This document shows, piece after piece, positions 1-56,087 of a stretch of 56,087 nucleotides of DNA. Position 1 is the first letter of the stretch; the number at the start of each line of letters is the position of its first letter. The position numbers and the translations under genes were made by a program. This DNA is from a virus, in the IMG/VR virus record IMGVR_UViG_3300022074_000048, positions 1-56,087 of that record. The stretch is one strand, 5' to 3'. The notes beneath the pieces were generated by a model. It saw nothing but the letters and a program-made list of their open reading frames with translations, did not search any database and had not been told where the DNA came from.

Positions 1-181
1 TTTGATAAATTCCAGTAGATACATCTGTGACACTGCCAACATTCAGACTATCCCTGATAGCGTTGCTTGAGCCATTAAAGTTGAGATAGACTTTGGCTGA
101 ACCAGAAATAGGGTAGGTTGTATCCACTGAACCCGCAGTCGAGTGCGTCAGGGTATCTGCTTTGAGTGTACCGAATGCCAT
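1..181 (-). CDS. Tail-fibre cassette protein, N-terminal part (cut by window edge)
   Basis: Open from its ATG at 181 to the left edge, giving 60 residues. It starts MAFGTLKADTLT and carries the RDSLNVGSVTD stretch shared with the small fibre-cassette proteins at 999-1415, 54890-55285, 55285-55707 and 55707-56087 (L-K-A/V-D-T near the start, D-S-L-N-x-x-S-x-T-D about 50 residues in). Its start overlaps the upstream stop as TAATG, so it is translationally coupled to the S74 fibre gene. Probably a receptor-binding or tail-fibre accessory protein; that role is inferred from position and family resemblance only. Confidence 0.7.
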   Translation of the reverse strand, partial: MAFGTLKADTLTHSTAGSVDTTYPISGSAKVYLNFNGSSNAIRDSLNVGSVTDVSTGIYQ

Positions 182-1002
182 TACTCACCTGCCTCTAGTG
201 CTGCGACCTTAATCTCAAGGGTTTCAATCTTGGCGATTGCCTCACGCAATGCTCCGGTCAAGAGAGGAACCAACTTAGATTGGTCAATCCCCTGCATCAC
301 TGCATCGCCGTCAGCGTCCACCTCGTTGTGTGTGCCGGTAATTGCTTCTGGCACGACGGTCTGAGCCTCGTGAGCAAGGAAACCATCAACCGTTGTATCG
401 TCAGGGTCAGCAATGAAGTTGAAGCGTTTCGGCGCAAGCTGCTTGACCCTTGCGATTGCGCCGGTCATGTCAGCTACGTTTTCTTTGAGGCGGTAATCGG
501 ACGAGGTGTTATATGCAGTCGATGAACTAGATGTTGCAATACTGCCGACCCTGCCATTCGTATTATAAAAATCGTAATGTATTCTGCTGCTCGTCAGGGT
601 TGTAGATGTTCTGATTGCATACTCCGTGGTACCCTTTTCAATAAATGCACCGCCGGAACCACCTGTAGAACTAAAACTGCCAAACTCAATGTCGCCGCCG
701 CTGTCAATGGTCATGCGGTTTACGTCGTTTGTCATAAACGCTAAATCGTGATTGGACGCATTACCAATAACGGAACTTGTGTCTCCTACAAGAATGTCAG
801 CTTTTACGTTATTTGTTGTGTCCTCAAGACGCAGACGTGCGCTTGAAGCTGCACTAATGTGAAGCGACGTATCAGGGGAACTTGTCCCAATGCCTAATTT
901 ATGACCCGACGCAACTACAACATCGCCCGTGCCATCAGGGTCGAGAGTAATGTCGTTGTTACTCGCAAGGCTGGTGATTTTGTTTGTCTTTACTTCACTC
1001 AT
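181..1002 (-). CDS. Tail-fibre protein with C-terminal S74 intramolecular chaperone domain
   Basis: 273 residues. The N-terminal part is Ser/Thr/Gly-rich and beta-like. From about residue 165 comes a classic peptidase S74 (endosialidase-type intramolecular chaperone) domain: SDYRLKENV, then RFNFI, DGFLAHEAQ and VPEAI, ending in a coiled coil (about residues 245-270). In known members this domain trimerises the fibre and then cleaves itself off at a conserved Ser; the Ser of SSDYRLKEN is the likely site. The gene starts ATGA-overlapped with the previous cassette. It is the best-supported receptor-binding fibre in the window. Confidence 0.88.
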   Translation of the reverse strand: MSEVKTNKITSLASNNDITLDPDGTGDVVVASGHKLGIGTSSPDTSLHISAASSARLRLEDTTNNVKADILVGDTSSVIGNASNHDLAFMTNDVNRMTIDSGGDIEFGSFSSTGGSGGAFIEKGTTEYAIRTSTTLTSSRIHYDFYNTNGRVGSIATSSSSTAYNTSSDYRLKENVADMTGAIARVKQLAPKRFNFIADPDDTTVDGFLAHEAQTVVPEAITGTHNEVDADGDAVMQGIDQSKLVPLLTGALREAIAKIETLEIKVAALEAGE

Positions 1003-1415
1003 GCGAGGTCTCCAAAAATACCGGCGTAAGTGCCGGAGAAATCAACAGCATCAGCGTTGCCGCCTGTATTTGCTCCAGTACGAGAACCAAAATCAACACT
1101 GCTCGTAGAATTTGCGTGATTGCCGGTTTGAATAACACCCATAAATCTAGTGTCACTTACGGTACCTGTACCGTCGTTGTTTGTATTCCAAACAGTACCA
1201 AAAAATACTTTATCTGCCGCACCACTAAAAGAACTCGTAAAGGCTGATGTAAAGTCGCCAGTACCATTATCAGTTAAAGTGCTTTGGTTTAGACTGCTAT
1301 CTGTTGTTTGATTAACAGCGTCATAGTTTACAAGAAACTTTATGGCTTCCTGCTTCGTCAGCGTAGCCGCACCGCCGCCTGTACTCTGTATGGTATCTGC
1401 CTTCAATACACTCAT
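999..1415 (-). CDS. Small tail-fibre cassette protein
   Basis: 138 residues, Gly/Ser/Thr/Asn-rich. It begins MSVLKADTIQSTGG, has SSLNQSTLTDNGTGDFT at about residues 40-56 and ends GDLA. It belongs to the same family as three right-end cassettes, which share the start, the T-D-N-G-T-G-D-Y/F segment and the GDLA end. The coding end GGAGACCTCGCATGA doubles as a Shine-Dalgarno-like GGAG for the next gene. Probably a fibre or fibre-tip component; no domain of known function is visible. Confidence 0.75.
   Translation of the reverse strand: MSVLKADTIQSTGGGAATLTKQEAIKFLVNYDAVNQTTDSSLNQSTLTDNGTGDFTSAFTSSFSGAADKVFFGTVWNTNNDGTGTVSDTRFMGVIQTGNHANSTSSVDFGSRTGANTGGNADAVDFSGTYAGIFGDLA
1001..1013 (-). repeat. 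Cassette junction sequence, copy 1
   Basis: GGAGACCTCGCAT on the minus strand encodes the terminal GDLA and runs into the next ATG (ATGA overlap). Identical to 54892-54904, 55287-55299 and 55709-55721. The GGAG is also the ribosome-binding site of the following gene. Confidence 0.9.
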
Positions 1416-1867
1416 AGCGTCACCAATGTTCCACCGCTTTCAACGGTCAGTGTCACGCCACTGGCTACAGTAAACGGGCCAGTCACGTTTGCGTTCTCAG
1501 TTGCAAGGATGGTTGTGTTGGCAGTCAACGACTGTGCGTTGGTACGGAACAGGCCACCACCCTTGAAGTTGCCCTTGTTCTCAGCAGCGGGTGTTACCGT
1601 ACCTAATGTTTTACCGAGGTAATTAACAAAGATGTTATTTCCAGAACTGCTAGAAGGCGCTGCACTAAACGTAAGCGTAGTGCCATTCGGCACTGTATAA
1701 GCGTCTCCTGCTTCTTGGATAACGCCGTCTACGGAAACCAGTATGCTTTGCGCGGAGCTTACAGAAGTCGTAAGGGTAAACGTGGTTGTACTACCATCGC
1801 CGCTAAACTCTTGAACAGACGGAATGCTCTCAAAGTTCGTAGCAGGATTATTACCATAATACGGCAT
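1412..1867 (-). CDS. Putative tail-fibre/structural protein
   Basis: 151 residues starting MPYYGNNPATNFESIPSVQ, followed by FSGDGSTTTFTLT and VSVDGVIQEAGDAYTV. This N-terminal pattern is frequent in marine phage tail-fibre proteins, where a short beta-sandwich follows an attachment peptide. No catalytic motif is seen. The start overlaps the next gene's stop in a -1 register, within the continuous fibre operon. The function is inferred from position and the repetitive beta-rich composition. Confidence 0.7.
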   Translation of the reverse strand: MPYYGNNPATNFESIPSVQEFSGDGSTTTFTLTTSVSSAQSILVSVDGVIQEAGDAYTVPNGTTLTFSAAPSSSSGNNIFVNYLGKTLGTVTPAAENKGNFKGGGLFRTNAQSLTANTTILATENANVTGPFTVASGVTLTVESGGTLVTL

Positions 1868-2196
1868 CAGGTGATCTCCATAATACTCGCTACTGTGTCA
1901 AGGCTGTTGGCCGTGTCAGAGTTTAAGATGAGGCTATGCCCCGTTTCCATAACCACTTTGTTACCTGCCATATACTCAAAGCTAGACGAGGCGGGGATAG
2001 GTATATCTTTAGCAAGATGTACCACCTGTCCAGCGTTGAGCTTAATGTCCACGGTAATCTGACTTGTTGAGGTATTCGCTAGAGTCAGGCCAATAACAAC
2101 CGTAGTCGTGCTACTAGGAACGGTGTAGACGGTCATGTCATTAGCCGCGACTACATTCGACCCGTTGAACACCTTGTTCTTAAACGTATTAGCCAT
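1867..2196 (-). CDS. Putative small virion protein
   Basis: 109 residues, single beta-rich domain. NVVAANDMTVYTVPSSTTTVVIGLTLAN is followed by VDIKLNAG and SLILNSDTANSLDT. The composition resembles small phage structural proteins that cap fibres or decorate the tail, but I do not recognise the family with certainty. It lies in the fibre operon and its stop overlaps the next gene's ATG. Confidence 0.65.
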   Translation of the reverse strand: MANTFKNKVFNGSNVVAANDMTVYTVPSSTTTVVIGLTLANTSTSQITVDIKLNAGQVVHLAKDIPIPASSSFEYMAGNKVVMETGHSLILNSDTANSLDTVASIMEIT

Positions 2197-2207
2197 GACC
2201 CTACCCC

Positions 2208-2675
2208 TTAACCTACATCGTCAAGTAAAGCGATAACAATGGCGTTGGCTGACGCATCACCAGTGCCATCAATATCGGCTGAAATAGCGTGAAGGTCTGC
2301 AACAGTCACATTCGGCAACCGACCAAACCATGTCTGTGATGGACCGATAAAGATACCATCCGCAAGATTATGAGCCGCTGTACCCGCATCAATCGAAAGC
2401 ATGATACCGTCTGCCGTAGACTGATTCTGGACAAACAAGAACTTTACCTTGTCGCCCGTTGCAACCGCTGTCGGAGCCGTATCCTGGTCAACTGCCGTAT
2501 AATCAAGAAATGACCCAGCAATCAAATCAGCCGAAGTGGTCGTAACAATCGTCTTCTTGTAATACCACTTGTCGTTTACATCATCAGGAGTAACGGTCAT
2601 ACTCCCTGATAGCGTTGTCGCTATCTCATCTGGCAACATAGTTGCCGAAATTGAAATACTCGCTGCGTTTGCCAT
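2208..2675 (-). CDS. Hypothetical virion-associated protein
   Basis: 155 residues, hydrophobic/Thr/Asp-rich, with no Cys and no catalytic motif. SISATMLPDEIATTLSGSMTVTPDD opens the protein, and DKVKFLFVQNQSTADGIMLSID lies in the middle. It looks like a compact beta-sandwich structural protein. It sits between two fibre-region genes with 8-11 nt gaps, so it is most likely a virion component. Confidence 0.65.
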   Translation of the reverse strand: MANAASISISATMLPDEIATTLSGSMTVTPDDVNDKWYYKKTIVTTTSADLIAGSFLDYTAVDQDTAPTAVATGDKVKFLFVQNQSTADGIMLSIDAGTAAHNLADGIFIGPSQTWFGRLPNVTVADLHAISADIDGTGDASANAIVIALLDDVG

Positions 2676-2684
2676 GATTTACTC

Positions 2685-3197
2685 CTATCCCAAAGCTATG
2701 GCTAAAGCCGTTGCCGAACCCGCAACGTCTGCATTGTTTGTTAACTGAAGACTGTCGCCAACACTGACTACACCTCCGCCGGACCCAGCCCCATCAGCAA
2801 ACAAGATCTCCGTGTTGCCGTTCGCAATGGTTACTGTGGTTCCTGAACCCTGTTGGATCTGTGCACTGCGACTACCAGTAAGGGAATTTTTGATAATAAA
2901 AAATTTAGAAGCGGTGTTTGGCGCAATCGTTACTACGTTAGTGCCACCTAGATCAGATCCGCTATCTTTAAGGTTAATAACAGCAAACATGCCTGTCTGA
3001 ACATTGCTTTGCCCAGAAGTAGGAGAGGCTGCTCGTATTGTAAGATCAGTAGTGAGATCGGACGCTGTCAGATCCGCCGCACCTGTTACTCGGTCAAAAA
3101 TATCAAAATTAAAGTTGGTAACGTCACCCCAACTACCAGATAGTTCGCCTGTAGCTGGCTTTTCTATGCCAAGATTTGTACTAAACGAACTAGCCAT
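2685..3197 (-). CDS. Putative tail-fibre / attachment protein
   Basis: 170 residues. The start, STNLGIEKPATGELSGSWGD, matches the N-terminal pattern common to many phage fibre proteins (LGIEKPATGEQSGTWGDTVN-like), which normally anchors the fibre. The remainder is Ser/Thr/Gly-rich: IQQGSGTTVTIANGNTEI, then GAGSGGGVVSVGDSLQLTNN. It is much shorter than usual for this N-terminus, so the fibre appears split over several small genes. Confidence 0.75.
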   Translation of the reverse strand: MASSFSTNLGIEKPATGELSGSWGDVTNFNFDIFDRVTGAADLTASDLTTDLTIRAASPTSGQSNVQTGMFAVINLKDSGSDLGGTNVVTIAPNTASKFFIIKNSLTGSRSAQIQQGSGTTVTIANGNTEILFADGAGSGGGVVSVGDSLQLTNNADVAGSATALAIALG

Positions 3198-3206
3198 ACG
3201 TTACTC

Positions 3207-3899
3207 CTACGCTGCTTTTTCTATCCAATTCGGAGACTGAGAAGGCGTATCCTCTGCCCAAGTTGTTGTATTTGTTGTTACTGTTGCCCAATTCGGGGTT
3301 TGAGATGCAATAATTTCTGTATAAATGAGAACTATACCAACATTTCCTGTCGCTGTAACCCCACTAATTAAATACTTAGATTCTATAACTGGTACGGTTG
3401 TAGCTAGGCCAGTGCCAACAACACCTGTAGTAGACAACAATGAAGATGCCGTTACAGTTTCTGAACCTAGCGCACTCGTGCCCACATTGCCCGTAACAGC
3501 AACCAACGCTCCAGCGGTAACAGATTCATCACCAAAGCTGACGGTGGCCGTAACGCCTACACCCGCTACATTAGCCGCACAATTAGTCTGCTCATCACCA
3601 ACTGCGGTAGTGCCAACAACATTTGTGGGGGATACAAGAGCGGTGCCAGTAATAGTCTCAGAACCAACAGCACCCGTTGCAGATGAACCAGTTGAAGCGA
3701 CTAAGGCAGAAGCGGTAACAGTCTCAGAACCTAAAGAGGTGGTTCCAGCGACACCAGTTACAGCAATCAATGCTCCGGCGGTAACAGTCTCAGATCCGAG
3801 AGCGGTAGTACCCGTAACACCAGTAACAACAACAGGTATTGCTTGGTTCCAAGTAAGCTGGCCCCAAGTACCTCGGCCCCAACCCGTAATATTCGCCAC
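3207..3899 (-). CDS. Tandem-repeat tail/fibre protein
   Basis: 230 residues. An N-terminal GWGRGTWGQLTWNQ motif (also seen in variant form inside the gp10-like protein at 51730-53598) is followed by about six degenerate 22-residue repeats with the core G-S-E-T-V-T-A-x-A-L (residues about 25-155). The C-terminus has two copies of a TPNWATV/SPNWIE-type motif. At DNA level the repeats are about 66 bp, with near-identical blocks such as those around 3711 and 3777. Probably a fibre-shaft beta-solenoid-like protein; the role is inferred. Confidence 0.7.
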   Translation of the reverse strand: MANITGWGRGTWGQLTWNQAIPVVVTGVTGTTALGSETVTAGALIAVTGVAGTTSLGSETVTASALVASTGSSATGAVGSETITGTALVSPTNVVGTTAVGDEQTNCAANVAGVGVTATVSFGDESVTAGALVAVTGNVGTSALGSETVTASSLLSTTGVVGTGLATTVPVIESKYLISGVTATGNVGIVLIYTEIIASQTPNWATVTTNTTTWAEDTPSQSPNWIEKAA

Positions 3900-3911
3900 G
3901 ATGCTACTCCA

Positions 3912-4364
3912 TTACGCTATGCGGATAATGGCATTACTCGCATCGGCTGTTGGAAACTGAACGGTAAAAGTACCAGAAGTGGACGTTTTGTTAGACGTAA
4001 AATCTAAAACACAGACAGCTTTATCGCTGTTAGTATCATTATAGATTAAAGCCCCCATTGCTGTAATTGTAGCCGTAGTAAAGCTGATATCAGCAAAATC
4101 AGTAAATGCCGTGGTACCAGAAGTGCTTGGTGCTACTTTCGTAAGAGCACCGCCACCAGCGGTATATGATCCGCTATTTGCGACCTCACCAGTTGTGGTG
4201 TAAGTCGTTGTAGCTGCGCCAAGAGTGGCTGTGGTGCCTGACTTGCCACCACCTCCCTCTGCATACAAAGCTAATTTAAAAGCATTACCGTTTGTAGCAA
4301 AATTATGTGTACCAAGCATCAGCTCTTGTTTAAAAGCAGTACACATTGCTTGTGCAATCGCCAT
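3912..4364 (-). CDS. Putative virion structural protein
   Basis: 150 residues. It opens MAIAQAMCTAFKQELMLGTHNF and ends TVQFPTADASNAIIRIA. This resembles a widespread small phage structural protein found in tail modules of marine podo- and siphoviruses (central YTAGGGAL, DFADISFTTATI). No enzymatic signature. It is coupled to the upstream 97-residue gene by one-base overlap at 4364. Confidence 0.7.
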   Translation of the reverse strand: MAIAQAMCTAFKQELMLGTHNFATNGNAFKLALYAEGGGGKSGTTATLGAATTTYTTTGEVANSGSYTAGGGALTKVAPSTSGTTAFTDFADISFTTATITAMGALIYNDTNSDKAVCVLDFTSNKTSTSGTFTVQFPTADASNAIIRIA

Positions 4365-4657
4365 TATAATCTCCTTATAATTTCAGCCAAGTCTTCATGA
4401 CCTGCTTTAGCTAAAGTCTGTGTTATCGTAGCTCTTTCTTGTCTTTTTGTAAATTCAACATAAGAAAACAATACTTCTCGTATTTGATGCTTAAAAAGGA
4501 GAGCCTGTTCTTTTATAGCGGGGGGTGCGTTATTAGAAACAAGTAAAATTTTATCTAAAACTAAATCAACCACCTGTTCGTTAGACAAACCGCCATGGTC
4601 TGACGTCATAACATTTACAGTTCCAACTTCTGAATTACCTAAATCAAGCACGTCCAT
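4364..4657 (-). CDS. Hypothetical protein
   Basis: 97 residues, mostly alpha-helical by composition, with MDVLDLGNSEVGTVNVMTSDHGGLSNEQVVDLVLDKI reading as an acidic helix-rich start. I do not recognise the family. It overlaps the end of the Rossmann-like gene by 14 nt and the next gene by one base. Proteins of this size between connector and fibre genes are sometimes chaperones, but nothing here proves that. Confidence 0.6.
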   Translation of the reverse strand: MDVLDLGNSEVGTVNVMTSDHGGLSNEQVVDLVLDKILLVSNNAPPAIKEQALLFKHQIREVLFSYVEFTKRQERATITQTLAKAGHEDLAEIIRRL

Positions 4658-5414
4658 TTGCGCGATATGTCACGCCCTCTATATCATGCCTTCCAATTAA
4701 AACAGATTCAACTTGTTGCGATTTTGTAAATTCTTCTGGCTCAGGAGACTCTAATGATGTCTGTGGAACTATCATCAGCCCCTCGTCTGAAAACCGCTGT
4801 ACTAATGGATCTTCTAATCTATGGTATCCGTATAATTTTTCGTTTTCTGGAACATTAGAATCTAACAAAGAAGAATTTTGAGACACCTGCATTTTTATGC
4901 CCCTAGTTACACCTACAGCACACCAAAACTCTACACAAGCTCGACCAGCCTCTGCGTAAGCCACGTTTGATTTATAAGTAAAATCTATCCCGTAAAAGCT
5001 AATACTAGCTACTTCGCTATAAATTCCGAACGCAACAGCATAAGCAACTGTGTTATTAAAATAACAAAACCCTAGTTTTTTTACTACATCCTCTAAAGGA
5101 TAAAGTTCAATCTGAGGAACTCTTTTATCTTTTTGACACGAATAAATTGGAGCTTTATTTTTATTTAAAAACTCTCGACCAACGCCTGTTTGTGTTCCTG
5201 CCAGCTCACTATCTAAAAATCGAGAAGCGGGGTCCATCATAAATGTTCGGTCTACGTGAAATATAGCACCGATACTATTAATACCCCAAACTTCGTCAAA
5301 CTCGTGAGAGTTTATTTTAGCATTAACAAAATCAGCATATGTAGCTCCTAACCCTACAAGAGCTATTGATTTTCCTTTTAAAAGATTTCTAGTAACTTTA
5401 GATTTTTTCGTCAT
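4644..5414 (-). CDS. Rossmann-like protein, DUF115/MptE- or sialyltransferase-like (tentative)
   Basis: 256 residues. After a basic start comes SIALVGLGATYADF, a nucleotide-binding-type Gly loop at residues 16-29. Then follow DEVWGINSIGAIF, FMMDP, and a C-terminal core with FNNTVAYAVAFGIY, ISFYGIDFTY, AEAGRACVEFW and SSLLD. The layout (Gly loop, 'expected position' aspartate, G-x-D-F-x-Y, E-x-G-x-A) is like the 6-hydroxymethylpterin-pyrophosphokinase/DUF115 and GT29/42-type folds. An enzyme gene in a connector/fibre operon suggests glycan or surface modification. The substrate is unknown and the family call is moderate. Confidence 0.5.
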   Translation of the reverse strand: MTKKSKVTRNLLKGKSIALVGLGATYADFVNAKINSHEFDEVWGINSIGAIFHVDRTFMMDPASRFLDSELAGTQTGVGREFLNKNKAPIYSCQKDKRVPQIELYPLEDVVKKLGFCYFNNTVAYAVAFGIYSEVASISFYGIDFTYKSNVAYAEAGRACVEFWCAVGVTRGIKMQVSQNSSLLDSNVPENEKLYGYHRLEDPLVQRFSDEGLMIVPQTSLESPEPEEFTKSQQVESVLIGRHDIEGVTYRANGRA

Positions 5415-6265
5415 GTTCTAGCTGCTCTCACCATACCGTCTCTATATGTATCGGTGTTCTCTATAGCCTCGCCATAATTTTTAAGTCTAGAAAGTGATTC
5501 GACAAATCTACTTTGATAAAGCGCAAGAACATCCGGCTCACCCTTCATAAACGTATAGGCTTCTATCAGGCTACCATAAAGCATTGCATTTGGAGCATTT
5601 ACACTTAGCCATGTCGTTGTTGTATCGGCTGAAGTAGATACAACTGTACCTGTAGCACCGCTAGTGCTACCTGTAACTGTTTCACCGACTGTAAAATCTG
5701 TGCTTGGTATAATTACCCTAGACGTGGTTGACGTAAGAGCTTCACTAATTGTTGTGGTTGCTCCGCTAGTACCGCCTGTAATAGTCTCGCTATCAACGAA
5801 AGTCCCGCTTACACTACTCAAAGTTAGAACAAAGGAACTAACAGTAAGACTATTGGGTCTGTGAAAATAATGAAGCTCTGCGCTATAAGCTGCATCTGGC
5901 GTAGGGGCTAAGATAAAATTTTGAAAATCATAAAGAGCATAATATTTAGGTGTCCCTGTCGTAGCTGCATTAGGATTATATTCTTGAATAAAGTTTACAT
6001 CTCTATGCAATAAAAATTCTTTAGAGCTTGAATTAGTTACAGATAAACTAAAAGACGCCAGATAATCAGTAGGAACCGCTAAAAATTGATTATTTAAAGT
6101 CGTCGTACCGGACACATTTTTTCGGAAGTAATCAAGATCAACAGCTTTTAAAATCCTTTCTTCAGCAGATGTAATAAAATCTACTAAATGAGAAACGAAC
6201 GCTGTTTCTTGATTTTCGGTGTAATCTTTTATAGATTTTTTTAAATTCGTATAAGTATAACTCAT
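5411..6265 (-). CDS. Head-tail adaptor-like protein (SU10 adaptor type) with inserted beta repeats
   Basis: 284 residues. The first 150 residues (YTNLKKSIKDYTENQE, FITSAEERILKAVDLDYFRKN, VPTDYLASFSL, YNPNAA, PKYYALYDFQNFILAPTPD, AELHYFHRP) match the pattern of the SU10-type phage adaptor protein. Between about residues 150 and 210 lies an insertion with two copies of a S/G-E-T-I/V-T-G-x-T-S-G-A-T motif, before the family's C-terminal helix (SLIEAYTFMKGEPDVLALYQSRF). Acts in the neck joining portal to tail. It overlaps both neighbours by 4 nt. Confidence 0.72.
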   Translation of the reverse strand: MSYTYTNLKKSIKDYTENQETAFVSHLVDFITSAEERILKAVDLDYFRKNVSGTTTLNNQFLAVPTDYLASFSLSVTNSSSKEFLLHRDVNFIQEYNPNAATTGTPKYYALYDFQNFILAPTPDAAYSAELHYFHRPNSLTVSSFVLTLSSVSGTFVDSETITGGTSGATTTISEALTSTTSRVIIPSTDFTVGETVTGSTSGATGTVVSTSADTTTTWLSVNAPNAMLYGSLIEAYTFMKGEPDVLALYQSRFVESLSRLKNYGEAIENTDTYRDGMVRAART

Positions 6266-6573
6266 GATGTACTTACCGTAACCGTTCCAACCGAAGTCCT
6301 AGCAATAGGGTTTTCTACATAACGTATATTTTCTAAATCAAAAATAGGTAGGGAAATTGTTTCACTTTCAATTCTAGCTGTGTCTGGGCGAGGCTCTTTT
6401 AGAGCAACCGCATCTGATACGTTTGTGCTTGGTGTTAATTGAGGGTGCTTATCCTCAAACTCAGACACATGTACGATATGACCAGTCCATTCTCGTATCC
6501 TTTCAGAATACGGAAAGCGCATTCCGCTTCTATCGGAAATAAAAAATGCGTGTTTTCCCCTAGCAAACGCCAT
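6262..6573 (-). CDS. Hypothetical connector-region protein
   Basis: 103 residues. It begins MAFARGKHAFFISDRSGMRFPYSERIREWTG and contains HVSEFEDKHPQL. The pattern 'SDRSGxxFpysE...EWtG...F.xKHPQL' is common to a small conserved phage protein located beside head-tail joining genes. The C-terminus, PIARTSVGTVTVSTS, resembles that of the 95-residue protein at 51446 (TTSVGTVTVTVS). The function is unknown. Confidence 0.68.
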   Translation of the reverse strand: MAFARGKHAFFISDRSGMRFPYSERIREWTGHIVHVSEFEDKHPQLTPSTNVSDAVALKEPRPDTARIESETISLPIFDLENIRYVENPIARTSVGTVTVSTS

Positions 6574-7230
6574 TTAAGTCAATATCCTGGGAACTAATTG
6601 AAGGCTAGTACGGTCTCTATCTTCTGATGCCGCCCTCGCGAACTCTTCGTCATATATAGATTTTAAAACGCTTACTCGATCAGGAGCCACCTTTATAGAT
6701 AAATAATAAGCCAATCCTGCAACTAAACAGGGGTAAAACCTAAAAGGTACATCGAAATCATTTGTGTAAGTATCTGCGTCATCAATTCGAACTAACCGAT
6801 AATAAATAATTTGATCAGTGGAGTTTTCAGGAGTTTGCCATAAATATAAAACAGGATTAACTTGTCGATCAACAAAAAATTGAGAAGGTTTACCAGTGCT
6901 TGTTTTGTTGGGCAGATTTAAATAAGCACTTCGTGATATTCTATCAACGGATGTGTCTGAACCACTCCGGCGTATAACCATCTCTAGAATATCAATAGTA
7001 TCTATTCCGAGTGTATAATTGGCTGTCCCAGCGGTTAGAGTTGTAGTAACTTGTTCAACAGTAAACAAATTAATACCACGATTAGCCCATTCTGCTAACA
7101 TAATATTTAGAGAGCGTCGAGCACTTCTTAAAGAATATCCTGTTTTTCCTTCACCCCCACAACGTTCGTAGGCTTCTTCTATAGCCTCAACAACGTCGAT
7201 ATTAAAATTTCGGGAGTCTGAAACAGCCAT
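6574..7230 (-). CDS. P22 gp4-like head-to-tail joining / DNA stabilisation protein
   Basis: 218 residues. FNIDVVEAIEEAYERCG, LRSARRSLNIMLAEWANRGINLFTVEQ, LTAGTANYTLG, DILEMVIRR and DRISRSAYLNLPNK make up the pattern of the podovirus tail accessory factor (P22 gp4 / packaged-DNA stabilisation protein family), which binds below the portal and closes the filled head. Its length (218) is slightly above P22 gp4's. The order with the adaptor-like gene downstream supports the call. Confidence 0.75.
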   Translation of the reverse strand: MAVSDSRNFNIDVVEAIEEAYERCGGEGKTGYSLRSARRSLNIMLAEWANRGINLFTVEQVTTTLTAGTANYTLGIDTIDILEMVIRRSGSDTSVDRISRSAYLNLPNKTSTGKPSQFFVDRQVNPVLYLWQTPENSTDQIIYYRLVRIDDADTYTNDFDVPFRFYPCLVAGLAYYLSIKVAPDRVSVLKSIYDEEFARAASEDRDRTSLQLVPRILT

Positions 7231-7907
7231 TATTCATCTTTCGCGTAAAGATTATCAAATATCTGATTTACATCCATTGTATAGTCTAAATCTGATTTTG
7301 AATAGTGCGTGTGTTGTGACGGTCTAAAATCAGGTGCACCTTTTCCTGTTTCAAACCACGCAGGGTGCGTAACACGAACACGATTGTTTGGCAAAGCTAC
7401 AATATTTCCTGTCCACTTTCCCGCATCAAGAAGCTCAAGAACATGGCTCTGCTTGTGCTGAGCAGGGTCGTCTGCTATTTCGCTTTCAGTGTAATCTACG
7501 GTAAAATAGTATTTTGCTGGAAAAAACTGACCATCTATTTTAGCAAGCCATGGACAGGGGTGCGCACGATCTAAGCGATACACACTGTGCATATGCGACA
7601 TACAATCCCAAGGTTGCGCGAAATGAACGGGCATAGGTTCAGGCCACGCATCAAAGGGTGTGTCGCCAACAAGTGCCGTTATTGGCATCCTCGCCCACAT
7701 TGCACCCCCATGAATATTAGCGTCCTCTGTATTGTCAACCTCAAAACCAGTAAACAACATCTGAAAACTTAAACAACGACTAGGCATTGTTGTTACTGCA
7801 ATAGCCATAGCGTGTAAAAATTCACCATGGTATTTTGCATGGTTATGCGTGTATTCTCTACGCACCCAGCATTTAAAGTGCGTAATATTGCTTTGTAAAT
7901 AAGGCAA
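7230..7907 (-). CDS. Hypothetical virion-region protein, conserved-type
   Basis: 225 residues, rich in Trp, His, Met and Phe. It reads HFKCWVRREYTHNHAKYHGEFLHAMAIAV at the start and contains HGGAMWARMPITALVG, WDCMSHMHSVYRLDR and FFPAKYYFTVDYTESEIADDP. It resembles a conserved protein I associate with marine phages next to tail-tube/connector genes, of unknown function. The shared 7230 base couples it to the gp4-like gene, so a role in connector assembly is likely but unproven. Confidence 0.68.
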   Translation of the reverse strand: MPYLQSNITHFKCWVRREYTHNHAKYHGEFLHAMAIAVTTMPSRCLSFQMLFTGFEVDNTEDANIHGGAMWARMPITALVGDTPFDAWPEPMPVHFAQPWDCMSHMHSVYRLDRAHPCPWLAKIDGQFFPAKYYFTVDYTESEIADDPAQHKQSHVLELLDAGKWTGNIVALPNNRVRVTHPAWFETGKGAPDFRPSQHTHYSKSDLDYTMDVNQIFDNLYAKDE

Positions 7908-7908
7908 C

Positions 7909-8169
7909 TTACTTGTTAGCCTTAACTCTTTTTATAGCTGCATTAAGACCGCCCATTGCGCCGCCTTTTGCCATGCCTTTTGGCCTACCGCCGCCCATCA
8001 TCCTGTTGACCATTTTATCGTCCATAAAACCGCCATTAGCCATTTCGGTTACATCAACAGTTTTTCCAGGATTCAATTCTTCTGCGACACCTCCCACAGC
8101 ACCGCCTTTTTTCATCTTTTTAACGCCGCCTCTGTAGCCGCCTTTGGCCATTCCTTTTTTCTTCATCAT
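7909..8169 (-). CDS. Small Gly/Lys/Met-rich protein
   Basis: 86 residues of low complexity: runs of MAKGG, KKMKKGGAVGG, MMGGGRPKGMAKGG. Positively charged and probably disordered. The start shares ATGA with the previous gene. Similar glycine/lysine/methionine-rich peptides accompany capsid genes in marine phages. It is part of the five-gene basic-protein block 7909-9305. Confidence 0.65.
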   Translation of the reverse strand: MMKKKGMAKGGYRGGVKKMKKGGAVGGVAEELNPGKTVDVTEMANGGFMDDKMVNRMMGGGRPKGMAKGGAMGGLNAAIKRVKANK

Positions 8170-8456
8170 GATTTTTTCCTCTTCTTCCTTCTTAGAGGTT
8201 GTACATTACGAGGCTTACCCTTAGAAGGTTGCCCTAACTTGACTTTCTGCCTAACCCTACTTCTTTTTTCACTAGCTGACAATTCACCAGTTGTTTTAGG
8301 AGTTTTAGAAGAAATACGCTTGGAAGGGCGACAGTAAGGAGTTCCGCGTTTTTCACCCTTTTTTCTGCCACATTTTTTGCCAGTGCGTACATCTTTCCAA
8401 TCTTCTTTAAACCATCTTTTTAAAGCTAACCCTGCTTTTGTTTTACGAACAGCCAT
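8166..8456 (-). CDS. Basic protein, DUF5872-like
   Basis: 96 residues, about 35% Lys+Arg. GLALKRWFKEDWKDVRTGKKCGRKKGEKRG, YCRPSKRISSKTPKTTGELS and a K/R tail fit the DUF5872 pattern (GGL-x-x-WF-K-E-x-W-V/K-D ... CGR ... CRP...). That domain occurs in phages and giant viruses. The function is not established; the charge suggests nucleic-acid binding. Overlaps the following gene by 4 nt. Confidence 0.65.
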   Translation of the reverse strand: MAVRKTKAGLALKRWFKEDWKDVRTGKKCGRKKGEKRGTPYCRPSKRISSKTPKTTGELSASEKRSRVRQKVKLGQPSKGKPRNVQPLRRKKRKKS

Positions 8457-8463
8457 AATTGAC

Positions 8464-8790
8464 TCACAAAATCTTCGTTACTTTACGTCTATCGTTCATA
8501 ACTAAACCACAACCTCTAGCAACATTAGGATTACTGCTAGGACGTTTTGCTACTTGATTCGCAATAGATTTGCCGTACCCCCCGTTAGAGGCTTTAGCAA
8601 CTTTTTTCTTTTTCCCACCTGTCGCGTAATTAGCTGCACCCACTTTTCTGCATTTAGCAATAGCTCCAGAAGCATATGCAGATGGAAAAACTTTATACCT
8701 TGCTTTAACTTTTCGATAACACGCGTCTTTTGGCATTTTTTTAGCCCCCTTGGAAATTTGTTGAGGCATACTAGAACGAGATATTGTCAT
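8464..8790 (-). CDS. Small basic protein
   Basis: 108 residues, Lys/Arg/Ala-rich: KGAKKMPKDACYRKVKARYKVFPSAYASGAIAKCRKVGA, then GGKKKKVAKAS. The CYRKVKxRYKVFPSAYASGAIxKCR segment is a recurring motif in virus-encoded basic proteins (phages and giant viruses alike). An AAGAGG ribosome-binding site precedes the ATG. Possibly packaged with DNA; inferred from charge and neighbours. Confidence 0.65.
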   Translation of the reverse strand: MTISRSSMPQQISKGAKKMPKDACYRKVKARYKVFPSAYASGAIAKCRKVGAANYATGGKKKKVAKASNGGYGKSIANQVAKRPSSNPNVARGCGLVMNDRRKVTKIL

Positions 8791-8799
8791 AAAAGCCTC

Positions 8800-9018
8800 T
8801 TAGAAAAGTTTTTCTAACCCCGCCACTACAACAATCAAGATACCTATACCATAGATTTTTTTATCTAAGTCTTTAAGTTTATCGTTTTGTTCAACAAGTC
8901 GCGATTCAATATGTTGGTAACGTATTGCACACTCTGCTTCATGCTTTTCTAATTTAGAAAAAACTGTTGACGCGGTTGTTGCTGTTTTCTTTCTAACAGG
9001 TTTTTTAACTGTGGCCAT
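8800..9018 (-). CDS. Small coiled-coil protein with C-terminal membrane segment
   Basis: 72 residues from MATVKKPVRKKT. A basic N-terminus is followed by a heptad-like helix (VFSKLEKHEAECAIRYQHIESRLVEQNDKLKDLDKKI) and one hydrophobic segment (YGIGILIVVVAGLEKLF) at the C-terminus. The ATG at 9018 was chosen because it follows a GGTGG site and the preceding gene's stop directly; upstream in-frame residues overlap that gene. The architecture recalls small phage haemolysin-XhlA/holin-like proteins, but the position in the head block argues against lysis. Confidence 0.6.
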   Translation of the reverse strand: MATVKKPVRKKTATTASTVFSKLEKHEAECAIRYQHIESRLVEQNDKLKDLDKKIYGIGILIVVVAGLEKLF

Positions 9019-9020
9019 TA

Positions 9021-9305
9021 TTAACATTTCCACCTTTTACGAGCTTGCCGCAAACGGCTATTAGGGTTTTTTGCCGCCTTCGGAAATTTTTTCATCTGCC
9101 CAGCAGACCTAGCGCAAAATGATTTACGTCTTTTAGCCGCCGCACTACCTTTTTTAACTTTTCCCGTAACAGCCGTTTTTAGCTTACTTCCAGGATTAGC
9201 ACGACGATAAGCCGCTACGCCAGCTTTAGTCATTCCTGCTCCAGACTTAGTGGAGCGAAAGTTCTTTTTATTCCGTTTAGGCATATTAGCTTTTTTACGA
9301 GCCAT
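9021..9305 (-). CDS. Basic protein, DUF6321-like
   Basis: 94 residues, strongly basic. It contains GAGMTKAGVAAYRRANPGSKLKTAVTGKVKKGS and AAKRRKSFCARSAGQMKKFP, the signature of the DUF6321-type domain (M-T-x-x-G-V-x-x-Y-R-R-x-N-P-G-S-K-L-x-T-A-V ... R-R-K-S-F-C-A-R) found in phages and large eukaryotic viruses. Its biochemical role is not established. It lies between capsid-associated genes and other basic proteins, suggesting DNA condensation or packaging. Confidence 0.72.
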   Translation of the reverse strand: MARKKANMPKRNKKNFRSTKSGAGMTKAGVAAYRRANPGSKLKTAVTGKVKKGSAAAKRRKSFCARSAGQMKKFPKAAKNPNSRLRQARKRWKC

Positions 9306-9307
9306 TA

Positions 9308-9709
9308 TTAGTAACTTTTTCTGACCTGCATAATTACTGTATATGTATCTGCAGAGGTGTGTCCAACTGTTGTAAACATTATATCACCCGTAGATCCTGA
9401 GCTTGCAGGATTAACTAACCCCCCAAAAGTTGTGTAATCATGATGCCCACTTTGATTCTCACCTAATTCAATACAAAAATCATCTGTGCTGGCGTCAAAT
9501 AAAATTTTGACTTTCATGCCATTACACTGCCACCACATTTTTTCTATGGTAGCTCCTGTGCATGCTTGACCTGATTGATTACTAGACAAAGCAGAAACAT
9601 CTACCTTTTTAACAGCACTTTCTCCTGATCCATCAGAAATATTGGTGAATTTAAATATAGCAGTTTTTTGGCCATCAACTAAGGTTTGTGAAGTTACTGC
9701 ATCAGCCAT
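9308..9709 (-). CDS. Putative structural protein
   Basis: 133 residues, beta-rich: TLVDGQKTAIFKFTNISDGSGESAVKKVDVS, then MWWQCNGMKVKILFDAST, ending DTYTVIMQVRKSY. This resembles a small virion protein common in marine phages next to the capsid gene. It is preceded by AGGAGATTGAT-ATG. A GC-rich hairpin at 9729-9748 separates it from the previous gene. Confidence 0.68.
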   Translation of the reverse strand: MADAVTSQTLVDGQKTAIFKFTNISDGSGESAVKKVDVSALSSNQSGQACTGATIEKMWWQCNGMKVKILFDASTDDFCIELGENQSGHHDYTTFGGLVNPASSGSTGDIMFTTVGHTSADTYTVIMQVRKSY

Positions 9710-9728
9710 ATCAATCTCCTGTAACAGA

Positions 9729-9748
9729 AGGAGGGGTCTCCCCCTCCT
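9729..9748 (-). terminator. GC-rich hairpin without U-tract (processing or attenuating hairpin)
   Basis: Perfect 8-bp stem AGGAGGGG/CCCCTCCT with a 4-nt loop, sitting between two virion genes on the minus strand. It lacks a run of T afterwards, so full termination is unlikely. It may stabilise the upstream mRNA 3' end. Its CCTCC arm could also pair with Shine-Dalgarno sequences. Confidence 0.55.
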
Positions 9749-9755
9749 AAATCAA

Positions 9756-10304
9756 TTACGCAATCTGAACGTACTCAATAATGAACGTAAACGAACCTGC
9801 TGTTGTGGCATCAACCGTATTGGTGATGTTACAGAAAATTGTTCTTGCGGTGTCTGTGTACTGCACAGAAGCTGGAGCTGTTGTGCCATCTTGCGTCTGA
9901 AGAACCAAACTGGTCACAGTTACGTTGTGAGCAACAACGGTTGTGCCGCCATCAAGGATTTCATCGGTCTGAGCCGCAACAATCTGCGCGCCAGAAGAAG
10001 AAGTACCAACTTCGTAACCAATATCACCCGTTCCAATAACTGGGGCAACGTCACAAAAGATTTTAATGTCGGTGATGATTGTGTTCGCTGGCTGCGTAAA
10101 CTCACCAATAGTTGGGCTGTCACCTGCTGTGGTGTTTACTGTTACACCAGTAGCGTAACCAACATGCTTAATGTATTTATTGGTAAAAACACCAGTAGAA
10201 GCAACAGATGAGGTTTCTGTTATCGCACCCGTGGTCGAGTTTTTATTGATAACTTTAAAACCGTTTTCAGAGCGCACTGCTCCATTAAAAGTAGTAGTAG
10301 CCAT
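9756..10304 (-). CDS. Putative structural / decoration protein
   Basis: 182 residues, Thr/Val-rich beta protein: MATTTFNGAVRSENGFKVINKN, then VTVNTTAGDSPTIGEF and FIIEYVQIA. This is the pattern of a conserved marine phage virion protein that often follows the major capsid gene. An AGGAG ribosome-binding site precedes the start. The capsid terminator at 10371-10400 lies upstream, so it is read from read-through or a separate promoter. Confidence 0.68.
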   Translation of the reverse strand: MATTTFNGAVRSENGFKVINKNSTTGAITETSSVASTGVFTNKYIKHVGYATGVTVNTTAGDSPTIGEFTQPANTIITDIKIFCDVAPVIGTGDIGYEVGTSSSGAQIVAAQTDEILDGGTTVVAHNVTVTSLVLQTQDGTTAPASVQYTDTARTIFCNITNTVDATTAGSFTFIIEYVQIA

Positions 10305-10370
10305 TTCAATCTCCTGTCGTGGCTAGTGTCAGCTGCGAAATGCGCTGTCAGGATAAAATTACTATAAATG

Positions 10371-10400
10371 AAAAAAGGGCGACTCGCAAGTCGCCCTTTT
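10371..10400 (-). terminator. Rho-independent terminator after the major capsid gene
   Basis: On the minus strand the stem GGGCGACT / AGTCGCCC with loop TGCG is followed by TTTTTT, starting 17 bp past the capsid stop codon. A/T pairs extend the stem. This is the strongest terminator in the window and would make capsid transcripts more abundant than those of the downstream tail genes. Confidence 0.9.
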
Positions 10401-10416
10401 CGTCATTAGTGTAAGG

Positions 10417-11325
10417 CTACGCGCCTTTTGAACCAAACACACAACGTGGGTCTGAAAAACCGAAGCTGTAACGCTCACGAGCCTTGAACCGCATGTTGCC
10501 TGTATCGAAGTCACCTTCCATCTGAGTCTTAATTGGAGCACGTTCAAAATGCTTCAGACCATTAGGTGCGTCAGTCTTAATGAAGAACGCATCTGTATCC
10601 GTAAGGAAATGGTTAACGACATAACCGTCCGACAACATACCCTTGCTACGAATAGCATTGACATCGTTGTCAGCTGTACCGCTTCTCAAGGTAGAAGCCA
10701 TTAGCCTTTCTGCAACAAACTGAAGTGCAGGTGGGATAATTAGTTTCATACCACGAAGTGCGATTTTTAGCCCACGCTCATCGGTAAAGCCAGAGATACT
10801 AATAAGAGCATCTTCCAGAGAGGTTTCGTTCAAATCCGCATCAGTTGATGGTTCGTTAGCAAACGTACCACCGCCTGAAAGAGGGTGAACAAGCGAACAA
10901 AGCTCAACACCATCACCACCAGTAGTACCAGAGGAGAAGGCATTGTTAAGGACGTTAGCGGCCTTAACTTGCTTTGTATGTGCCATTGAACGAGCCAGAG
11001 CGCGAGTGTAACGAGACGCCAAACGGTCGTACAAGTTATCCTCAATAGCTTCCTCAGTAATAGAGAACGCTAGTGCAATGGTTTCGTGAGTAAAGCGAGA
11101 AGTGAATGACTCTTGCGCGTCATCAAAATTTACCGCTCCACCTTCATTTTTGGTTGGTGCGCTACCAAAACCAGCAAGCATTACTTCCTCTTCAAACGCG
11201 CGGTCTGAAGACTCAGTATCAAAAATTTCTGCATGCTCGTTTTCGTAACGATCATATTCCATGCCAAAGAGGGCATTGAGTCCTGGCTCAAGTTCTTTGG
11301 CGAGTTGTGCTCTTGAAATAGGCAT
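10417..11325 (-). CDS. Major capsid protein
   Basis: 302 residues. LAKELEPGLNALFGMEYDRYENEHAEIFD, EEEVMLAGFGSAP, and the central ALRGMKLIIPPALQFVAERLMAS, IRSKGMLSDGYVVNHFLTDTDAFFIKTDAPNGLKHFER segments match the HK97-fold major capsid proteins of marine podoviruses and Mu-gpT-like relatives. The length is typical. It follows scaffold and precedes a strong terminator, as expected for the most abundant virion protein. Ribosome-binding site AGGAGG at ideal distance. Confidence 0.9.
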   Translation of the reverse strand: MPISRAQLAKELEPGLNALFGMEYDRYENEHAEIFDTESSDRAFEEEVMLAGFGSAPTKNEGGAVNFDDAQESFTSRFTHETIALAFSITEEAIEDNLYDRLASRYTRALARSMAHTKQVKAANVLNNAFSSGTTGGDGVELCSLVHPLSGGGTFANEPSTDADLNETSLEDALISISGFTDERGLKIALRGMKLIIPPALQFVAERLMASTLRSGTADNDVNAIRSKGMLSDGYVVNHFLTDTDAFFIKTDAPNGLKHFERAPIKTQMEGDFDTGNMRFKARERYSFGFSDPRCVFGSKGA

Positions 11326-11337
11326 TAATCAACCCTC

Positions 11338-11913
11338 CTACTTAGTGCCAGTTGTTGACTTATACGCATGCTCGTTAATAATAACGTATGCATTCGTATT
11401 ATTAGACGCTTGATCGCTATTATCAGGATCTTTAGAGATACCGATAATACGAAGCTGTGCTGTACCAGAAGCCGTAGTTGCTGAAATTTCTCCAGACGAC
11501 TTACCAGTTGTTGTACTACCCGCTGTCATAGATGTGGTGTCAGCGTTTGCACCGACACTAGCCTGAGCCAGCGTACCATCGCACTGAACTTCATAAACGA
11601 TATCCGGATCGTCGTAGATCTGAGCAACAATATCCGAAGCAGTAATGCTTCCTGGATAAAAGTTTTTAAACGTAGGCTTACCCGAAGTAGGATCAGTGTA
11701 GCTACAACCTTGGAACACACCAATGCTGTCGTCTGCAGTATTGGTTCCAGGAAGAATATCTCCCCCACCACCTGCATCCATGATCACAAGCATACCCTGA
11801 AAGATAGGGCCAGTTGCTCCTGACGCAATGACGTATTCGTTAGTAGTAAAGTTAGAAACTCCACTAAGCATACGGACAGGTTTTAGTCCAAAAGCGGCAT
11901 CTTTATTAGCCAT
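11338..11913 (-). CDS. Putative capsid-associated (decoration-type) protein
   Basis: 191 residues. DAAFGLKPVRMLSGVSNFTTNEYVIASG, IFQGMLVIMDAGGG, and SIGVFQGCSYTDPTSGKPTFKNFYPGS form a pattern conserved directly upstream of the capsid gene in many marine phages. The Ser/Thr-rich beta composition and its place between scaffold and capsid suggest a head decoration or stabilising protein; that is inference from synteny. Confidence 0.72.
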   Translation of the reverse strand: MANKDAAFGLKPVRMLSGVSNFTTNEYVIASGATGPIFQGMLVIMDAGGGGDILPGTNTADDSIGVFQGCSYTDPTSGKPTFKNFYPGSITASDIVAQIYDDPDIVYEVQCDGTLAQASVGANADTTSMTAGSTTTGKSSGEISATTASGTAQLRIIGISKDPDNSDQASNNTNAYVIINEHAYKSTTGTK

Positions 11914-11946
11914 TTTTCATACCTTCCATAATTAGAAACAAGTGAC

Positions 11947-12408
11947 CTATTTTGTGTTAGGGCCACCAAAGGTTACACGAGATTGCCGATCTTTACTAAT
12001 CGGCATTGAAGGATGCTGCTCCTTCATAAGGTCATTATCGACAGCCGTCATTTGATCCGCCGTTTGGCTTTCAAAATACTCTTGACGACTTTCAGCAATT
12101 TCCTCTGGCACCTTTGCCAACATCAAACCCCCGACACCAATAACTCCCGCATGCTTACCGTCTTCAATAGTTGGTGCATCGAAGTCTGGATAGTCCTCTG
12201 CGCGAACAGGTTCATATCCTTCTCGAATTCGACCAGAAACATTTTTACGGTCTTCATAACCGCGAGTTTCTGTACGAATCCATCTGAATTTATAGCCTTC
12301 AGGAGGCGTTGGTGCTTCAAGCGATGACGATGGACGCCAAGGTTTTCTGCGCTCTTGCGTTGAGCGTGTTTCAGCAGCGCGAGGAGTTCTTTTTGAAATT
12401 TCAGACAT
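11947..12408 (-). CDS. Conserved hypothetical head-module protein
   Basis: 153 residues, charged. The stretch PPEGYKFRWIRTETRGYEDRKNVSGRIREGYEPVRAEDYPDF is a recognisable conserved block of phage head-module proteins of unknown role, and IGVGGLMLAKVPEEIAESRQEYFESQT follows. It lies between scaffold and capsid genes and directly abuts the scaffold stop. Probably an assembly or minor head protein. Confidence 0.7.
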   Translation of the reverse strand: MSEISKRTPRAAETRSTQERRKPWRPSSSLEAPTPPEGYKFRWIRTETRGYEDRKNVSGRIREGYEPVRAEDYPDFDAPTIEDGKHAGVIGVGGLMLAKVPEEIAESRQEYFESQTADQMTAVDNDLMKEQHPSMPISKDRQSRVTFGGPNTK

Positions 12409-13281
12409 TTAAGCCTCCTTCACGTGTCTCGCATATTCCTCTAGAGGAACGCCGAGTTTTTTAGCAATGGCCACTTGACTTTGAGTCAAACGAACAGTCT
12501 TGCGCCCAGTTTTTACATTTCGAGAAGCAGGAGCAACGGTTTGGGCGGGTCTCCGAGTGCCTCCTGATTTTTGTTCCCCAAACTTATGAGGAAATTCATT
12601 GCGAAGTCTACTATTGATTTCGTCATAGTAGTCTTCTGATGCAGGGTCAAAACCCTCTTCTTCAATCAGTTTACGATGAATTGAGAAAGCTGTAAAGGTC
12701 ATTGCTTCATCTTTTCCAAACCATTCGTTTTCTTCAGCCCATTTTTGAGCTCTTGGATCAGGTGTCGCGGGAGCCGGAGCTGAACTGGGGGCTGGAGCCG
12801 TTGCTGGGCTTTCAACCTCAACTTCAGGCGCAGATTCAAGGCGAGCCTGTTCTCTAGCCACCCTGTCGTTTTCTACGCTAAGTTTAGCAACAATTTCTTG
12901 AGCATCTGCCATAGCTTCAGAGTCACCCTCTTCATAAGCCGTTTTCAATGCCCGTTTAGCCTCAGCTAATTGACTTTTAATTCTGCCCCCAGCCTCATTG
13001 ACAAGGGTAGTGTTTGCTTTAGAGAAGTTTGTTTGCAGTTTATCGTTATCTTCTTTTAATTTTTTAGCAAATTCGATAGCTGCTTGTTCACGTCTCTCAG
13101 CCTCACGCATTTTATACGTTAAGCGGTCAATACGTTTTTTTACCCCCTCAGAATATTGCTCATGCTCTTCAGAGGTATCGTCGGAAGCCACAACCTCGGA
13201 AGCTTCATCAGTTTCTTCTTCAACTTGAATATCAATTTCTTCTTCAACAAAAAGATCTTTTTGTTCTTTTTCTTCAGCCAT
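12409..13281 (-). CDS. Capsid scaffolding protein
   Basis: 290 residues. A very acidic N-terminus (residues 1-45) is followed by a long coiled coil (about 50-145, EGVKKRIDRLTYKMREAERREQAA...), a Pro/Ala linker, a conserved segment KWAEENEWFGKDEAMTFTAFSIHRKLIEEEGFDP and a basic C-terminus (GTRRPAQTVAPASRN...). This architecture and the position just upstream of capsid genes fit podovirus scaffolds, whose basic end binds the capsid protein. Confidence 0.85.
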   Translation of the reverse strand: MAEEKEQKDLFVEEEIDIQVEEETDEASEVVASDDTSEEHEQYSEGVKKRIDRLTYKMREAERREQAAIEFAKKLKEDNDKLQTNFSKANTTLVNEAGGRIKSQLAEAKRALKTAYEEGDSEAMADAQEIVAKLSVENDRVAREQARLESAPEVEVESPATAPAPSSAPAPATPDPRAQKWAEENEWFGKDEAMTFTAFSIHRKLIEEEGFDPASEDYYDEINSRLRNEFPHKFGEQKSGGTRRPAQTVAPASRNVKTGRKTVRLTQSQVAIAKKLGVPLEEYARHVKEA

Positions 13282-13290
13282 TTAAATCTC

Positions 13291-13770
13291 CTATACGGAC
13301 ATAATGTCGCGGGGATCAGAAATAGTAGCAATAATCTCGTCATCGTTAAGGATGCGAGGTTCTGCCCCATCTATTTTAAAACGAGAGCCAGCATATCTGC
13401 CAATAAGTACCCAATCGCCCTCTTTGCACCAAGGACCGTCTGGAAACTTATCTTCATCAGCGTATGCGTCTGGACCTAAACTAACCACATAACCTACGTT
13501 TGTAGCAAGCCGATTACGCTCAACCGTTTCGTCCGCAAGAAGAATACCACCTTTAGTTTCTTTTGATGGTGTATACGGAAGGATTAAAATCCTCCAACCT
13601 GTGGGTTTTGGAAGTTTATCCAAAGCCGAGGTTGCGTTTTCATTTTCTTGATTTGGCAAAAATTGTGCCGCATCAAAGCGGTTTGGCGATACTGCCTCTG
13701 TAACAGTTGCAGTTCGGCGTTCCTTTTCCTTTTCAAGGATGTGGTCAGGAACGAATAACCTTTTAGTCAT
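13291..13770 (-). CDS. GroES-like co-chaperonin
   Basis: 159 residues. After a unique 52-residue N-terminal extension (DHILEKEKERRTATV..., NRFDAAQFLPN) comes a Cpn10 domain (about 53-155): PTGWRILILPY, a mobile-loop-like KETKGGILLAD, GYVVSLGPDAY, CKEGDWVLIGRYAGSRFK and ILNDDEIIATI. Phage co-chaperonins such as T4 gp31 help the host GroEL fold the capsid protein. Location between portal and scaffold fits this role. Cellular GroES is about 97 residues, so the extension is unusual. Confidence 0.85.
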   Translation of the reverse strand: MTKRLFVPDHILEKEKERRTATVTEAVSPNRFDAAQFLPNQENENATSALDKLPKPTGWRILILPYTPSKETKGGILLADETVERNRLATNVGYVVSLGPDAYADEDKFPDGPWCKEGDWVLIGRYAGSRFKIDGAEPRILNDDEIIATISDPRDIMSV

Positions 13771-13954
13771 CTTCGTCAGTCTCCAATCTATTTCTAGTTT
13801 CTTTTAAGAGTTGTTCCATATCGCCGAGAGCAGAAACTCGACCCATAAAGTGCTGGTATTCCTCTATAGTAGAAATACCATTCGACATTAGTAGCTCACT
13901 AATTTCTGCTTGTCGTTTTTCAACTTTATTAAGAAGGTAGGTGACTATGTCCAT
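13763..13954 (-). CDS. Small helical hypothetical protein
   Basis: 63 residues, predicted helical: MDIVTYLLNKVEKRQAEISELLMSNG, EEYQHFMGRVSALGDMEQLLKETRNRLE. Small coiled-coil proteins of this style recur downstream of portal genes in marine podoviruses. It overlaps the GroES-like start by 8 nt and the upstream stop by one base. Function unknown. Confidence 0.65.
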   Translation of the reverse strand: MDIVTYLLNKVEKRQAEISELLMSNGISTIEEYQHFMGRVSALGDMEQLLKETRNRLETDEDD

Positions 13955-14325
13955 TATTTAAGGCCAGTAAATCCTGTTCCCCTGATTGCGGCTCCGCCAC
14001 CTTTACAAGAACCTGCAGCTAAAACTTCATCGCCATCATAATTTCCTTGACCACGACCACCGCCAGCAGCCCTTCTTACTTTACCTTTAGCACCTGTAAT
14101 CTTATCTGCATAGGTAATTTCGTCAAAAGGTTCAGCTAAAGCCGCAAATTTCTTTTGTTTATCTGTCATCTCTGAACCCCCTGCTGAGCGTTTTCTAACT
14201 TGTTTATTAGAATCTTTTCGGCCCATAGCTTCGGCTAGATCAAATTGAATAATTTCGATTTTATCTGGATCTGTTTCGTTAGCTAACATTTCCATGAGAT
14301 CTGTTACTCGGGTATTTTCAGCCAT
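13954..14325 (-). CDS. Hypothetical protein with glycine-rich C-terminus
   Basis: 123 residues. A helical acidic first third (RVTDLMEMLANETDPDKIEIIQFDLAEAMGRK) precedes a basic linker, the segment KFAALAEPFDEITYADKITGAKGKVRRAAGGGRG, and a Gly-rich end with SCKGGGAAIRGTGFTGLK. I recognise similar sequences between portal and scaffold in marine phages but no function. It abuts the portal stop directly. Confidence 0.65.
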   Translation of the reverse strand: MAENTRVTDLMEMLANETDPDKIEIIQFDLAEAMGRKDSNKQVRKRSAGGSEMTDKQKKFAALAEPFDEITYADKITGAKGKVRRAAGGGRGQGNYDGDEVLAAGSCKGGGAAIRGTGFTGLK

Positions 14326-16686
14326 TTAATTTTTCCTTGTAGCTAGAGTCACGTTAGCACGGAGTGCTGCAATATCTTCATCGGAGGATATTTCGGCTTG
14401 AGCAAGCTCGGCTTGTTGTTGTAGTTTAGCAGCTTCAAGCTGTGCTTTTTGCTGATCAGCCATAGCCTTACGCTGTACTTCTTGTTGCTGTATCTGCAGT
14501 TCCTGTTGTTTAAGCATAACAATCGGATCAGATTGTCCAGTACCTGCCGCCTGTTGAGCAAGTTGACTAATTTGCTGAGTCGCCATAGCCGTGGCTTCTG
14601 CTAAAGCGGCCTCTTGCTGTGGGTCCATAACCATACCTTCAGCAGGTATCGGCTGACCGATTAGCTGTTCGACTTGCTGCTTATATTTCATGCCAAGATG
14701 TTCTTGCATATGCGCCATAAGAACTTGACTTGCGACTTGATTCTTTTGAATATTTGGATCCTGTAAAAACGCTGAATGTGTGGCTACATGAGCGTCGTGA
14801 TTTTGACTTTGAAACGCTTTTAATGGCTTGCCCACTAGAGAATCAATATTCTCGCTTACAGGGTCTTTCGGAATAGCTTCGTCTTTGGGTGGCAAAATAT
14901 CATCAATATTTTGAATACCCAAAGCAGAATACATACGCCTATAAGCCTCGTGTAGATCGTGTATTTGAGGTGCTGATTGCGCCATTTGTAGCTGTGTCTG
15001 CGCCATAGTCACCCGTTGACTCATACTAAACATCGCTGGGTCGCTAACAGGTACTACATCCACACGATCATCAAAATCGTCTACTTTTACTTGAGAATTA
15101 ACATTAGGAACTTGATATGGGTACTCAGAAGGCAGGTAGTTTTTTATAACTTCTGCTAAAATCCGTAACTCTTGGCGTTGCGCATAATGAAGACGTTTAT
15201 GAATAGCCGAAAGTATCTTTGTACCCTGTTCCAATAAAGCAACGGTCGTCCCTACAGGGTTAGCTTGACTTCCTTCACCTACATTAAGATCCGTGACGGA
15301 CGCAAACCGCCGTCCGCTTTCGATAAGAACGCCTAGCATCTGCAAAAGAGTTGCCGACGGTTCTTTATACGGTAAAGGCATTATTGCCTCACGTATCGAT
15401 GATCCAGGGGCATCAACGTCACGGAATTCTCCAGGCTGTAAAGGCAAATCTTCGTCTCGAACTCTAAGACCCCTTGCCTTAAAACCAGCCGGTAAGTTAG
15501 CTAATGTTCCTGCATCAATCAACTGACGAAGGATTGAAGTAGCTGACTTAGTCAACCCCCCTATCATATGGATCAGCCCAAACCCATAAAAACCCAACCC
15601 AGGCATAAATTTATAATGGGTAAAATAACGGATTTTTCTCTTTTTAGCGTCGTCTTTTTTATAATTACGGCGTATAGAAAGGATTTCGTTACTATCTTCA
15701 TGAATAGTAACAATATACGGACAAGCAATTCCCGTTTCTTCGCCATCCTCGTCTAAATGTTGGTATCCCTCAAGATCTATGTCAACATGCATTTCTAAAA
15801 GAGTAACGGAGTCGTCGTTTTGAACTGTTCTACGAAACCCTGTTAATTCAGCAACTTTTTCTTTAGCTTCGTTTTCACTAAGGGACGAACTATCGTCTTG
15901 TAGGTCTGTTTCTCTATAAAACCCATCAAATTGAAGTTTAAGAACGTCATTCGAATTCATAGTTACCGAATGGGTGATACGTGGACAAGTATCTAAGTTC
16001 GATTCAGTATAAGAAACTACCAAATCGTCTGGCATTACAAACTTACTAACAGGGCGGTTTAGTGTAGGATCAAAATATGTCTTTTTAAAAGTAGAACCAG
16101 AAAGAGGTAAATAAAACAACATCTGGTCTAGCTCTGGATCGTATTCTTCCATAACGTCCAAGACCATAAAGTTCATATAATTACGAACACGCTCCGCTTG
16201 TTCTTCAACCTCTCGGGTATGTTCACCAATAATACGAGTTTGAACTGGCCCTCCAGGAGGAATCAGTTCTTTGTAGGCTTGCGCTTGAAATTGAGTTGCA
16301 GCTTCCGCCAATAACGGGTGGGTAACGCCAGAAGAACCTCGAAACGGCTCATCTCTTTCTTCAGTTTTAACGCCCAAGAGGTCCAAACCGCTTGTATAGG
16401 TGTCCAACCAGTCTTGACGCGACTCCAAATCATCTTTATACGATGCAACAAGTTCCGAAGAAAGCGATTGAAGGTCTCTTTCATCCATTTCCTCAGCGAG
16501 GTTAGCGTAGAAATCCCCTTCTTCATTTTCTTCCTCCTCAACATACCCGACAATAGCACTGCCATCTTCGAGCATTACTGTATCTTCTTCAGAAAAAAGA
16601 GAAGGCTGTTCTTCTTCCTCGATTTCAACTTCAAGATCCCCCATCGGGGCGTCAAATATCGGAACGATAGATTTTTCAACAGCCAT
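14326..16686 (-). CDS. Portal protein
   Basis: 786 residues, large like P22- and BPP-1-type portals. An acidic start precedes RQDWLDTYTSGLDLLGVK, the conserved SGVTHPLLAEAATQFQAQAYKELIP and the core LPLSGSTFKKTYFDP. Then come TPxx-like wing strands, YGFGLIHMIGGLTKSATSILRQLIDAGTLANLPAGFKARG, and a Gln-rich barrel-type C-terminus (about 690-775). It forms the dodecameric DNA gate at the head vertex and lies directly after terminase, as usual. Confidence 0.92.
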   Translation of the reverse strand: MAVEKSIVPIFDAPMGDLEVEIEEEEQPSLFSEEDTVMLEDGSAIVGYVEEEENEEGDFYANLAEEMDERDLQSLSSELVASYKDDLESRQDWLDTYTSGLDLLGVKTEERDEPFRGSSGVTHPLLAEAATQFQAQAYKELIPPGGPVQTRIIGEHTREVEEQAERVRNYMNFMVLDVMEEYDPELDQMLFYLPLSGSTFKKTYFDPTLNRPVSKFVMPDDLVVSYTESNLDTCPRITHSVTMNSNDVLKLQFDGFYRETDLQDDSSSLSENEAKEKVAELTGFRRTVQNDDSVTLLEMHVDIDLEGYQHLDEDGEETGIACPYIVTIHEDSNEILSIRRNYKKDDAKKRKIRYFTHYKFMPGLGFYGFGLIHMIGGLTKSATSILRQLIDAGTLANLPAGFKARGLRVRDEDLPLQPGEFRDVDAPGSSIREAIMPLPYKEPSATLLQMLGVLIESGRRFASVTDLNVGEGSQANPVGTTVALLEQGTKILSAIHKRLHYAQRQELRILAEVIKNYLPSEYPYQVPNVNSQVKVDDFDDRVDVVPVSDPAMFSMSQRVTMAQTQLQMAQSAPQIHDLHEAYRRMYSALGIQNIDDILPPKDEAIPKDPVSENIDSLVGKPLKAFQSQNHDAHVATHSAFLQDPNIQKNQVASQVLMAHMQEHLGMKYKQQVEQLIGQPIPAEGMVMDPQQEAALAEATAMATQQISQLAQQAAGTGQSDPIVMLKQQELQIQQQEVQRKAMADQQKAQLEAAKLQQQAELAQAEISSDEDIAALRANVTLATRKN

Positions 16687-16697
16687 AATTATTTTCC

Positions 16698-18179
16698 CTA
16701 GTAATAAACAAAGCTCTTCAACTTATACTCTAGCTCATCGTCCTCATAATCGGACGGTTGACGTATGAAACCACCTTGCCTGAACCTGAGTAACGCTTGG
16801 GTCGTTGAGTCGACCAAGTCGTCGTTGTCTCCGTTAGGGAATTCGCACAATTCTTCGACAAGTTCTTCCCCGAACCGCGTTTCGGGTATCCAAACCAGTC
16901 CAGACTCGAAAATGGGTGCCACAGCGTTAGTCCGAGCAATTTTATCATTCCCTCTTGTAGGCGTGTAGTTTTGCACAGGGATGCCCATTGCCCGCAATTC
17001 TTGCGTCAAAGGCATTCCAGAAGCCTTCGCTTCGATAATAACTGAATCTGGCTCCCAATGTATATAACTTTCGTAAGCCACTTTCTTTAGTTCGGGAAAA
17101 TCAAGGCGGTCTTTTACAGAATCAAGCAAAATTATTTGATAATTTCCGCTTTCTGACTCGTTTCTAAAAACACCCCATGTCGTTATCGCGCTAAAATCTG
17201 CTTTTTCTGACTTCGAGAACGCTGTATCGTAACTTTGTATGATATATTCGGGAACAGGAGGCGTGGTTTGCTCCCAAAACCGAATCCACTCACGTTTTAT
17301 AATCGCTCCTTCACCGCCAGTGGGCTCTTGCATCCACTGTGCAGCCCATTTTGCGTGCGGTAAAGATGCTCTTACCCCCTCTAATTCCTCAATTTTCCAA
17401 AATTCAGGCCAACAAGGGTTGCCAGAAGGCATAATTGCAGGAAATTCTATAACTTCCCATTGATCGGCCTTTGGATCAAGGGCTTGTGCTTTAATTAACT
17501 GTCCTGTTAGATCCTTTTTAGACCATCTTGTCATAACAAGAATGATCGTCCCTCCAGGCTGGAGACGCTGACGAGGACCAGACGTGTACCATTCATACGC
17601 CGATTCCATCGCCGTTTCACTCATCGCATCTTGTTCCGAGTGGGGGTCGTCAATAATAAGAACATCAGCACCGCGACCAGTAATAGCTCCACCAACACCC
17701 GCTGCAAAGTATTCTCCGCCTTTAGCGGTCTCCCATCTTCCTGCGGCTTTGGAATCTGCTCTAAGTGATACATCTGGAAATACTTTCTTATAATCTTCGG
17801 TATCTACAAGGTCACGAATTTTACGACCAAACCGCACAGCTAGTTCGCCTGTATGCGTTGCCTGGATAATTTTTAAATCAGGTTTAAGACCCAAGAGCCA
17901 AGATGGAAGCATATAGGACGACATCTCTGATTTTGAATGTCGTGGACCCATATTAATAATTACACGTTTTAATTCACCCCTAGCCACGCGATTAAACGTC
18001 TGTGACATTTTACGGTGATGGTAGCCTTCAATAAACGAGGGCCACATGGATTTAACAAAAGTTAAAAAATCATCTCGCGATTGTTTTCGTATCTCGCGTT
18101 GTTTTAATTCCTCCGCAATTATAAATGCTTGTTCAGCCTTTTCGCGAGGAAGGTGAGAAAAATCTAGATCAGTTAGCAT
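16698..18179 (-). CDS. terL: Terminase large subunit
   Basis: 493 residues. ATPase motifs: P-loop-like GPRHSKS (about residue 77), Walker B VLIIDDPHSEQDAMSE, coupling motif VMTRWSKKDLTG. Nuclease domain: SYDTAFSKSEKADFSAITTWGVF and VIIEAKASGMPLTQEL. It ends with FPNGDNDDLVDSTTQALLRF, the typical metal-binding D-D-x-V-D-A-like end. The P-loop has Ser where most relatives have Gly (RHGKS). It drives DNA into the prohead and cuts the concatemer. TerS is not adjacent but about 4.7 kb away. Confidence 0.94.
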   Translation of the reverse strand: MLTDLDFSHLPREKAEQAFIIAEELKQREIRKQSRDDFLTFVKSMWPSFIEGYHHRKMSQTFNRVARGELKRVIINMGPRHSKSEMSSYMLPSWLLGLKPDLKIIQATHTGELAVRFGRKIRDLVDTEDYKKVFPDVSLRADSKAAGRWETAKGGEYFAAGVGGAITGRGADVLIIDDPHSEQDAMSETAMESAYEWYTSGPRQRLQPGGTIILVMTRWSKKDLTGQLIKAQALDPKADQWEVIEFPAIMPSGNPCWPEFWKIEELEGVRASLPHAKWAAQWMQEPTGGEGAIIKREWIRFWEQTTPPVPEYIIQSYDTAFSKSEKADFSAITTWGVFRNESESGNYQIILLDSVKDRLDFPELKKVAYESYIHWEPDSVIIEAKASGMPLTQELRAMGIPVQNYTPTRGNDKIARTNAVAPIFESGLVWIPETRFGEELVEELCEFPNGDNDDLVDSTTQALLRFRQGGFIRQPSDYEDDELEYKLKSFVYY

Positions 18180-19059
18180 CTACGAAATCTTTACCAACTC
18201 TAGCTCTATTGCGACCACTACGACGTTCTATCGCCGCTTGTTGCTGTCGAGCAACTTCGAGTTCATATGCGTCTTTATATTTTTGAAATTCTTCTGGATC
18301 CATTTGATAAAAAACGCTAGGATCTATACCGTAAGCCTTACCAATTTCTTCTTGAGGATCAAGACCCGTTTGGTTCGCTCCTGCAATAAGATCCAAGGGT
18401 AAAGCTGCAAGACCAAAACCTCTAGCAATAGAAGGCAATATTTTAGCTGCGCCTTCTTTAGCCGCCAGCGCACCAGCTATACCAACGTTTCCACGCTTAA
18501 ACGTTTCACCAATATCTATAGAACCCTTTTTATCAAAAACTCCTTCTGCCATCGTAGTCTTTAACATAAAATCAAATCTATCAGAGGGCATTTTCCCAGA
18601 AACAACTTGATCTCTCGCTTCTGTCACAAAATCATCTACCCTATTTAAAAAACGATAATATACATCTTCCGCTTCAGCTCTTGGTACTCCTTTTTCTAAA
18701 TTAAGGTTTAACATTGTTTTACCGTGATCATATTGAGCGTTCCGGAACGCATCAACAATTTCTAACGGCGTTACATCCATCGTTCTAGTAACAGCCCCGC
18801 CCATAATTGACGGTGCTCGATCAAAAGGATAACGAGCCGCTTTATCCGGTGTATAACCGTACCACCGACCAGCGGCCTCATCCGTCCCTAACGTTTGTCC
18901 TAATGATTTAATTAAATTTTCACCACGGTATGCCCTTATTTGAGCATTAGGATCAACAGGCTTTGAATCAAGGTCAGAAAATATATCTGCCGTTTTCCCG
19001 CCACTTTCCATTAATGTAGCAAGACCCTGCGTTCTCTGCGTCGGAGTTAAATCAGCCAC
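18169..19059 (-). CDS. Virion-region protein with possible ADP-ribosyltransferase-like N-terminus
   Basis: 296 residues. Residues 42-100 read RAYRGENL ... GRWYGYTPDKAARYPF ... GGAVTRTMDVTPLEIVDAF. Arg in YRG, then a G-R-W-x-x-T-x-D-x-x-x-A-x-x-Y block, then a later Glu, recall the R-S/T-E layout of ADP-ribosyltransferase-like domains in phage polyvalent proteins. A hydrophobic stretch (about 193-228) and a basic Arg-rich end follow. Located just upstream of TerL. It could equally be an unrelated structural protein; the enzymatic call is tentative. Confidence 0.45.
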   Translation of the reverse strand: MADLTPTQRTQGLATLMESGGKTADIFSDLDSKPVDPNAQIRAYRGENLIKSLGQTLGTDEAAGRWYGYTPDKAARYPFDRAPSIMGGAVTRTMDVTPLEIVDAFRNAQYDHGKTMLNLNLEKGVPRAEAEDVYYRFLNRVDDFVTEARDQVVSGKMPSDRFDFMLKTTMAEGVFDKKGSIDIGETFKRGNVGIAGALAAKEGAAKILPSIARGFGLAALPLDLIAGANQTGLDPQEEIGKAYGIDPSVFYQMDPEEFQKYKDAYELEVARQQQAAIERRSGRNRARVGKDFVDAN

Positions 19060-20866
19060 GACCGAAAAATTTTCCTAACCCAAAGGCTTTATCATTAAAA
19101 GGAATCGTATAAATCCCTTTCATACTTTTATTCTTTGGATCTATAGAAAATTGAAACCCGCGATTAGGCTGGTTTTGATTTGTCGGTACTCCACCAATAC
19201 CGTAATTTGGCGGTATATACTGACTTCCTAAAAATTTAGTAGGATCAAAAGTAAAATCACCACTTAACCCTGCGAATTGTTCCTGACCAAAAGGATTAAC
19301 CGTAGAAACCTGATCGCCAGTAGAATCATCAATTACTTCATCATTAGGTTGTATAACAGGAGCTAAAATAGGATCGCTATCACCCGACTGATTATTTAAA
19401 TTAGAAGACGGCGAACTACCACCCCCACTAAATATTTGTTCAAAAATCGAAGGCCGAGACATATCTTCTTGAAGTTGCCCCTGCTCACCGTATCGTTTAT
19501 TAAGCGCATCAACTGCAGGATTACCAGAACTTAAAATACCCTGATTAATTATATTGGACGCGGTTTGAGAAACCTTATCCAAGGCCCGTGTTCCTATACC
19601 CGCCGTCCCGATATTTAAAGCCTGACCTAAAATTCCTGGACCTTCTTCAGCTCTAAATACCTGACCGTCTGGTCCTACTTGACCCTCGATCCCTAACTCT
19701 TTATCCAGATCTGTTGCCGCACTAAGAATACCTAAAGGTAATCCTAACGGAGTTGCTGTTAACGCTCCTCGCGCAAGCATTTCCCCAGTACCAATATCCC
19801 TTGGCCTAGAACCAACGGTTCCAAATTGAGTTATATCACCCTCACCCAACCCAGAACGTATTGTATTAGGCCCACGGTTATAATCCTCGCCTAACCGCGC
19901 TGCACGTTCACTTTCGGTTTCAATCTTAAACGGTTGGTCTACACCCTGAATCCTTTGTTGCCGTTCGTATTCTAATTTTTCCTCAGGGCTAAGATTATAA
20001 TTACCCATATACGTTAATGTTTTTCCTTCGCCAAAAGGATCCATATATTTATCGTACGCATTTTGACGTAAAAAATCTATTTGAGGCTGTGCTAAATTAC
20101 CACGCTTATCAACAGTTAACCCTAACTGATCTGCGACAGTCTGTATCCCCCGACCAAACGCCGTAGAATTACTACTCGAACCATACGGATCTATATCCGT
20201 AATTCCTACAAGTTTTTCATATTCCGATTGCGTTAACGGCGCATTTGAAACTGCCGCCGGATCACTTACCGATACCTCATCGTCTACCGCAAGATTTCCT
20301 ATATAATTTCCCCGCTCATCGAATTGCGGGGTAAAATTTAACCCCGTATCCCCAGCTCGTACTCTATCAGAAAGAAAATCACCAAACGAAGTCGGAGCTG
20401 TTGTTGCATCCTCTACTGTTTGAATAGTCGGAGCAACATCAGTTAAATTATTTAAATTACTAACATTAGCATATTGACCGCGAAGCGATTGTTCTCTAGC
20501 AAAAGCTAATTGATCTTGACGAGCTTGCTCCGCTGCTGCTGCTGCTGCCTGCTGACGAGCTTGCTCCGCCGCCGCTGCTTGACGAGCCGCCGCTTGTTGG
20601 GCTTGTTGGGCTTGTTGGGCGGCTATTGCTCGTTGAACAGCTTGAGCCCGATCCGAACCACCGCCCCGATTTAATTCGTTTTGCGCTTGCTGTGGAGTTT
20701 TACCCGCAAATTCATACGACCCAAATTGAGCCTGTGACCGTCCTGGAGACATACGGTTATCACTGGGACGATCATTATTATTTGAGCGACCCCCGCCACC
20801 GCTACTAACCCCCGAAGGATCGTTAGCCCTACCTGCCTCATTCTCACCAGCAAAACCTCTAGGCAT
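19052..20866 (-). CDS. Low-complexity hypothetical protein, first gene of the late operon
   Basis: 604 residues from MPRGFAGENEAGRAND. The first 120 residues are Gly/Ser/Asn-rich then a poly-Ala/Gln coiled region (AQQAQQAQQAAARQAAAAEQ). The rest is mostly disordered, with repeated Y-x-G-x-L-x-type motifs and a hydrophobic segment around ATPLGLPLGILSAATDL. The ATG at 20866 follows GTGGAGAAAAAT. No domain is recognised. As the first late-operon gene beside packaging genes, it may be an ejected internal protein, which is inference. Confidence 0.62.
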   Translation of the reverse strand: MPRGFAGENEAGRANDPSGVSSGGGGRSNNNDRPSDNRMSPGRSQAQFGSYEFAGKTPQQAQNELNRGGGSDRAQAVQRAIAAQQAQQAQQAAARQAAAAEQARQQAAAAAAEQARQDQLAFAREQSLRGQYANVSNLNNLTDVAPTIQTVEDATTAPTSFGDFLSDRVRAGDTGLNFTPQFDERGNYIGNLAVDDEVSVSDPAAVSNAPLTQSEYEKLVGITDIDPYGSSSNSTAFGRGIQTVADQLGLTVDKRGNLAQPQIDFLRQNAYDKYMDPFGEGKTLTYMGNYNLSPEEKLEYERQQRIQGVDQPFKIETESERAARLGEDYNRGPNTIRSGLGEGDITQFGTVGSRPRDIGTGEMLARGALTATPLGLPLGILSAATDLDKELGIEGQVGPDGQVFRAEEGPGILGQALNIGTAGIGTRALDKVSQTASNIINQGILSSGNPAVDALNKRYGEQGQLQEDMSRPSIFEQIFSGGGSSPSSNLNNQSGDSDPILAPVIQPNDEVIDDSTGDQVSTVNPFGQEQFAGLSGDFTFDPTKFLGSQYIPPNYGIGGVPTNQNQPNRGFQFSIDPKNKSMKGIYTIPFNDKAFGLGKFFGRG

Positions 20867-20895
20867 ATTTTTCTCCACGAAAATATATGCGCAAA

Positions 20896-20924
20896 AAGAT
20901 ACACCAAATTTGTACCTCTGACAA
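20896..20924 (-). promoter_or_regulatory. Sigma70-type promoter for the late (packaging/head) operon
   Basis: On the minus strand a -35 TTGTCA and a -10 TATCTT are separated by exactly 17 bp, 30 bp upstream of the ATG at 20866. An A/T-rich region with two AAATTTT-type blocks lies further upstream. No divergent gene is present. This would transcribe 604-aa protein, TerL, portal and the head genes down to the capsid terminator. Confidence 0.65.
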
Positions 20925-21067
20925 GGGATCTTGGACCATTTAGTAAAGTATGAATAGTTTATTGGAAATTTTTTGTAAAATTTTTTGCCGTGTCTCGAGG
21001 CTGTTATAACACGATGTTGCTTATATAGGAGTCCCGCGCCGATTTAGGGGTGGTGGGGGTCGTGGGC

Positions 21068-21097
21068 GTCCCAGCCAGATCAGCACCCAGCTGGGAC
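21068..21097 (-). terminator. Hairpin downstream of the small membrane-protein gene
   Basis: The stem GTCCCAGC / GCTGGGAC (8 bp, perfect) encloses a 14-nt loop, beginning just after the stop at 21109 on the minus strand. An overlapping 10-bp palindrome CCCAGCTGGG lies at 21086-21095. There is no U-tract, so it is only a weak terminator candidate. The rest of 20867-21108 holds only the late promoter and AT-rich sequence. Confidence 0.4.
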
Positions 21098-21108
21098 TCA
21101 AAGCAGTG

Positions 21109-21273
21109 TCAGTCAGTCCTAGATAGACCAGCAACGCCCCATACAGCGGACATACAACCGATAGTGAACAAGCTGCATACAAACACCGTGTGCAGATCAG
21201 CCATAAGCTGAAAAGCCAAGAAAGCAAGGACAGAGCCAGCCGACATTACAATTCCAAAAGCAAGTTTAATCAT
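21109..21273 (-). CDS. Small membrane protein
   Basis: 54 residues from MIKLAFGIVMSAGSVLAFLA. Two hydrophobic segments (about residues 3-20 and 27-45: TVFVCSLFTIGCMSAVWGVAGL) make it an integral membrane protein. The start is set by GGAGG 6-7 nt upstream (in the tail of the terminator at 21285-21313). Position and size are compatible with a small holin, antiholin or superinfection-exclusion protein, but nothing decides among them. Confidence 0.6.
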   Translation of the reverse strand: MIKLAFGIVMSAGSVLAFLAFQLMADLHTVFVCSLFTIGCMSAVWGVAGLSRTD

Positions 21274-21284
21274 TTCAAATCCTC

Positions 21285-21313
21285 CAAAAAGGACGGGGAC
21301 CGAAGTCCCCGTC
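21285..21313 (-). terminator. Rho-independent terminator after first winged-helix paralogue
   Basis: On the minus strand GACGGGGAC / GTCCCCGTC with the stable tetraloop TTCG is followed by CTTTTT. It starts 5 bp after the stop at 21318. A GGAGG ribosome-binding site for the next gene overlaps its tail. Confidence 0.85.
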
Positions 21314-21317
21314 AAGA

Positions 21318-21668
21318 TTAGCCAGCAATCAGCATGTCAGCGTCAATCAGCTTCTTGCGGTAAAAGGTCAAGATACGCTCGGGTGTCTGAGTAGTCGACA
21401 GCGAGCTTTCTTTCGAGGCCAACGCATCCAGCAGCTCGCGAGTAGTCGCCGCACCACCAAGTTTATCCAGCTCGAACAAAATCGCCTGTGCTTGCGCGGG
21501 CATAGGATTAGCAGCCAGCAACTCAGCCGCATTTTCAGCAAGACGCAGCTTTACGTTATTGCGTCCTTTAGCAGACGGTGCAGGGATACCGCAACGCGCA
21601 ACTGACTTTGGGTTAACAGTAGGTGTTACAGTCGCACCATTCGAAGTAGGCTTGGAAATTTTAGTCAT
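21318..21668 (-). CDS. Winged-helix-like small protein, paralogue 1
   Basis: 116 residues from MTKISKPTSNG; the ATG follows AAAGGA. A disordered basic start is followed by NNVKLRLAENAAELLAANPMPAQAQAILFELDKLGGAATTRELLDAL and a C-terminal TTQTPERILTFYRKKLIDADMLI. The pattern helix, G-G-x-A-T/I-T, helix, Q-T-P-x-R-I-x-T-F-Y-R-K, I-x-x-G/A is shared with the proteins at 21992-22402 and, more distantly, 34329-34739. It is consistent with a winged helix in which TFYRKKL is the recognition helix. A 12-bp palindrome lies 66 bp upstream. Likely a DNA-binding regulator. Confidence 0.68.
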   Translation of the reverse strand: MTKISKPTSNGATVTPTVNPKSVARCGIPAPSAKGRNNVKLRLAENAAELLAANPMPAQAQAILFELDKLGGAATTRELLDALASKESSLSTTQTPERILTFYRKKLIDADMLIAG

Positions 21669-21733
21669 AACTTTCGTCCTTTCTAAATGAGAGAGCCAAC
21701 CCCTCTCGACAAGAATGATCATATGAGATGTTC

Positions 21734-21745
21734 TTACTATAGTAA
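21734..21745 (-). promoter_or_regulatory. Palindrome TTACTATAGTAA, candidate operator
   Basis: Perfect 12-bp palindrome 66 bp upstream of the winged-helix gene at 21318-21668. The adjacent sequence TATAGTAAAGCAT (plus strand) is repeated exactly upstream of the paralogous gene at 21992-22402. It is the clearest of a set of AT-rich palindromes described in the findings. Confidence 0.55.
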
Positions 21746-21812
21746 AGCATTAATTTACTATTTTATGATCTTTTTTACATGCTGCTCGGTAAACCACAAT
21801 CAGGTTAACAGC

Positions 21813-21944
21813 GTCAGTCAGTCAAACAAACAGTGAATCAATCAATCATTACCCTCAGCGCATTCGCACTTATATCAAATGCGCTGCGACATAGGCAGCT
21901 TTCAGATGATGATGAAGGGTACTCAGTCAGTCACTCAATCAATC
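21813..21944. repeat. TCAG/TCAA tetranucleotide repeat region
   Basis: The 323-bp gene-free stretch 21669-21991 contains several short runs of 4-bp repeats: GTCAGTCAGTCAAACAAACAG (21812-21832), GAATCAATCAATCATT (21835-21850) and ACTCAGTCAGTCACTCAATCAATCC (21921-21945). Similar runs occur at 21106-21118 and 22531-22600. The function is unknown; a packaging, replication or regulatory role is possible because TerS lies 0.6-1.7 kb away. Confidence 0.55.
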
Positions 21945-21960
21945 CGCGCAACAAAATGAA

Positions 21961-21984
21961 GGGCGGTCAGAGAACCGACCGCCC
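21961..21984 (-). terminator. Terminator-like hairpin after second winged-helix paralogue
   Basis: 8-bp GC-rich stem GGGCGGTC / GACCGCCC with an 8-nt loop, starting 7 bp past the stop at 21992 on the minus strand. It is followed by TTCATTTTG, a weak U-tract. Confidence 0.65.
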
Positions 21985-21991
21985 TGTCAAA

Positions 21992-22402
21992 TTAGGCGTA
22001 GGTGATGAATCCATCTTCCATCAAATCTTTGCGATAGAATGTGTAGATCCGCTTCGGAGTTTGAACAGTCGCGAGACCGTTCTCGATCAGACCGTCAACG
22101 ATCTGCTGCTGAGTGGCAGTGCCGCCCAAAGCCTCGAGCGTGTCGAGAATGATCCCCGCCTGTTTTGGCAGCTTGCGGTTTTCGATAGTCTTGGTCAGAA
22201 GCTTGACCTTACGACCGTCGAAACCCTTGGGAGCTGGAGCAGGAATACCAGAGTTACCAGCTGGATCGACAACCTTCAATGCTGCTTTCGCAGCACCACG
22301 AGCACCCATGCTAGGTGCGAGCAGAGAGATAGGATCGGTCTTCTTGGTGACGGTCTTCTTAGCCTTTGTGGAAGTGGCCTTCTTCTGTGTTGCTGCAGTC
22401 AT
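21992..22402 (-). CDS. Winged-helix-like small protein, paralogue 2
   Basis: 136 residues. A Lys/Thr-rich disordered tail (1-22) is followed by RGAAKAALKVVDPAGNSGIPAPAPKG, VKLLTKTIENRKLPKQAGIILDTLEALGGTATQQQIVDGLIENG and TVQTPKRIYTFYRKDLMEDGFITYA. It matches paralogue 1 in order and motifs (GIPAPxxKG, KL.......AGI/AI, L-G-G-T/A-A-T, Q-T-P-x-R-I-x-T-F-Y-R-K). The ATG follows AGGAGAAATGAT. Upstream are a TTTACT-17-TATATT promoter and palindromes. Probably a DNA-binding regulator; its target is unknown. Confidence 0.7.
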   Translation of the reverse strand: MTAATQKKATSTKAKKTVTKKTDPISLLAPSMGARGAAKAALKVVDPAGNSGIPAPAPKGFDGRKVKLLTKTIENRKLPKQAGIILDTLEALGGTATQQQIVDGLIENGLATVQTPKRIYTFYRKDLMEDGFITYA

Positions 22403-22463
22403 ATCATTTCTCCTGTATTAGACTGTTGCGCTGGCCGAGCACCTCGCCCTAACCATGCTCTTA

Positions 22464-22492
22464 ATATAGTATAGTAAAGCATCGAAGTAAAG
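22464..22492 (-). promoter_or_regulatory. Candidate promoter for winged-helix paralogue 2
   Basis: On the minus strand TTTACT and TATATT are separated by 17 bp, about 65 bp upstream of the ATG at 22402. The -10 region overlaps the partial palindrome TACTATACTATATTA, suggesting that transcription could be repressed by a protein bound here. Confidence 0.55.
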
Positions 22493-22558
22493 TACAAAAT
22501 AGATCAAAATTATCAGCCCCAAGAACAGGGCGAGTCAATCAATCAGTCAGTCGGTCAA

Positions 22559-22975
22559 TCAACAAACAGCTCGCGTATCGAGTGAGTCAGTCAAACAAAG
22601 CTGATTCAAAACCATGGGCCAATCAACGGGGGCAATCGTTCGGAATGCAGTAGATGATGAAACACCATGGTCCAATAGTCGAAGTGCATCAACCCCGCGA
22701 TGGAGCGTCAAGGCATTGTGTTTTGAATGGGCTACCATGATCCATGAACGGCCTCCCGCTGCTGCTCGGCGCATATGCCATGAACATTGAAAAGGAGTCA
22801 GTGAAACAGTGTCAGTTGTAGTACACTTGAGTTCGACCCAAAACTCATGGCCGCCCCAACAACCATTAACATCAGGAACCCCCTGCTGTAGTGCTCCCGT
22901 CTCGATCCTCTGCCAATGAACCTTGGGCAAATTGTTCTTCAACGCTTGGTATAACTTCTTCTCTGTACGATACAT
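22559..22975 (-). CDS. VRR-NUC-type PD-(D/E)XK nuclease
   Basis: 138 residues. HWQRIETGALQQGVPDVNGCWGGHEFWVELKCTTTD contains the family's G-V-P-D and E-x-K catalytic pair (D35; E49, K51). LTPFQCSWHMRRAAAGGRSWIMVAH follows the usual Q-x-x-W-x-x-R pattern. Phage VRR-NUC proteins are stand-alone structure-specific nucleases, often linked to SNF2 helicases such as the one at 40426. Its start lies 104 nt inside the TerS gene in another frame, an unusually long overlap. The C-terminus runs into the tetranucleotide repeats. Confidence 0.78.
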   Translation of the reverse strand: MYRTEKKLYQALKNNLPKVHWQRIETGALQQGVPDVNGCWGGHEFWVELKCTTTDTVSLTPFQCSWHMRRAAAGGRSWIMVAHSKHNALTLHRGVDALRLLDHGVSSSTAFRTIAPVDWPMVLNQLCLTDSLDTRAVC

Positions 22976-23525
22976 CTTCCACCACTTGCATGTTGCTGCC
23001 GTTCAAAAGATCAAGTAACTTTGACTGTAGCTCTTCATCCGACATCGTCTCGACCTTGTTGACTGTTACTTCCTTCTTCTCGATATACAGACCCGCGACC
23101 TTGCCCCTCGAGACCTCAGCAGAGATAGCCGAGGAAATCTGACCAGTATCCACTGCTTCGTCGCGTAGTCTGGAAAGTTCAGTAAGATGCGATTCCACCG
23201 AGACATTCTGACGCTCGCGCTCTTTTTGTAACAGTTCTATGATATGATTAGCGATGAGAGGATTCCTGCGAAGCAAGGCAGACCCTTGAGCTTTCGCTCC
23301 AAACTTATGTTTTGTGAACCCTGCGCGGCGAGCTGCTTCAGCCCCCGACATGCCCTGCACATACAAAGAACAGAACTTTTTATGAGACGGCGTCAGAGGG
23401 CGATGTCTCTTACCGTCGGGAGTCACCCAATATAGTCCACACTCTGAAGGCTCCAGCGGAGTGTATTCCAGAGAGTCTAACGTGGTCGGAGGGTTTTGAG
23501 GACGTGTTGGATTCATGTTTGCCAC
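22872..23525 (-). CDS. terS: Terminase small subunit
   Basis: 217 residues from a GTG at 23525, chosen because AAGGAG lies six nt upstream; an ATG three codons later is the alternative. PLTPSHKKFCSLYVQGMSGAEAARRAGFTKHKFGAKAQGSALLRRNPLIANHIIELL is a typical TerS N-terminal helix-turn-helix, followed by a coiled coil (KERERQNVSVESHLTELSRLRDEAV...) and a V-E-K-K-E segment. It recognises viral DNA and recruits TerL. It is separated from TerL by about 4.7 kb and several small genes. Confidence 0.86.
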   Translation of the reverse strand: MANMNPTRPQNPPTTLDSLEYTPLEPSECGLYWVTPDGKRHRPLTPSHKKFCSLYVQGMSGAEAARRAGFTKHKFGAKAQGSALLRRNPLIANHIIELLQKERERQNVSVESHLTELSRLRDEAVDTGQISSAISAEVSRGKVAGLYIEKKEVTVNKVETMSDEELQSKLLDLLNGSNMQVVEDVSYREEVIPSVEEQFAQGSLAEDRDGSTTAGGS

Positions 23526-23634
23526 AGCAGTCTCCTTGCTTAACAAAGTAAACATACTAGCAAATCTTACCCACCGCAACACCCAAACAATGTGTATCTC
23601 CAGTGAGTTTTAGAATATTATTAGACAGATTGCT

Positions 23635-23654
23635 CCGCGACGGCTTATCGTTCT
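23635..23654 (-). repeat. Bracket element A, left copy (inverted with 39767-39786)
   Basis: On the minus strand it reads AGAACGATAAGCCGTCGCGG, identical over 20 of 20 bp to 39767-39786 on the plus strand. The left copy is intergenic, 110 bp upstream of TerS. The right copy encodes the last residues of the HD phosphohydrolase. Seen directly in the sequence. Confidence 0.93.
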
Positions 23655-23725
23655 ACTCTGTTATGATAACCTAAAACACCATTGTCATAACCAAGAATCA
23701 AGGTAAAAGAACCACTTACAAAGAT

Positions 23726-23751
23726 ATTATGACATTATGAGATTATGATGG
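23726..23751 (-). repeat. Bracket element B, left copy: three 8-bp iterons (inverted with 39679-39704)
   Basis: On the minus strand it contains three adjacent near-copies of TCATAATC (8-bp period). It matches 39679-39704 (plus strand) at 25 of 26 positions. It lies 71 bp inside element A. Period and AT-richness resemble protein-binding iterons. Confidence 0.92.
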
Positions 23752-23759
23752 AGGTTTAC

Positions 23760-23812
23760 GTGAGTCACTCACACAAACCTACGGGGAGAGCATTGGGGGC
23801 CGAAGCCCCCAA
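23760..23812. promoter_or_regulatory. Palindrome and GC hairpin in the intergenic region before TerS
   Basis: A 13-bp palindrome GTGAGTCACTCAC lies at 23760-23772, and a hairpin TTGGGGGC-CGAA-GCCCCCAA at 23793-23812, the latter immediately after the stop of the 78-residue gene at 23820. The hairpin lacks a U-tract on either strand. The stretch 23526-23819 has no gene and also carries bracket elements A and B. Confidence 0.55.
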
Positions 23813-23819
23813 GCAAAGA

Positions 23820-24056
23820 TTAATTAATTTCGTGTACCATACGACCGCAATGTTCCCAATCGCCGTGATCGTAGAAATACGAGAACGTATTCATATCGTC
23901 AGTAAGATCAACAGCAACTGCAAGAGTACCATGGGGCCAAGTATTAAGGGCAACGAGTGTGTGGATATAGTTTTTCATTTCAGTAAAACTAATCCAAAGG
24001 CCACCCATGAACTTACGCTCATGGGTGTTAGTGTTTTCAGCGAAGAGCGCATACAT
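23820..24056 (-). CDS. Hypothetical small protein
   Basis: 78 residues. MYALFAENTNTHERKFMGGLWISFTEMKNYIHTLVAL is followed by VAVDLTDDMNTFSYFYDHGDWEHCG. It is acidic and aromatic-rich, with no recognised family. Its ATG overlaps the DUF932 stop by one base, so the two are co-translated and may be functionally linked. Confidence 0.62.
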   Translation of the reverse strand: MYALFAENTNTHERKFMGGLWISFTEMKNYIHTLVALNTWPHGTLAVAVDLTDDMNTFSYFYDHGDWEHCGRMVHEIN

Positions 24057-25072
24057 TATGCGGCCTCTGCATACTCGATAGCTTTGGCAAGAGCCTTGGC
24101 TTTGCGGTTAGCCCCTGCGCCAAACCATGCGCTGTGAAGGGCGTTACCCTCAGCTTGACCTTTACGCTGGTGGTCCTCGACAAAGGTCACACCATTAAGA
24201 GCACCCCACCAAGTACCTTTGGCTGATTTAAGTGTCGCTCCTGGAGACTGGTCGACTGCACCCATAACCATCTCGGCTGTGCGTGAGAACTTTTCTTGAA
24301 GGATGAAGTCCTCGTCTGACCGTACCTTGGCTTTTTCGATGAGCAAGTTAGGCTGGTACAACTCTGCAACGTAGTTCATGACGGTCTCGCCTGTAAACTT
24401 CTTTGAAGAGAGGAACTCAGCTTGCTCTTTAAACTCCTTCTGGCGACCCTCGGAAAGACCAAGAGCCTCCTCAGCGGCTTGCCGTACATCCATATCGAAC
24501 TCGCGGATATGAGGCATACGGAACGCTGCACCGCCATCTTTAAGAGCCACGGTAAGTGTATTATTACACACAACTCGAATAGGCGTGAACTTAACGACCA
24601 TAGCCTTACCAGAAATATGTGGCTGGTTTATGAGCAGGTAGCCTTTGACCTCGTCGCCACCTGCTAACTGGAAGTCCGCAGAGATCTTAGCAAGACCCCA
24701 GATCTCAGAACCGCTTTTAAGTGAACCAGCTGTTTCCATCTTCATATGACCAGCGTCTGTAAACTTCTTAAAGAAGTCGAAGATCTGCTCGTTTTGGATA
24801 GGAGTATAATCAGCCCCACAATGCGATAGCACTTTGTTATCGCTATCGCGGGTAAGGAAGTGGTGGTCCTCGACATACATAATATTAGACTCGTCCATAC
24901 CCTCACGATACTCAGCTTCATTGATAGTATAAGCTGGACGCTTAGAAACTGTCCAATCGAGACCAGCGGCTTGCATCATCTGCACAGGCGTAAGGTCATC
25001 TTCGACAGGAACACCGAGACCGTGCCAAGGAACTGCTCCGGCGTATGCCATAGTTTCAACTTCATGTGCCAT
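24056..25072 (-). CDS. DUF932 phage/plasmid-like protein (TIGR03299 type)
   Basis: 338 residues. ETMAYAGAVPWHGLGVPVEDDLTPVQMMQAAGLDWTVSKRPAYT, VLSHCGADYTPIQNEQIFDFFKKF, LKSGSEIWGLAKIS, FTPIRVVCNNTLTVAL and GTWWGALNGVTFVEDH are the hallmarks of the DUF932/TIGR03299 family. It is common in large phages and plasmids and its biochemical role is not established. The length is typical. AAAGGAG precedes the start, and a TTGACG-18-TATATT promoter lies about 50 bp upstream. Confidence 0.88.
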   Translation of the reverse strand: MAHEVETMAYAGAVPWHGLGVPVEDDLTPVQMMQAAGLDWTVSKRPAYTINEAEYREGMDESNIMYVEDHHFLTRDSDNKVLSHCGADYTPIQNEQIFDFFKKFTDAGHMKMETAGSLKSGSEIWGLAKISADFQLAGGDEVKGYLLINQPHISGKAMVVKFTPIRVVCNNTLTVALKDGGAAFRMPHIREFDMDVRQAAEEALGLSEGRQKEFKEQAEFLSSKKFTGETVMNYVAELYQPNLLIEKAKVRSDEDFILQEKFSRTAEMVMGAVDQSPGATLKSAKGTWWGALNGVTFVEDHQRKGQAEGNALHSAWFGAGANRKAKALAKAIEYAEAA

Positions 25073-25083
25073 ATCTTTCTCCT

Positions 25084-25317
25084 TTATCTATGATGGCTAA
25101 ACTTACTTCTTACTTTATTAATATAATATACAAAACGCGTCAATAAAACGTCAAAACGCTGGTTTTTATTATCATAATTACCACCGATAACCAGACGGCA
25201 AACAGTGCATTTGAGTTCGCCTTTTTGATTTAACGGCGGTAGTTTTACAAGACAACGAGGGCATCGGTTATTATCCAATGCCCCCTGTATTCGTCCAGGA
25301 TCTCCGAAGGTTTTCAT
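25084..25317 (-). CDS. Small zinc-ribbon protein
   Basis: 77 residues from MKTFGDPGRIQG. NRCPRCLVKLPPLNQKGELKCTVCRLVIGG holds two C-x-x-C pairs (a zinc ribbon), followed by a basic helix. The start ATG overlaps the preceding stop as TGATG. Likely binds nucleic acid or protein; the family is not recognised. Its 3' half contains the DUF932 promoter. Confidence 0.65.
   Translation of the reverse strand: MKTFGDPGRIQGALDNNRCPRCLVKLPPLNQKGELKCTVCRLVIGGNYDNKNQRFDVLLTRFVYYINKVRSKFSHHR
25125..25154 (-). promoter_or_regulatory. Promoter for the DUF932 gene
   Basis: Minus-strand TTGACG and TATATT separated by 18 bp, ending 53 bp upstream of the ATG at 25072. A second TTGACGCG lies within the spacer; the same octamer precedes TATAATATA at 40394-40412. 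Confidence 0.6.
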
Positions 25318-25502
25318 CAAATACCCAAACTTGTAAGGATGAACGACCCTACAATATATAACACGAGCAGTCCTAAAACTACAGTCAAGCCTCGACTATA
25401 CCGAACAGTCGGTTTAGCCAAAGGTGCGCGATTCCCGTTAGTTGTATCATCCATATGAAGATAGAGCAACGAACGCATTCGCGGTTTATTTTCTACTGCC
25501 AT
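25317..25502 (-). CDS. Small single-span membrane protein
   Basis: 61 residues. A polar N-terminal half is followed by one hydrophobic segment (LTVVLGLLVLYIVGSFILTSLGI) at the C-terminus, giving a tail-anchored topology. GGAG precedes the start and its 5' end overlaps the upstream gene by 17 nt. No family is recognised. Confidence 0.6.
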   Translation of the reverse strand: MAVENKPRMRSLLYLHMDDTTNGNRAPLAKPTVRYSRGLTVVLGLLVLYIVGSFILTSLGI

Positions 25503-25686
25503 TCATATCTCCTTTTAATTGCCTACCCATTTCTTCGAGACGGGCGGGTATTACTTCTAACGTATTACAATCAGAACAACATTGGCCTTCATTTACAGGC
25601 CATGCATTATGTCCTTTATCCCAGTACGGCTCACCGTTAGGGAGGCACTGCACGTCGATATCACCGTGACATATTGAGCATTTCAT
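25486..25686 (-). CDS. Small zinc-finger phage protein
   Basis: 66 residues from MKCSICHGDIDVQ. It has CSIC and a second CCSDC pair, with GEPYWDKGHNAWPVNEGQCCSDCN between them, a pattern widespread in small uncharacterised phage proteins. The ATG at 25686 was chosen because GAGGAG lies 10 nt upstream; the in-frame TTG at 25695 lies too close. Function unknown. Confidence 0.7.
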   Translation of the reverse strand: MKCSICHGDIDVQCLPNGEPYWDKGHNAWPVNEGQCCSDCNTLEVIPARLEEMGRQLKGDMNGSRK

Positions 25687-25861
25687 TTCTTGCAATCTCC
25701 TCTCGCTTTTTTAAGTTACAATGGATAGCCCTGTTAAAAGTGTAGGGTAAAGTCTCACTTTTGGCAAATAAAGCGTCGACCATCAAATCGATATCGACAA
25801 ACGACATGTCGCCGATAATATCAGCAACCTGCTGATAAAGTTTTTCTTTCGTCTCTTTCAT
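25661..25861 (-). CDS. Hypothetical small helical protein
   Basis: 66 residues: KEKLYQQVADIIGDMSFVDIDLMVDALFAKSETLPYTFNRAIHCNLKKREEIARNEML. Predicted helical and charged, with no recognised family. Its 3' end overlaps the next gene by 26 nt and its start the previous stop by one base, so translation is coupled. Confidence 0.6.
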   Translation of the reverse strand: MKETKEKLYQQVADIIGDMSFVDIDLMVDALFAKSETLPYTFNRAIHCNLKKREEIARNEMLNMSR

Positions 25862-26106
25862 TACACTCTCCTTAACTTACCGTCGACTAACTGATAAACA
25901 CCATGAAGATAGAATTTCATGCCACGCTTTTTCTTTACAACGAACTTGTCGTCAGCGGCATACTTATTAGGCCAAACTTCCATATGACGGATGATCTTCT
26001 TTTGGATAGCCGAGATAGTTTTATCCATCGCGTAGACAGTGACAATATCACCGGACAGCGGAACGATCCCATCAAGCGGATCAGATTCTTTATGCCAATA
26101 AAACAT
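25861..26106 (-). CDS. Hypothetical small protein
   Basis: 81 residues: FYWHKESDPLDGIVPLSGDIVTVYAMDKTISAIQKKIIRHMEVWPNKY, then a basic VVKKKRGMKFYLHGVYQLVDGKLRRV. No family recognised. It is first in a run of five overlapping genes leading to DUF932. An 18-bp palindrome with a TTATTTTGAG box lies upstream, marking a probable promoter. Confidence 0.6.
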   Translation of the reverse strand: MFYWHKESDPLDGIVPLSGDIVTVYAMDKTISAIQKKIIRHMEVWPNKYAADDKFVVKKKRGMKFYLHGVYQLVDGKLRRV

Positions 26107-26138
26107 CAGCTGATACCTTTCTTCTTTCTGGTTGCTCT

Positions 26139-26156
26139 TACTATATTAGTATAGTA
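26139..26156 (-). promoter_or_regulatory. 18-bp palindrome, candidate operator/promoter
   Basis: TACTATA-CTAA-TATAGTA on the minus strand, a perfect 7-bp inverted repeat about 33 bp upstream of the 81-residue gene. A TTATTTTGAG box lies 21 bp further upstream at 26178-26187. Related palindromes precede the genes at 21668, 22402 and 27406. Confidence 0.55.
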
Positions 26157-26540
26157 GAGAGCAAAGGCGAATAATATCTCAAAATAATGTAAGGTGTTCC
26201 GTAGCTTTGTCGTTGTATGATTTAAGGCAAACCCGACTTTTAATCTTCACCACTTCCGTAAACCAAACCTTCGAGGGCGAAAGCAGGTGGACAGCTACGG
26301 CCTTGTATTTCACTACTCGTTTCCTTCGGTTATCAACTGCTTCCACGGGTCTTTACAGATACCGCTTACCTTCATCACAGAACGATTGCGTTAACAAGTT
26401 TCTAAAAGGCAATCTACAACAACAGTCTCTAACTTTTACCATAGACCCAAACTATGGTGATATCCACTTTTGCTAGGACGAGGACAAACCTTGGCACCCC
26501 GCCCAGAAAGGAGTTTTTTGTTTGCCCCCTCTAAGCTCGT
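26157..26540 (-). other. Gene-free region downstream of tRNA-Leu with paired segments
   Basis: No convincing gene lies between 26107 and 26540. It contains CCGTAGCT (26199-26206) pairing with AGCTACGG (26293-26300), and a perfect 7-bp hairpin ACCATAG/CTATGGT at 26438-26458. These could form a structured transcript extending from the tRNA. I do not recognise RNase P RNA, tmRNA or a group I intron in it. Confidence 0.4.
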
Positions 26541-26629
26541 TGGTGCGAACGGTGGGACTCGAACCCACACGACCCGTGTCTGTCGACGGATTTTAAGTCC
26601 GTTGCGTCTACCAATTCCGCCACGCTCGC
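26541..26629 (-). tRNA. tRNA-Leu (anticodon UAA)
   Basis: 89 nt including an encoded CCA. The acceptor GCGAGCG pairs with CGTTCGC (one G-U). The D-arm has GGCGGAATTGGTAGACGC, the anticodon stem ACGGA-TCCGT carries the loop CTTAAAA (anticodon UAA, reads UUA), a long class II variable arm follows, and the T-arm has GTGGGTTCGAGTCCCAC. It lacks obvious defects. Phage tRNAs usually compensate for codons rare in the host; here UUA is implied. Confidence 0.95.
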
Positions 26630-26633
26630 AAAA

Positions 26634-26861
26634 TTATACATCTTGTTGCTCTGGGGCAAATAAACCTTCGCCGTAATCTTTGCGGCCCAGTTCCATGTTC
26701 CAACCAACATTATATTCAGAAATCTCTATTTGAGACAAATCTTCTGTTTTGACCGTATACCCCCGACTGTTGATAAAGTCGACGCGGTGAGGATTGTAGG
26801 ACCGACCGCTGTAACGGTCAGCCCCCCCACGGTCATATGGTGAACCGTGAGCTTTATTCAT
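26634..26861 (-). CDS. Conserved-type small hypothetical protein
   Basis: 75 residues. AHGSPYDRGGADRYSGRSYNPHR is followed by Y-T-V-K-T-E-D-L and EYNVGWNMELGRKDYGEGLFAPEQQ. The opening (S-P-Y-D-R-G-x-A-D-x-Y-Y/S-G-R-x-x-x-P-H) matches a small protein found in many phages, of unknown function. It overlaps the upstream wHTH gene by 4 nt and is followed 5 bp later by tRNA-Leu. Confidence 0.68.
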   Translation of the reverse strand: MNKAHGSPYDRGGADRYSGRSYNPHRVDFINSRGYTVKTEDLSQIEISEYNVGWNMELGRKDYGEGLFAPEQQDV

Positions 26862-27406
26862 GACGCAGCCCTCATAAACTGACGCTGGTACTGATCTAAT
26901 ATAGTCTGTGTCAAGCGGATGGGGATATTATCGTCAAGATCTTTAGCAACGAACCGACCAAAATCAGTAAGAGACCACTCAAGCTCCCGTGCGGTAACAC
27001 CGATAGCACTTGAAGTAATCAACCCAACATCACGTGGACGGCTAAGAACAGAGGATAAGGAATTATCGTGAGTATAACCTATCGCTGCAGCTAACTGTGG
27101 CGTCCGAAGTGGGCCCAAAGACCTATTCTTATAAAGGCAAACAAGCACCTGCCATGTACGGTATTGAGACCGTGTATCGTCAAGAACTTTATCGTGGTTG
27201 AATGGTACAACTGAGCTACCTAACGTGGGTGCAGTTGTATTTACTTCCATCTCGACATGCTCTTCCCAAATTTCTGGGTACATAGAAGCAATTAAGAAGG
27301 CGATCTGTTTTGAAGGTGTGCGGAACTCTTTATCAGCAACAGCTTTCAATACACGAAACGTAGGCAACTCAACAGCTACCGACTTATGACTTTCGATATT
27401 TGTCAT
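26858..27406 (-). CDS. Winged-helix-like DNA-binding protein
   Basis: 182 residues. After a linker, residues about 75-165 (TRSQYRTWQVLVCLYKNRSLGPLRTPQLAAAIGYTHDNSLSSVLSRPRDVGLITSS, then LEWSLTDFGRFVA) have the helix, helix-turn-helix, 'L-T-D-x-G' wing of MarR/ArsR-like winged-helix domains. The N-terminal 60 residues are unrelated to anything I recognise. A promoter-like region with the TACTATAGTA palindrome and a TTATTTTGAG box precedes it. Likely an early-gene regulator. Confidence 0.68.
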   Translation of the reverse strand: MTNIESHKSVAVELPTFRVLKAVADKEFRTPSKQIAFLIASMYPEIWEEHVEMEVNTTAPTLGSSVVPFNHDKVLDDTRSQYRTWQVLVCLYKNRSLGPLRTPQLAAAIGYTHDNSLSSVLSRPRDVGLITSSAIGVTARELEWSLTDFGRFVAKDLDDNIPIRLTQTILDQYQRQFMRAAS

Positions 27407-27460
27407 TTAGCTTTCTCCCTATATGACAAGATTCAAGTTAATGAACGCTTCATTAACTGC

Positions 27461-27470
27461 TACTATAGTA
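27461..27470 (-). promoter_or_regulatory. Palindrome TACTATAGTA, candidate operator
   Basis: Perfect 10-bp palindrome 55 bp upstream of the winged-helix gene at 26858-27406, with CTCAAAATAA (TTATTTTGAG on the minus strand) at 27496-27505. It lies between the terminator at 27520-27548 and the gene, as expected of a promoter region. Confidence 0.55.
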
Positions 27471-27519
27471 AACTAACAAAACTAAGAAGTTTAGTCTCAA
27501 AATAAACTATTTTATGAGT

Positions 27520-27548
27520 AAAAAAAGAGACGGCTCGAAAGCCGTCTC
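27520..27548 (-). terminator. Rho-independent terminator
   Basis: On the minus strand GAGACGGCT / AGCCGTCTC with a TTCG loop is followed by seven T. It lies 24 bp after the stop of the gene at 27573 and separates two transcription units. Confidence 0.9.
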
Positions 27549-27572
27549 AAGTTAAGGGAGGAATACAAGAAG

Positions 27573-28049
27573 TCATCTTGCTTTTTCAAGTCTGACAGAA
27601 AGCGGATCAAAAAGATAGCCGTCTATTAATCTCGACCACGCATCATGCGATCCAGTGATGTGCCAATATTTTAAATCCTCAAGATTTTTAACCGAGCTAT
27701 TTCGATCGTGTATCACTACACCATGACCATCATCCCAATAAACGCCCCAAGCACAACGCAAATCCCAAGATCCTTGGTTACTAGCGATCCCTAATCCATT
27801 AGGAAAATGGTCAGGATGTATATCAGGAGGTCCGATATAAGTTTCAATATCAGAAAATGCAGCTTCACCGAACCCAATTAACGGGTATCGGCACACTGAA
27901 TCAATAATACGCTCTTGCGGCATTGTCTTGGGATCAAGAAGCATTTGTTTTAATTTACCCATAACTTTTTCCTTTCTATCTGGGTCCATCCATTGACGAC
28001 GAGCTACGCGAATAGCTTCGTCGTCATCGAAATCAATATCCTTCGTCAT
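27573..28049 (-). CDS. Hypothetical protein
   Basis: 158 residues. The N-terminus is acidic and helical (DIDFDDDEAIRVARRQWMDPDRKEKVMGKLKQMLLD), followed by a Trp/Asp-rich beta part (SNQGSWDLRCAWGVYWDDGHGVVIHDRNS, KYWHITGSHDAWSRLIDGYLFDPLSVRL). No family recognised. Last gene of the unit ending at the 27520 terminator; overlaps the 63-residue gene by 17 nt. Confidence 0.62.
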   Translation of the reverse strand: MTKDIDFDDDEAIRVARRQWMDPDRKEKVMGKLKQMLLDPKTMPQERIIDSVCRYPLIGFGEAAFSDIETYIGPPDIHPDHFPNGLGIASNQGSWDLRCAWGVYWDDGHGVVIHDRNSSVKNLEDLKYWHITGSHDAWSRLIDGYLFDPLSVRLEKAR

Positions 28050-28224
28050 AGAAAACCTCTACTCTTATGCAAACTGCTTCTTGGTTAAGAGGCATATCCT
28101 CCCAAAAAATTTGAGTAGAAGACACATAGCACTGAGCTATCGTATCAAAATAACCAAGGGACTTAGTTTCAAACTCACTAAACCCCTCGGCAATTATCAA
28201 AAGTAAAACCCACTTAACCATCAA
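28033..28224 (-). CDS. Small probably exported protein
   Basis: 63 residues. A hydrophobic N-terminal segment with basic residue (MMVKWVLLLIIAEGFSEFET) looks like a signal peptide or anchor. The rest has two Cys and is acidic (CYVSSTQIFWEDMPLNQEAVCIRVEVFYDEGY). No family recognised. An envelope role is possible. Confidence 0.58.
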   Translation of the reverse strand: MMVKWVLLLIIAEGFSEFETKSLGYFDTIAQCYVSSTQIFWEDMPLNQEAVCIRVEVFYDEGY

Positions 28225-28505
28225 GCGGCAACGTGCTGACTTGCACTATCATAATAAGCGTTTTCATGCATCTCGACTAAACGCTTACGATAAACCTCAG
28301 CAAGGCTTAAATAACTTACAGCATTACCACGAAACACTGCTACGTGGTTAAAATGCCAATGATAAAAATGATCTGTAATGCCGCTACGACGTCTTTTAAT
28401 ACAATACTCAACTTGATCTTTAGCGTATTGAATATTAGCGTAGTAATTTTTCATCATGTGGGCGTAGTTTTTAAGAGTAGAATCAAACTCATATTTAGCA
28501 CTCAT
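28221..28505 (-). CDS. Hypothetical helical protein
   Basis: 94 residues, Tyr/His-rich and helical: FDSTLKNYAHMMKNYYANIQYAKDQVEYCIKRRRSGITDHFYHWHFNHVAVF. No family recognised. It overlaps the next gene by 4 nt and belongs to the early-type small-gene cluster between the polymerase and the tRNA. Confidence 0.6.
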   Translation of the reverse strand: MSAKYEFDSTLKNYAHMMKNYYANIQYAKDQVEYCIKRRRSGITDHFYHWHFNHVAVFRGNAVSYLSLAEVYRKRLVEMHENAYYDSASQHVAA

Positions 28506-28532
28506 AATAGTATCCTTTCTTAGTGCAAGAGG

Positions 28533-28745
28533 TTAGTGGGACGACTCGACATCCTCTACTAAACCGTGGGCGATAAGGTACTCACGATAAAAGTCTAGAC
28601 CCTCAGCGTTATCCTCGAAGTGCGGCTCGAAACCACTACCGATAATAGCAGAAGCTAGAAGATCAGCCTCAGGTCGATCCTCCTCTCGCAATGCTCGCCA
28701 TAAACAAATGGAAAGCGACTGCGATACTTTAATAGATGAACTCAT
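28533..28745 (-). CDS. Hypothetical acidic small protein
   Basis: 70 residues: SSSIKVSQSLSICLWRALREEDRPEADLLASAIIGSG, then an acidic C-terminus (EPHFEDNAEGLDFYREYLIAHGLVEDVE). Strongly acidic small phage proteins include DNA mimics, but composition alone does not prove that. Upstream lies an AT-rich stretch with TTGACT and TATAAT (minus strand, 13-bp spacing), a poor match to a promoter. Confidence 0.58.
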   Translation of the reverse strand: MSSSIKVSQSLSICLWRALREEDRPEADLLASAIIGSGFEPHFEDNAEGLDFYREYLIAHGLVEDVESSH

Positions 28746-28820
28746 GACTGCTCCTATAATTTACTTTAGTAATTTATTATAGGGGGCAAAATTTAGTCAA
28801 TAAACTACAAAAAGCTGAAA

Positions 28821-29189
28821 CTACTCGTTGTAATATTCTTTACCGCTCGTTATCCACGCTTCAACTTCATCGTCAGTCATGCTGTCGAAGTCCGGTTCGA
28901 CACGGTGAAGAGGCATTGGTTTACGTTTCTTTTTAGGTTTCGGAGCGGCAGTTAATGTTCCCGCTGTATACCCGTTACGGTGTGTTTGTTTCTTTGCTCC
29001 GTAAGAAATAATTTTTTCTTCTGTATGGATTAATAACCCGCATCGTTTACATTTACGTCGACGTCTTAGAATTTCCCCGTCTTTTCTACTATCAACAACA
29101 GTAGTCATCTCAAACGTATGCGTTTTACACGGGTTGGGTTGAGTAAGCTGACTCGTCACCCCTCGTCCACCCTCTTGTGCTTTCGGCAT
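28821..29189 (-). CDS. NrdR-like zinc-ribbon protein without ATP-cone
   Basis: 122 residues. PCKTHTFEMTTVVDSRKDGEILRRRRKCKRCGLLIHTEEKI aligns with the N-terminal zinc ribbon of NrdR (D-S-R ... I-R-R-R-R-x-C-x-x-C ... T-x-E). Cellular NrdR continues with an ATP-cone; here a basic linker (KPKKKRKPMPLHRVEP) and an acidic helix follow instead. The first Cys pair is reduced to a single Cys. The start at 29189 has AAAGGTGAT upstream and overlaps the polymerase by 65 nt. Perhaps a transcription regulator. Confidence 0.6.
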   Translation of the reverse strand: MPKAQEGGRGVTSQLTQPNPCKTHTFEMTTVVDSRKDGEILRRRRKCKRCGLLIHTEEKIISYGAKKQTHRNGYTAGTLTAAPKPKKKRKPMPLHRVEPDFDSMTDDEVEAWITSGKEYYNE

Positions 29190-31131
29190 GTTTTATCACC
29201 TTTTCCATTTCTTTTGCGTCACCCCAGTTCGGTCCTAAATCAACATCCACTTTGATCGGTACACTAAGTTCAACGCACTCCTCCATAATATCTTTGATCT
29301 TTTTGATTTGTTCAGGTGACTCGATTGAAAAATCAAGTTCGTCGTGAACTTGAATATGAGGAACGATACCCTCAGCGTATAACGACTGCATTGCTTTTTT
29401 AGTCATATCAGCCGCACTACCTTGAATCAGCCTATTCATGGCCTTATGAGTAAATGCTCTTTTGATTGCGTTGCCGTATTCTGCGTATGCCGTCTTATGG
29501 TCCATAATTTTTCGTGTGCCAAATTGAGCTGGTTCCCATTTATCAAATCGACACCGCCGTCCTAAGAGCGTACGAATACTTCCTTGTTTTGAAGCCCTCT
29601 GTACTGCCCGTTCGGATAGAGCTTTTACAAAAGGAACACGGTCGTGGTATTGAGAAAATAACTGTTTACCTTCATCTAGTGTCAGCCCGAGACTGTCGGA
29701 TAACTTCGTAACCCCCATAGAATAAAATAACCCGAGGTTGATATTCTTAGCTTGTTTACGCGGTATACCGGCCATGTCCGCTACGATCTGGTGGAAGTCG
29801 GCATCGTCCTGTTGAAAGGCGTCTACGGCGTCCTGTGCGCCCCTAAGACCCATCATATGGGCGTAGTGTACCACGATCCGTGGTTCCTGTTGCGAGTAGT
29901 CGAAAGCCCCCCATTGGCACCCTTCTTCAGGAATAAATAACGAACGAATTTTTGTTCCTATCTCCGGATCACGGGCGGGTACTTGCTGAAGATTCGGATT
30001 AGAATAACTAAAGCGTCCTGTTACCGTACCACCGTCATCTGAGCGCAAAGGATGTAATTCAGCGTGAATACGACCATCCACTTGGTTAGACATTATCATT
30101 CCGTCAATGAATGTAGTCCGCGCTTTATTCATCTTCCGCGCTTCTACAATCAACTTAGGCATATCGTGTTTATGAGATTCTAGCCAACTTTGTTGAAAAG
30201 AAGGAGAGCCAAGATCGGTTCGGGGGTATTCTATATTCAACCCATCAAATGCTTCCTGGATAGATTTATTAGCCCATACTTCAACGTTTTTGCCACAAAG
30301 TTTTTTTATTTGTTGAAGAGAGGCTTCTTCTTTAGCTCGAAACCATTTAGAGAGTTCATCAGCTTTATCTAAGTCTACTCGTACCCCGCGCCAACGCATC
30401 TCAATAAGTAGAGGCGTAATAGAAGATTCAAGATCAAAGATACTCCATAAGTCTTGCCGAGTCATTTCTCCCTTTTGCCATTCCCAAAGTTTAAGGGTAA
30501 GCAAAGCGTCTTGTTCTGCGTATGGACCTACATACATGGGGGGTAATTGATGTAACCCCCCTTTCGCATCGACATTCCAAGCTTCAGCGGCATCGCGCAA
30601 AAGGGACTCATCTTTTCTTTCTTGAAGATAGCTTTTACCAAGCGCATTAAGAGCATAACTAAACCTGTTTTCATCAATCAAAGGGGCAGACACCATTGTG
30701 TCAATGAGTTTGTTGCCGGACAAGGTAATACCCTCTCTGCGCATCCACCCAATATCATAGGAAGCGTTATGGCAAACGATATCAGCACCACCGTCGATTT
30801 GTGCTTGTAACCAATTTTTAACGAGCTTTTCATTTAAGTTGCCTCCGGCTTCATGTTTAACAGGTAAATAACCTGACCAAGATTCCGTAGCTACCGCGTA
30901 CCCTACAACGTGGCCTTCACCTCGCGCCCAACCTGCACCCTTCTCCTTTAGGGAAGGGTCTCGAGTTTCTAAGTCAATACATATTTCTTTAGCTTTGGTT
31001 AAGTCGGGAAGAACTTCTGGTGGTGTCCAATCACTATCAGGGGTAAAAAGAGGTTGTTGAATCGGGTTTTTTGGCATAGCTGGCTTCTTATCAGGTTTTA
31101 TCTGATTAGAGCTTACTATGTTATTAGTCAT
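29125..31131 (-). CDS. polA: Family A DNA polymerase with 3'-5' exonuclease
   Basis: 668 residues from MTNNIVSSNQ. The ATG at 31131 overlaps the preceding stop. The proofreading domain is intact: DLET (about 53-56), N-x-x-x-D (CHNASYDIGW) and Y-A-E-Q-D. Polymerase motifs: A (AFDYSQQEPR, about 409-418), B/O-helix (RKQAKNINLGLFY, 458-470), C (VHDELDF). The residue equivalent to E. coli Phe762 is Leu (residue 466), a variant known from phage PolA. There is no DnaJ-like insertion of the kind reported for phage HMO-2011. It replicates the phage genome. Confidence 0.95.
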   Translation of the reverse strand: MTNNIVSSNQIKPDKKPAMPKNPIQQPLFTPDSDWTPPEVLPDLTKAKEICIDLETRDPSLKEKGAGWARGEGHVVGYAVATESWSGYLPVKHEAGGNLNEKLVKNWLQAQIDGGADIVCHNASYDIGWMRREGITLSGNKLIDTMVSAPLIDENRFSYALNALGKSYLQERKDESLLRDAAEAWNVDAKGGLHQLPPMYVGPYAEQDALLTLKLWEWQKGEMTRQDLWSIFDLESSITPLLIEMRWRGVRVDLDKADELSKWFRAKEEASLQQIKKLCGKNVEVWANKSIQEAFDGLNIEYPRTDLGSPSFQQSWLESHKHDMPKLIVEARKMNKARTTFIDGMIMSNQVDGRIHAELHPLRSDDGGTVTGRFSYSNPNLQQVPARDPEIGTKIRSLFIPEEGCQWGAFDYSQQEPRIVVHYAHMMGLRGAQDAVDAFQQDDADFHQIVADMAGIPRKQAKNINLGLFYSMGVTKLSDSLGLTLDEGKQLFSQYHDRVPFVKALSERAVQRASKQGSIRTLLGRRCRFDKWEPAQFGTRKIMDHKTAYAEYGNAIKRAFTHKAMNRLIQGSAADMTKKAMQSLYAEGIVPHIQVHDELDFSIESPEQIKKIKDIMEECVELSVPIKVDVDLGPNWGDAKEMEKVIKHAESTRGWTRGDESAYSTQPV

Positions 31132-31516
31132 CTTGACTACCCCTACCGCACATCTCAGCGTCAATAAGAAACAAGTAACGACGCAAGTCTCGGATATCGT
31201 CCAGGATACCTTCAGGGCGTCTGTCCTCGTCCATAGCTGAGAAAATATCGTAGCTATGCCCTAGAACCTGTTTTTCGATACGATCCCATTTACGAGCCGC
31301 CATCATAAAGGCACCCACACCGCCGCGCTGTTTCCAACTATCGCCATAAGACTGCTCAGCTTTATGAAGCTCGTCGGCATCCTCTATACCAAGACACATA
31401 ACCCGATTAATAATCGCGCTCCGAGGCTCATCGGTAGCGTAGTTCGCACCCTCTAACAGTTTACGCTTCATAAACTCCTCATGGCGTTCTTGTTCTATTT
31501 CTTTCTTTCTAGCCAT
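31124..31516 (-). CDS. DUF1599 / Nmad1-like nucleotide-modification-associated protein
   Basis: 130 residues from MARKKEIEQERHEEFMKRK. The ATG at 31516 follows an AAAGG site; an in-frame TTG seven codons upstream is less likely. The pattern SYGDSWKQRGGVGAF (56-70), AARKWDRIEKQV (73-84) and DDIRDLRRYLFLI (106-118) fits DUF1599 ('nucleotide modification associated domain 1'). Such proteins accompany modified-base pathways; their reaction is unproven. It sits between the polymerase and the ThyA-fold gene, with coding overlaps on both sides. Confidence 0.62.
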   Translation of the reverse strand: MARKKEIEQERHEEFMKRKLLEGANYATDEPRSAIINRVMCLGIEDADELHKAEQSYGDSWKQRGGVGAFMMAARKWDRIEKQVLGHSYDIFSAMDEDRRPEGILDDIRDLRRYLFLIDAEMCGRGSQDD

Positions 31517-32538
31517 TCTACACAAGCCTTTCTCCAATCTGACGCTTCTATTTCACGAGCTTTATCAATAGCCTCGTTAATCATTTGTTCTTTCCAGAGC
31601 CACCACGCTTCGACCATAGGTATTGCAGTCTTCGGAAAGATTTGGTTTTGGTATCCCAAAAAGGACTCACCCTTGTGGAGCCAATCGAAGAAGAGACAGA
31701 CTTCAACGTCGAACTCTTCCCATTTATCGACGAGCGGGACGGGTTGAAGCCCATACGCTTCATAAGGGTCTGGATGAATCCCTTGGGGAAGTTTTTCATC
31801 GAGTGGCCTCCATACATCTAAATATACATGAGGGTTATTGCTGACTTGATAATAACGTCCAAGCCCCATTCCCATACAGCTGGCTAGATATTCATGAACC
31901 ATACTAAAGTGCACAGCGTTCGCACCGTACATACCCCAGATTAGATCATTGGATCTATTCGTTACAGTCATGTCTAAATAATATTTATTCTGACGTTCCT
32001 GAGGAGGACGGGTTTTATCTCCGAAATACTCACCCCAATGGGCAACCGGACGACCGCGTAAGAAAACTTGTGTATTGCACGGAACGTCCTTAGATGAAGA
32101 ACCAAGGTCTTGGGTACAATCCCACATCTGAAGTACGGCGCGACGGTCTAATGGGTTCTTACGCAATAAGTCGATAACGGTAGATAATTGGTCGCGCCCA
32201 AACCATTCAGTCCAGCGGTAGCCATACGCACCGTTTACTAAAACACCATCATCCGAAAAGTCCGCCATCTTCTTAGCGAACATCGTTAGCGTTTTTAGAT
32301 CTTGCCGACCCGCGATCATCCACAGCCCTTCGATAAAATGAAAGAAGGGGTTACAGTTACGTTCCGCACTAAACAGAACACGCTCATTCGGTCTTTCGTA
32401 AATAGTCGTAAGTGGTGTCGGAAACGACAACACAGGACCATTGCGGGAGTCTGTCTCTAAAAGAGCTTGGTCTTCTCGCAAGTTCATAACAGCTACTTGA
32501 AATACCTCGTTGACATTTACACCGCGTATTACTTTCAT
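31495..32538 (-). CDS. ThyA-fold pyrimidine C5-methylating/hydroxymethylating enzyme (predicted dUMP hydroxymethylase)
   Basis: 347 residues, thymidylate-synthase fold: YGYRWTEWFGRDQL, PLDRRAVLQMWD (phosphate-binding Arg132-133), catalytic Cys154 in VPCNTQVFL, and TNRSNDLIWGMYGANAVHF. Asn207 corresponds to the uracil-recognising Asn of ThyA; dCMP hydroxymethylases have Asp. Cys154 is followed by Asn instead of the His of canonical ThyA, and an extra loop of about 18 residues (164-182) is inserted. Neighbours argue for 5-hydroxymethyl-dUMP production. Plain thymidylate synthase is the alternative. Confidence 0.78.
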   Translation of the reverse strand: MKVIRGVNVNEVFQVAVMNLREDQALLETDSRNGPVLSFPTPLTTIYERPNERVLFSAERNCNPFFHFIEGLWMIAGRQDLKTLTMFAKKMADFSDDGVLVNGAYGYRWTEWFGRDQLSTVIDLLRKNPLDRRAVLQMWDCTQDLGSSSKDVPCNTQVFLRGRPVAHWGEYFGDKTRPPQERQNKYYLDMTVTNRSNDLIWGMYGANAVHFSMVHEYLASCMGMGLGRYYQVSNNPHVYLDVWRPLDEKLPQGIHPDPYEAYGLQPVPLVDKWEEFDVEVCLFFDWLHKGESFLGYQNQIFPKTAIPMVEAWWLWKEQMINEAIDKAREIEASDWRKACVEWLERKK

Positions 32539-33362
32539 GGATATCTCCCTCGTGGTGCGCCTTCTCCGTTACGCACTCGTTCGTATTTATCAAACTCGCA
32601 AAGACTATGTTCGATATCCCGCATTTCTAATTTAGGCAAAAAATCTTTTGTTAAATGCAAGGGAGACATACTTAATAAGTCTCTCATTTCTGAATTAAAA
32701 TTATGTTTACGACTTTTAAAGTTCAGGGGTCTACCGTGTATACGGTTCAAGCCTCGCATGGCTCCAGGACCAGCATTAGCCCAAGTATAAATATCATCGG
32801 CTGAATGCAATAAATGTGTATGACGTAAATCAGTAATTAATTCATATGACATAAACGCTCCTAGGTACGGAAATTGCATAAACAAGTTCCAAGAACCACG
32901 GAGGTTGTTCGAACGGATATCATTGGCGAGTTGTTCGCGTTGGGGCCAGATACGGTTTACGCACCAAATCACCCCATCGACTTTATCCATCCCGTCAGGA
33001 GTTTTAATTATGTACCCACCCGTTACATATTTAGATTGCTTTTTGATTTCTTCCCGAGCAACCTCTGGGTTCCAATCTATATGTAAATTATTAGCGAGAA
33101 GAGTTTCACCTGTTTGGATAAGATTAAACCAACGAAAAATAACAGTTGCCATAAGAACAGCATCGTTATCTTTCAAAGGGTCGCGCATATTTTCCCTAAA
33201 CCAAACGGTGGTCTTGTCGTTCTCTCTAAAGGGATTAGTAAAGCGATAGGTCTTTAAAATCTCATCATCTGTCCACTGCTGGCGGGAGAGGCCCATATTC
33301 TTCTTTAGAAAAATACGATGCCTCTCCTCCATCCACCAAAAGAACCTTTCTATTGGTTCCAT
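32535..33362 (-). CDS. DNA base hypermodification protein (5-hmdU kinase helical-domain / aGPT-pyrophosphorylase family)
   Basis: 275 residues. The start RFFWWMEERHRIFLKKNMG, then WTDDEILKTYRFTNPFRENDKTTVWF (30-55), LGAFMSYELITDLRHT (167-182) and GPGAMRGLNRIHGR (198-211) are the conserved blocks of the family linked to hypermodified thymine (5-hmdU DNA kinase helical domain / alpha-glutamyl- or putrescinyl-thymine pyrophosphorylase clade). In characterised phages such proteins act on 5-hmdU within DNA. No P-loop kinase domain is fused here. Overlaps the ThyA-fold gene by 4 nt. Confidence 0.82.
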   Translation of the reverse strand: MEPIERFFWWMEERHRIFLKKNMGLSRQQWTDDEILKTYRFTNPFRENDKTTVWFRENMRDPLKDNDAVLMATVIFRWFNLIQTGETLLANNLHIDWNPEVAREEIKKQSKYVTGGYIIKTPDGMDKVDGVIWCVNRIWPQREQLANDIRSNNLRGSWNLFMQFPYLGAFMSYELITDLRHTHLLHSADDIYTWANAGPGAMRGLNRIHGRPLNFKSRKHNFNSEMRDLLSMSPLHLTKDFLPKLEMRDIEHSLCEFDKYERVRNGEGAPRGRYP

Positions 33363-34201
33363 TACTTCTTCCTCATAATCCAGTTTACATTATTAGCTGT
33401 TTCTGGATACGCAGTTGCGAGGATTACACGTTGCCAATGTTTATCAAACCGTCCCTCGATATCATCAATAACGTGTTGAGGCCAACGTAAATTAGCGCGG
33501 TGATTACCCTTAAAGTTATTCATTTGGGTAAACGTTCCGTAATGTTTTTCGATAACGAAATACTTTTCGAGGAGTTCTTTGAGTTCTTCATACCCCCATT
33601 CGTAGATGTGGTCTTTTGGCAGAATGTCGTTAGACCCATCGTGGTTCGGCGTCGAGACATACGCAATGCCGTTTGAACGGATTTTACGTGCGGCGGCTTC
33701 GATCCATGGCTCAATAAACTCTCTCCCCATGTGTTCAATAACTTCAGTTGTCATAAAAACATCTATCGACTCGTCTTCTATGGGGGGCTCAGGATCAATA
33801 GTTAAGTCCTGTAAAACGATACGACCTTTATTACCTGACATAGTTTGAAACCATTTATGTTCTGTAACGGGTAAATCGTCGTCCACCCACCAATCTTCTA
33901 AACAAGCAGGATCAATATCCATACCCGTATAGCTATTAACAATCTCAGCCTTACGAGAGACAAAGGCTTTATAGAGATAGCGCAATGTCCAAACTTCCCC
34001 GCAACCTATTTCAAGTATATCTACAGGTCGATCAAGTTTTTTAGCACGTTCCATAATCAGCTGACCCATTTTACAAAAACGACTGATGTGCGCCAGCTCA
34101 TCAGGTCGCCAGTTAGCCAGCGTACCCGCTGAAGCAATGTCCATACGGGTGTTCTTAGAATTATTCGCGTTTACCGCGAGTTTACGACGAATAGATGCCA
34201 T
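33362..34201 (-). CDS. Class I SAM-dependent methyltransferase (type 11/12-like)
   Basis: 279 residues. Motif I DILEIGCGE (61-69), motif II acidic YTGMDID (91-97), D132 region VLQDLTIDPE, and post-motif DVFMTTEVIEHMG (147-159). It lacks the D/N-P-P-Y of adenine/cytosine DNA methylases. A C-terminal extension of about 70 residues (YFVIEKHYGTFTQMNNFKGN...) is uncharacterised. One-base overlap with the hypermodification gene suggests it methylates a precursor or the modified thymidine; this is inference. AGGAG ribosome-binding site. Confidence 0.78.
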   Translation of the reverse strand: MASIRRKLAVNANNSKNTRMDIASAGTLANWRPDELAHISRFCKMGQLIMERAKKLDRPVDILEIGCGEVWTLRYLYKAFVSRKAEIVNSYTGMDIDPACLEDWWVDDDLPVTEHKWFQTMSGNKGRIVLQDLTIDPEPPIEDESIDVFMTTEVIEHMGREFIEPWIEAAARKIRSNGIAYVSTPNHDGSNDILPKDHIYEWGYEELKELLEKYFVIEKHYGTFTQMNNFKGNHRANLRWPQHVIDDIEGRFDKHWQRVILATAYPETANNVNWIMRKK

Positions 34202-34225
34202 TTATTTCTCCTAATAAAACTGGGT

Positions 34226-34316
34226 GGGGGAAGCTAACACTAAGGCTCAGGTACTTGATGTATTAACCAAACTGGCAAGGAACGCTTTTCCCATACGGCA
34301 CAAGCCAACTTCCCCC
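34226..34316 (-). ncRNA. Candidate structured RNA element in the leader of the methyltransferase gene
   Basis: 91 nt bounded by a perfect 8-bp GC-rich stem GGGGGAAG / CTTCCCCC, enclosing at least one more hairpin (GGAA-AAGCG-TTCC) and a GGC-TTGT-GCC arm. It fills almost all of the 127-bp gap between the winged-helix gene and the methyltransferase in an otherwise gap-free operon. tRNA was tested and rejected: no U33 and no T-arm. It could be a cis-regulatory leader or a small RNA, on either strand. Confidence 0.45.
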
Positions 34317-34328
34317 GCATCGGTGAGA

Positions 34329-34739
34329 CTAGCTAAGAATACGAATGTATCCTTTGTCGACCATCTCACGATGATAGTGTTTATAAACGCGATCTACAGA
34401 CTGTTTAGACACGAGCTTTCCTTCAAGCTTTTCCCAAAACATACCGATAGTAATCCCGCCTTCAAACACTTCTAGCTCCTCTAAAATATGAAGCATCTGT
34501 TTTGGACCTTTATCTGGATACTTAACAAACTCGATCTTCGCGCCGACTTTTAAACGACCCGTAAGGCTACGACCCGCTTCAGCTTTTTTTACTTCCGCGA
34601 TAACTTCAGGTTCCATTATCTTCTTTCCTTTGTGATATTCAGAAGGCCATTTATTACGAGGCCACGTTTTTTGCTCACCAAAGTCATGATCAGGAGACCA
34701 CATCCATCCGTCTGACGATGTTTGAATCCAGCCGCCCAT
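34329..34739 (-). CDS. Winged-helix-like protein, paralogue 3
   Basis: 136 residues. The N-terminus is Trp-rich (GGWIQTSSDGWMWSPDHDFGEQKTWPRN). The C-terminal 60 residues, GPKQMLHILEELEVFEGGITIGMFWEKLEGKLVSKQSVDRVYKHYHREMVDKGYIRIL, align in layout with the two paralogues at 21318 and 21992 (helix, G-G-x-x-T, helix, Q-x-x-x-R-V/I-x-x-F/H-Y-R/H-x-x-M/L-x-D-G-x-I). GGAGG precedes the ATG. It has a TTATTTTGAG box and an AT-rich palindrome-like site upstream and lies at the head of the modification island. Confidence 0.62.
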   Translation of the reverse strand: MGGWIQTSSDGWMWSPDHDFGEQKTWPRNKWPSEYHKGKKIMEPEVIAEVKKAEAGRSLTGRLKVGAKIEFVKYPDKGPKQMLHILEELEVFEGGITIGMFWEKLEGKLVSKQSVDRVYKHYHREMVDKGYIRILS

Positions 34740-34777
34740 TTCAACCTCCAGTCCTACTTTCTAAAGAGTTTAGACTA

Positions 34778-34806
34778 GATATAGTGGCAGATAAAGCTCA
34801 AAATAA
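34778..34806 (-). promoter_or_regulatory. Candidate promoter/operator before paralogue 3
   Basis: On the minus strand TTATTTTGAG (34797-34806) followed 10 bp later by ACTATATC, about 40-67 bp upstream of the ATG at 34739. The same decamer precedes the genes at 26106 and 27406. The helicase gene ends at 34808, so this is a short true intergenic region. Confidence 0.5.
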
Positions 34807-34807
34807 T

Positions 34808-36313
34808 CTATATCGGGAAATATTTATTGCTCATCGGCTGTACGATATGCAAGTTTTTCTTTGCTCTAGTAAGGCCAACATAAAAGACGCGGGTGTCGTC
34901 GTCAGGATTTTTTTCAAAACTTTTCCATGTACGGTGAGGAATATCAGTAAGGAGTAAAACGTTGTCTGCCTCCCCACCCTTGGCTGAATGTATTGTAGAG
35001 AGATTTATACGAGGCTTCTTAGTGATTTTTTCGCCGCGACGTAAAATAGAAAGAATATAACTGCGCTCTTGAACTGATATAGCATCGAACATATCGTGCC
35101 ATATCTTTGGTTCGCTTAACTCTGCTATTTCTAAGACTTGCGAAAGCGTGAACCTCTGCGTTGGCTCGAAAGTGTCAAAAACCTTCTTCTTCGCGCTCTT
35201 AATATACGCAACAGCTGATAATGCGTCTTCTGGGTATGCAAGATCGCCACGTCTTAATCGCTCCCAAGCTTGAACAGAGGCAACCTTTTTATCAGAGATA
35301 GAAGGGTCGCCTTTACGCTCGAAATATACCCCAAGATTTCTACAATGGGCATCAATCTCATTTAATAAATAATTAGACCGCGATAAGATTAACCATTCAC
35401 CCGTAGATAGGTCCACATGCTCGAAACTTGCTTCGCTGATAACCTGTCCTTCCTCATGCCGAGGGTTCCAAGTTTTATCTGTTCGTGTCTTAACACGGCG
35501 TATAATGCTGTCAGCTACCCGATGAACACTGCGAGGGATGCGGTAACTTTGATCCAAGACACGAGCGTTACCTTTGCTTATCCCTACCAGATGATCTACA
35601 TCTGCCCCTGCCCATCTAAAAATAGCTTGATCGTCATCTCCGGCAATATAGACACGTTGAGAGTTCTCTGCCAACAATTCTACTAGACGCCATTGTAGAG
35701 GGCTGAGATCTTGCGCCTCATCTACAAACATAACATCTAATTTAGGGGACAACTGTTTTTGAACACACAGATCTAACATATCTGTAAAATCATGTAAGCC
35801 CCTTGAATCTTTAAACTGCTTTAACCCTTTTTGAAATCGTTCTAACGCAAACCAGTCGATATCTTCATCATAATGATCGTGCCACTGTTGTCGTAAAGGC
35901 ACACAGCGTAATCGGGATAAACCTTCAATAAAACTCAGGCGGTCGTCTTTCGATAAAAGAGATATTGCACCTTCCTCAAGTTTATTAGAACCTGTAAGCC
36001 GTAAACCCATCAGATCGTTAAACTCATGAAGTGTTTGTCCATTTAAGACAGAGCTTCTGGACAAACCTAACATACGGTGGCATAAAGAATGAAGCGTTCG
36101 GAAATTAGGCAACTCTTTTTGAGTTAGACCAAAACGCTCCATAGTCCTTTCGCGCCCTTCTTCTGATGCTTTTTTAGTAAATGCGAAATAACCTATGCGG
36201 TCAGGGTGTGTACCTCGCTCCATTTCTAGTTCAATTAAATTCAGAATTGTTGTCGTTTTGCCTGTTCCAGGAGGGCCAAGGATAATAGACCACGTGCTTG
36301 AGTCTCTCATCAA
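34808..36313 (-). CDS. SF1 (UvrD/Rep-like) DNA helicase
   Basis: 501 residues. Motif I GPPGTGKTT (13-21), Ia YFAFTKKASEEG, II VMFVDEAQDLSPLQWRL, III AGDDDQAIFRWAGA, IV LDQSYRIPRSVH, V LSTIHSAKGGEADNVLL, VI RVFYVGLTRAKKNLHIV. It is a compact Rep-type helicase (cellular UvrD is about 720 residues), as in T4 Dda-size phage helicases. It overlaps the primase gene by 4 nt, implying joint action at the replication fork. No hexameric helicase was found elsewhere. Confidence 0.92.
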   Translation of the reverse strand: MMRDSSTWSIILGPPGTGKTTTILNLIELEMERGTHPDRIGYFAFTKKASEEGRERTMERFGLTQKELPNFRTLHSLCHRMLGLSRSSVLNGQTLHEFNDLMGLRLTGSNKLEEGAISLLSKDDRLSFIEGLSRLRCVPLRQQWHDHYDEDIDWFALERFQKGLKQFKDSRGLHDFTDMLDLCVQKQLSPKLDVMFVDEAQDLSPLQWRLVELLAENSQRVYIAGDDDQAIFRWAGADVDHLVGISKGNARVLDQSYRIPRSVHRVADSIIRRVKTRTDKTWNPRHEEGQVISEASFEHVDLSTGEWLILSRSNYLLNEIDAHCRNLGVYFERKGDPSISDKKVASVQAWERLRRGDLAYPEDALSAVAYIKSAKKKVFDTFEPTQRFTLSQVLEIAELSEPKIWHDMFDAISVQERSYILSILRRGEKITKKPRINLSTIHSAKGGEADNVLLLTDIPHRTWKSFEKNPDDDTRVFYVGLTRAKKNLHIVQPMSNKYFPI

Positions 36314-37848
36314 AAAGGCTCCTCTTTCATATCCGGTAAATCAAAACTTCCTTCTTGTGCAGAAAACTCTGGTATATACCAAACAGTAACGCCCTTGCCT
36401 TTTACGTGAAAGAAATGGTGGCCCCCGCCTAGCTCACGAATCCGTGCCGCTATATTATTACGACCGTAATCACGAAACTGCTGGCGACTAAAATAATCTA
36501 ATAAATCTTTCAAACGGAAATGAGTTTTACCCTCTTCTGTCCAAGGTTTACCCAATAATAATTCATCGCGGCTTTGAGCTTGCGCTCGTTCAGTGCAAAA
36601 CGCTTCTAGTAGTTCCATAAACTGGCCTTCTACTGAAACGTCTTTTGGAACCTCAATTACAGAAACAGCGTCCAATAACTGCTGTATTATATTTCTCCAA
36701 TTATTCTGCCTTTGCGTTGGTGGCATAAAATTAAGCGCATCCATACAACGCCGTTGGAACTTGGTTTGATTTTGTAATTCCTCTGTAGTTAATTCTAAAC
36801 GATGACCCTCAACATCAAGAAACCAGATCGGAGGTTGAGAATCCTGTTTTTGAAGATTACCAAACTGAGGCATACCGCCTGAACTACCTACACCATACTC
36901 ACATGTTCGACAAACAGCAGAGTTACAAAACGCGGCTATAGGCTGATCATTACATTTGTAGTGATAATCCTTATTATTTAGAGCGCGGATAACTGTTAAG
37001 ACTTCTTGCGCACCTAACGGGGGTTTCATAAACTTGAAGTTAAATTCTTCAACCTTACGTTCCCATGTATCCTGGAACTTTTTACGAACAAAAACCCCTA
37101 GATCAAACAGCCCATTATTACGAGTACCTTCTGGAAAGCCCATTGTACAAAGAGCTTTTAAACAAGGTGGTGCACCTTCAAGATCTGGATCAGTCTCAGC
37201 GTCGTTAACAGCTTTAGCTGTTAAATTTTCTAACTCTCGTCGAGTAATCATTTTACTCTTAACGTGAGCTATAAATTCTTCTAAATCTAAGATGCCTTCG
37301 CCTTGGTCGTTATGACAATACCTTGTCGATGTATTACCACCGAAGTACGGCATATTTAAAATATTACCGCGATCCCCTTTTTCTAAGAGGAGCTTCGTTT
37401 GCTTTGGAAATATCTCAGCTGTTCCATAACCAAGAGCTGATGCTATTTCTTTTAACTTACCCTGCATAACAGAAGCGGGTACTGGCTCTTTTACAAAACA
37501 ATAAACATGTGCTCCGCCCGATTTAGAGCGAGCAACAACAAAAGGTAACTCATTTCGTCGAACTAACCGTTCAACAAGTTCATCAAGTTTTAAGGGGTAA
37601 ACATCAATATCTATTGCCCCCCATACGCAAGAATTATCCTCACGAATAGGAACAATGCCAACCGACTCTTTTCCCTCTAAATGATTAGTCCATAATTCTA
37701 TTAATTTTTCATCGCTTATATCTTCCGATATAACTCGATATTGACCTTTTTGTTTTCCTGGACCGTTATCTTCATTTGGGCGATAACAACCATAAGCTAG
37801 TCTTAAACCAGCAAATAACTGAGCAAAATTTTGGGCAAGGGTACTCAT
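36310..37848 (-). CDS. Archaeo-eukaryotic-type primase (TOTE-system-like AEP)
   Basis: 512 residues. Catalytic D-x-D in WGAIDIDVYP (Asp80, Asp82), the SGGAHVYCF block with catalytic-site His (110-118), and LLLEKGDRGNILNMPYFGG are the AEP pattern, closest to TOTE-conflict-type primases. A PriCT-like helical part follows (about 225-300), then a four-Cys zinc cluster AAFCNSAVCRTCEYG. The C-terminal 150 residues (ending ELGGGHHFFHVKGKGVTVWYIPE) resemble a winged-helix primer-end domain. Primes replication. Confidence 0.82.
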   Translation of the reverse strand: MSTLAQNFAQLFAGLRLAYGCYRPNEDNGPGKQKGQYRVISEDISDEKLIELWTNHLEGKESVGIVPIREDNSCVWGAIDIDVYPLKLDELVERLVRRNELPFVVARSKSGGAHVYCFVKEPVPASVMQGKLKEIASALGYGTAEIFPKQTKLLLEKGDRGNILNMPYFGGNTSTRYCHNDQGEGILDLEEFIAHVKSKMITRRELENLTAKAVNDAETDPDLEGAPPCLKALCTMGFPEGTRNNGLFDLGVFVRKKFQDTWERKVEEFNFKFMKPPLGAQEVLTVIRALNNKDYHYKCNDQPIAAFCNSAVCRTCEYGVGSSGGMPQFGNLQKQDSQPPIWFLDVEGHRLELTTEELQNQTKFQRRCMDALNFMPPTQRQNNWRNIIQQLLDAVSVIEVPKDVSVEGQFMELLEAFCTERAQAQSRDELLLGKPWTEEGKTHFRLKDLLDYFSRQQFRDYGRNNIAARIRELGGGHHFFHVKGKGVTVWYIPEFSAQEGSFDLPDMKEEPF

Positions 37849-37875
37849 ACTTTATCCTTTCTAACGGTGTACATT

Positions 37876-37904
37876 AAGGGGGGAATGTACGCCGTTCCCC
37901 CCTT
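37876..37904. terminator. Perfect 10-bp hairpin between SSB-like and primase genes
   Basis: AAGGGGGGAA / TTCCCCCCTT with a 9-nt loop. On the plus strand it is followed by ATTTTTATTT and would be a good terminator for antisense transcription. On the minus strand (the gene direction) it lacks a U-tract and would rather stabilise the SSB-like mRNA or attenuate primase expression. Confidence 0.6.
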
Positions 37905-37912
37905 ATTTTTAT

Positions 37913-38716
37913 TTAGAAAGGAACTTCGTCGTTCAAATCTTGCTTACTCTGCTCAGTAGCCTCTTCGTCAGGAGATTTAACCTGTACGTCTCCGGCCTTA
38001 ATCTTACTGAGGAATTTAGCACCTTCTTTAGCCATAGAGCCGTTAGTCGTCGGGCCTTCTAAACCAATAGACCAGCCCATCCATGAACCACGGTCGTTCT
38101 GTTCTTGGACCGTTTTCAAACGGTATTTAAACATGAACATGGGTGCGTCTTGTGTTACACCAGCACTATTAACAACACGCTGTTGTAACATTTGAGCGAG
38201 CCACTTACGAGCTTTACCCAACTGAGTAGAAGTCATAGCTATGACTGCTTGTGACCACTCAGTTTCGTTCTCGTTACAAACCATAACAAAAAACTGGGCG
38301 GTCTCCGCAATGTAGTTACCATTTGATAACACCATCTGACCACGATCGTTTTTTGTGCACTGCGAAAGAATATCACGAGAATCGTGTTCAGCTACTTTAC
38401 CGCCCCCTGCTTCACGCGGTGTCCATTCAAGATATTTTTTGTTGTAGTAACAAGGCACAACGATAATACCTTCATCACCATCAACAACTGTATTAAGGAC
38501 GGAGTTATGAATATTACCCTGCTCCGCGCCTTTGATATATTTACCGTCGTTCTTATTCAACTGTGGGCTAAGAGCCTGTAGAATTTGTATGAACGGAATA
38601 GATACATCATCTGGTGTTACTTCTTCTAAACCAGTTCCATAAGCTAACAGTTCATCGTCCATAATTGCGACTGCGCCGCCTTCTGCTTTTACAGCAACTT
38701 CAGTAATTTTCGCCAT
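37913..38716 (-). CDS. Single-stranded-DNA-binding-like protein
   Basis: 267 residues from MAKITEVAVKAEGG; the ATG at 38716 follows AGGAGGAT, while upstream residues are out of register with any ribosome-binding site. The core (SIPFIQILQALSPQLNKNDGKYIKGAEQGNIHNS, GIIVVPCYYNKKYLEW, WMGWSIGLEG) resembles a conserved phage protein of replication modules. The acidic C-terminus ending DLNDEVPF is the SSB-type partner-binding tail (D-D-x-x-P-F). Adjacent to primase and helicase. SSB function is inferred. Confidence 0.68.
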   Translation of the reverse strand: MAKITEVAVKAEGGAVAIMDDELLAYGTGLEEVTPDDVSIPFIQILQALSPQLNKNDGKYIKGAEQGNIHNSVLNTVVDGDEGIIVVPCYYNKKYLEWTPREAGGGKVAEHDSRDILSQCTKNDRGQMVLSNGNYIAETAQFFVMVCNENETEWSQAVIAMTSTQLGKARKWLAQMLQQRVVNSAGVTQDAPMFMFKYRLKTVQEQNDRGSWMGWSIGLEGPTTNGSMAKEGAKFLSKIKAGDVQVKSPDEEATEQSKQDLNDEVPF

Positions 38717-38726
38717 GGTAATCCTC

Positions 38727-39293
38727 CTATTTAGCGATTTTAGATTTGAAGCCTGAATACAAACCGAATAAGTCCACAGGTATATCTGTGCCCTTTTCCA
38801 TTTGTTCTTTGGCAAATGCCCTCAGGGTCGAATGATGTACTGCTTCTTTGGTGTCGATTTCGATACCTTTAGCTTGCAGTGCTTCTACTGCGAGCTTCCA
38901 TTTATCGTCATTTTTACCAAATTTAGCTGTTACCTCACGTTTAATTATGTCACCAAAACCGTGCTTAACGAGCCACGTGTGGGCCTCGTCAGCTTTAGCT
39001 TTTGTAATGTGTGCGGTAACGAACGGTTCAGCTTTTACCCTAGAGCCATCCGCAAGACGTATCTCTGATACGCCAGCTTCAGCCAAAGCGTCAGGAAGGT
39101 CGTGCTCTTGTACAGAACGCAATTCTTCTTTTTTCGCTTTCAGTTCTAACTCAAGCGCAGTAACCCCGCGCTCCAGTTCGAGTTGTTTATTTGCCAACTC
39201 AGCAATGCGATGTATTTCACCATCGGTTGCCTCGACTGCTAGGGTATTTATTGCCTCGCCCCCGAGGATATCGTCGAGTATGTCTTTATCCAA
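38727..39293 (-). CDS. Conserved-type coiled-coil replication-region protein
   Basis: 188 residues. A coiled coil (IHRIAELANKQLELERGVTALELELKAKKEELRSVQEHDLPDALAEAG) is followed by VSEIRLADGSRVKAEPFVTAHITKAK, HTWLVKHGFGDIIKREVTAKF and DLFGLYSGFKSKIAK. This layout (helical stalk, L-x-D-G-x, D-x-I-K..., final F-G-L-Y) is familiar from replication modules of T7-like and marine phages, with no assigned function. It is directly upstream of the SSB-like gene. Confidence 0.68.
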   Translation of the reverse strand: MDKDILDDILGGEAINTLAVEATDGEIHRIAELANKQLELERGVTALELELKAKKEELRSVQEHDLPDALAEAGVSEIRLADGSRVKAEPFVTAHITKAKADEAHTWLVKHGFGDIIKREVTAKFGKNDDKWKLAVEALQAKGIEIDTKEAVHHSTLRAFAKEQMEKGTDIPVDLFGLYSGFKSKIAK

Positions 39294-39295
39294 TT

Positions 39296-39613
39296 TTATT
39301 CTCCGTAAAGACTACAGCTTATAGGGATATATAGTTTTTCTTGCCTATCCCATTTCAGCAAGTTTACCTCCCCTTCCAAGTAGTCTGATGCTATCGCAAC
39401 AGTCAAACCTATAAGGGTCGGATCTCCAGAAAGCAAAACGTAATCGCCTTGCTTTATATTCTTTAGCCCCTGATGAATCTGTTCAATCGCCCACTTAGCG
39501 TTAAAACTGATCTGGTAGTTTGGGGGTAATAGAACTTCTATTTCTCCAAATTTTCTGGCAGGGGCAAAATTGTGCTTGCCCGTCTCTTGCACCAGATAAA
39601 CGCTACTGGACAT
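39296..39613 (-). CDS. Hypothetical protein
   Basis: 105 residues: YLVQETGKHNFAPARKFGEIEVLLPPNYQISFNAKWAIEQIHQGLKNIKQGDYVLLSGDPTLIGLTVAIASDYLEGEVNLLKWDRQEKLYIPI. The pattern 'G-D-Y-V/I-L-x-x-G-D-P-x-x-I-G-x-A' is recognisable as a small conserved phage protein of unknown role. CGGAGG lies ahead of the ATG. It is the first gene after bracket element B. Confidence 0.65.
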   Translation of the reverse strand: MSSSVYLVQETGKHNFAPARKFGEIEVLLPPNYQISFNAKWAIEQIHQGLKNIKQGDYVLLSGDPTLIGLTVAIASDYLEGEVNLLKWDRQEKLYIPISCSLYGE

Positions 39614-39678
39614 TTTTCCTCCGTTTTTTACCCTATATCTATCTGGGTAGGTTTTAAACTACGTTTTAATGTCTAAGT

Positions 39679-39704
39679 CCATCATAATCTCATAATCTCA
39701 TAAT
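39679..39704 (+). repeat. Bracket element B, right copy: three 8-bp iterons
   Basis: Three tandem copies of TCATAATC-type 8-mers on the plus strand, matching 23726-23751 (minus strand) at 25 of 26 positions. It is intergenic, 66 bp upstream of the 105-residue gene on the minus strand. A further half copy (ACATTATGAG) lies at 39759-39768. Confidence 0.92.
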
Positions 39705-39761
39705 TTAGTAGTTAACTGTATGTTATAATTGCTAAACTATCCTATGATATAACATATGACA

Positions 39762-40352
39762 TTATGAGAACGATAAGCCGTCGCGGGGTGAAATCGCCTT
39801 TTGAGAAAAATTATCTGCTAGATATTCATTATAGGCGTCGATATAGCGGATAACATTAGCCCGTACCTTCTTTTCCAAAACTTCAATATCCACAGCGATT
39901 TTATCCCGTATGTTTATGTAAACGTCAGCCAAGAGCCAGTTGCCCATGTACATTTGTTCTAAGCAATAAAACAAAAGCTCGATACGATCTGCTATTTTTA
40001 TATAAAGATTTTCACGCCCCCAAGAGGGGACTCCCCCGTGTTCAGATTTCCAACCCATATCTTTCAAAAAACTTTTTTCACGCTCCTCAAGAGCTTTTTC
40101 TAGATCCGGATTAGCCCACTTTACATTAGCAGGTATATCACCTGTAACAACTTCAGGAATATCATGGCGAAGCGCAAACACTAAACCGTCCTTTGATATA
40201 TCTGGAAATAAGTCTAAGAGGATCATAGACAGCCCCCAAGTGTGGGCGGCTACATTTTGCTCTTCTCCGTTCACAGGACGAATGTGCAAACGCCGTATGC
40301 GTCCTGCCATTCGCGTATTATATATTTTCTCGGAAAGAGAGTATTGGCCCAT
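39762..40352 (-). CDS. HD-domain nucleotide phosphohydrolase (YfbR-like)
   Basis: 196 residues. His37 in NVAAHTWG, the HD pair in FALRHDIPEVVTGDIPANVKW (His63-Asp64, Glu67, Asp72) and a later Asp in IKIADRIELLFY form the metal site of 5'-deoxyribonucleotidase YfbR-type HD proteins. It probably dephosphorylates dNMPs (for example to remove an unwanted nucleotide in a modified-base phage). The last nine codons coincide with bracket element A. Ribosome-binding site AAAGGA; AT-rich divergent promoter region upstream. Confidence 0.8.
   Translation of the reverse strand: MGQYSLSEKIYNTRMAGRIRRLHIRPVNGEEQNVAAHTWGLSMILLDLFPDISKDGLVFALRHDIPEVVTGDIPANVKWANPDLEKALEEREKSFLKDMGWKSEHGGVPSWGRENLYIKIADRIELLFYCLEQMYMGNWLLADVYINIRDKIAVDIEVLEKKVRANVIRYIDAYNEYLADNFSQKAISPRDGLSFS
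39767..39786 (+). repeat. Bracket element A, right copy
   Basis: AGAACGATAAGCCGTCGCGG on the plus strand, identical to 23635-23654 on the minus strand (20/20). Here it lies within the HD gene's final codons, 62 bp outside element B. Confidence 0.93.
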
Positions 40353-40372
40353 AACTCTATCCTTTCTGTGGG

Positions 40373-40401
40373 TTTACTCGAAAGCTATACTATATTATAA
40401 C
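40373..40401 (+). promoter_or_regulatory. Promoter for the plus-strand SNF2-XRE pair
   Basis: TTTACT (-35) and TATAAC (-10) with 17-bp spacing, 25 bp upstream of the ATG at 40426. On the opposite strand the same 73-bp gap carries TTGACGCG followed by TATAATATA, a probable promoter element for the divergent HD gene. Confidence 0.55.
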
Positions 40402-40425
40402 CGCGTCAACGTATAGGGGTTTTTT

Positions 40426-41874
40426 ATGAATTTTAAATTTAAGACCAAACCATATAAGCACCAGCTAAAAGCATTAGAGATTTCTTACCTGAAGAAATCG
40501 TTTGCGCTTCTTATGGATATGGGAACGGGTAAATCAAAAGTTCTTATTGATACGATCGCGTATCTTGACGCAACTGATGAAATTAATTCTGTTTTAATCC
40601 TTGCTCCAAAGGGTGTTTATAAAAACTGGGTCGGTAAAGAAATACCAGCACACTTGCCAGACAGCATTGAACATAAAGTTGCGTATTGGGCTTCGCCGTT
40701 AACCAATAAACATAAAGACGCTATCCGCGATATTTGGCGACCAAATAAATACTTGCATATTTTTGTAATGAATATTGAAGCCTTATCCACAGGCAAAGCA
40801 GAAGAAGTCGCGACTAAATTTATTGCGGCACACGGCGGTTCGACTCTTATTGCTATTGATGAATCCACAGTTATAAAGAACCACAAAGCTCGAAGAAGCA
40901 AGGCGGCAATGAGGTTGTCTAAGCGGTGTAAATATAAACGAATCCTTACAGGGTCTCCCATTACAAAAACACCACTTGATTTGTTTTCGCAGTTTCAATT
41001 TTTAGGAGAAGAATTATTAGGCTTTAAGTCGTATTATGCTTTTTGCGCTCGTTACGCAGACATGATAAAACGTAGTGCGTCTGGAGGTGGTCATCAATAT
41101 AATCAGATACTTGGTTTTAGAAATCTTGACGAACTTACTGAATCAATAAAGCCGCACTCGTACCGCGTTACGAAAGAAGAGTGTCTCGACCTACCTGAAA
41201 AAACTTATACAATGCGAACGATAGAGCTAACTTCAGAACAAAAGAACCTGTACGACCAAATGAAAAAGACCGCTGTAACTTTGTTAGACGACATGGAAAT
41301 GGTTACAGCTAATGCAGTTATTACTCAACTATTGCGTTTACATCAAATTAGTTGTGGTTTTATTAATACGGATGACGGTAATGTGGTTGAAATTAAAAAC
41401 AATCGCATGTCCGAATTACTTGCGATCTTAGAAGAACTAAACGGGAAAGCTATTATTTGGGCTAACTATCGACACGATATCCTGGCTATCAAAAACGAAA
41501 TATCGAAAGTTTATGGACCAAGATCTGTTGCTACTTATTTTGGCGACACTGATGGCGAAGAAAGACAAAATATTGTAGATCGTTTCCAAGAGGACGAAGA
41601 ACTACGCTTTTTTGTTGGACAACCTCGCACAGGTGGGTACGGTTTGACTTTAACCGCTGCATCAACAGTAATATATTATAGTAACAGCTATGATCTTGAA
41701 GTAAGGTTACAATCAGAAGATCGTGCGCACAGAATCGGTCAATCTAATGCGGTTACATACATCGACTTAATCGCGCAAAAAACGGTAGACGAAAAAATAG
41801 TCGGTGCACTTCGGAAGAAGATTAACATCGCAACACAGGTATTAGAAGAAGATTGGAAAAAATGGCTGATTTAA
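40426..41874 (+). CDS. SNF2-family DEAD/H-box helicase/ATPase
   Basis: 482 residues. LLMDMGTGKSKVLID (Walker A), LIAIDESTVIKN (DESx in place of DEAH), ILTGSPITKTPLDLFSQFQFL, and in lobe 2 AIIWANYRHDI, FVGQPRTGGYGLTLTAASTVIYYS, LEVRLQSEDRAHRIGQSNAVTYIDLIAQKTVDEKI (motif VI). It is a compact SNF2-like ATPase as found in many phages, remodelling protein-DNA complexes or acting in replication/recombination. It is one of only two genes on the plus strand. AGGGG ribosome-binding site. Confidence 0.92.
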   Translation: MNFKFKTKPYKHQLKALEISYLKKSFALLMDMGTGKSKVLIDTIAYLDATDEINSVLILAPKGVYKNWVGKEIPAHLPDSIEHKVAYWASPLTNKHKDAIRDIWRPNKYLHIFVMNIEALSTGKAEEVATKFIAAHGGSTLIAIDESTVIKNHKARRSKAAMRLSKRCKYKRILTGSPITKTPLDLFSQFQFLGEELLGFKSYYAFCARYADMIKRSASGGGHQYNQILGFRNLDELTESIKPHSYRVTKEECLDLPEKTYTMRTIELTSEQKNLYDQMKKTAVTLLDDMEMVTANAVITQLLRLHQISCGFINTDDGNVVEIKNNRMSELLAILEELNGKAIIWANYRHDILAIKNEISKVYGPRSVATYFGDTDGEERQNIVDRFQEDEELRFFVGQPRTGGYGLTLTAASTVIYYSNSYDLEVRLQSEDRAHRIGQSNAVTYIDLIAQKTVDEKIVGALRKKINIATQVLEEDWKKWLI

Positions 41875-42086
41875 TTCAAGAATTCAAAGAACTACGAAAA
41901 CAATCGGGGCTGTCTCAAAAAGACGTATCGGAAGACACAGGCGTAAGTTTGATTACAGTGTACACGTGGGAAGCTAAACAACGACAACCCACCTTGTCTA
42001 ATTTCAATAAAGTGTTAAACAAGATGGGTTATGAAGTTACTATCCAACCGCTCGCATCCGTTGAACAAGACGTTCAGCACGGTTAG
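41862..42086 (+). CDS. Small XRE-family HTH regulator
   Basis: 74 residues from MADLIQEFKELRKQSG; the ATG lies 13 nt before the end of the SNF2 gene. GLSQKDVSEDTGVSLITVYTWEAKQRQPTLSNFNKVLNKMGYEVTI is a complete helix-turn-helix of the XRE/Cro type (helices about 18-45). It is co-transcribed with the SNF2 gene and overlaps the lysozyme gene tail-to-tail by 47 nt. No partner repressor or integrase was found. Target sites are unknown; the bracket elements are candidates. Confidence 0.82.
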   Translation: MADLIQEFKELRKQSGLSQKDVSEDTGVSLITVYTWEAKQRQPTLSNFNKVLNKMGYEVTIQPLASVEQDVQHG

Positions 42087-42483
42087 TTACCTGTTTATAC
42101 CAACGCGAGTCTATCATTTCGTCTGCCGCCTTGTTCCAATCACGGGCGTCGATACCGGCTTTCATACCTTTAAATTTAGATAATCGAGGGTATCCAAGGT
42201 TAAACATCATGTTAGCCACGATCAACTGTACGTCTTCGGGTAAGTCACCGAAGTCTTGGTACAGGTTTTCACAATCATTTATAACGACCTGTATATCCTC
42301 CTCAAACGCTTCTAATACCCGTTCAGACGACACAGCAGAACCAACATCTAATCCATATTCAGGATCGTTCTTTCTAATTAAATGACCAATGCCAAAGGTT
42401 GGAAGGTCAAGATGATCAAGATAGACCGCGTATACACAGCCTTCATCTGCCTCAAGGTCTCTCTTTAGTTTTTCTATATCCAT
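42040..42483 (-). CDS. Endolysin, T4-type lysozyme (GH24)
   Basis: 147 residues. The catalytic triad spacing of T4 lysozyme is kept: Glu14 in ADEG, Asp23 in YLDH, Thr29 in LPTFGIGHL (E11-D20-T26 in T4). LIVANMMFNLGYPRLSKFKGM and SRWYKQVTNRAERLVQRM match the family C-terminus. It cleaves peptidoglycan at the end of infection. No signal or SAR sequence is present, so export depends on the holin encoded just upstream. Confidence 0.9.
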   Translation of the reverse strand: MDIEKLKRDLEADEGCVYAVYLDHLDLPTFGIGHLIRKNDPEYGLDVGSAVSSERVLEAFEEDIQVVINDCENLYQDFGDLPEDVQLIVANMMFNLGYPRLSKFKGMKAGIDARDWNKAADEMIDSRWYKQVTNRAERLVQRMRAVG

Positions 42484-42869
42484 TATTTTTTCCCGAAAAA
42501 TTTAGTTGCTGACCGAACTCCGAAACTAGCCGCTACGATCACGCCCAACGTATATTGATACCAATCCGGCATTACTTCTAAAGCAGCAAAACCTTCTGCA
42601 ACAATAATTCTCCCCCATTCTCCAGTAAAAGCTAATATAAGTGGGATCGAAAACAAAATAGTTAGCCATTCATCTTTCCAAGACGACTGACTACCTTTCG
42701 CCATCAGTTTTTCCCAGTCAGCTGTTGACGTTGCTGCTGAAACCATTACCTTGGCTTCAGCTTCAGCTTTTGCTTTAGCAACTGCAGATTTACCACGTTG
42801 TTCTTCTGTTTTTGAATCCATCCACGACCCGATTAGGCCAGAAACAGGTCCGATTAGTGCTTGTAGCAT
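42483..42869 (-). CDS. Holin, three-TM GTA type
   Basis: 128 residues. PVSGLIGSWMDSKTEEQRGKSAVAKAKAEAEAKVMVSAATSTADWEKLMAKGSQSSWKDEWLTILFSIPLILAF, then VIVAASFGVRSATKFF, matches the 'holin of 3TMs, for gene-transfer release' family: a helical start, the W-x-x-W-K-D-E-W/F-x-T-L motif and two membrane spans (about 70-90 and 105-122). It overlaps the lysozyme start by one base, the usual holin-endolysin order. Confidence 0.85.
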   Translation of the reverse strand: MLQALIGPVSGLIGSWMDSKTEEQRGKSAVAKAKAEAEAKVMVSAATSTADWEKLMAKGSQSSWKDEWLTILFSIPLILAFTGEWGRIIVAEGFAALEVMPDWYQYTLGVIVAASFGVRSATKFFGKK

Positions 42870-43096
42870 CAGTACACCTTTACTTGTTCTGAATCAACTT
42901 TCCTTGGTACACAATATGCCGTTACTCTATCTTTTGCATCAAGATATTGTGAGTACTGGTAATTACCGTATCTTTTTGACACTTGTGAAGCAAAATAATT
43001 ACATTCTGTTACAGAATAAAAATACATATTTCCTGACTCTAGTTTTCGAAAGTCGCCTGTTCCTAAGTATACAAGAAGTAAAAATACATCAACCAT
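42869..43096 (-). CDS. Small exported or membrane protein of the lysis region
   Basis: 75 residues from MVDVFLLLVYLGTGDFRKL; the ATG at 43096 follows the EF-hand gene's stop directly. The N-terminus is hydrophobic, the rest Tyr/Cys-containing (YFYSVTECNYFASQVSKRYGNYQYSQYLDAKDRVTAYCVPRKV). It resembles small marine phage proteins with a lipoprotein- or spanin-like position, but no lipobox or coiled coil is present. Confidence 0.58.
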   Translation of the reverse strand: MVDVFLLLVYLGTGDFRKLESGNMYFYSVTECNYFASQVSKRYGNYQYSQYLDAKDRVTAYCVPRKVDSEQVKVY

Positions 43097-43097
43097 T

Positions 43098-43415
43098 TCA
43101 TTTTCTTGCCATCCAAGCAGTTGTCCCCATATACGCACCAACAATACCCGCGCCACTAATATAGAATAAACTACTAATTTCACTTAACGCAGAAATACGT
43201 TCAACAGAAACCCACGGGGTAAACATCGCCGCAGTAAACACGCCCATCCCAATCAGAGTGAATCTTGCCATTCTAAGTTGAGCAAGACTCTTTCGTAAAT
43301 CACGCTCTGTTTCTCGGATCTCTTTGGCGTGTTCTAGTTCTTCATCAGTAATTTCACCGTCCCCGTCAAGGTCATACTTAGCGTATGCGGTATCTTTTTG
43401 AAACTTCTTGCTCAT
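43098..43415 (-). CDS. EF-hand membrane protein
   Basis: 105 residues. DLDGDGEITDEELEHA (15-30) is a canonical EF-hand calcium loop (D-x-D-G-D-G-x-I-x-x-x-E). It is followed by a helical ETERDLRKSLAQLRM, then two hydrophobic spans (about 48-66 and 80-98). EF-hands are rare in phage proteins; the gene lies in the lysis cassette, so a Ca-dependent membrane or lysis-timing role is possible. Stop/start overlaps with both neighbours. Confidence 0.78.
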   Translation of the reverse strand: MSKKFQKDTAYAKYDLDGDGEITDEELEHAKEIRETERDLRKSLAQLRMARFTLIGMGVFTAAMFTPWVSVERISALSEISSLFYISGAGIVGAYMGTTAWMARK

Positions 43416-44107
43416 TTTTGACTCTCTCGTACGGCTTTAAGAGTCTCCTGTACGGTCATCTCTTTCTTAGCGTTAGGGTCGTACTTGCATTGATACTCTG
43501 ATGGAATAAACTCCATGTATTCAAATATTTGAGATTCAATCGTATTGTTCTGGCCTCGGAAAACACAAATGACCTGTTTGTTCTCCATCTTCTCGCACTT
43601 TACCTTGCGGCAGGTGGTCATTTGATCAGCCGCACTTGCTGCCTTACCCTGTAAAAACATCACAAAGAATGTAAGAGCCGCTGCACCGAAGCCGATCATC
43701 ACTATCCAAGCTACTATCTCGACAAACTTCTGACGACGTTCGCGTTGTTTATATAGCGTTTCTTGTCTGCGTTTCCGGATCTGGCCTTCCATACGAACTA
43801 GCTCGTCCCATTTTGACCTACCCATAGTCAGGCCGATCCACTGCTGAAGTTCGTATCTCTGTTGTTGGGCTTTCTGTTTGTTGGCAAAAGTCATTATGGC
43901 CTCTTGCTCAACGCTTTGACCACCAAATAACTTTTTAAATATTGGGGGATTCTTGGCCTCTTTCTCCATCTGATCTAGATCAGAAAGCGCACCCATCCAA
44001 CGCGAAAGGTCGGATGCCATTGATTCTATATCACGACCAACTGCAAACCCTTTTTTTAATACTCCGAAGGCCGCTGAAGCAGTGGCCATTGCACTTACTG
44101 GATCCAT
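43412..44107 (-). CDS. Membrane protein with coiled-coil, lysis/tail junction
   Basis: 231 residues. The N-terminal part is helical (SASAAFGVLKKGFAVGRDIESMASDLSRWMGALSDLDQME), with a long basic coiled coil (MEGQIRKRRQETLYKQRERRQKF), one TM span (IVAWIVMIGFGAAALTFFVMFLQ, about 131-153) and a C-terminal domain containing four Cys (TTCRKVKCEKM ... VICVFRG ... YQCKY). This resembles proteins found with the EF-hand gene in marine phages. Function unknown. Confidence 0.65.
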   Translation of the reverse strand: MDPVSAMATASAAFGVLKKGFAVGRDIESMASDLSRWMGALSDLDQMEKEAKNPPIFKKLFGGQSVEQEAIMTFANKQKAQQQRYELQQWIGLTMGRSKWDELVRMEGQIRKRRQETLYKQRERRQKFVEIVAWIVMIGFGAAALTFFVMFLQGKAASAADQMTTCRKVKCEKMENKQVICVFRGQNNTIESQIFEYMEFIPSEYQCKYDPNAKKEMTVQETLKAVRESQK

Positions 44108-44110
44108 ATA

Positions 44111-47068
44111 TCATCTGTTCCCTGCTTCTAGTTCTTGTAAAATAGCTCTTGCAGCATTCGGTTTATCGACAGGTAAACCTCTATCATCAGGATAGTCGTA
44201 ACGACCTAATAAAACTCGACCCAATGTTTTTTCTACTTCAGCCGCGAATATTGATTTTTTAGATAACTTAGCTAATTCCGCCATAGCCCTTGGATCAGAA
44301 AGAGCGATTGTTAAAGCATCTTGTTTTACGTTTCCTCGAATTTTGTTAAATGCTGTCAAAAAACGACCAGGACGCGTAAACATACCAACATAGCCCCGAA
44401 TAAGACCTGTTAACATATTTCCTTCTTGACGTGCTCCTCGTTTTGGAACTTCTGTAAGAGCTACTTCTGTAGCGTCAACAACAGTGCGAAGATTATTTAC
44501 ATAATCCGCGCCAAAAAGTGTCGTCATCTTATCTCTATTACCATCTATATATTCGCGCATTGCAGCAGGATCTACGACTTCTCGACCGTTAACAGTCTTT
44601 ACCCTACCCGCCGCAGGATCCCACATGTCTTTATAAACGAACGCTTTAAATGTATCTAAAAGATCAGGAGATTCTCGTAGTAACGAATAAACTTGATCGA
44701 ATTTAGCAAACCGATCAGCCTTCCATGTATTTTCAAATATAGTTTCTGGCTCAAGAGCTTTACCACCCCCAAGATCAAATTTATCATTGATTTTAGCTAG
44801 AGTAGCTTTTTGTCGAGCTTGAATTTGAAGCACTTGTTCAGAAAATTCTGTAGCTGAACCTAACGCATTCCTTTCAGCTTGAGTTAAATAAGTGTCCATT
44901 GCCGTACCGTAAGTTTCTATAAAACGATTATGGGCGACAACATCTATTTTTTGTATTTGACCACGGCTATCTGTTTTTACTACTGTATCTAACCATTTTT
45001 TACGAATAGTTGCGCCGACATCCGCAAATAAATCGGCGTTAGCAGGAATATTAAGTTCAGAAGCAATATCTAAAACAGCGGTTTTTCCTGTACGGTCAGG
45101 TTGAAATAATAAATTCCACGCCGCTTCTGGGTTTTTAGCATTACGCAATTTAGCAACGGCAGATTTTGTTGCATTTCTAAACCGAGCAGAAAAATCAGCA
45201 AAACTATCGTCTAGTGCACGTAGTTCATCAGCCATTCCTGCGGGAGCGTCTTTACGAGAAAGAATTCGAGTTCGTGCCGTTTCTAATGCATCAACCATTC
45301 CTGAGATAGTTTCAGGGCTAGGTGCGTCTTCGCCTCTTTGAGCGGCGTTAAACGCCTTACGTTCTAGTCGTCTTAGGTCACGAATATTTTCGTTAAGTGT
45401 ACGAAGAGAAACAGGTTTTACTTTAATAGCCGCGCCAGATTGACTTTCTAAAAAAGAATCAAGAACTCTATTTATGACTTGAGTATCTTGTGGACTTGCA
45501 AAAGGTCGATCAGGTAGTGTTTTTCTTATATCAAGAGCAAAGTTCACAGCTTCAGTGGGCTTTATACCGCCCTTACCAATAACAACAGAGTTGATATCAA
45601 CCCCAGTTGCTGCAGACCAACGACTAAATAAATCTTCGTATTGTTTTCCGATAGCTGCACTAGCAGTTGCGTAAGAATCTCCAATAGCGTCCCTAGCAGC
45701 AGCACCTATAGACGAGGCGTCTGCTACGCTAGATGGTAGATTAACTGCATCGTCGATTGCTGTTTGTACGTTAGAAAGCGAATCATCAATAATTGTTTGA
45801 GTTTGCCTAGTTTGCGTTTCTAACCGGATCGCCGCTTCAGTTTGAATACTTTCGCCTAAACGTAAACGTTCTACTTCACCTGCTTTTGCAGCTGTGCCTT
45901 CTACACCTACAGGCATAGGGGGTTCAGTTGCCGCTTCTTTTAAAGCTCTCTCAGCAGTTAACGCCGCTGTTCGACTCGGGGTTAATATCCCTTCTGCCGT
46001 TTCTCGAGAGGGCGAAGTAATTACACCCGCTTCACGTTCAGCAAGTTCTGTTGCTGATGCTTGCATCGCTGCTGCATCACCTATATTAGTAGCGTCTTTA
46101 GCTCCTGCTTCTAATACTTGCGCTGAAGAAGGTATTATTCCTTTTTTATCCGCTGCTTTACCAGCCGGAGATGTTACATATTTTTCGTAAGCTCGCAAAA
46201 ACGTAGCTTCATCAATATCGAAATTAAATTTTGGATTAGCTAACCCTATACCCCTAAGAACAGGGGCAAACATTTTAAAGGCTAATGCACCTCCAACACC
46301 AAAAGCTCCCGACCATTTTGCTTCTTCAAAAGCCTGACGTAAAATTTGTTCGTCGTTTACGTCTTCGGGTAAGTACCCCATATTTTGAGCAAATTTTAAA
46401 CGAGTTAATGAAGTTGCTCCCGCCGCTAATGACGATGCAATAATAGAAGGCACACCTGTTTGACCAACTCCTGGAATACCTGCAGCTAAAACGCCAGCGG
46501 TTACTTCAGTTGCAATAGGCAATAAAGTATCTGCGGATATATCAGCTAAATCCCCAGGAAGGTCTAAAACGTTATCAAGAGTCGCATAAGGGTCGATAAG
46601 GTTATACTTCCCCTCGAACCTTGGATCTTTAAATTCTAGTTTATTACTAACAGGACCAACACGAAGACCAAAATCATAGTCATCGTTAACAAGACCCTCA
46701 CCCATAAAATAACGTTTTAAGTTATGCTCTACATTTTTCTTTTGAAGCTCTGGATCAAAAAGAGTTGTCGTACTTAATTGTGCACGCAACAGCGTAGGTA
46801 ATCCTTCGTTAAGTATTCCTTCTTGAGCTACTTGTTGAGCAGTGCTTCTTGTAACCTGAGCATCATCTTCATAATCGCCAAGAAAAGATTTAGATAAATA
46901 ATCAGCAACACTTGAACCAATATCAGGTAGTGCATTAAAAGAAGGTGGCCTAGTTTGAACGGGAGGCGTAGCTGTAGGAATAGCAGAGGTCGAAGCTGCA
47001 TTAGCCGACGACTGCGAAAGCCTTTGTAAAATCAAAGGATCAAGATTAACTACATCATCTTCTGCCAT
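44111..47068 (-). CDS. Large internal virion / ejection-type protein
   Basis: 985 residues. Mostly helical, with Ala/Gly-rich hydrophobic stretches (TLLPIATEVTAGVLAAGIPGVGQTGVPSIIASSLAAGATSL, about 180-225; WSGAFGVGGALAFKMFAPVLRGIGLANP, about 252-280) and a long charged coiled-coil region (350-680). No transglycosylase motif was found. Size and location beside the 784-residue protein fit the T7 gp15/gp16-type internal proteins that form the DNA ejection conduit. Function inferred from context. Confidence 0.65.
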   Translation of the reverse strand: MAEDDVVNLDPLILQRLSQSSANAASTSAIPTATPPVQTRPPSFNALPDIGSSVADYLSKSFLGDYEDDAQVTRSTAQQVAQEGILNEGLPTLLRAQLSTTTLFDPELQKKNVEHNLKRYFMGEGLVNDDYDFGLRVGPVSNKLEFKDPRFEGKYNLIDPYATLDNVLDLPGDLADISADTLLPIATEVTAGVLAAGIPGVGQTGVPSIIASSLAAGATSLTRLKFAQNMGYLPEDVNDEQILRQAFEEAKWSGAFGVGGALAFKMFAPVLRGIGLANPKFNFDIDEATFLRAYEKYVTSPAGKAADKKGIIPSSAQVLEAGAKDATNIGDAAAMQASATELAEREAGVITSPSRETAEGILTPSRTAALTAERALKEAATEPPMPVGVEGTAAKAGEVERLRLGESIQTEAAIRLETQTRQTQTIIDDSLSNVQTAIDDAVNLPSSVADASSIGAAARDAIGDSYATASAAIGKQYEDLFSRWSAATGVDINSVVIGKGGIKPTEAVNFALDIRKTLPDRPFASPQDTQVINRVLDSFLESQSGAAIKVKPVSLRTLNENIRDLRRLERKAFNAAQRGEDAPSPETISGMVDALETARTRILSRKDAPAGMADELRALDDSFADFSARFRNATKSAVAKLRNAKNPEAAWNLLFQPDRTGKTAVLDIASELNIPANADLFADVGATIRKKWLDTVVKTDSRGQIQKIDVVAHNRFIETYGTAMDTYLTQAERNALGSATEFSEQVLQIQARQKATLAKINDKFDLGGGKALEPETIFENTWKADRFAKFDQVYSLLRESPDLLDTFKAFVYKDMWDPAAGRVKTVNGREVVDPAAMREYIDGNRDKMTTLFGADYVNNLRTVVDATEVALTEVPKRGARQEGNMLTGLIRGYVGMFTRPGRFLTAFNKIRGNVKQDALTIALSDPRAMAELAKLSKKSIFAAEVEKTLGRVLLGRYDYPDDRGLPVDKPNAARAILQELEAGNR

Positions 47069-49422
47069 TAGGGTGTCGCCTGTTGTTTAAATTTATCTAA
47101 AATATCAGCAGGAACTGTGTTTATAATAACGTCTAATTGATCAGGCGTAATATACGAAGGGTCTGACGGATCGAGTTGTGAACGTCTCGCTGCATCGTTA
47201 AGAACGTCAATAAAACTAAGCTCTCTTGCTGAATATGTTGGTTGCCCATCAACGTTACCTGCGCCATCCCCACGATAAGCGTCTACTGATTGGAATTTAA
47301 TTCGACCATTAACTAACCCAACCCGATCAGCAAGACCAGTTCGAATTCCCTCATTATTTTTTAAAAAGCTAGGCAAATTAAATTTAGTTTTATTAGCAAT
47401 CTCATCGTCACTTAACTTTTCAACATCTCTTAAATATTTTATATTCGCGGGAGACTGATGAACACTATCAAAACTAATCGCATAAGCATTAGTTGCTGTA
47501 TCAAGAGCTTGGTTAATACCCGTAATCAACATATCTGCATTAGCAAACCATTTACCTTCTGCTATATCACCGCCACCAAAAGTAACAAGAGCCGCTGCCA
47601 CGTCTTTATCCGTTAGCTTACCTGTTTCACGGCTACCCGCTAAAGCGTAAGCAAAACTCATTAATTGACTTTGTACTTCAGCATTTCCTTGAGCAAGACT
47701 TTGCAAATTAGTAAAGACTTTGCCGACTGTGGTGTTACCAATTCTTTCTGTACTACCTAACATAGACGGCGTAATAACGCCACTAGCATAATTACCAGCG
47801 TTATCGGAAGCCCGTTCGCCAAAGGCTCCAGTTACAGCATCTAGCTGTCCTTTAGCCCCACCGATAAATTTACCAAATTGCGCAACAACACCTACCGAAT
47901 CCGCAGGGGCGGGAGTATTAGATAAAGATCTTAAAATATTGTCACCAAGACCAAAAGCGGCTGCGAGACTATCTCCTTGTTTAGAAAGTGTTACAGCTTT
48001 ACTAGCTGCATCAGCAGCAGTAAATGCTCCTGCCGCACCTTCACCTGCAGCCACCATGCGTCCTTCTACGAAAACATAGCTTTGAGGAGATTTGCGTTCT
48101 GATAGTATATCAATCCGCCCTTCAACTTCATTTAATTCATTAACTATTCGTTTATATTCATCACTATCTGTGTTAGTAATTGCGTTTCTTGCTGTAATTA
48201 GTTCAGCTCTAGCTGTGAATTGCCGACTAAGCTCGTCTTGACCACCTATAGATTTATCTACGCTTAAAACATTCGTCATTGCTAGTTCGGTAGCTGGTTT
48301 AGATTTATCACTAAACCCTTGTACTTTATATTCTTTACCAACTACAAAAGCCTCTGGGAAAGCGGTTGGAAAGGCGGTCTTATAACGATTATAAGTAGCT
48401 TCATCAGAAATAGTAAAAGTAGATTCTACAATATTCGACGCATCAGAAATATTATCTAGTCTTAGACCGTTGTTTTTTAACAAGGCATAAAAAGTCGAAG
48501 GTACTTGATCAACAGAAACGCCTTTAAACGCATTAGGAAAACGAGCGATAATTGGTAACGCTTTTTCTTTTTGATCAGAAGTCAAAGTATTAATCGAAGA
48601 TGTAATCGCTGTTGACCTAGCTTTAGCTTCTGCGTCAGAAATTTTTTCTTCTGCTTGAAAAAATTTAGCAAGATCCATTGCTAAACTAAGTGAGTCAGTT
48701 TTTTGTTTAGCAAGTTGACCTGCGAGCTGAACACCTAATGTTTTACGTGATTTTTCATCCTCTCGGAAAATACCGAAAGCTAATTTATCCATCATGTCAG
48801 ACCGCGCACGTGCTTCTTTTCCTCGCGCTTTACCGACAGCTAAACCTTTTTTACCTGCTCCACCTATATCACCTAAAAACGACCCAGTACTTGTTTTAGG
48901 ATCAAGTAAATCTAAACCAATAGTTAAAGCAACGTCTGCCCACACAGGAACTTCATCGTCTTTCTTTAGATCAAAAAACTTTTGAACTTCAGCTTTTGCT
49001 GCTTCGGGTGTTGCTTTTTCACCGACTAAACTTTTTAAAAGTTGAGTAGACGAGGTATCGTTTTGAAGTTTTACAACAGCCCCTAAAATTTTTGCTATTT
49101 CAGGGTTTTCGTTATGAATATCTTGTACACTAGGGTCGACTTTATTATTATCGTCTGTCGCCATAGTCATAAGTTTGTCGGGATCAGCGTTATCTAACCT
49201 TGGGCCAAATATTTGTTGGCCTACATCTTTTGCAGCTTCATCACTAAGCAACTGGTTCTGTGTAGTTTCAGGAAACATACCCAAACTCATGCCTCTTCCC
49301 GCATCAATTTGAGGCATACTCATTCCTGAAGTATTTTGCGGAAAACCTACACGCGGTGCAGTTTGTTGCAAAAACAAAGATTTTGCAGCTGCAGGAGTCA
49401 AAGTCCGAGGATCAAGAGCCAT
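47068..49422 (-). CDS. Large internal virion / ejection-type protein
   Basis: 784 residues, Ala/Asp/Lys-rich, predicted alpha-helical throughout. DPRTLTPAAAKSLFLQQTAPRVGFPQN opens it. A GAGKKGLAVGKARGKEARARSDMMDKLAFGIFRE segment (about 190-225) and FTAADAASKAVTLSKQGDSLAAAFGLGDNILRSL are notable. No enzymatic motif. It overlaps its neighbours by one base each. Probably another inner-core or ejection protein. Confidence 0.65.
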   Translation of the reverse strand: MALDPRTLTPAAAKSLFLQQTAPRVGFPQNTSGMSMPQIDAGRGMSLGMFPETTQNQLLSDEAAKDVGQQIFGPRLDNADPDKLMTMATDDNNKVDPSVQDIHNENPEIAKILGAVVKLQNDTSSTQLLKSLVGEKATPEAAKAEVQKFFDLKKDDEVPVWADVALTIGLDLLDPKTSTGSFLGDIGGAGKKGLAVGKARGKEARARSDMMDKLAFGIFREDEKSRKTLGVQLAGQLAKQKTDSLSLAMDLAKFFQAEEKISDAEAKARSTAITSSINTLTSDQKEKALPIIARFPNAFKGVSVDQVPSTFYALLKNNGLRLDNISDASNIVESTFTISDEATYNRYKTAFPTAFPEAFVVGKEYKVQGFSDKSKPATELAMTNVLSVDKSIGGQDELSRQFTARAELITARNAITNTDSDEYKRIVNELNEVEGRIDILSERKSPQSYVFVEGRMVAAGEGAAGAFTAADAASKAVTLSKQGDSLAAAFGLGDNILRSLSNTPAPADSVGVVAQFGKFIGGAKGQLDAVTGAFGERASDNAGNYASGVITPSMLGSTERIGNTTVGKVFTNLQSLAQGNAEVQSQLMSFAYALAGSRETGKLTDKDVAAALVTFGGGDIAEGKWFANADMLITGINQALDTATNAYAISFDSVHQSPANIKYLRDVEKLSDDEIANKTKFNLPSFLKNNEGIRTGLADRVGLVNGRIKFQSVDAYRGDGAGNVDGQPTYSARELSFIDVLNDAARRSQLDPSDPSYITPDQLDVIINTVPADILDKFKQQATP

Positions 49423-50312
49423 TACGGAGTTCCTCCACCAAGATTTAACCCAGTCCCGCCAAACATTTGTGGGCGATAACCTAATTGACCAGCTAATCCT
49501 AGACCCGTTGCAGCAATACCTGCGATTTGGCTTAATGGGCTTTGGCTAGGTGTTGTCCCTACAGAAAGCGAAGACTGAGTAGTTGGTACGCCACGAAGTA
49601 AATCACTAAAGAAGCCTAACCGTTGATACGGTTCATAAGATTGTTGAAGAGCAGTAGCTCGTTGAGCATCTACAACACCTTGTGCTTGTTGCTGATAAAG
49701 CGAACCAATACCCAAAAGATTAGAAATATCTTGCTGACCAAGTTGTTGTTGCTGTGCTCCTAACCCAGCCATTTGTCCACCGAACTGACCTAACCCTTGA
49801 GCGACTCGTTGTTGTTGACCAAGTGCAGACTGATAACCAGCTTCACGTAATTTAGCCGCTGTGTCCGCAAATTGACGACCAGCGGCTCCAGCTAATTCAG
49901 TTTGTGCAAGACGTTCGCGAGACCCACCAAAAGCCCCTCGGGAAACAGCGTTTCCCGCAATACCTTGCGCTTGAATTTGACGATTACGTTCGATATCTTG
50001 ACCAACTTGGTCAATAACATCTTGCGTATACGGACTCATAAATTGACGATAAGCAGTCGGGTCTGCAAGTATTCCGGCACCCTGCGTAGTCAAGTTTGTC
50101 GCAGATTGCATAAAAGGACTATATGCACCAACACCTTGGTTAGCTAATTGACCAGCTTGAATTTGTTCTGGGGTTAGCCCTGCAACTTGTATATTAGGAA
50201 CGTTTTGAGGGGTCTGAACTCGCTTATAACCCGATTCAAGGAGCTTACGAGTATAATCCTCCATAAAAGGAGCAAGGCGGGTAATATTTTCTACTGTTTG
50301 TGTTTCAGCCAT
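49422..50312 (-). CDS. Gln-rich virion protein (DNA-transfer-like)
   Basis: 296 residues. ENITRLAPFMEDYTRKLLESGYKRVQTPQ, AGLTPEQIQAGQLANQGVGAYSPFMQ, YMSPY-like FMSPYTQDVIDQVGQDIERNRQIQAQGIAGNAVSRGAFGGSRERLAQ, then a Q-rich helix (QQQRVAQGLGQFGGQMAGLGAQQQQLGQ). The 'Y-x-S-P-Y-x-Q-x-V-x-D ... R-G-A-F-G-G-S-R' pattern is a conserved podovirus virion protein, likely ejected with DNA as P22 gp7/gp20-like proteins are. Confidence 0.7.
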   Translation of the reverse strand: MAETQTVENITRLAPFMEDYTRKLLESGYKRVQTPQNVPNIQVAGLTPEQIQAGQLANQGVGAYSPFMQSATNLTTQGAGILADPTAYRQFMSPYTQDVIDQVGQDIERNRQIQAQGIAGNAVSRGAFGGSRERLAQTELAGAAGRQFADTAAKLREAGYQSALGQQQRVAQGLGQFGGQMAGLGAQQQQLGQQDISNLLGIGSLYQQQAQGVVDAQRATALQQSYEPYQRLGFFSDLLRGVPTTQSSLSVGTTPSQSPLSQIAGIAATGLGLAGQLGYRPQMFGGTGLNLGGGTP

Positions 50313-50321
50313 AAATCGCTC

Positions 50322-51401
50322 CTACGCTTTTGCGTTAGCATCTGCTTTACGCTCGAACGCTCTCATAATTCCCATCATAGTTTTTGCACCACGGTCGGGG
50401 TTGTTTTGTCCAGTCGGATCCGCCCCAGCTACCGCTTTGCCCGTTTGAACAAATTCTGTATTAGAAAGTAACGTTGGAATTTTATCGTCCCTTGGTCCTC
50501 CTGGACCTGTAATATAACCACCGTAAGCGGCTTGCCTAAACATAGGGCGTCCAAGCGGATCACGTTGGAACGGTTGGTAATCAGTTACATAATCAGCAGG
50601 ATTAGAAGATGCTATTGTTTGTTCTAAACCAAATAGAGAATTTTGTGGTGGAGGCGTTAATTCATCCGGTAAACGGGGGTTTTCACCTCTAGCTAAAGCA
50701 GCATAATATTCATCTACGATACTACGTTTATTTGGAGAGGCTACTTCATCTGGTTTCATAGCGTCTGTAAACACCCCACCAATAGCAGGAGATAGAGCTA
50801 ACGCCGCCGCTGTTCCTGCGGGTACAGCGGCTAGTTGTCCCATAATCCCAGTTCCTGCGGCCTGTGGTAAGGCTCCTGCGGCGGCGTTACCTGTTAAGCT
50901 ACCTAAAGTAGGCGAACCGCCCCCAGCGGCGGCTATACCGCTATCTAATCCTGGACCAAGAAACTTTGCCCCTGCAAAGCTCATACCCGCTGTAAGAAGA
51001 GCCTGTTCGGGTGATTGACCAGCGGCTAACCCTCCGATACCACCGCCAATAGCGGCTCCTGCAGGACCACCTACTGCAAAACCTACAATAGAACCAATCA
51101 TAGGTGCGGCTTTTTTAAGGGTTTTTCCTAAAGATTTAAAGAAAAATTCAGGTTGTCCTGTATCGGGGTTAATTGAATTAAGTTCGTTACCAACAATATA
51201 ACGCTCAGGATTTGTAATCCCGACAGCTTTCATTTGTTTAAATAAACTATTTTTTAATTTGGGGTTTGCTTCTAAAACTTCAGCAGGAACTACCGTCTCA
51301 CCTTCCGCCGCATGAACAATATAATTGTCCTCATAGCGACCAAGAGAAGCTAAACCTTTAGCTATATTTTCATATTGAGCCGTTTGCTGCATATTCATCA
51401 C
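50322..51401 (-). CDS. Glycine/alanine-rich virion protein
   Basis: 359 residues. It opens NMQQTAQYENIAKGLASLGRYEDNYIVHAAEGETVVPAEVLEANPKL, has a hydrophobic Gly/Ala region (residues about 100-210, including APMIGSIVGFAVGGPAGAAIGGGIGGLAAG) and ends with GYITGPGGPRDDKIPTLLSNTEFVQTGKAVAGA. The D-D-K-I-P-x-x-L-S-N/D-x-E-F-V motif is widespread in phage virion proteins, and H-A-x-x-G-E-x-V-V-P-x-E is its partner motif. Probably a membrane-active internal protein. Confidence 0.68.
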   Translation of the reverse strand: MMNMQQTAQYENIAKGLASLGRYEDNYIVHAAEGETVVPAEVLEANPKLKNSLFKQMKAVGITNPERYIVGNELNSINPDTGQPEFFFKSLGKTLKKAAPMIGSIVGFAVGGPAGAAIGGGIGGLAAGQSPEQALLTAGMSFAGAKFLGPGLDSGIAAAGGGSPTLGSLTGNAAAGALPQAAGTGIMGQLAAVPAGTAAALALSPAIGGVFTDAMKPDEVASPNKRSIVDEYYAALARGENPRLPDELTPPPQNSLFGLEQTIASSNPADYVTDYQPFQRDPLGRPMFRQAAYGGYITGPGGPRDDKIPTLLSNTEFVQTGKAVAGADPTGQNNPDRGAKTMMGIMRAFERKADANAKA

Positions 51402-51445
51402 CTTTTTAGAAAGATACCTCTTTCTTCATTATGACGCAACTGTTG

Positions 51446-51733
51446 TTAAGAAACAGTCACGGTCACTGTACCGACAGAAGTCGTTGCGCTAACACTACCA
51501 GAAAATATATCCGTAGTCGCAACCACCCTTAAAAACCCTGCTTCTCCGATATAAAAATCTCCATTTTCCAAAGTATTTGCTGCGCCTGAACTAGGAATAC
51601 CTTGGAAATTAACTTTTGCATCTCGAACCTCATCTATTAACCGATCTAAAGCCCGAGCTAATTGATTAACGTAAACAGGATCATATTGATCAGGAGCGAT
51701 CGGTAGTATAGGTCGTACAACTTTTTTAGTCAT
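51446..51733 (-). CDS. Hypothetical virion-region protein
   Basis: 95 residues. RPILPIAPDQYDPVYVNQLARALDRLIDEVRDAKVNFQGIPSSG is followed by LENGDFYIGEAGFLRVV and a beta-rich end. The 'P-x-x-Y-x-x-x-Y-x-N-Q-L-x-R-x-L' pattern recurs in small proteins of marine phages next to the gp10-like tail gene; function unknown. It overlaps the upstream gene by 4 nt. Confidence 0.65.
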   Translation of the reverse strand: MTKKVVRPILPIAPDQYDPVYVNQLARALDRLIDEVRDAKVNFQGIPSSGAANTLENGDFYIGEAGFLRVVATTDIFSGSVSATTSVGTVTVTVS

Positions 51734-53598
51734 CGTCTACCATCCGGACGAACATCCATCCGAGGTGCGCCTAACCGCCATTTTACTCCTGTTCCTGTAT
51801 TTTCGACTCTAATCGACATTTGCCGACCACGTGCTCTAAGATCAATTTTATCTGTGTATTGTTCTACAGGAGACGTAGCTGTTCTTATCGCAGAATCTGA
51901 AGGTGACTCAGTAAAATTATCACCTCCGAAATCCCTACTACGAATTGTAAATAAAGCAGCAGGATTAGCGGCAGACGATCCACTAAAACTTAAATCAGGA
52001 AGAATCCTATTAACCAGCATAAATTGATGACCGTCTCCGATATCAAAATCAGAAGATTCAACAAAAGCATTTATTGCTACAGCACTACCGCTACTATAAT
52101 CGTCTAACCCATTTTCATGGTCATATAAATAAAAGTCTGTACCTGTGCCTTGAGGAAAACTACGCAAACCTGTGGCGCGATCATTCCAAGTAGTCCGTAC
52201 TAAAGTGCCATAATACCAGACTTGCTGTCCGTAATTATAAACAACGTATCTATCAATTTCAGTTGACCCCGAAGAACAATAATGCCACCAAATTTCTGTC
52301 TGACTAGCAATCGAACCGCCATGAAATTTAAACGACTGTTGGTTATTCATGTCGTTAAAAACATAATCACGAACGCTACACGGTATAGCTTGTATCCGAC
52401 CGTCATAAACATAAAAATTTTCTTGGCCCATCCAAAATACAACATCGTTTACACCTACGACTGTATTTGGTCCTGCAATACGAATATTATCGCCTAGCAT
52501 TGAAACGCCGAAAGTAAACGGTGGCCCTAGAAACTGCATGGAATACAGAGCTTGGTCTGTCCAAACCAGTATCTGACGGCTTGTTTGAATCGCTGTAATA
52601 ATTTCACTACCTTTAGATAAGCGTAAATCTCCAGCGGTATTAGTTGCTTTAGGTGTCCAATCGACTACAGATTCTTGACTAGAAAACCGGATAAGAAGTG
52701 GGTCTTGAACAGCTGAACCTATTTCATTAGTACCGAAAGCAATACAATGACGATCAACGTCAGATACTAAAATCTTACGAGCTACTGTAGGAACATCACT
52801 TGCTCCTGTAAGACTTGTTAATGATACGGCTCTTGTACTTGTTCCGTTCGTAGCGTCCCAATAAAAAATTTCTCCGTTCATAACGTTAAAGATCAGGTCT
52901 TCACCAAAGTTGTCTGCGGCCCACAGGCGTAATGTCTGACCAGCAAGAGCACCAGAACTAGACCCCCACTCAAAGCGGCCCCATGTGCCTGCACCCCAAC
53001 CTGTGCCAAGGATCGTGGTTGTTATGCCGATGTTGATCTGAAAAGCGGCAGTACCAGACGATCCGCCACCTGCTGTACTGCCAGAAGAAGCAGATCCTGC
53101 GGTGCTAATAGTAAATGTGGTGGTGGTTGGTACACTTGTAATTTTGTGCTCAATATTTAACTGCGCCGCCGTAACGCCATCAGTGGTTGCAAGACCCGCA
53201 AGTGTAACAAAGTCGCCTGTGATTGCGCCATGTGCAGATTGCGTGGTTACGGTAACTACGCCGCTACCCGCTCCGCCTGTTGTGTTTACAGGATTTGATC
53301 CAAGGCTAACGGTAGATCGAATCGGAGTGATGTCGTTAAAGACGCCGGAGTCTTCAAGAAAGACCTTTTGCTCTGTGCCTATAAACAACAGATTGGCCGA
53401 AGCCAAGGTAACGAAATCGTATATCTTACGAGCTATGCCGGTAAACTTGTTGTTTGATACACGAACCCAACCGCCTATGCGCTCGACATAGCCGTTACGA
53501 AACCTGATTTTGTTCCCATCAAACCAGCCACCTTCATTAGAGTAGTTTGTGCCCTCTCTGTTGATGCCCGGTTTGAATTGCAGTTTGCTTAGTGGCAT
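51730..53598 (-). CDS. P22 gp10-like tail hub / packaged-DNA stabilisation protein
   Basis: 622 residues. The start LSKLQFKPGINREGTNYSNEGGWFDGNKIRFRNGYVERIGGW matches the phage stabilisation protein (gp10) family. GTGWGAGTWGRFEWGSSS, IAFGTNEIGSAVQDPLLIRFSSQESVVDWTP, LRLSKGSEIITAIQT and VWTDQALYSMQFLGPPFTFG are typical beta-propeller-like repeats. Together with the gp4-like protein it forms the short tail. The length is larger than P22 gp10 (472), with a Ser/Thr/Gly-rich insertion at about 100-185. Confidence 0.8.
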   Translation of the reverse strand: MPLSKLQFKPGINREGTNYSNEGGWFDGNKIRFRNGYVERIGGWVRVSNNKFTGIARKIYDFVTLASANLLFIGTEQKVFLEDSGVFNDITPIRSTVSLGSNPVNTTGGAGSGVVTVTTQSAHGAITGDFVTLAGLATTDGVTAAQLNIEHKITSVPTTTTFTISTAGSASSGSTAGGGSSGTAAFQINIGITTTILGTGWGAGTWGRFEWGSSSGALAGQTLRLWAADNFGEDLIFNVMNGEIFYWDATNGTSTRAVSLTSLTGASDVPTVARKILVSDVDRHCIAFGTNEIGSAVQDPLLIRFSSQESVVDWTPKATNTAGDLRLSKGSEIITAIQTSRQILVWTDQALYSMQFLGPPFTFGVSMLGDNIRIAGPNTVVGVNDVVFWMGQENFYVYDGRIQAIPCSVRDYVFNDMNNQQSFKFHGGSIASQTEIWWHYCSSGSTEIDRYVVYNYGQQVWYYGTLVRTTWNDRATGLRSFPQGTGTDFYLYDHENGLDDYSSGSAVAINAFVESSDFDIGDGHQFMLVNRILPDLSFSGSSAANPAALFTIRSRDFGGDNFTESPSDSAIRTATSPVEQYTDKIDLRARGRQMSIRVENTGTGVKWRLGAPRMDVRPDGRR

Positions 53599-53601
53599 TC
53601 A

Positions 53602-53805
53602 TCAATCCGCATCTGCTATGGTCAGTGTACCGGCTGCGACCTGACGCATGATTTCTGCGTAGTGGCGGTTGCCGGGTGCGAGAGGTACGTCCATTTCCAC
53701 ATTGTCAATCGTGGCTATAATTGCTTTATTTACCCCATCAAGAACTAACTCATCGCTATCATTTAAGATTCTGTTTTGCGCATATCTGGCTGATGTAATG
53801 TTCAT
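53602..53805 (-). CDS. Small tail-fibre-region protein
   Basis: 67 residues: NITSARYAQNRILNDSDELVLDGVNKAIIATIDNVEMDVPLAPGNRHYAEIMRQVAAGTLTIADAD. The layout I-x-A-x-x-x-G-x-x-x-S/V-P-x-D-x-x-N-R-H-Y-x-x-I-x-x-x-V-x-x-G is a small conserved protein encoded next to tail fibres in marine phages, possibly an attachment or assembly factor. It lies between the fibre and the gp10-like gene. Confidence 0.72.
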   Translation of the reverse strand: MNITSARYAQNRILNDSDELVLDGVNKAIIATIDNVEMDVPLAPGNRHYAEIMRQVAAGTLTIADAD

Positions 53806-53807
53806 TA

Positions 53808-54893
53808 CTATAACTCCGCATCTAATCTAACACTGTTTGACGTACATATAGCAGTATATGTATAGGCTCCAGCATCAGAGCCGGGCTGCGCTTCAATTAT
53901 TACGCTATGATTCGTCCGACTTAATGCCCCCCAAGAACAGCTAGTAGTATGTATAGAGGGCAACAAAACACTAGCAGAAGCGTTTTGAAAAGTTAAAGTT
54001 GGCTGCGACCTCATTGTTACTGGATAGTCAAGCTGACCATAGTAATAGTTAAGGTTGTTGTAACTTCTTTGCAAATGAACTGAGTTTTCACTATCATTAG
54101 TCTGATAATAATATCTCTGACATCTACGCAACTCATCGCCAAATGACCGATGCTCAAACGGCGTGGCCTGTTCGCCGACTTCCATCTGGACTCCGGTGAT
54201 GTACCATTCGTTACCAACAGTATCAGCAAGATTTACTTGATTGGGGTGTACGGCATTAGCATCAACATCGCCACCCCAAGTTCCATTAAAAAACGTACCG
54301 CTTTTAAGGTCTGCACCACCAAGAAGAGCAAAGTTTAAACGCAGAGATAAGTTATTATCATTAGTAAATGCCCCAGTGGTATCTGGATTGAAAGTAAGCG
54401 ATTTCCGTTCCCAAGTATTTGCACTGTTGATGGTGTATGACAAAGCGTTTTGTCTATCATTATCTGTGTCAAAAAGTCCTACTGTGTATACGCCTGTCTT
54501 GTTGGACTTTACATAAAAAGAAATAGTAAATGCTTTGGCATCCGATGTGCCTTTAGCAAGAGACTGTAAATCTTGTCCTTCAAAACCGTATCTGAGATGC
54601 CAAAACTGTGTGGCAGCCAGAGAGGTGTCGGCAGTTGTTACTTCAATCTTTGCGCTATTAGAAAACCCAGATGGGGCATCTGTACTTTGTGAAAATGTAG
54701 ATACTTGGTCGCCGCTTAGAGAAATTTGAAATCTATCCAATACAGTGTAACCTTCACCAGTTCCGTTTGGTCCTACGTTAGTTTTACTTGTAGCCCTCTG
54801 GGCCACCTGCATCGCACCGTTGATAATCAGGTTCCTGTTCGACAACGCCGTCTGCGAACCAATCAGGGCGGCGAGTTCTGCTGCCTTACTCAT
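53808..54893 (-). CDS. Tail fibre protein with carbohydrate-binding-like domain
   Basis: 361 residues. NRNLIINGAMQVAQRATS, VLDRFQISLSG, a jelly-roll-like middle (FTISFYVKSNKTGVYTVGLFDTDN) and ITGVQMEVGEQATPFEHRSFGDELRRCQRYYYQ. This order (N-L-x-x-N-G-x-M-x-V-x-Q-R ... Y-x-x-D-R ... Q-x-E-x-G-x-x-A-T-P-F-E-x-R ... E-L-x-R-C-Q-R-Y-Y) is the standard distal part of marine phage fibres. It binds a surface glycan by inference. Ends ATGA-overlapped with the next cassette. Confidence 0.85.
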   Translation of the reverse strand: MSKAAELAALIGSQTALSNRNLIINGAMQVAQRATSKTNVGPNGTGEGYTVLDRFQISLSGDQVSTFSQSTDAPSGFSNSAKIEVTTADTSLAATQFWHLRYGFEGQDLQSLAKGTSDAKAFTISFYVKSNKTGVYTVGLFDTDNDRQNALSYTINSANTWERKSLTFNPDTTGAFTNDNNLSLRLNFALLGGADLKSGTFFNGTWGGDVDANAVHPNQVNLADTVGNEWYITGVQMEVGEQATPFEHRSFGDELRRCQRYYYQTNDSENSVHLQRSYNNLNYYYGQLDYPVTMRSQPTLTFQNASASVLLPSIHTTSCSWGALSRTNHSVIIEAQPGSDAGAYTYTAICTSNSVRLDAEL

Positions 54894-55285
54894 GCGAGGT
54901 CTCCCATGTTCTGAAGAGATACGTAGGTTGCATCTACAACCTGACCGCCGCCTGAAGTGTTATTTACATACAGCGTGTTCATCCTGTAACTACCTGTTGC
55001 AATATACGAAGAACTACCAACCCAATGCTGGTTCATGCTTGAACCTGAGATTGCGCTAATACCAGATATTGAATAATTGGTGCTTGCCATAGAACTCGTG
55101 TAGGCGGCTGTGTAATCACCTGTGCCGTTGTCTGTCATGCTGGCAACATTCAATGAGTCAGGAGCCGCTGCACCTGCATTGGTAAGCAGCCATACTTTTG
55201 CACTGCCCTGTGCAACAAAGCTGGTGGCAATGCTGTTGTTCCCGCTGGCATCCTTCAGGGTGTTTACTCTCAGTTCACTAGCCAT
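54890..55285 (-). CDS. Small tail-fibre cassette protein
   Basis: 131 residues. MASELRVNTLKDASGNNSIATSFVAQGSAKVWLL is followed by DSLNVASMTDNGTGDYTAAYTSSM and the terminal GDLA. Same family as 999-1415 and 55285-56087. It begins within a TAATG overlap and ends in the GGAGACCTCGCATGA junction. The N-terminal block S-x-L-R/K-V-N/D-T-L/I resembles the anchor sequence of many fibre proteins. Confidence 0.75.
   Translation of the reverse strand: MASELRVNTLKDASGNNSIATSFVAQGSAKVWLLTNAGAAAPDSLNVASMTDNGTGDYTAAYTSSMASTNYSISGISAISGSSMNQHWVGSSSYIATGSYRMNTLYVNNTSGGGQVVDATYVSLQNMGDLA
54892..54904 (-). repeat. Cassette junction sequence, copy 2
   Basis: Identical 13-mer at the end of the cassette at 54890-55285, joined to the start of the fibre gene at 53808-54893 through an ATGA overlap. 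Confidence 0.9.
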
Positions 55286-55707
55286 TATGCGAGGTCTCCC
55301 ATGAGAAGAAGGGTGGCAATGTCTTGGTCTACAAGAGTACCTGCATCGTTTGCGACGCTGAAACCCGTATCGCTAGTGCGTAGTTCGTTTCCTTGTGAGT
55401 CTAACCCAACAATACATCCCCGCGAACTTCCGCTTCTACGGGCTATACCAGCCCCTGCTTGCTGTTTTTCTGTAGAAAAATTATTTGTATAGTTAAGTTG
55501 ATAGCGTCCTGTTGCAGTATCGGTTAGTGAGGCAGCATTTAAGCTGTCTCTTATGGATGGCGGAGAGGCATCGCCATCTACATTTATCCATGATTTACAC
55601 AACCCCTGCTGCAAATTCGTTGTGGTCGAGTTGCCCTCGCCCGTCACCGCAATAGAGCCAGCCGTGGTTACGCCTGTGATTGTATCGACTTTGAGTTGGC
55701 TTGCCAT
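55285..55707 (-). CDS. Small tail-fibre cassette protein
   Basis: 140 residues. MASQLKVDTITGVTTAGSIAVTGEG, GLCKSWINVDGDASPPSIRDSLNAASLTDTATGRYQLNYTN, a variable C-terminal half and GDLA. Its first half (to about residue 78) is close to its neighbours, whereas residues 80-135 are unrelated. A modular exchange is the likely explanation. Confidence 0.75.
   Translation of the reverse strand: MASQLKVDTITGVTTAGSIAVTGEGNSTTTNLQQGLCKSWINVDGDASPPSIRDSLNAASLTDTATGRYQLNYTNNFSTEKQQAGAGIARRSGSSRGCIVGLDSQGNELRTSDTGFSVANDAGTLVDQDIATLLLMGDLA
55287..55299 (-). repeat. Cassette junction sequence, copy 3
   Basis: Identical 13-mer, here within GGAGACCTCGCATAATG, joining two cassettes through a TAATG overlap. 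Confidence 0.9.
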
Positions 55708-56087
55708 TATGCGAGGTCTCCGTGGACTGAACTTACAACATCCGTGCTGTCTTCATTGCCGCCACCGCTGTTGTAAACAATAATTCTAAATTCATCTGTT
55801 TCTAGACCAATACCGCCACCGCCAGCGTTTCTATCTCCACCCGCACAAATAGTTGAGGTAGGAGCATAATTGGCGTTGGCCATATTATTCGTAAAATTCA
55901 TATCGTAATCACCAGCATTTACGTCTGTGGCTGAACTGTAATTAAATGAATCCTGAAATGTGGTGCCAGAACCGTCATAATTACCCCAAGCCTTCGCTAT
56001 ACCCTGTACAGTGTTCTGCGTGACATTGCCGCCATCAGACACATAGGTAGAGGTATTGCCAACCTTGACATTCGTACCGCCAGAACC
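55707..56087 (-). CDS. Tail-fibre cassette protein, C-terminal part (cut by window edge)
   Basis: The frame is open through the right edge, giving 126 residues without a start. It reads GSGGTNVKVGNTSTYVSDGG at the edge, then GIAKAWGNYDGSGTTFQDSFNYSSATDVNAGDYDMNFTNNM, ending VHGDLA. Same family as the neighbouring cassettes. It does not continue in frame into the truncated gene at position 1-181, so it is not simply the same gene cut by linearisation. Confidence 0.72.
   Translation of the reverse strand, partial: GSGGTNVKVGNTSTYVSDGGNVTQNTVQGIAKAWGNYDGSGTTFQDSFNYSSATDVNAGDYDMNFTNNMANANYAPTSTICAGGDRNAGGGGIGLETDEFRIIVYNSGGGNEDSTDVVSSVHGDLA
55709..55721 (-). repeat. Cassette junction sequence, copy 4
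   Basis: Identical 13-mer within GGAGACCTCGCATAATG, joining the right-edge cassette to the next one through a TAATG overlap. Confidence 0.9.

Follow-up and report, generated by a model that had tools for sequence, protein, structure and literature searches.

Analysis of a 56,087-nucleotide stretch of viral DNA (IMG/VR record IMGVR_UViG_3300022074_000048, positions 1 to 56,087; hereafter the window) reveals a well supported gene module that joins a class I SAM methyltransferase (MT) to an HMUDK_hel protein and a ThyA-fold enzyme, and from which we infer a chemistry that does without a kinase. On balance, and by a small measure, we favor a branch of thymine hypermodification that is independent of the kinase: HMUDK_hel would present 5hmU within DNA, and O-methylation by the MT would turn it into 5-methoxymethyl-dU. 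What we observe of this pathway is the identity of its genes, an exclusive pattern of partners, a conserved site in the MT, and no detectable kinase, amino acid:DNA transferase (ADDT) or glycosyltransferase (GT). The genes concerned and their surroundings are as follows.

29125..31164, minus strand: family A DNA polymerase (PolA), 679 aa (PF00476, 7.9e-66)
31124..31537, minus strand: conserved protein of an unnamed family, 137 aa (conservation in relatives)
31495..32538, minus strand: ThyA-fold enzyme, 347 aa, predicted dUMP hydroxymethylase (PF00303, 1.1e-15)
32535..33362, minus strand: HMUDK_hel protein, 275 aa (PF18723, 4.2e-42)
33362..34201, minus strand: class I SAM methyltransferase (MT), 279 aa (Pfam Methyltransf_23, 2.5e-9)
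34329..34739, minus strand: 136-aa protein between the MT and helicase genes (relatives only)
34808..36313, minus strand: UvrD-like helicase, upstream flank (PF00580, 7.1e-32)
36310..37848, minus strand: TOTE-type AEP primase, upstream flank (PF22548, 1.2e-13)
39762..40352, minus strand: HD-domain 5'-deoxynucleotidase-like protein (PF12917, 3.2e-12)

The island reads MT, HMUDK_hel, ThyA-fold enzyme and 137-aa protein on the minus strand, with overlaps of 1, 4 and up to 43 nt, and is bounded by the UvrD-like helicase and TOTE primase on one side and by PolA on the other, which is where a prior sequence-only reading had placed its four open reading frames; the one-base overlap by which it joined the MT to the operon is likewise present, between the MT and HMUDK_hel genes (33362). 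PolA lies downstream in the same gene run and always follows the module in relatives. These reading frames do not arise by chance, since dozens of phage contigs share this gene order, with purifying selection that is strong (for the MT, dN of 0.07-0.10 versus dS >1). The first assignments of a ThyA fold and of a class I methyltransferase were borne out by the profile matches above, as was that of the 275-aa protein to the HMUDK_hel family, which scores 144.9 bits against a gathering cut-off of 25 over residues 5-266 (model 5-277/281). The accompanying label of aGPT-pyrophosphorylase is an older name of HMUDK_hel; ADDT (PF18724), the family of true amino-acid transferases, is absent. A DUF1599/Nmad1 identity was dropped for the 137-aa protein, as the window protein has no Pfam match at E<1 and a DUF1599 match sought in seven of its relatives was found in none; the family is marked instead by the motif YGDSWK.RGGVGAFMMLARKWDRIE...DDIRDLRRYL, and the protein shows a weak match to the C-terminal portion of the ThyA protein of LuckyBarnes. 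The 136-aa protein, with no Pfam or PHROG match, is kept in the closest MT loci and missing from many others. The HD-domain protein is related to M6 gp59 (77 bits by BLAST) and PaMx11 gp52, and is possibly a nucleotide-pool accessory.

Evidence for an exchange of partners comes from 166 distinct HMUDK_hel genes with a ThyA-type neighbor, which are accompanied by the MT in 98 cases, by a kinase in 28 (20 of them with ADDT) and by a GT in 26, class frequencies that are biased because the query for many loci was the MT or the window HMUDK_hel. No two of the three partners co-occur at any of these loci (pairwise overlaps 0/0/0), and in a check extended to whole records, bearing in mind that public contigs may be fragments, 16/16 MT records had the MT, against 0/30 of the rest. 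The MT gene is followed directly by HMUDK_hel and ThyA in 70/70 testable distinct MT genes, 41 of which share a 1-nt overlap. This supports the MT as taking the place of the kinase or GT as exclusive HMUDK_hel partner at the 98 loci.

Searches for the missing enzymes were consistent with this substitution. The P-loop 5-hmdU DNA kinase (PF18748) was found neither in the window nor in 52 (36+16) MT-type records, with a profile that matches the control phages M6 and ViI and, weakly, PaMx11; a homemade kinase profile gave no match across 122 MT loci. In 36 MT-type records there was no match to ADDT (PF18724; controls M6, PaMx11 and ViI match) and none to the TAGT glycosyltransferase (PF20691). Within the window, no glycosyltransferase, amino acid:DNA transferase, PLP or radical-SAM enzyme was detected, and a Walker-A scan for a kinase elsewhere leaves the UvrD P-loop as the only credible site. 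BLAST with M6 and PaMx11 proteins, the Walker-A scan and the PF18748, PF18724 and PF20691 searches thus agree with the original impression that kinase, PLP and radical-SAM genes are lacking.

Thymine hypermodification of the M6/PaMx11 type passes through phosphorylated 5hmU and amino-acid attachment. The Pseudomonas phages M6 and PaMx11 share with the window a ThyA-type enzyme and HMUDK_hel lying close together near PolA, and a related HD phosphohydrolase. They possess, however, their own P-loop 5-hmdU DNA kinase (by PF18748 or as a BLAST homologue) and ADDT, both lacking from the window, as well as tailoring enzymes (PLP and radical SAM, or FAD and acetyltransferase) of which the window has none, and at the kinase position the window carries the Hen1-like MT. 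The Brevibacterium phage LuckyBarnes also combines HMUDK_hel with a ThyA-type enzyme and no kinase, but its partners are two TAGT glycosyltransferases (PF20691) rather than a methyltransferase. Pelagiphages of the HTVC023P type, marine podoviruses with TS and aG/PT-PPlase1 near PolA, probably belong to the same group as the window phage or a neighboring one; the main text of the paper describing them does not contain the word methyltransferase, and neither a third partner nor exclusivity is described there (PMC9599517).

Based on the families and residues involved, the pathway would begin with conversion by the ThyA-fold enzyme to 5-hydroxymethyl-dUMP, which, once phosphorylated to the triphosphate, would be built into DNA by the phage's PolA. 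HMUDK_hel, with its DNA-glycosylase-like fold, would then recognize and probably flip 5hmU in DNA, and the Hen1-like MT, standing where other loci carry the 5-hmdU kinase or a glycosyltransferase, would use SAM and a metal at E153/E156/H157/H198 to O-methylate the hydroxymethyl group, yielding 5-methoxymethyl-2'-deoxyuridine. The substrate, the product, the metal and a physical contact between HMUDK_hel and the MT are features that we infer. The earlier suggestion of a short kinase-less pathway with a methyltransferase, and possibly a methylated product, gains support from the 98 exclusive-partner loci and the Hen1-like site, while the modified base itself stays a prediction. How widespread the arrangement is, and that its partners are exchanged, lay beyond the reach of that reading.

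Among the profile matches of the MT in the PDB are the Hen1 chains 4xcx, 5wy0, 3jwg, 4xrp and 3jwi, to which it aligns across a Hen1-like E-x-x-E-H...H quartet (E153, E156, H157 and H198) that is invariant in 97/97 members, and it contains neither a DPPY-type motif ([DNS]PP[YFW]) nor the Pro-Cys (PC) motif of DNA base N6/N4/C5 methyltransferases. With the small-RNA 2'-O-methyltransferases Hen1 and HENMT1 it shares ExxEH, the downstream DHxxEW histidine, an STPN motif and the class I SAM fold; in contrast to them, it bears distinctive conserved blocks at both termini, and its gene lies in a DNA-modification operon. These alignments support a Hen1-like metal-dependent O-methyltransferase site, and the MT is predicted to be a 5hmU O-methyltransferase. 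The best PDB profile match, 2p8j, lacks the quartet, Foldseek returned many generic small-molecule methyltransferases, and the structure model is mediocre (pLDDT 72.7). Since E-x-x-E-H is widespread among class I methyltransferases, the substrate cannot be read from this motif alone. Carboxymethylation of the CmoA/CmoX type was set aside, no CmoA model in NCBIfam matching at E<0.1.

Distant full-length relatives of the MT occur near ThyA-type genes in AXL3, PW916 and ctUtU524, whose ThyA-type enzymes have the dCMP-type Asp at the specificity position, and whose other neighbors are nucleotide-pool genes encoding an NTP pyrophosphohydrolase, a dCMP deaminase and, in AXL3, a thymidylate kinase-like protein. 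The relative in the Stenotrophomonas phage AXL3, whose DNA resists 35/37 restriction enzymes (PMC7504290), is 29% identical and keeps the same quartet, but AXL3 differs from the window in its cytosine-type Asp and in having no HMUDK_hel, which is also absent from the PW916 and ctUtU524 genomes. Free nucleotides may therefore also be substrates for the MT family. By extension, the window MT could methylate 5-hydroxymethyl-dUMP or -dUTP, with methoxymethyl-dUTP incorporated directly and HMUDK_hel serving another function, though we consider this unlikely given that HMUDK_hel comes directly after the MT in every testable marine module, that the partners replaced by the MT (5-hmdU DNA kinase and glycosyltransferases) belong to enzyme classes with known activity on DNA, and that its closest characterized motif relatives, Hen1, act on nucleic acid.

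The proposed role of HMUDK_hel in recognizing or flipping 5hmU in DNA is drawn from the observation that ThyA-type enzymes constantly accompany it whereas its catalytic partner varies. A PDB sequence search found no relative; comparison of its AF2 model (pLDDT 95) gave as top fold matches 8-oxoG DNA glycosylases and the PaMx11 gp46 5-PmdU glycinyltransferase, and although the PDB E-values of 0.08-0.7 are not significant taken alone, the model points to a predicted HhH-GPD DNA-glycosylase-like fold. A polar core (R14, D33, R46, D49, R77, D178, C255, E256, K259 and Y260) is conserved in both partner-bearing and standalone forms, so the protein may be catalytic. That core and the resemblance to gp46 would suit a scheme in which HMUDK_hel, or an unrecognized enzyme, first places a group such as a carboxylate or amine on 5hmU and the MT methylates this group to a methyl ester or methylamine instead of a simple methyl ether. 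We regard this scheme as doubtful, as the known glycinyltransferase step uses 5-phosphomethyl-dU (from the name of 8z2m) and neither kinase nor ADDT was found in MT records. HMUDK_hel is also present in PhiW-14, where a fusion to the kinase is unsupported, PF18748 having no match in that phage.

The ThyA-fold protein of the window is 47% identical to M6 gp58 and 44% to the PaMx11 protein, groups with these relatives, keeps the catalytic PCN Cys, and has the dUMP (uracil)-type Asn at the base-reading position (GANAVHFS), from which it is predicted to be a dUMP hydroxymethylase. Thymidylate synthase and dUMP hydroxymethylase are not separable by sequence alone, a caution voiced for PhiW-14 (PMC5977210), and the enzyme could merely make dTMP, leaving the DNA unmodified and HMUDK_hel and the MT to other work; its grouping with M6 and PaMx11, its scores far under canonical thymidylate synthase cut-offs, and the presence of a ThyA-type gene beside HMUDK_hel in phage loci of every partner class make this quite improbable. 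It is very improbable that the MT is an RNA 2'-O-methyltransferase like true Hen1, its closest named functional relative in the PDB, protecting or repairing tRNA fragments from an incidental operon position, for no Pnkp-type repair partner was recognized among the scanned window genes and the MT invariably adjoins HMUDK_hel and ThyA, never standing beside the alternative partners.

Literature searches combining 5-methoxymethyl, deoxyuridine and bacteriophage, and for methoxymethyl bases in phage DNA, found no paper, though the MT combination may figure in the Lee 2018/2022 metagenome survey. The MT module appears to form a third branch of thymine hypermodification, mutually exclusive with the others and shared by dozens of contigs from marine phages. 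It predicts a DNA base not yet described, the action of a Hen1-like enzyme on such a base, and a general function for HMUDK_hel, which its current name links to the kinase. More tentatively, and with a little less than even confidence, we suggest that marine phages of this group swap part of their thymine for the methyl-ether base 5-methoxymethyluracil through a repurposed Hen1-like RNA-type 2'-O-methyltransferase, and that HMUDK_hel is a general 5hmU-presenting module whose kinase, GT and MT partners have been repeatedly exchanged. If true, the gene neighboring HMUDK_hel would forecast the expected chemistry from the genome, and the enzymes of the module could serve as tools for tagging 5hmU in DNA. 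Closely similar gene sets are present in dozens of other ocean phages, which suggests that an apparently undescribed DNA base may be common in the sea.

Our findings place a compact predicted thymidine-hypermodification island in this IMG/VR virus record, between the UvrD-like helicase/TOTE primase genes and PolA, where the sequence-only reading had located the same four tightly overlapping genes:

33362-34201, minus strand, methyltransferase (279 aa)
32535-33362, minus strand, HMUDK_hel protein (275 aa)
31495-32538, minus strand, ThyA-fold enzyme (347 aa)
31124-31537, minus strand, 137-aa protein

Pfam searches confirmed the 275-aa protein as a hypermodification-family member (HMUDK_hel, PF18723, 4.2e-42), the ThyA fold of the 347-aa protein (thymidylate synthase fold, PF00303, 1.1e-15) and the 279-aa protein as a class I methyltransferase (Methyltransf_23, 2.5e-9). 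The DUF1599 label of the 137-aa protein gained no support, as this protein has zero Pfam matches and seven relatives also lack a DUF1599 match; comparison of relatives reveals a strongly conserved core. The ThyA protein of Brevibacterium phage LuckyBarnes (L125:2753-4306) carries a C-terminal extension weakly similar to it (37% over 38 aa), a possible fusion tying this family to hydroxymethylation. Other features of the window are:

7230-7907, protein matching a PHROG annotated ferredoxin (phrog_3704, 3e-27), adjoining SU10-type adaptor genes
21318-21722 and 21992-22402, two adjacent small ORFs, paralogous-looking by eye, with common motifs GIPAP.KG and TPxRIxTFYRKxL
26541-26629, tRNA-Leu(TAA), the single tRNA gene
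40426-42086, plus strand, SNF2-type helicase and small helix-turn-helix-like gene (nearly all other genes are on the minus strand)

In Pseudomonas phage M6, HMUDK_hel neighbours a P-loop 5-hmdU DNA kinase (gp54, PF18748), an amino acid:DNA transferase (ADDT; gp51, PF18724), a PLP enzyme and a radical-SAM enzyme, and in PaMx11 a kinase, ADDT, FAD enzyme and acetyltransferase. In contrast, BLAST with the M6 and PaMx11 proteins found none of these in the window, bearing out the earlier suggestion that kinase, PLP and radical-SAM genes are absent. Profile searches of the window gave zero matches to PF18748, PF18724 or the TAGT glycosyltransferase family PF20691, and the sole credible motif in a Walker A scan, which likewise agrees with absence of the kinase, was the helicase's. 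A search of the window for counterparts of the accessory enzymes encoded at other HMUDK_hel loci likewise found none.

Using HMUDK_hel and the methyltransferase as queries, we scanned IMG/VR and fetched well over 100 loci. Dropping identical HMUDK_hel proteins and requiring a nearby ThyA-type gene left 166 loci, in which the partner was the methyltransferase in 98, a kinase in 28 (20 with ADDT) and a glycosyltransferase in 26, counts that are skewed to the window's own relatives and are not natural frequencies. Pairwise overlap of these classes was zero, an exclusivity independent of the retrieval bias. Whole-record searches found the kinase in 0 of 36 and 0 of 16 methyltransferase records, TAGT and ADDT in 0 of 36, and the methyltransferase in 16/16 expected records vs 0/30 others. 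Because Pfam's kinase model scores PaMx11 gp49 poorly, we built our own kinase profile, which had no matches in 122 methyltransferase loci. Loci with neither kinase nor methyltransferase carry TAGT glycosyltransferases, a GT-B glycosyltransferase with an FkbM methyltransferase, or radical-SAM/SPASM proteins. In one set of modules (L036-L045) a 445-aa GT-B glycosyltransferase plus FkbM methyltransferase replaces the kinase, which suggests methylated-sugar 5hmU; in another (L032-L035, L040, L066-L068) radical-SAM/SPASM proteins accompany uncharacterised proteins of 320-346 aa that match no Pfam family, and such modules may form an additional partner class.

The order methyltransferase, HMUDK_hel, ThyA is direct for all 70 distinct methyltransferase genes with a long enough locus (72 distinct in all), with a one-base overlap in 41 of these 70. 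On the HMUDK_hel tree the minimum label changes are at least four for the kinase, six for TAGT and two for the methyltransferase; the kinase and TAGT changes indicate repeated exchange of partners, and the methyltransferase partnership may have a single origin. Selection on the methyltransferase is strong (window vs relatives, dN 0.07-0.10, dS above 1).

The methyltransferase (METHYLTRANSFERASE) contains no DPPY or Pro-Cys motif and gave no CmoA match. Its family profile matches Hen1 small-RNA 2'-O-methyltransferases in the PDB (4xcx, 5wy0, 3jwg, 4xrp, 3jwi; E 1.5e-5 to 5.5e-4), in an alignment running through E-x-x-E-H (alone a common motif), STPN and DHxxEW. True Hen1 enzymes hold their hydroxyl-activating metal through two Glu and two His residues. 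E153, E156, H157 and H198 are kept in 97/97 family members; the best PDB profile match, 2p8j, lacks this set, and the AF2 model is mediocre.

The AF2 model of HMUDK_hel is confident (pLDDT 95). Its best PDB matches by fold, to 8-oxoguanine DNA glycosylases and to PaMx11 gp46, a 5-phosphomethyl-dU glycinyltransferase, are all weak (E 0.08-0.7, probability 0.84-0.99) but point consistently to one fold class. All phage partner classes and the standalone cellular relatives keep a GPG hairpin and a core made up of Arg, Asp, Glu, Cys, Lys and Tyr residues. On the simplest view, HMUDK_hel would be a base-flipping 5hmU-in-DNA module for differing catalytic partners; it may itself be enzymatic. Distant relatives, mostly about 20-29% identical, occur in archaea, Patescibacteria and Alphaproteobacteria (L196, L198-L258, from genome_contigs), with the conserved polar core and mostly no recognised hypermodification partner nearby; these are possibly 5hmU glycosylases or defence proteins.

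In PW916, Stenotrophomonas phage AXL3 and ctUtU524, full-length distant methyltransferase relatives (about 27-30% identity) have a ThyA-type gene no more than a few genes away. By published residue logic (PMC5175136), the products of these ThyA-type genes carry the cytosine-type Asp, and the ThyA of the window the uracil-type Asn. AXL3 DNA resists 35 of 37 restriction enzymes and is cut by just the two with A/T-only sites (PMC7504290), which fits cytosine modification. Since the family occurs near both U-type and C-type ThyA, its target would be their shared feature, which suggests that it modifies the hydroxymethyl group.

A TS and aG/PT-PPlase1 pair near PolA is already reported in HTVC023P-type pelagiphages, in a paper whose main text leaves a methyltransferase unmentioned (PMC9599517), and none of the papers within reach of our literature search described a methoxymethyl base in phage DNA. 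From the observed genes, their order, their exclusivity and the conserved site, we infer the substrates, product, metal and protein contact of a pathway in which the ThyA-fold enzyme would turn dUMP into 5hmdUMP, PolA would incorporate the modified nucleotide into DNA, and HMUDK_hel would present the modified base for SAM-dependent, probably metal-dependent O-methylation to 5-methoxymethyl-dU.
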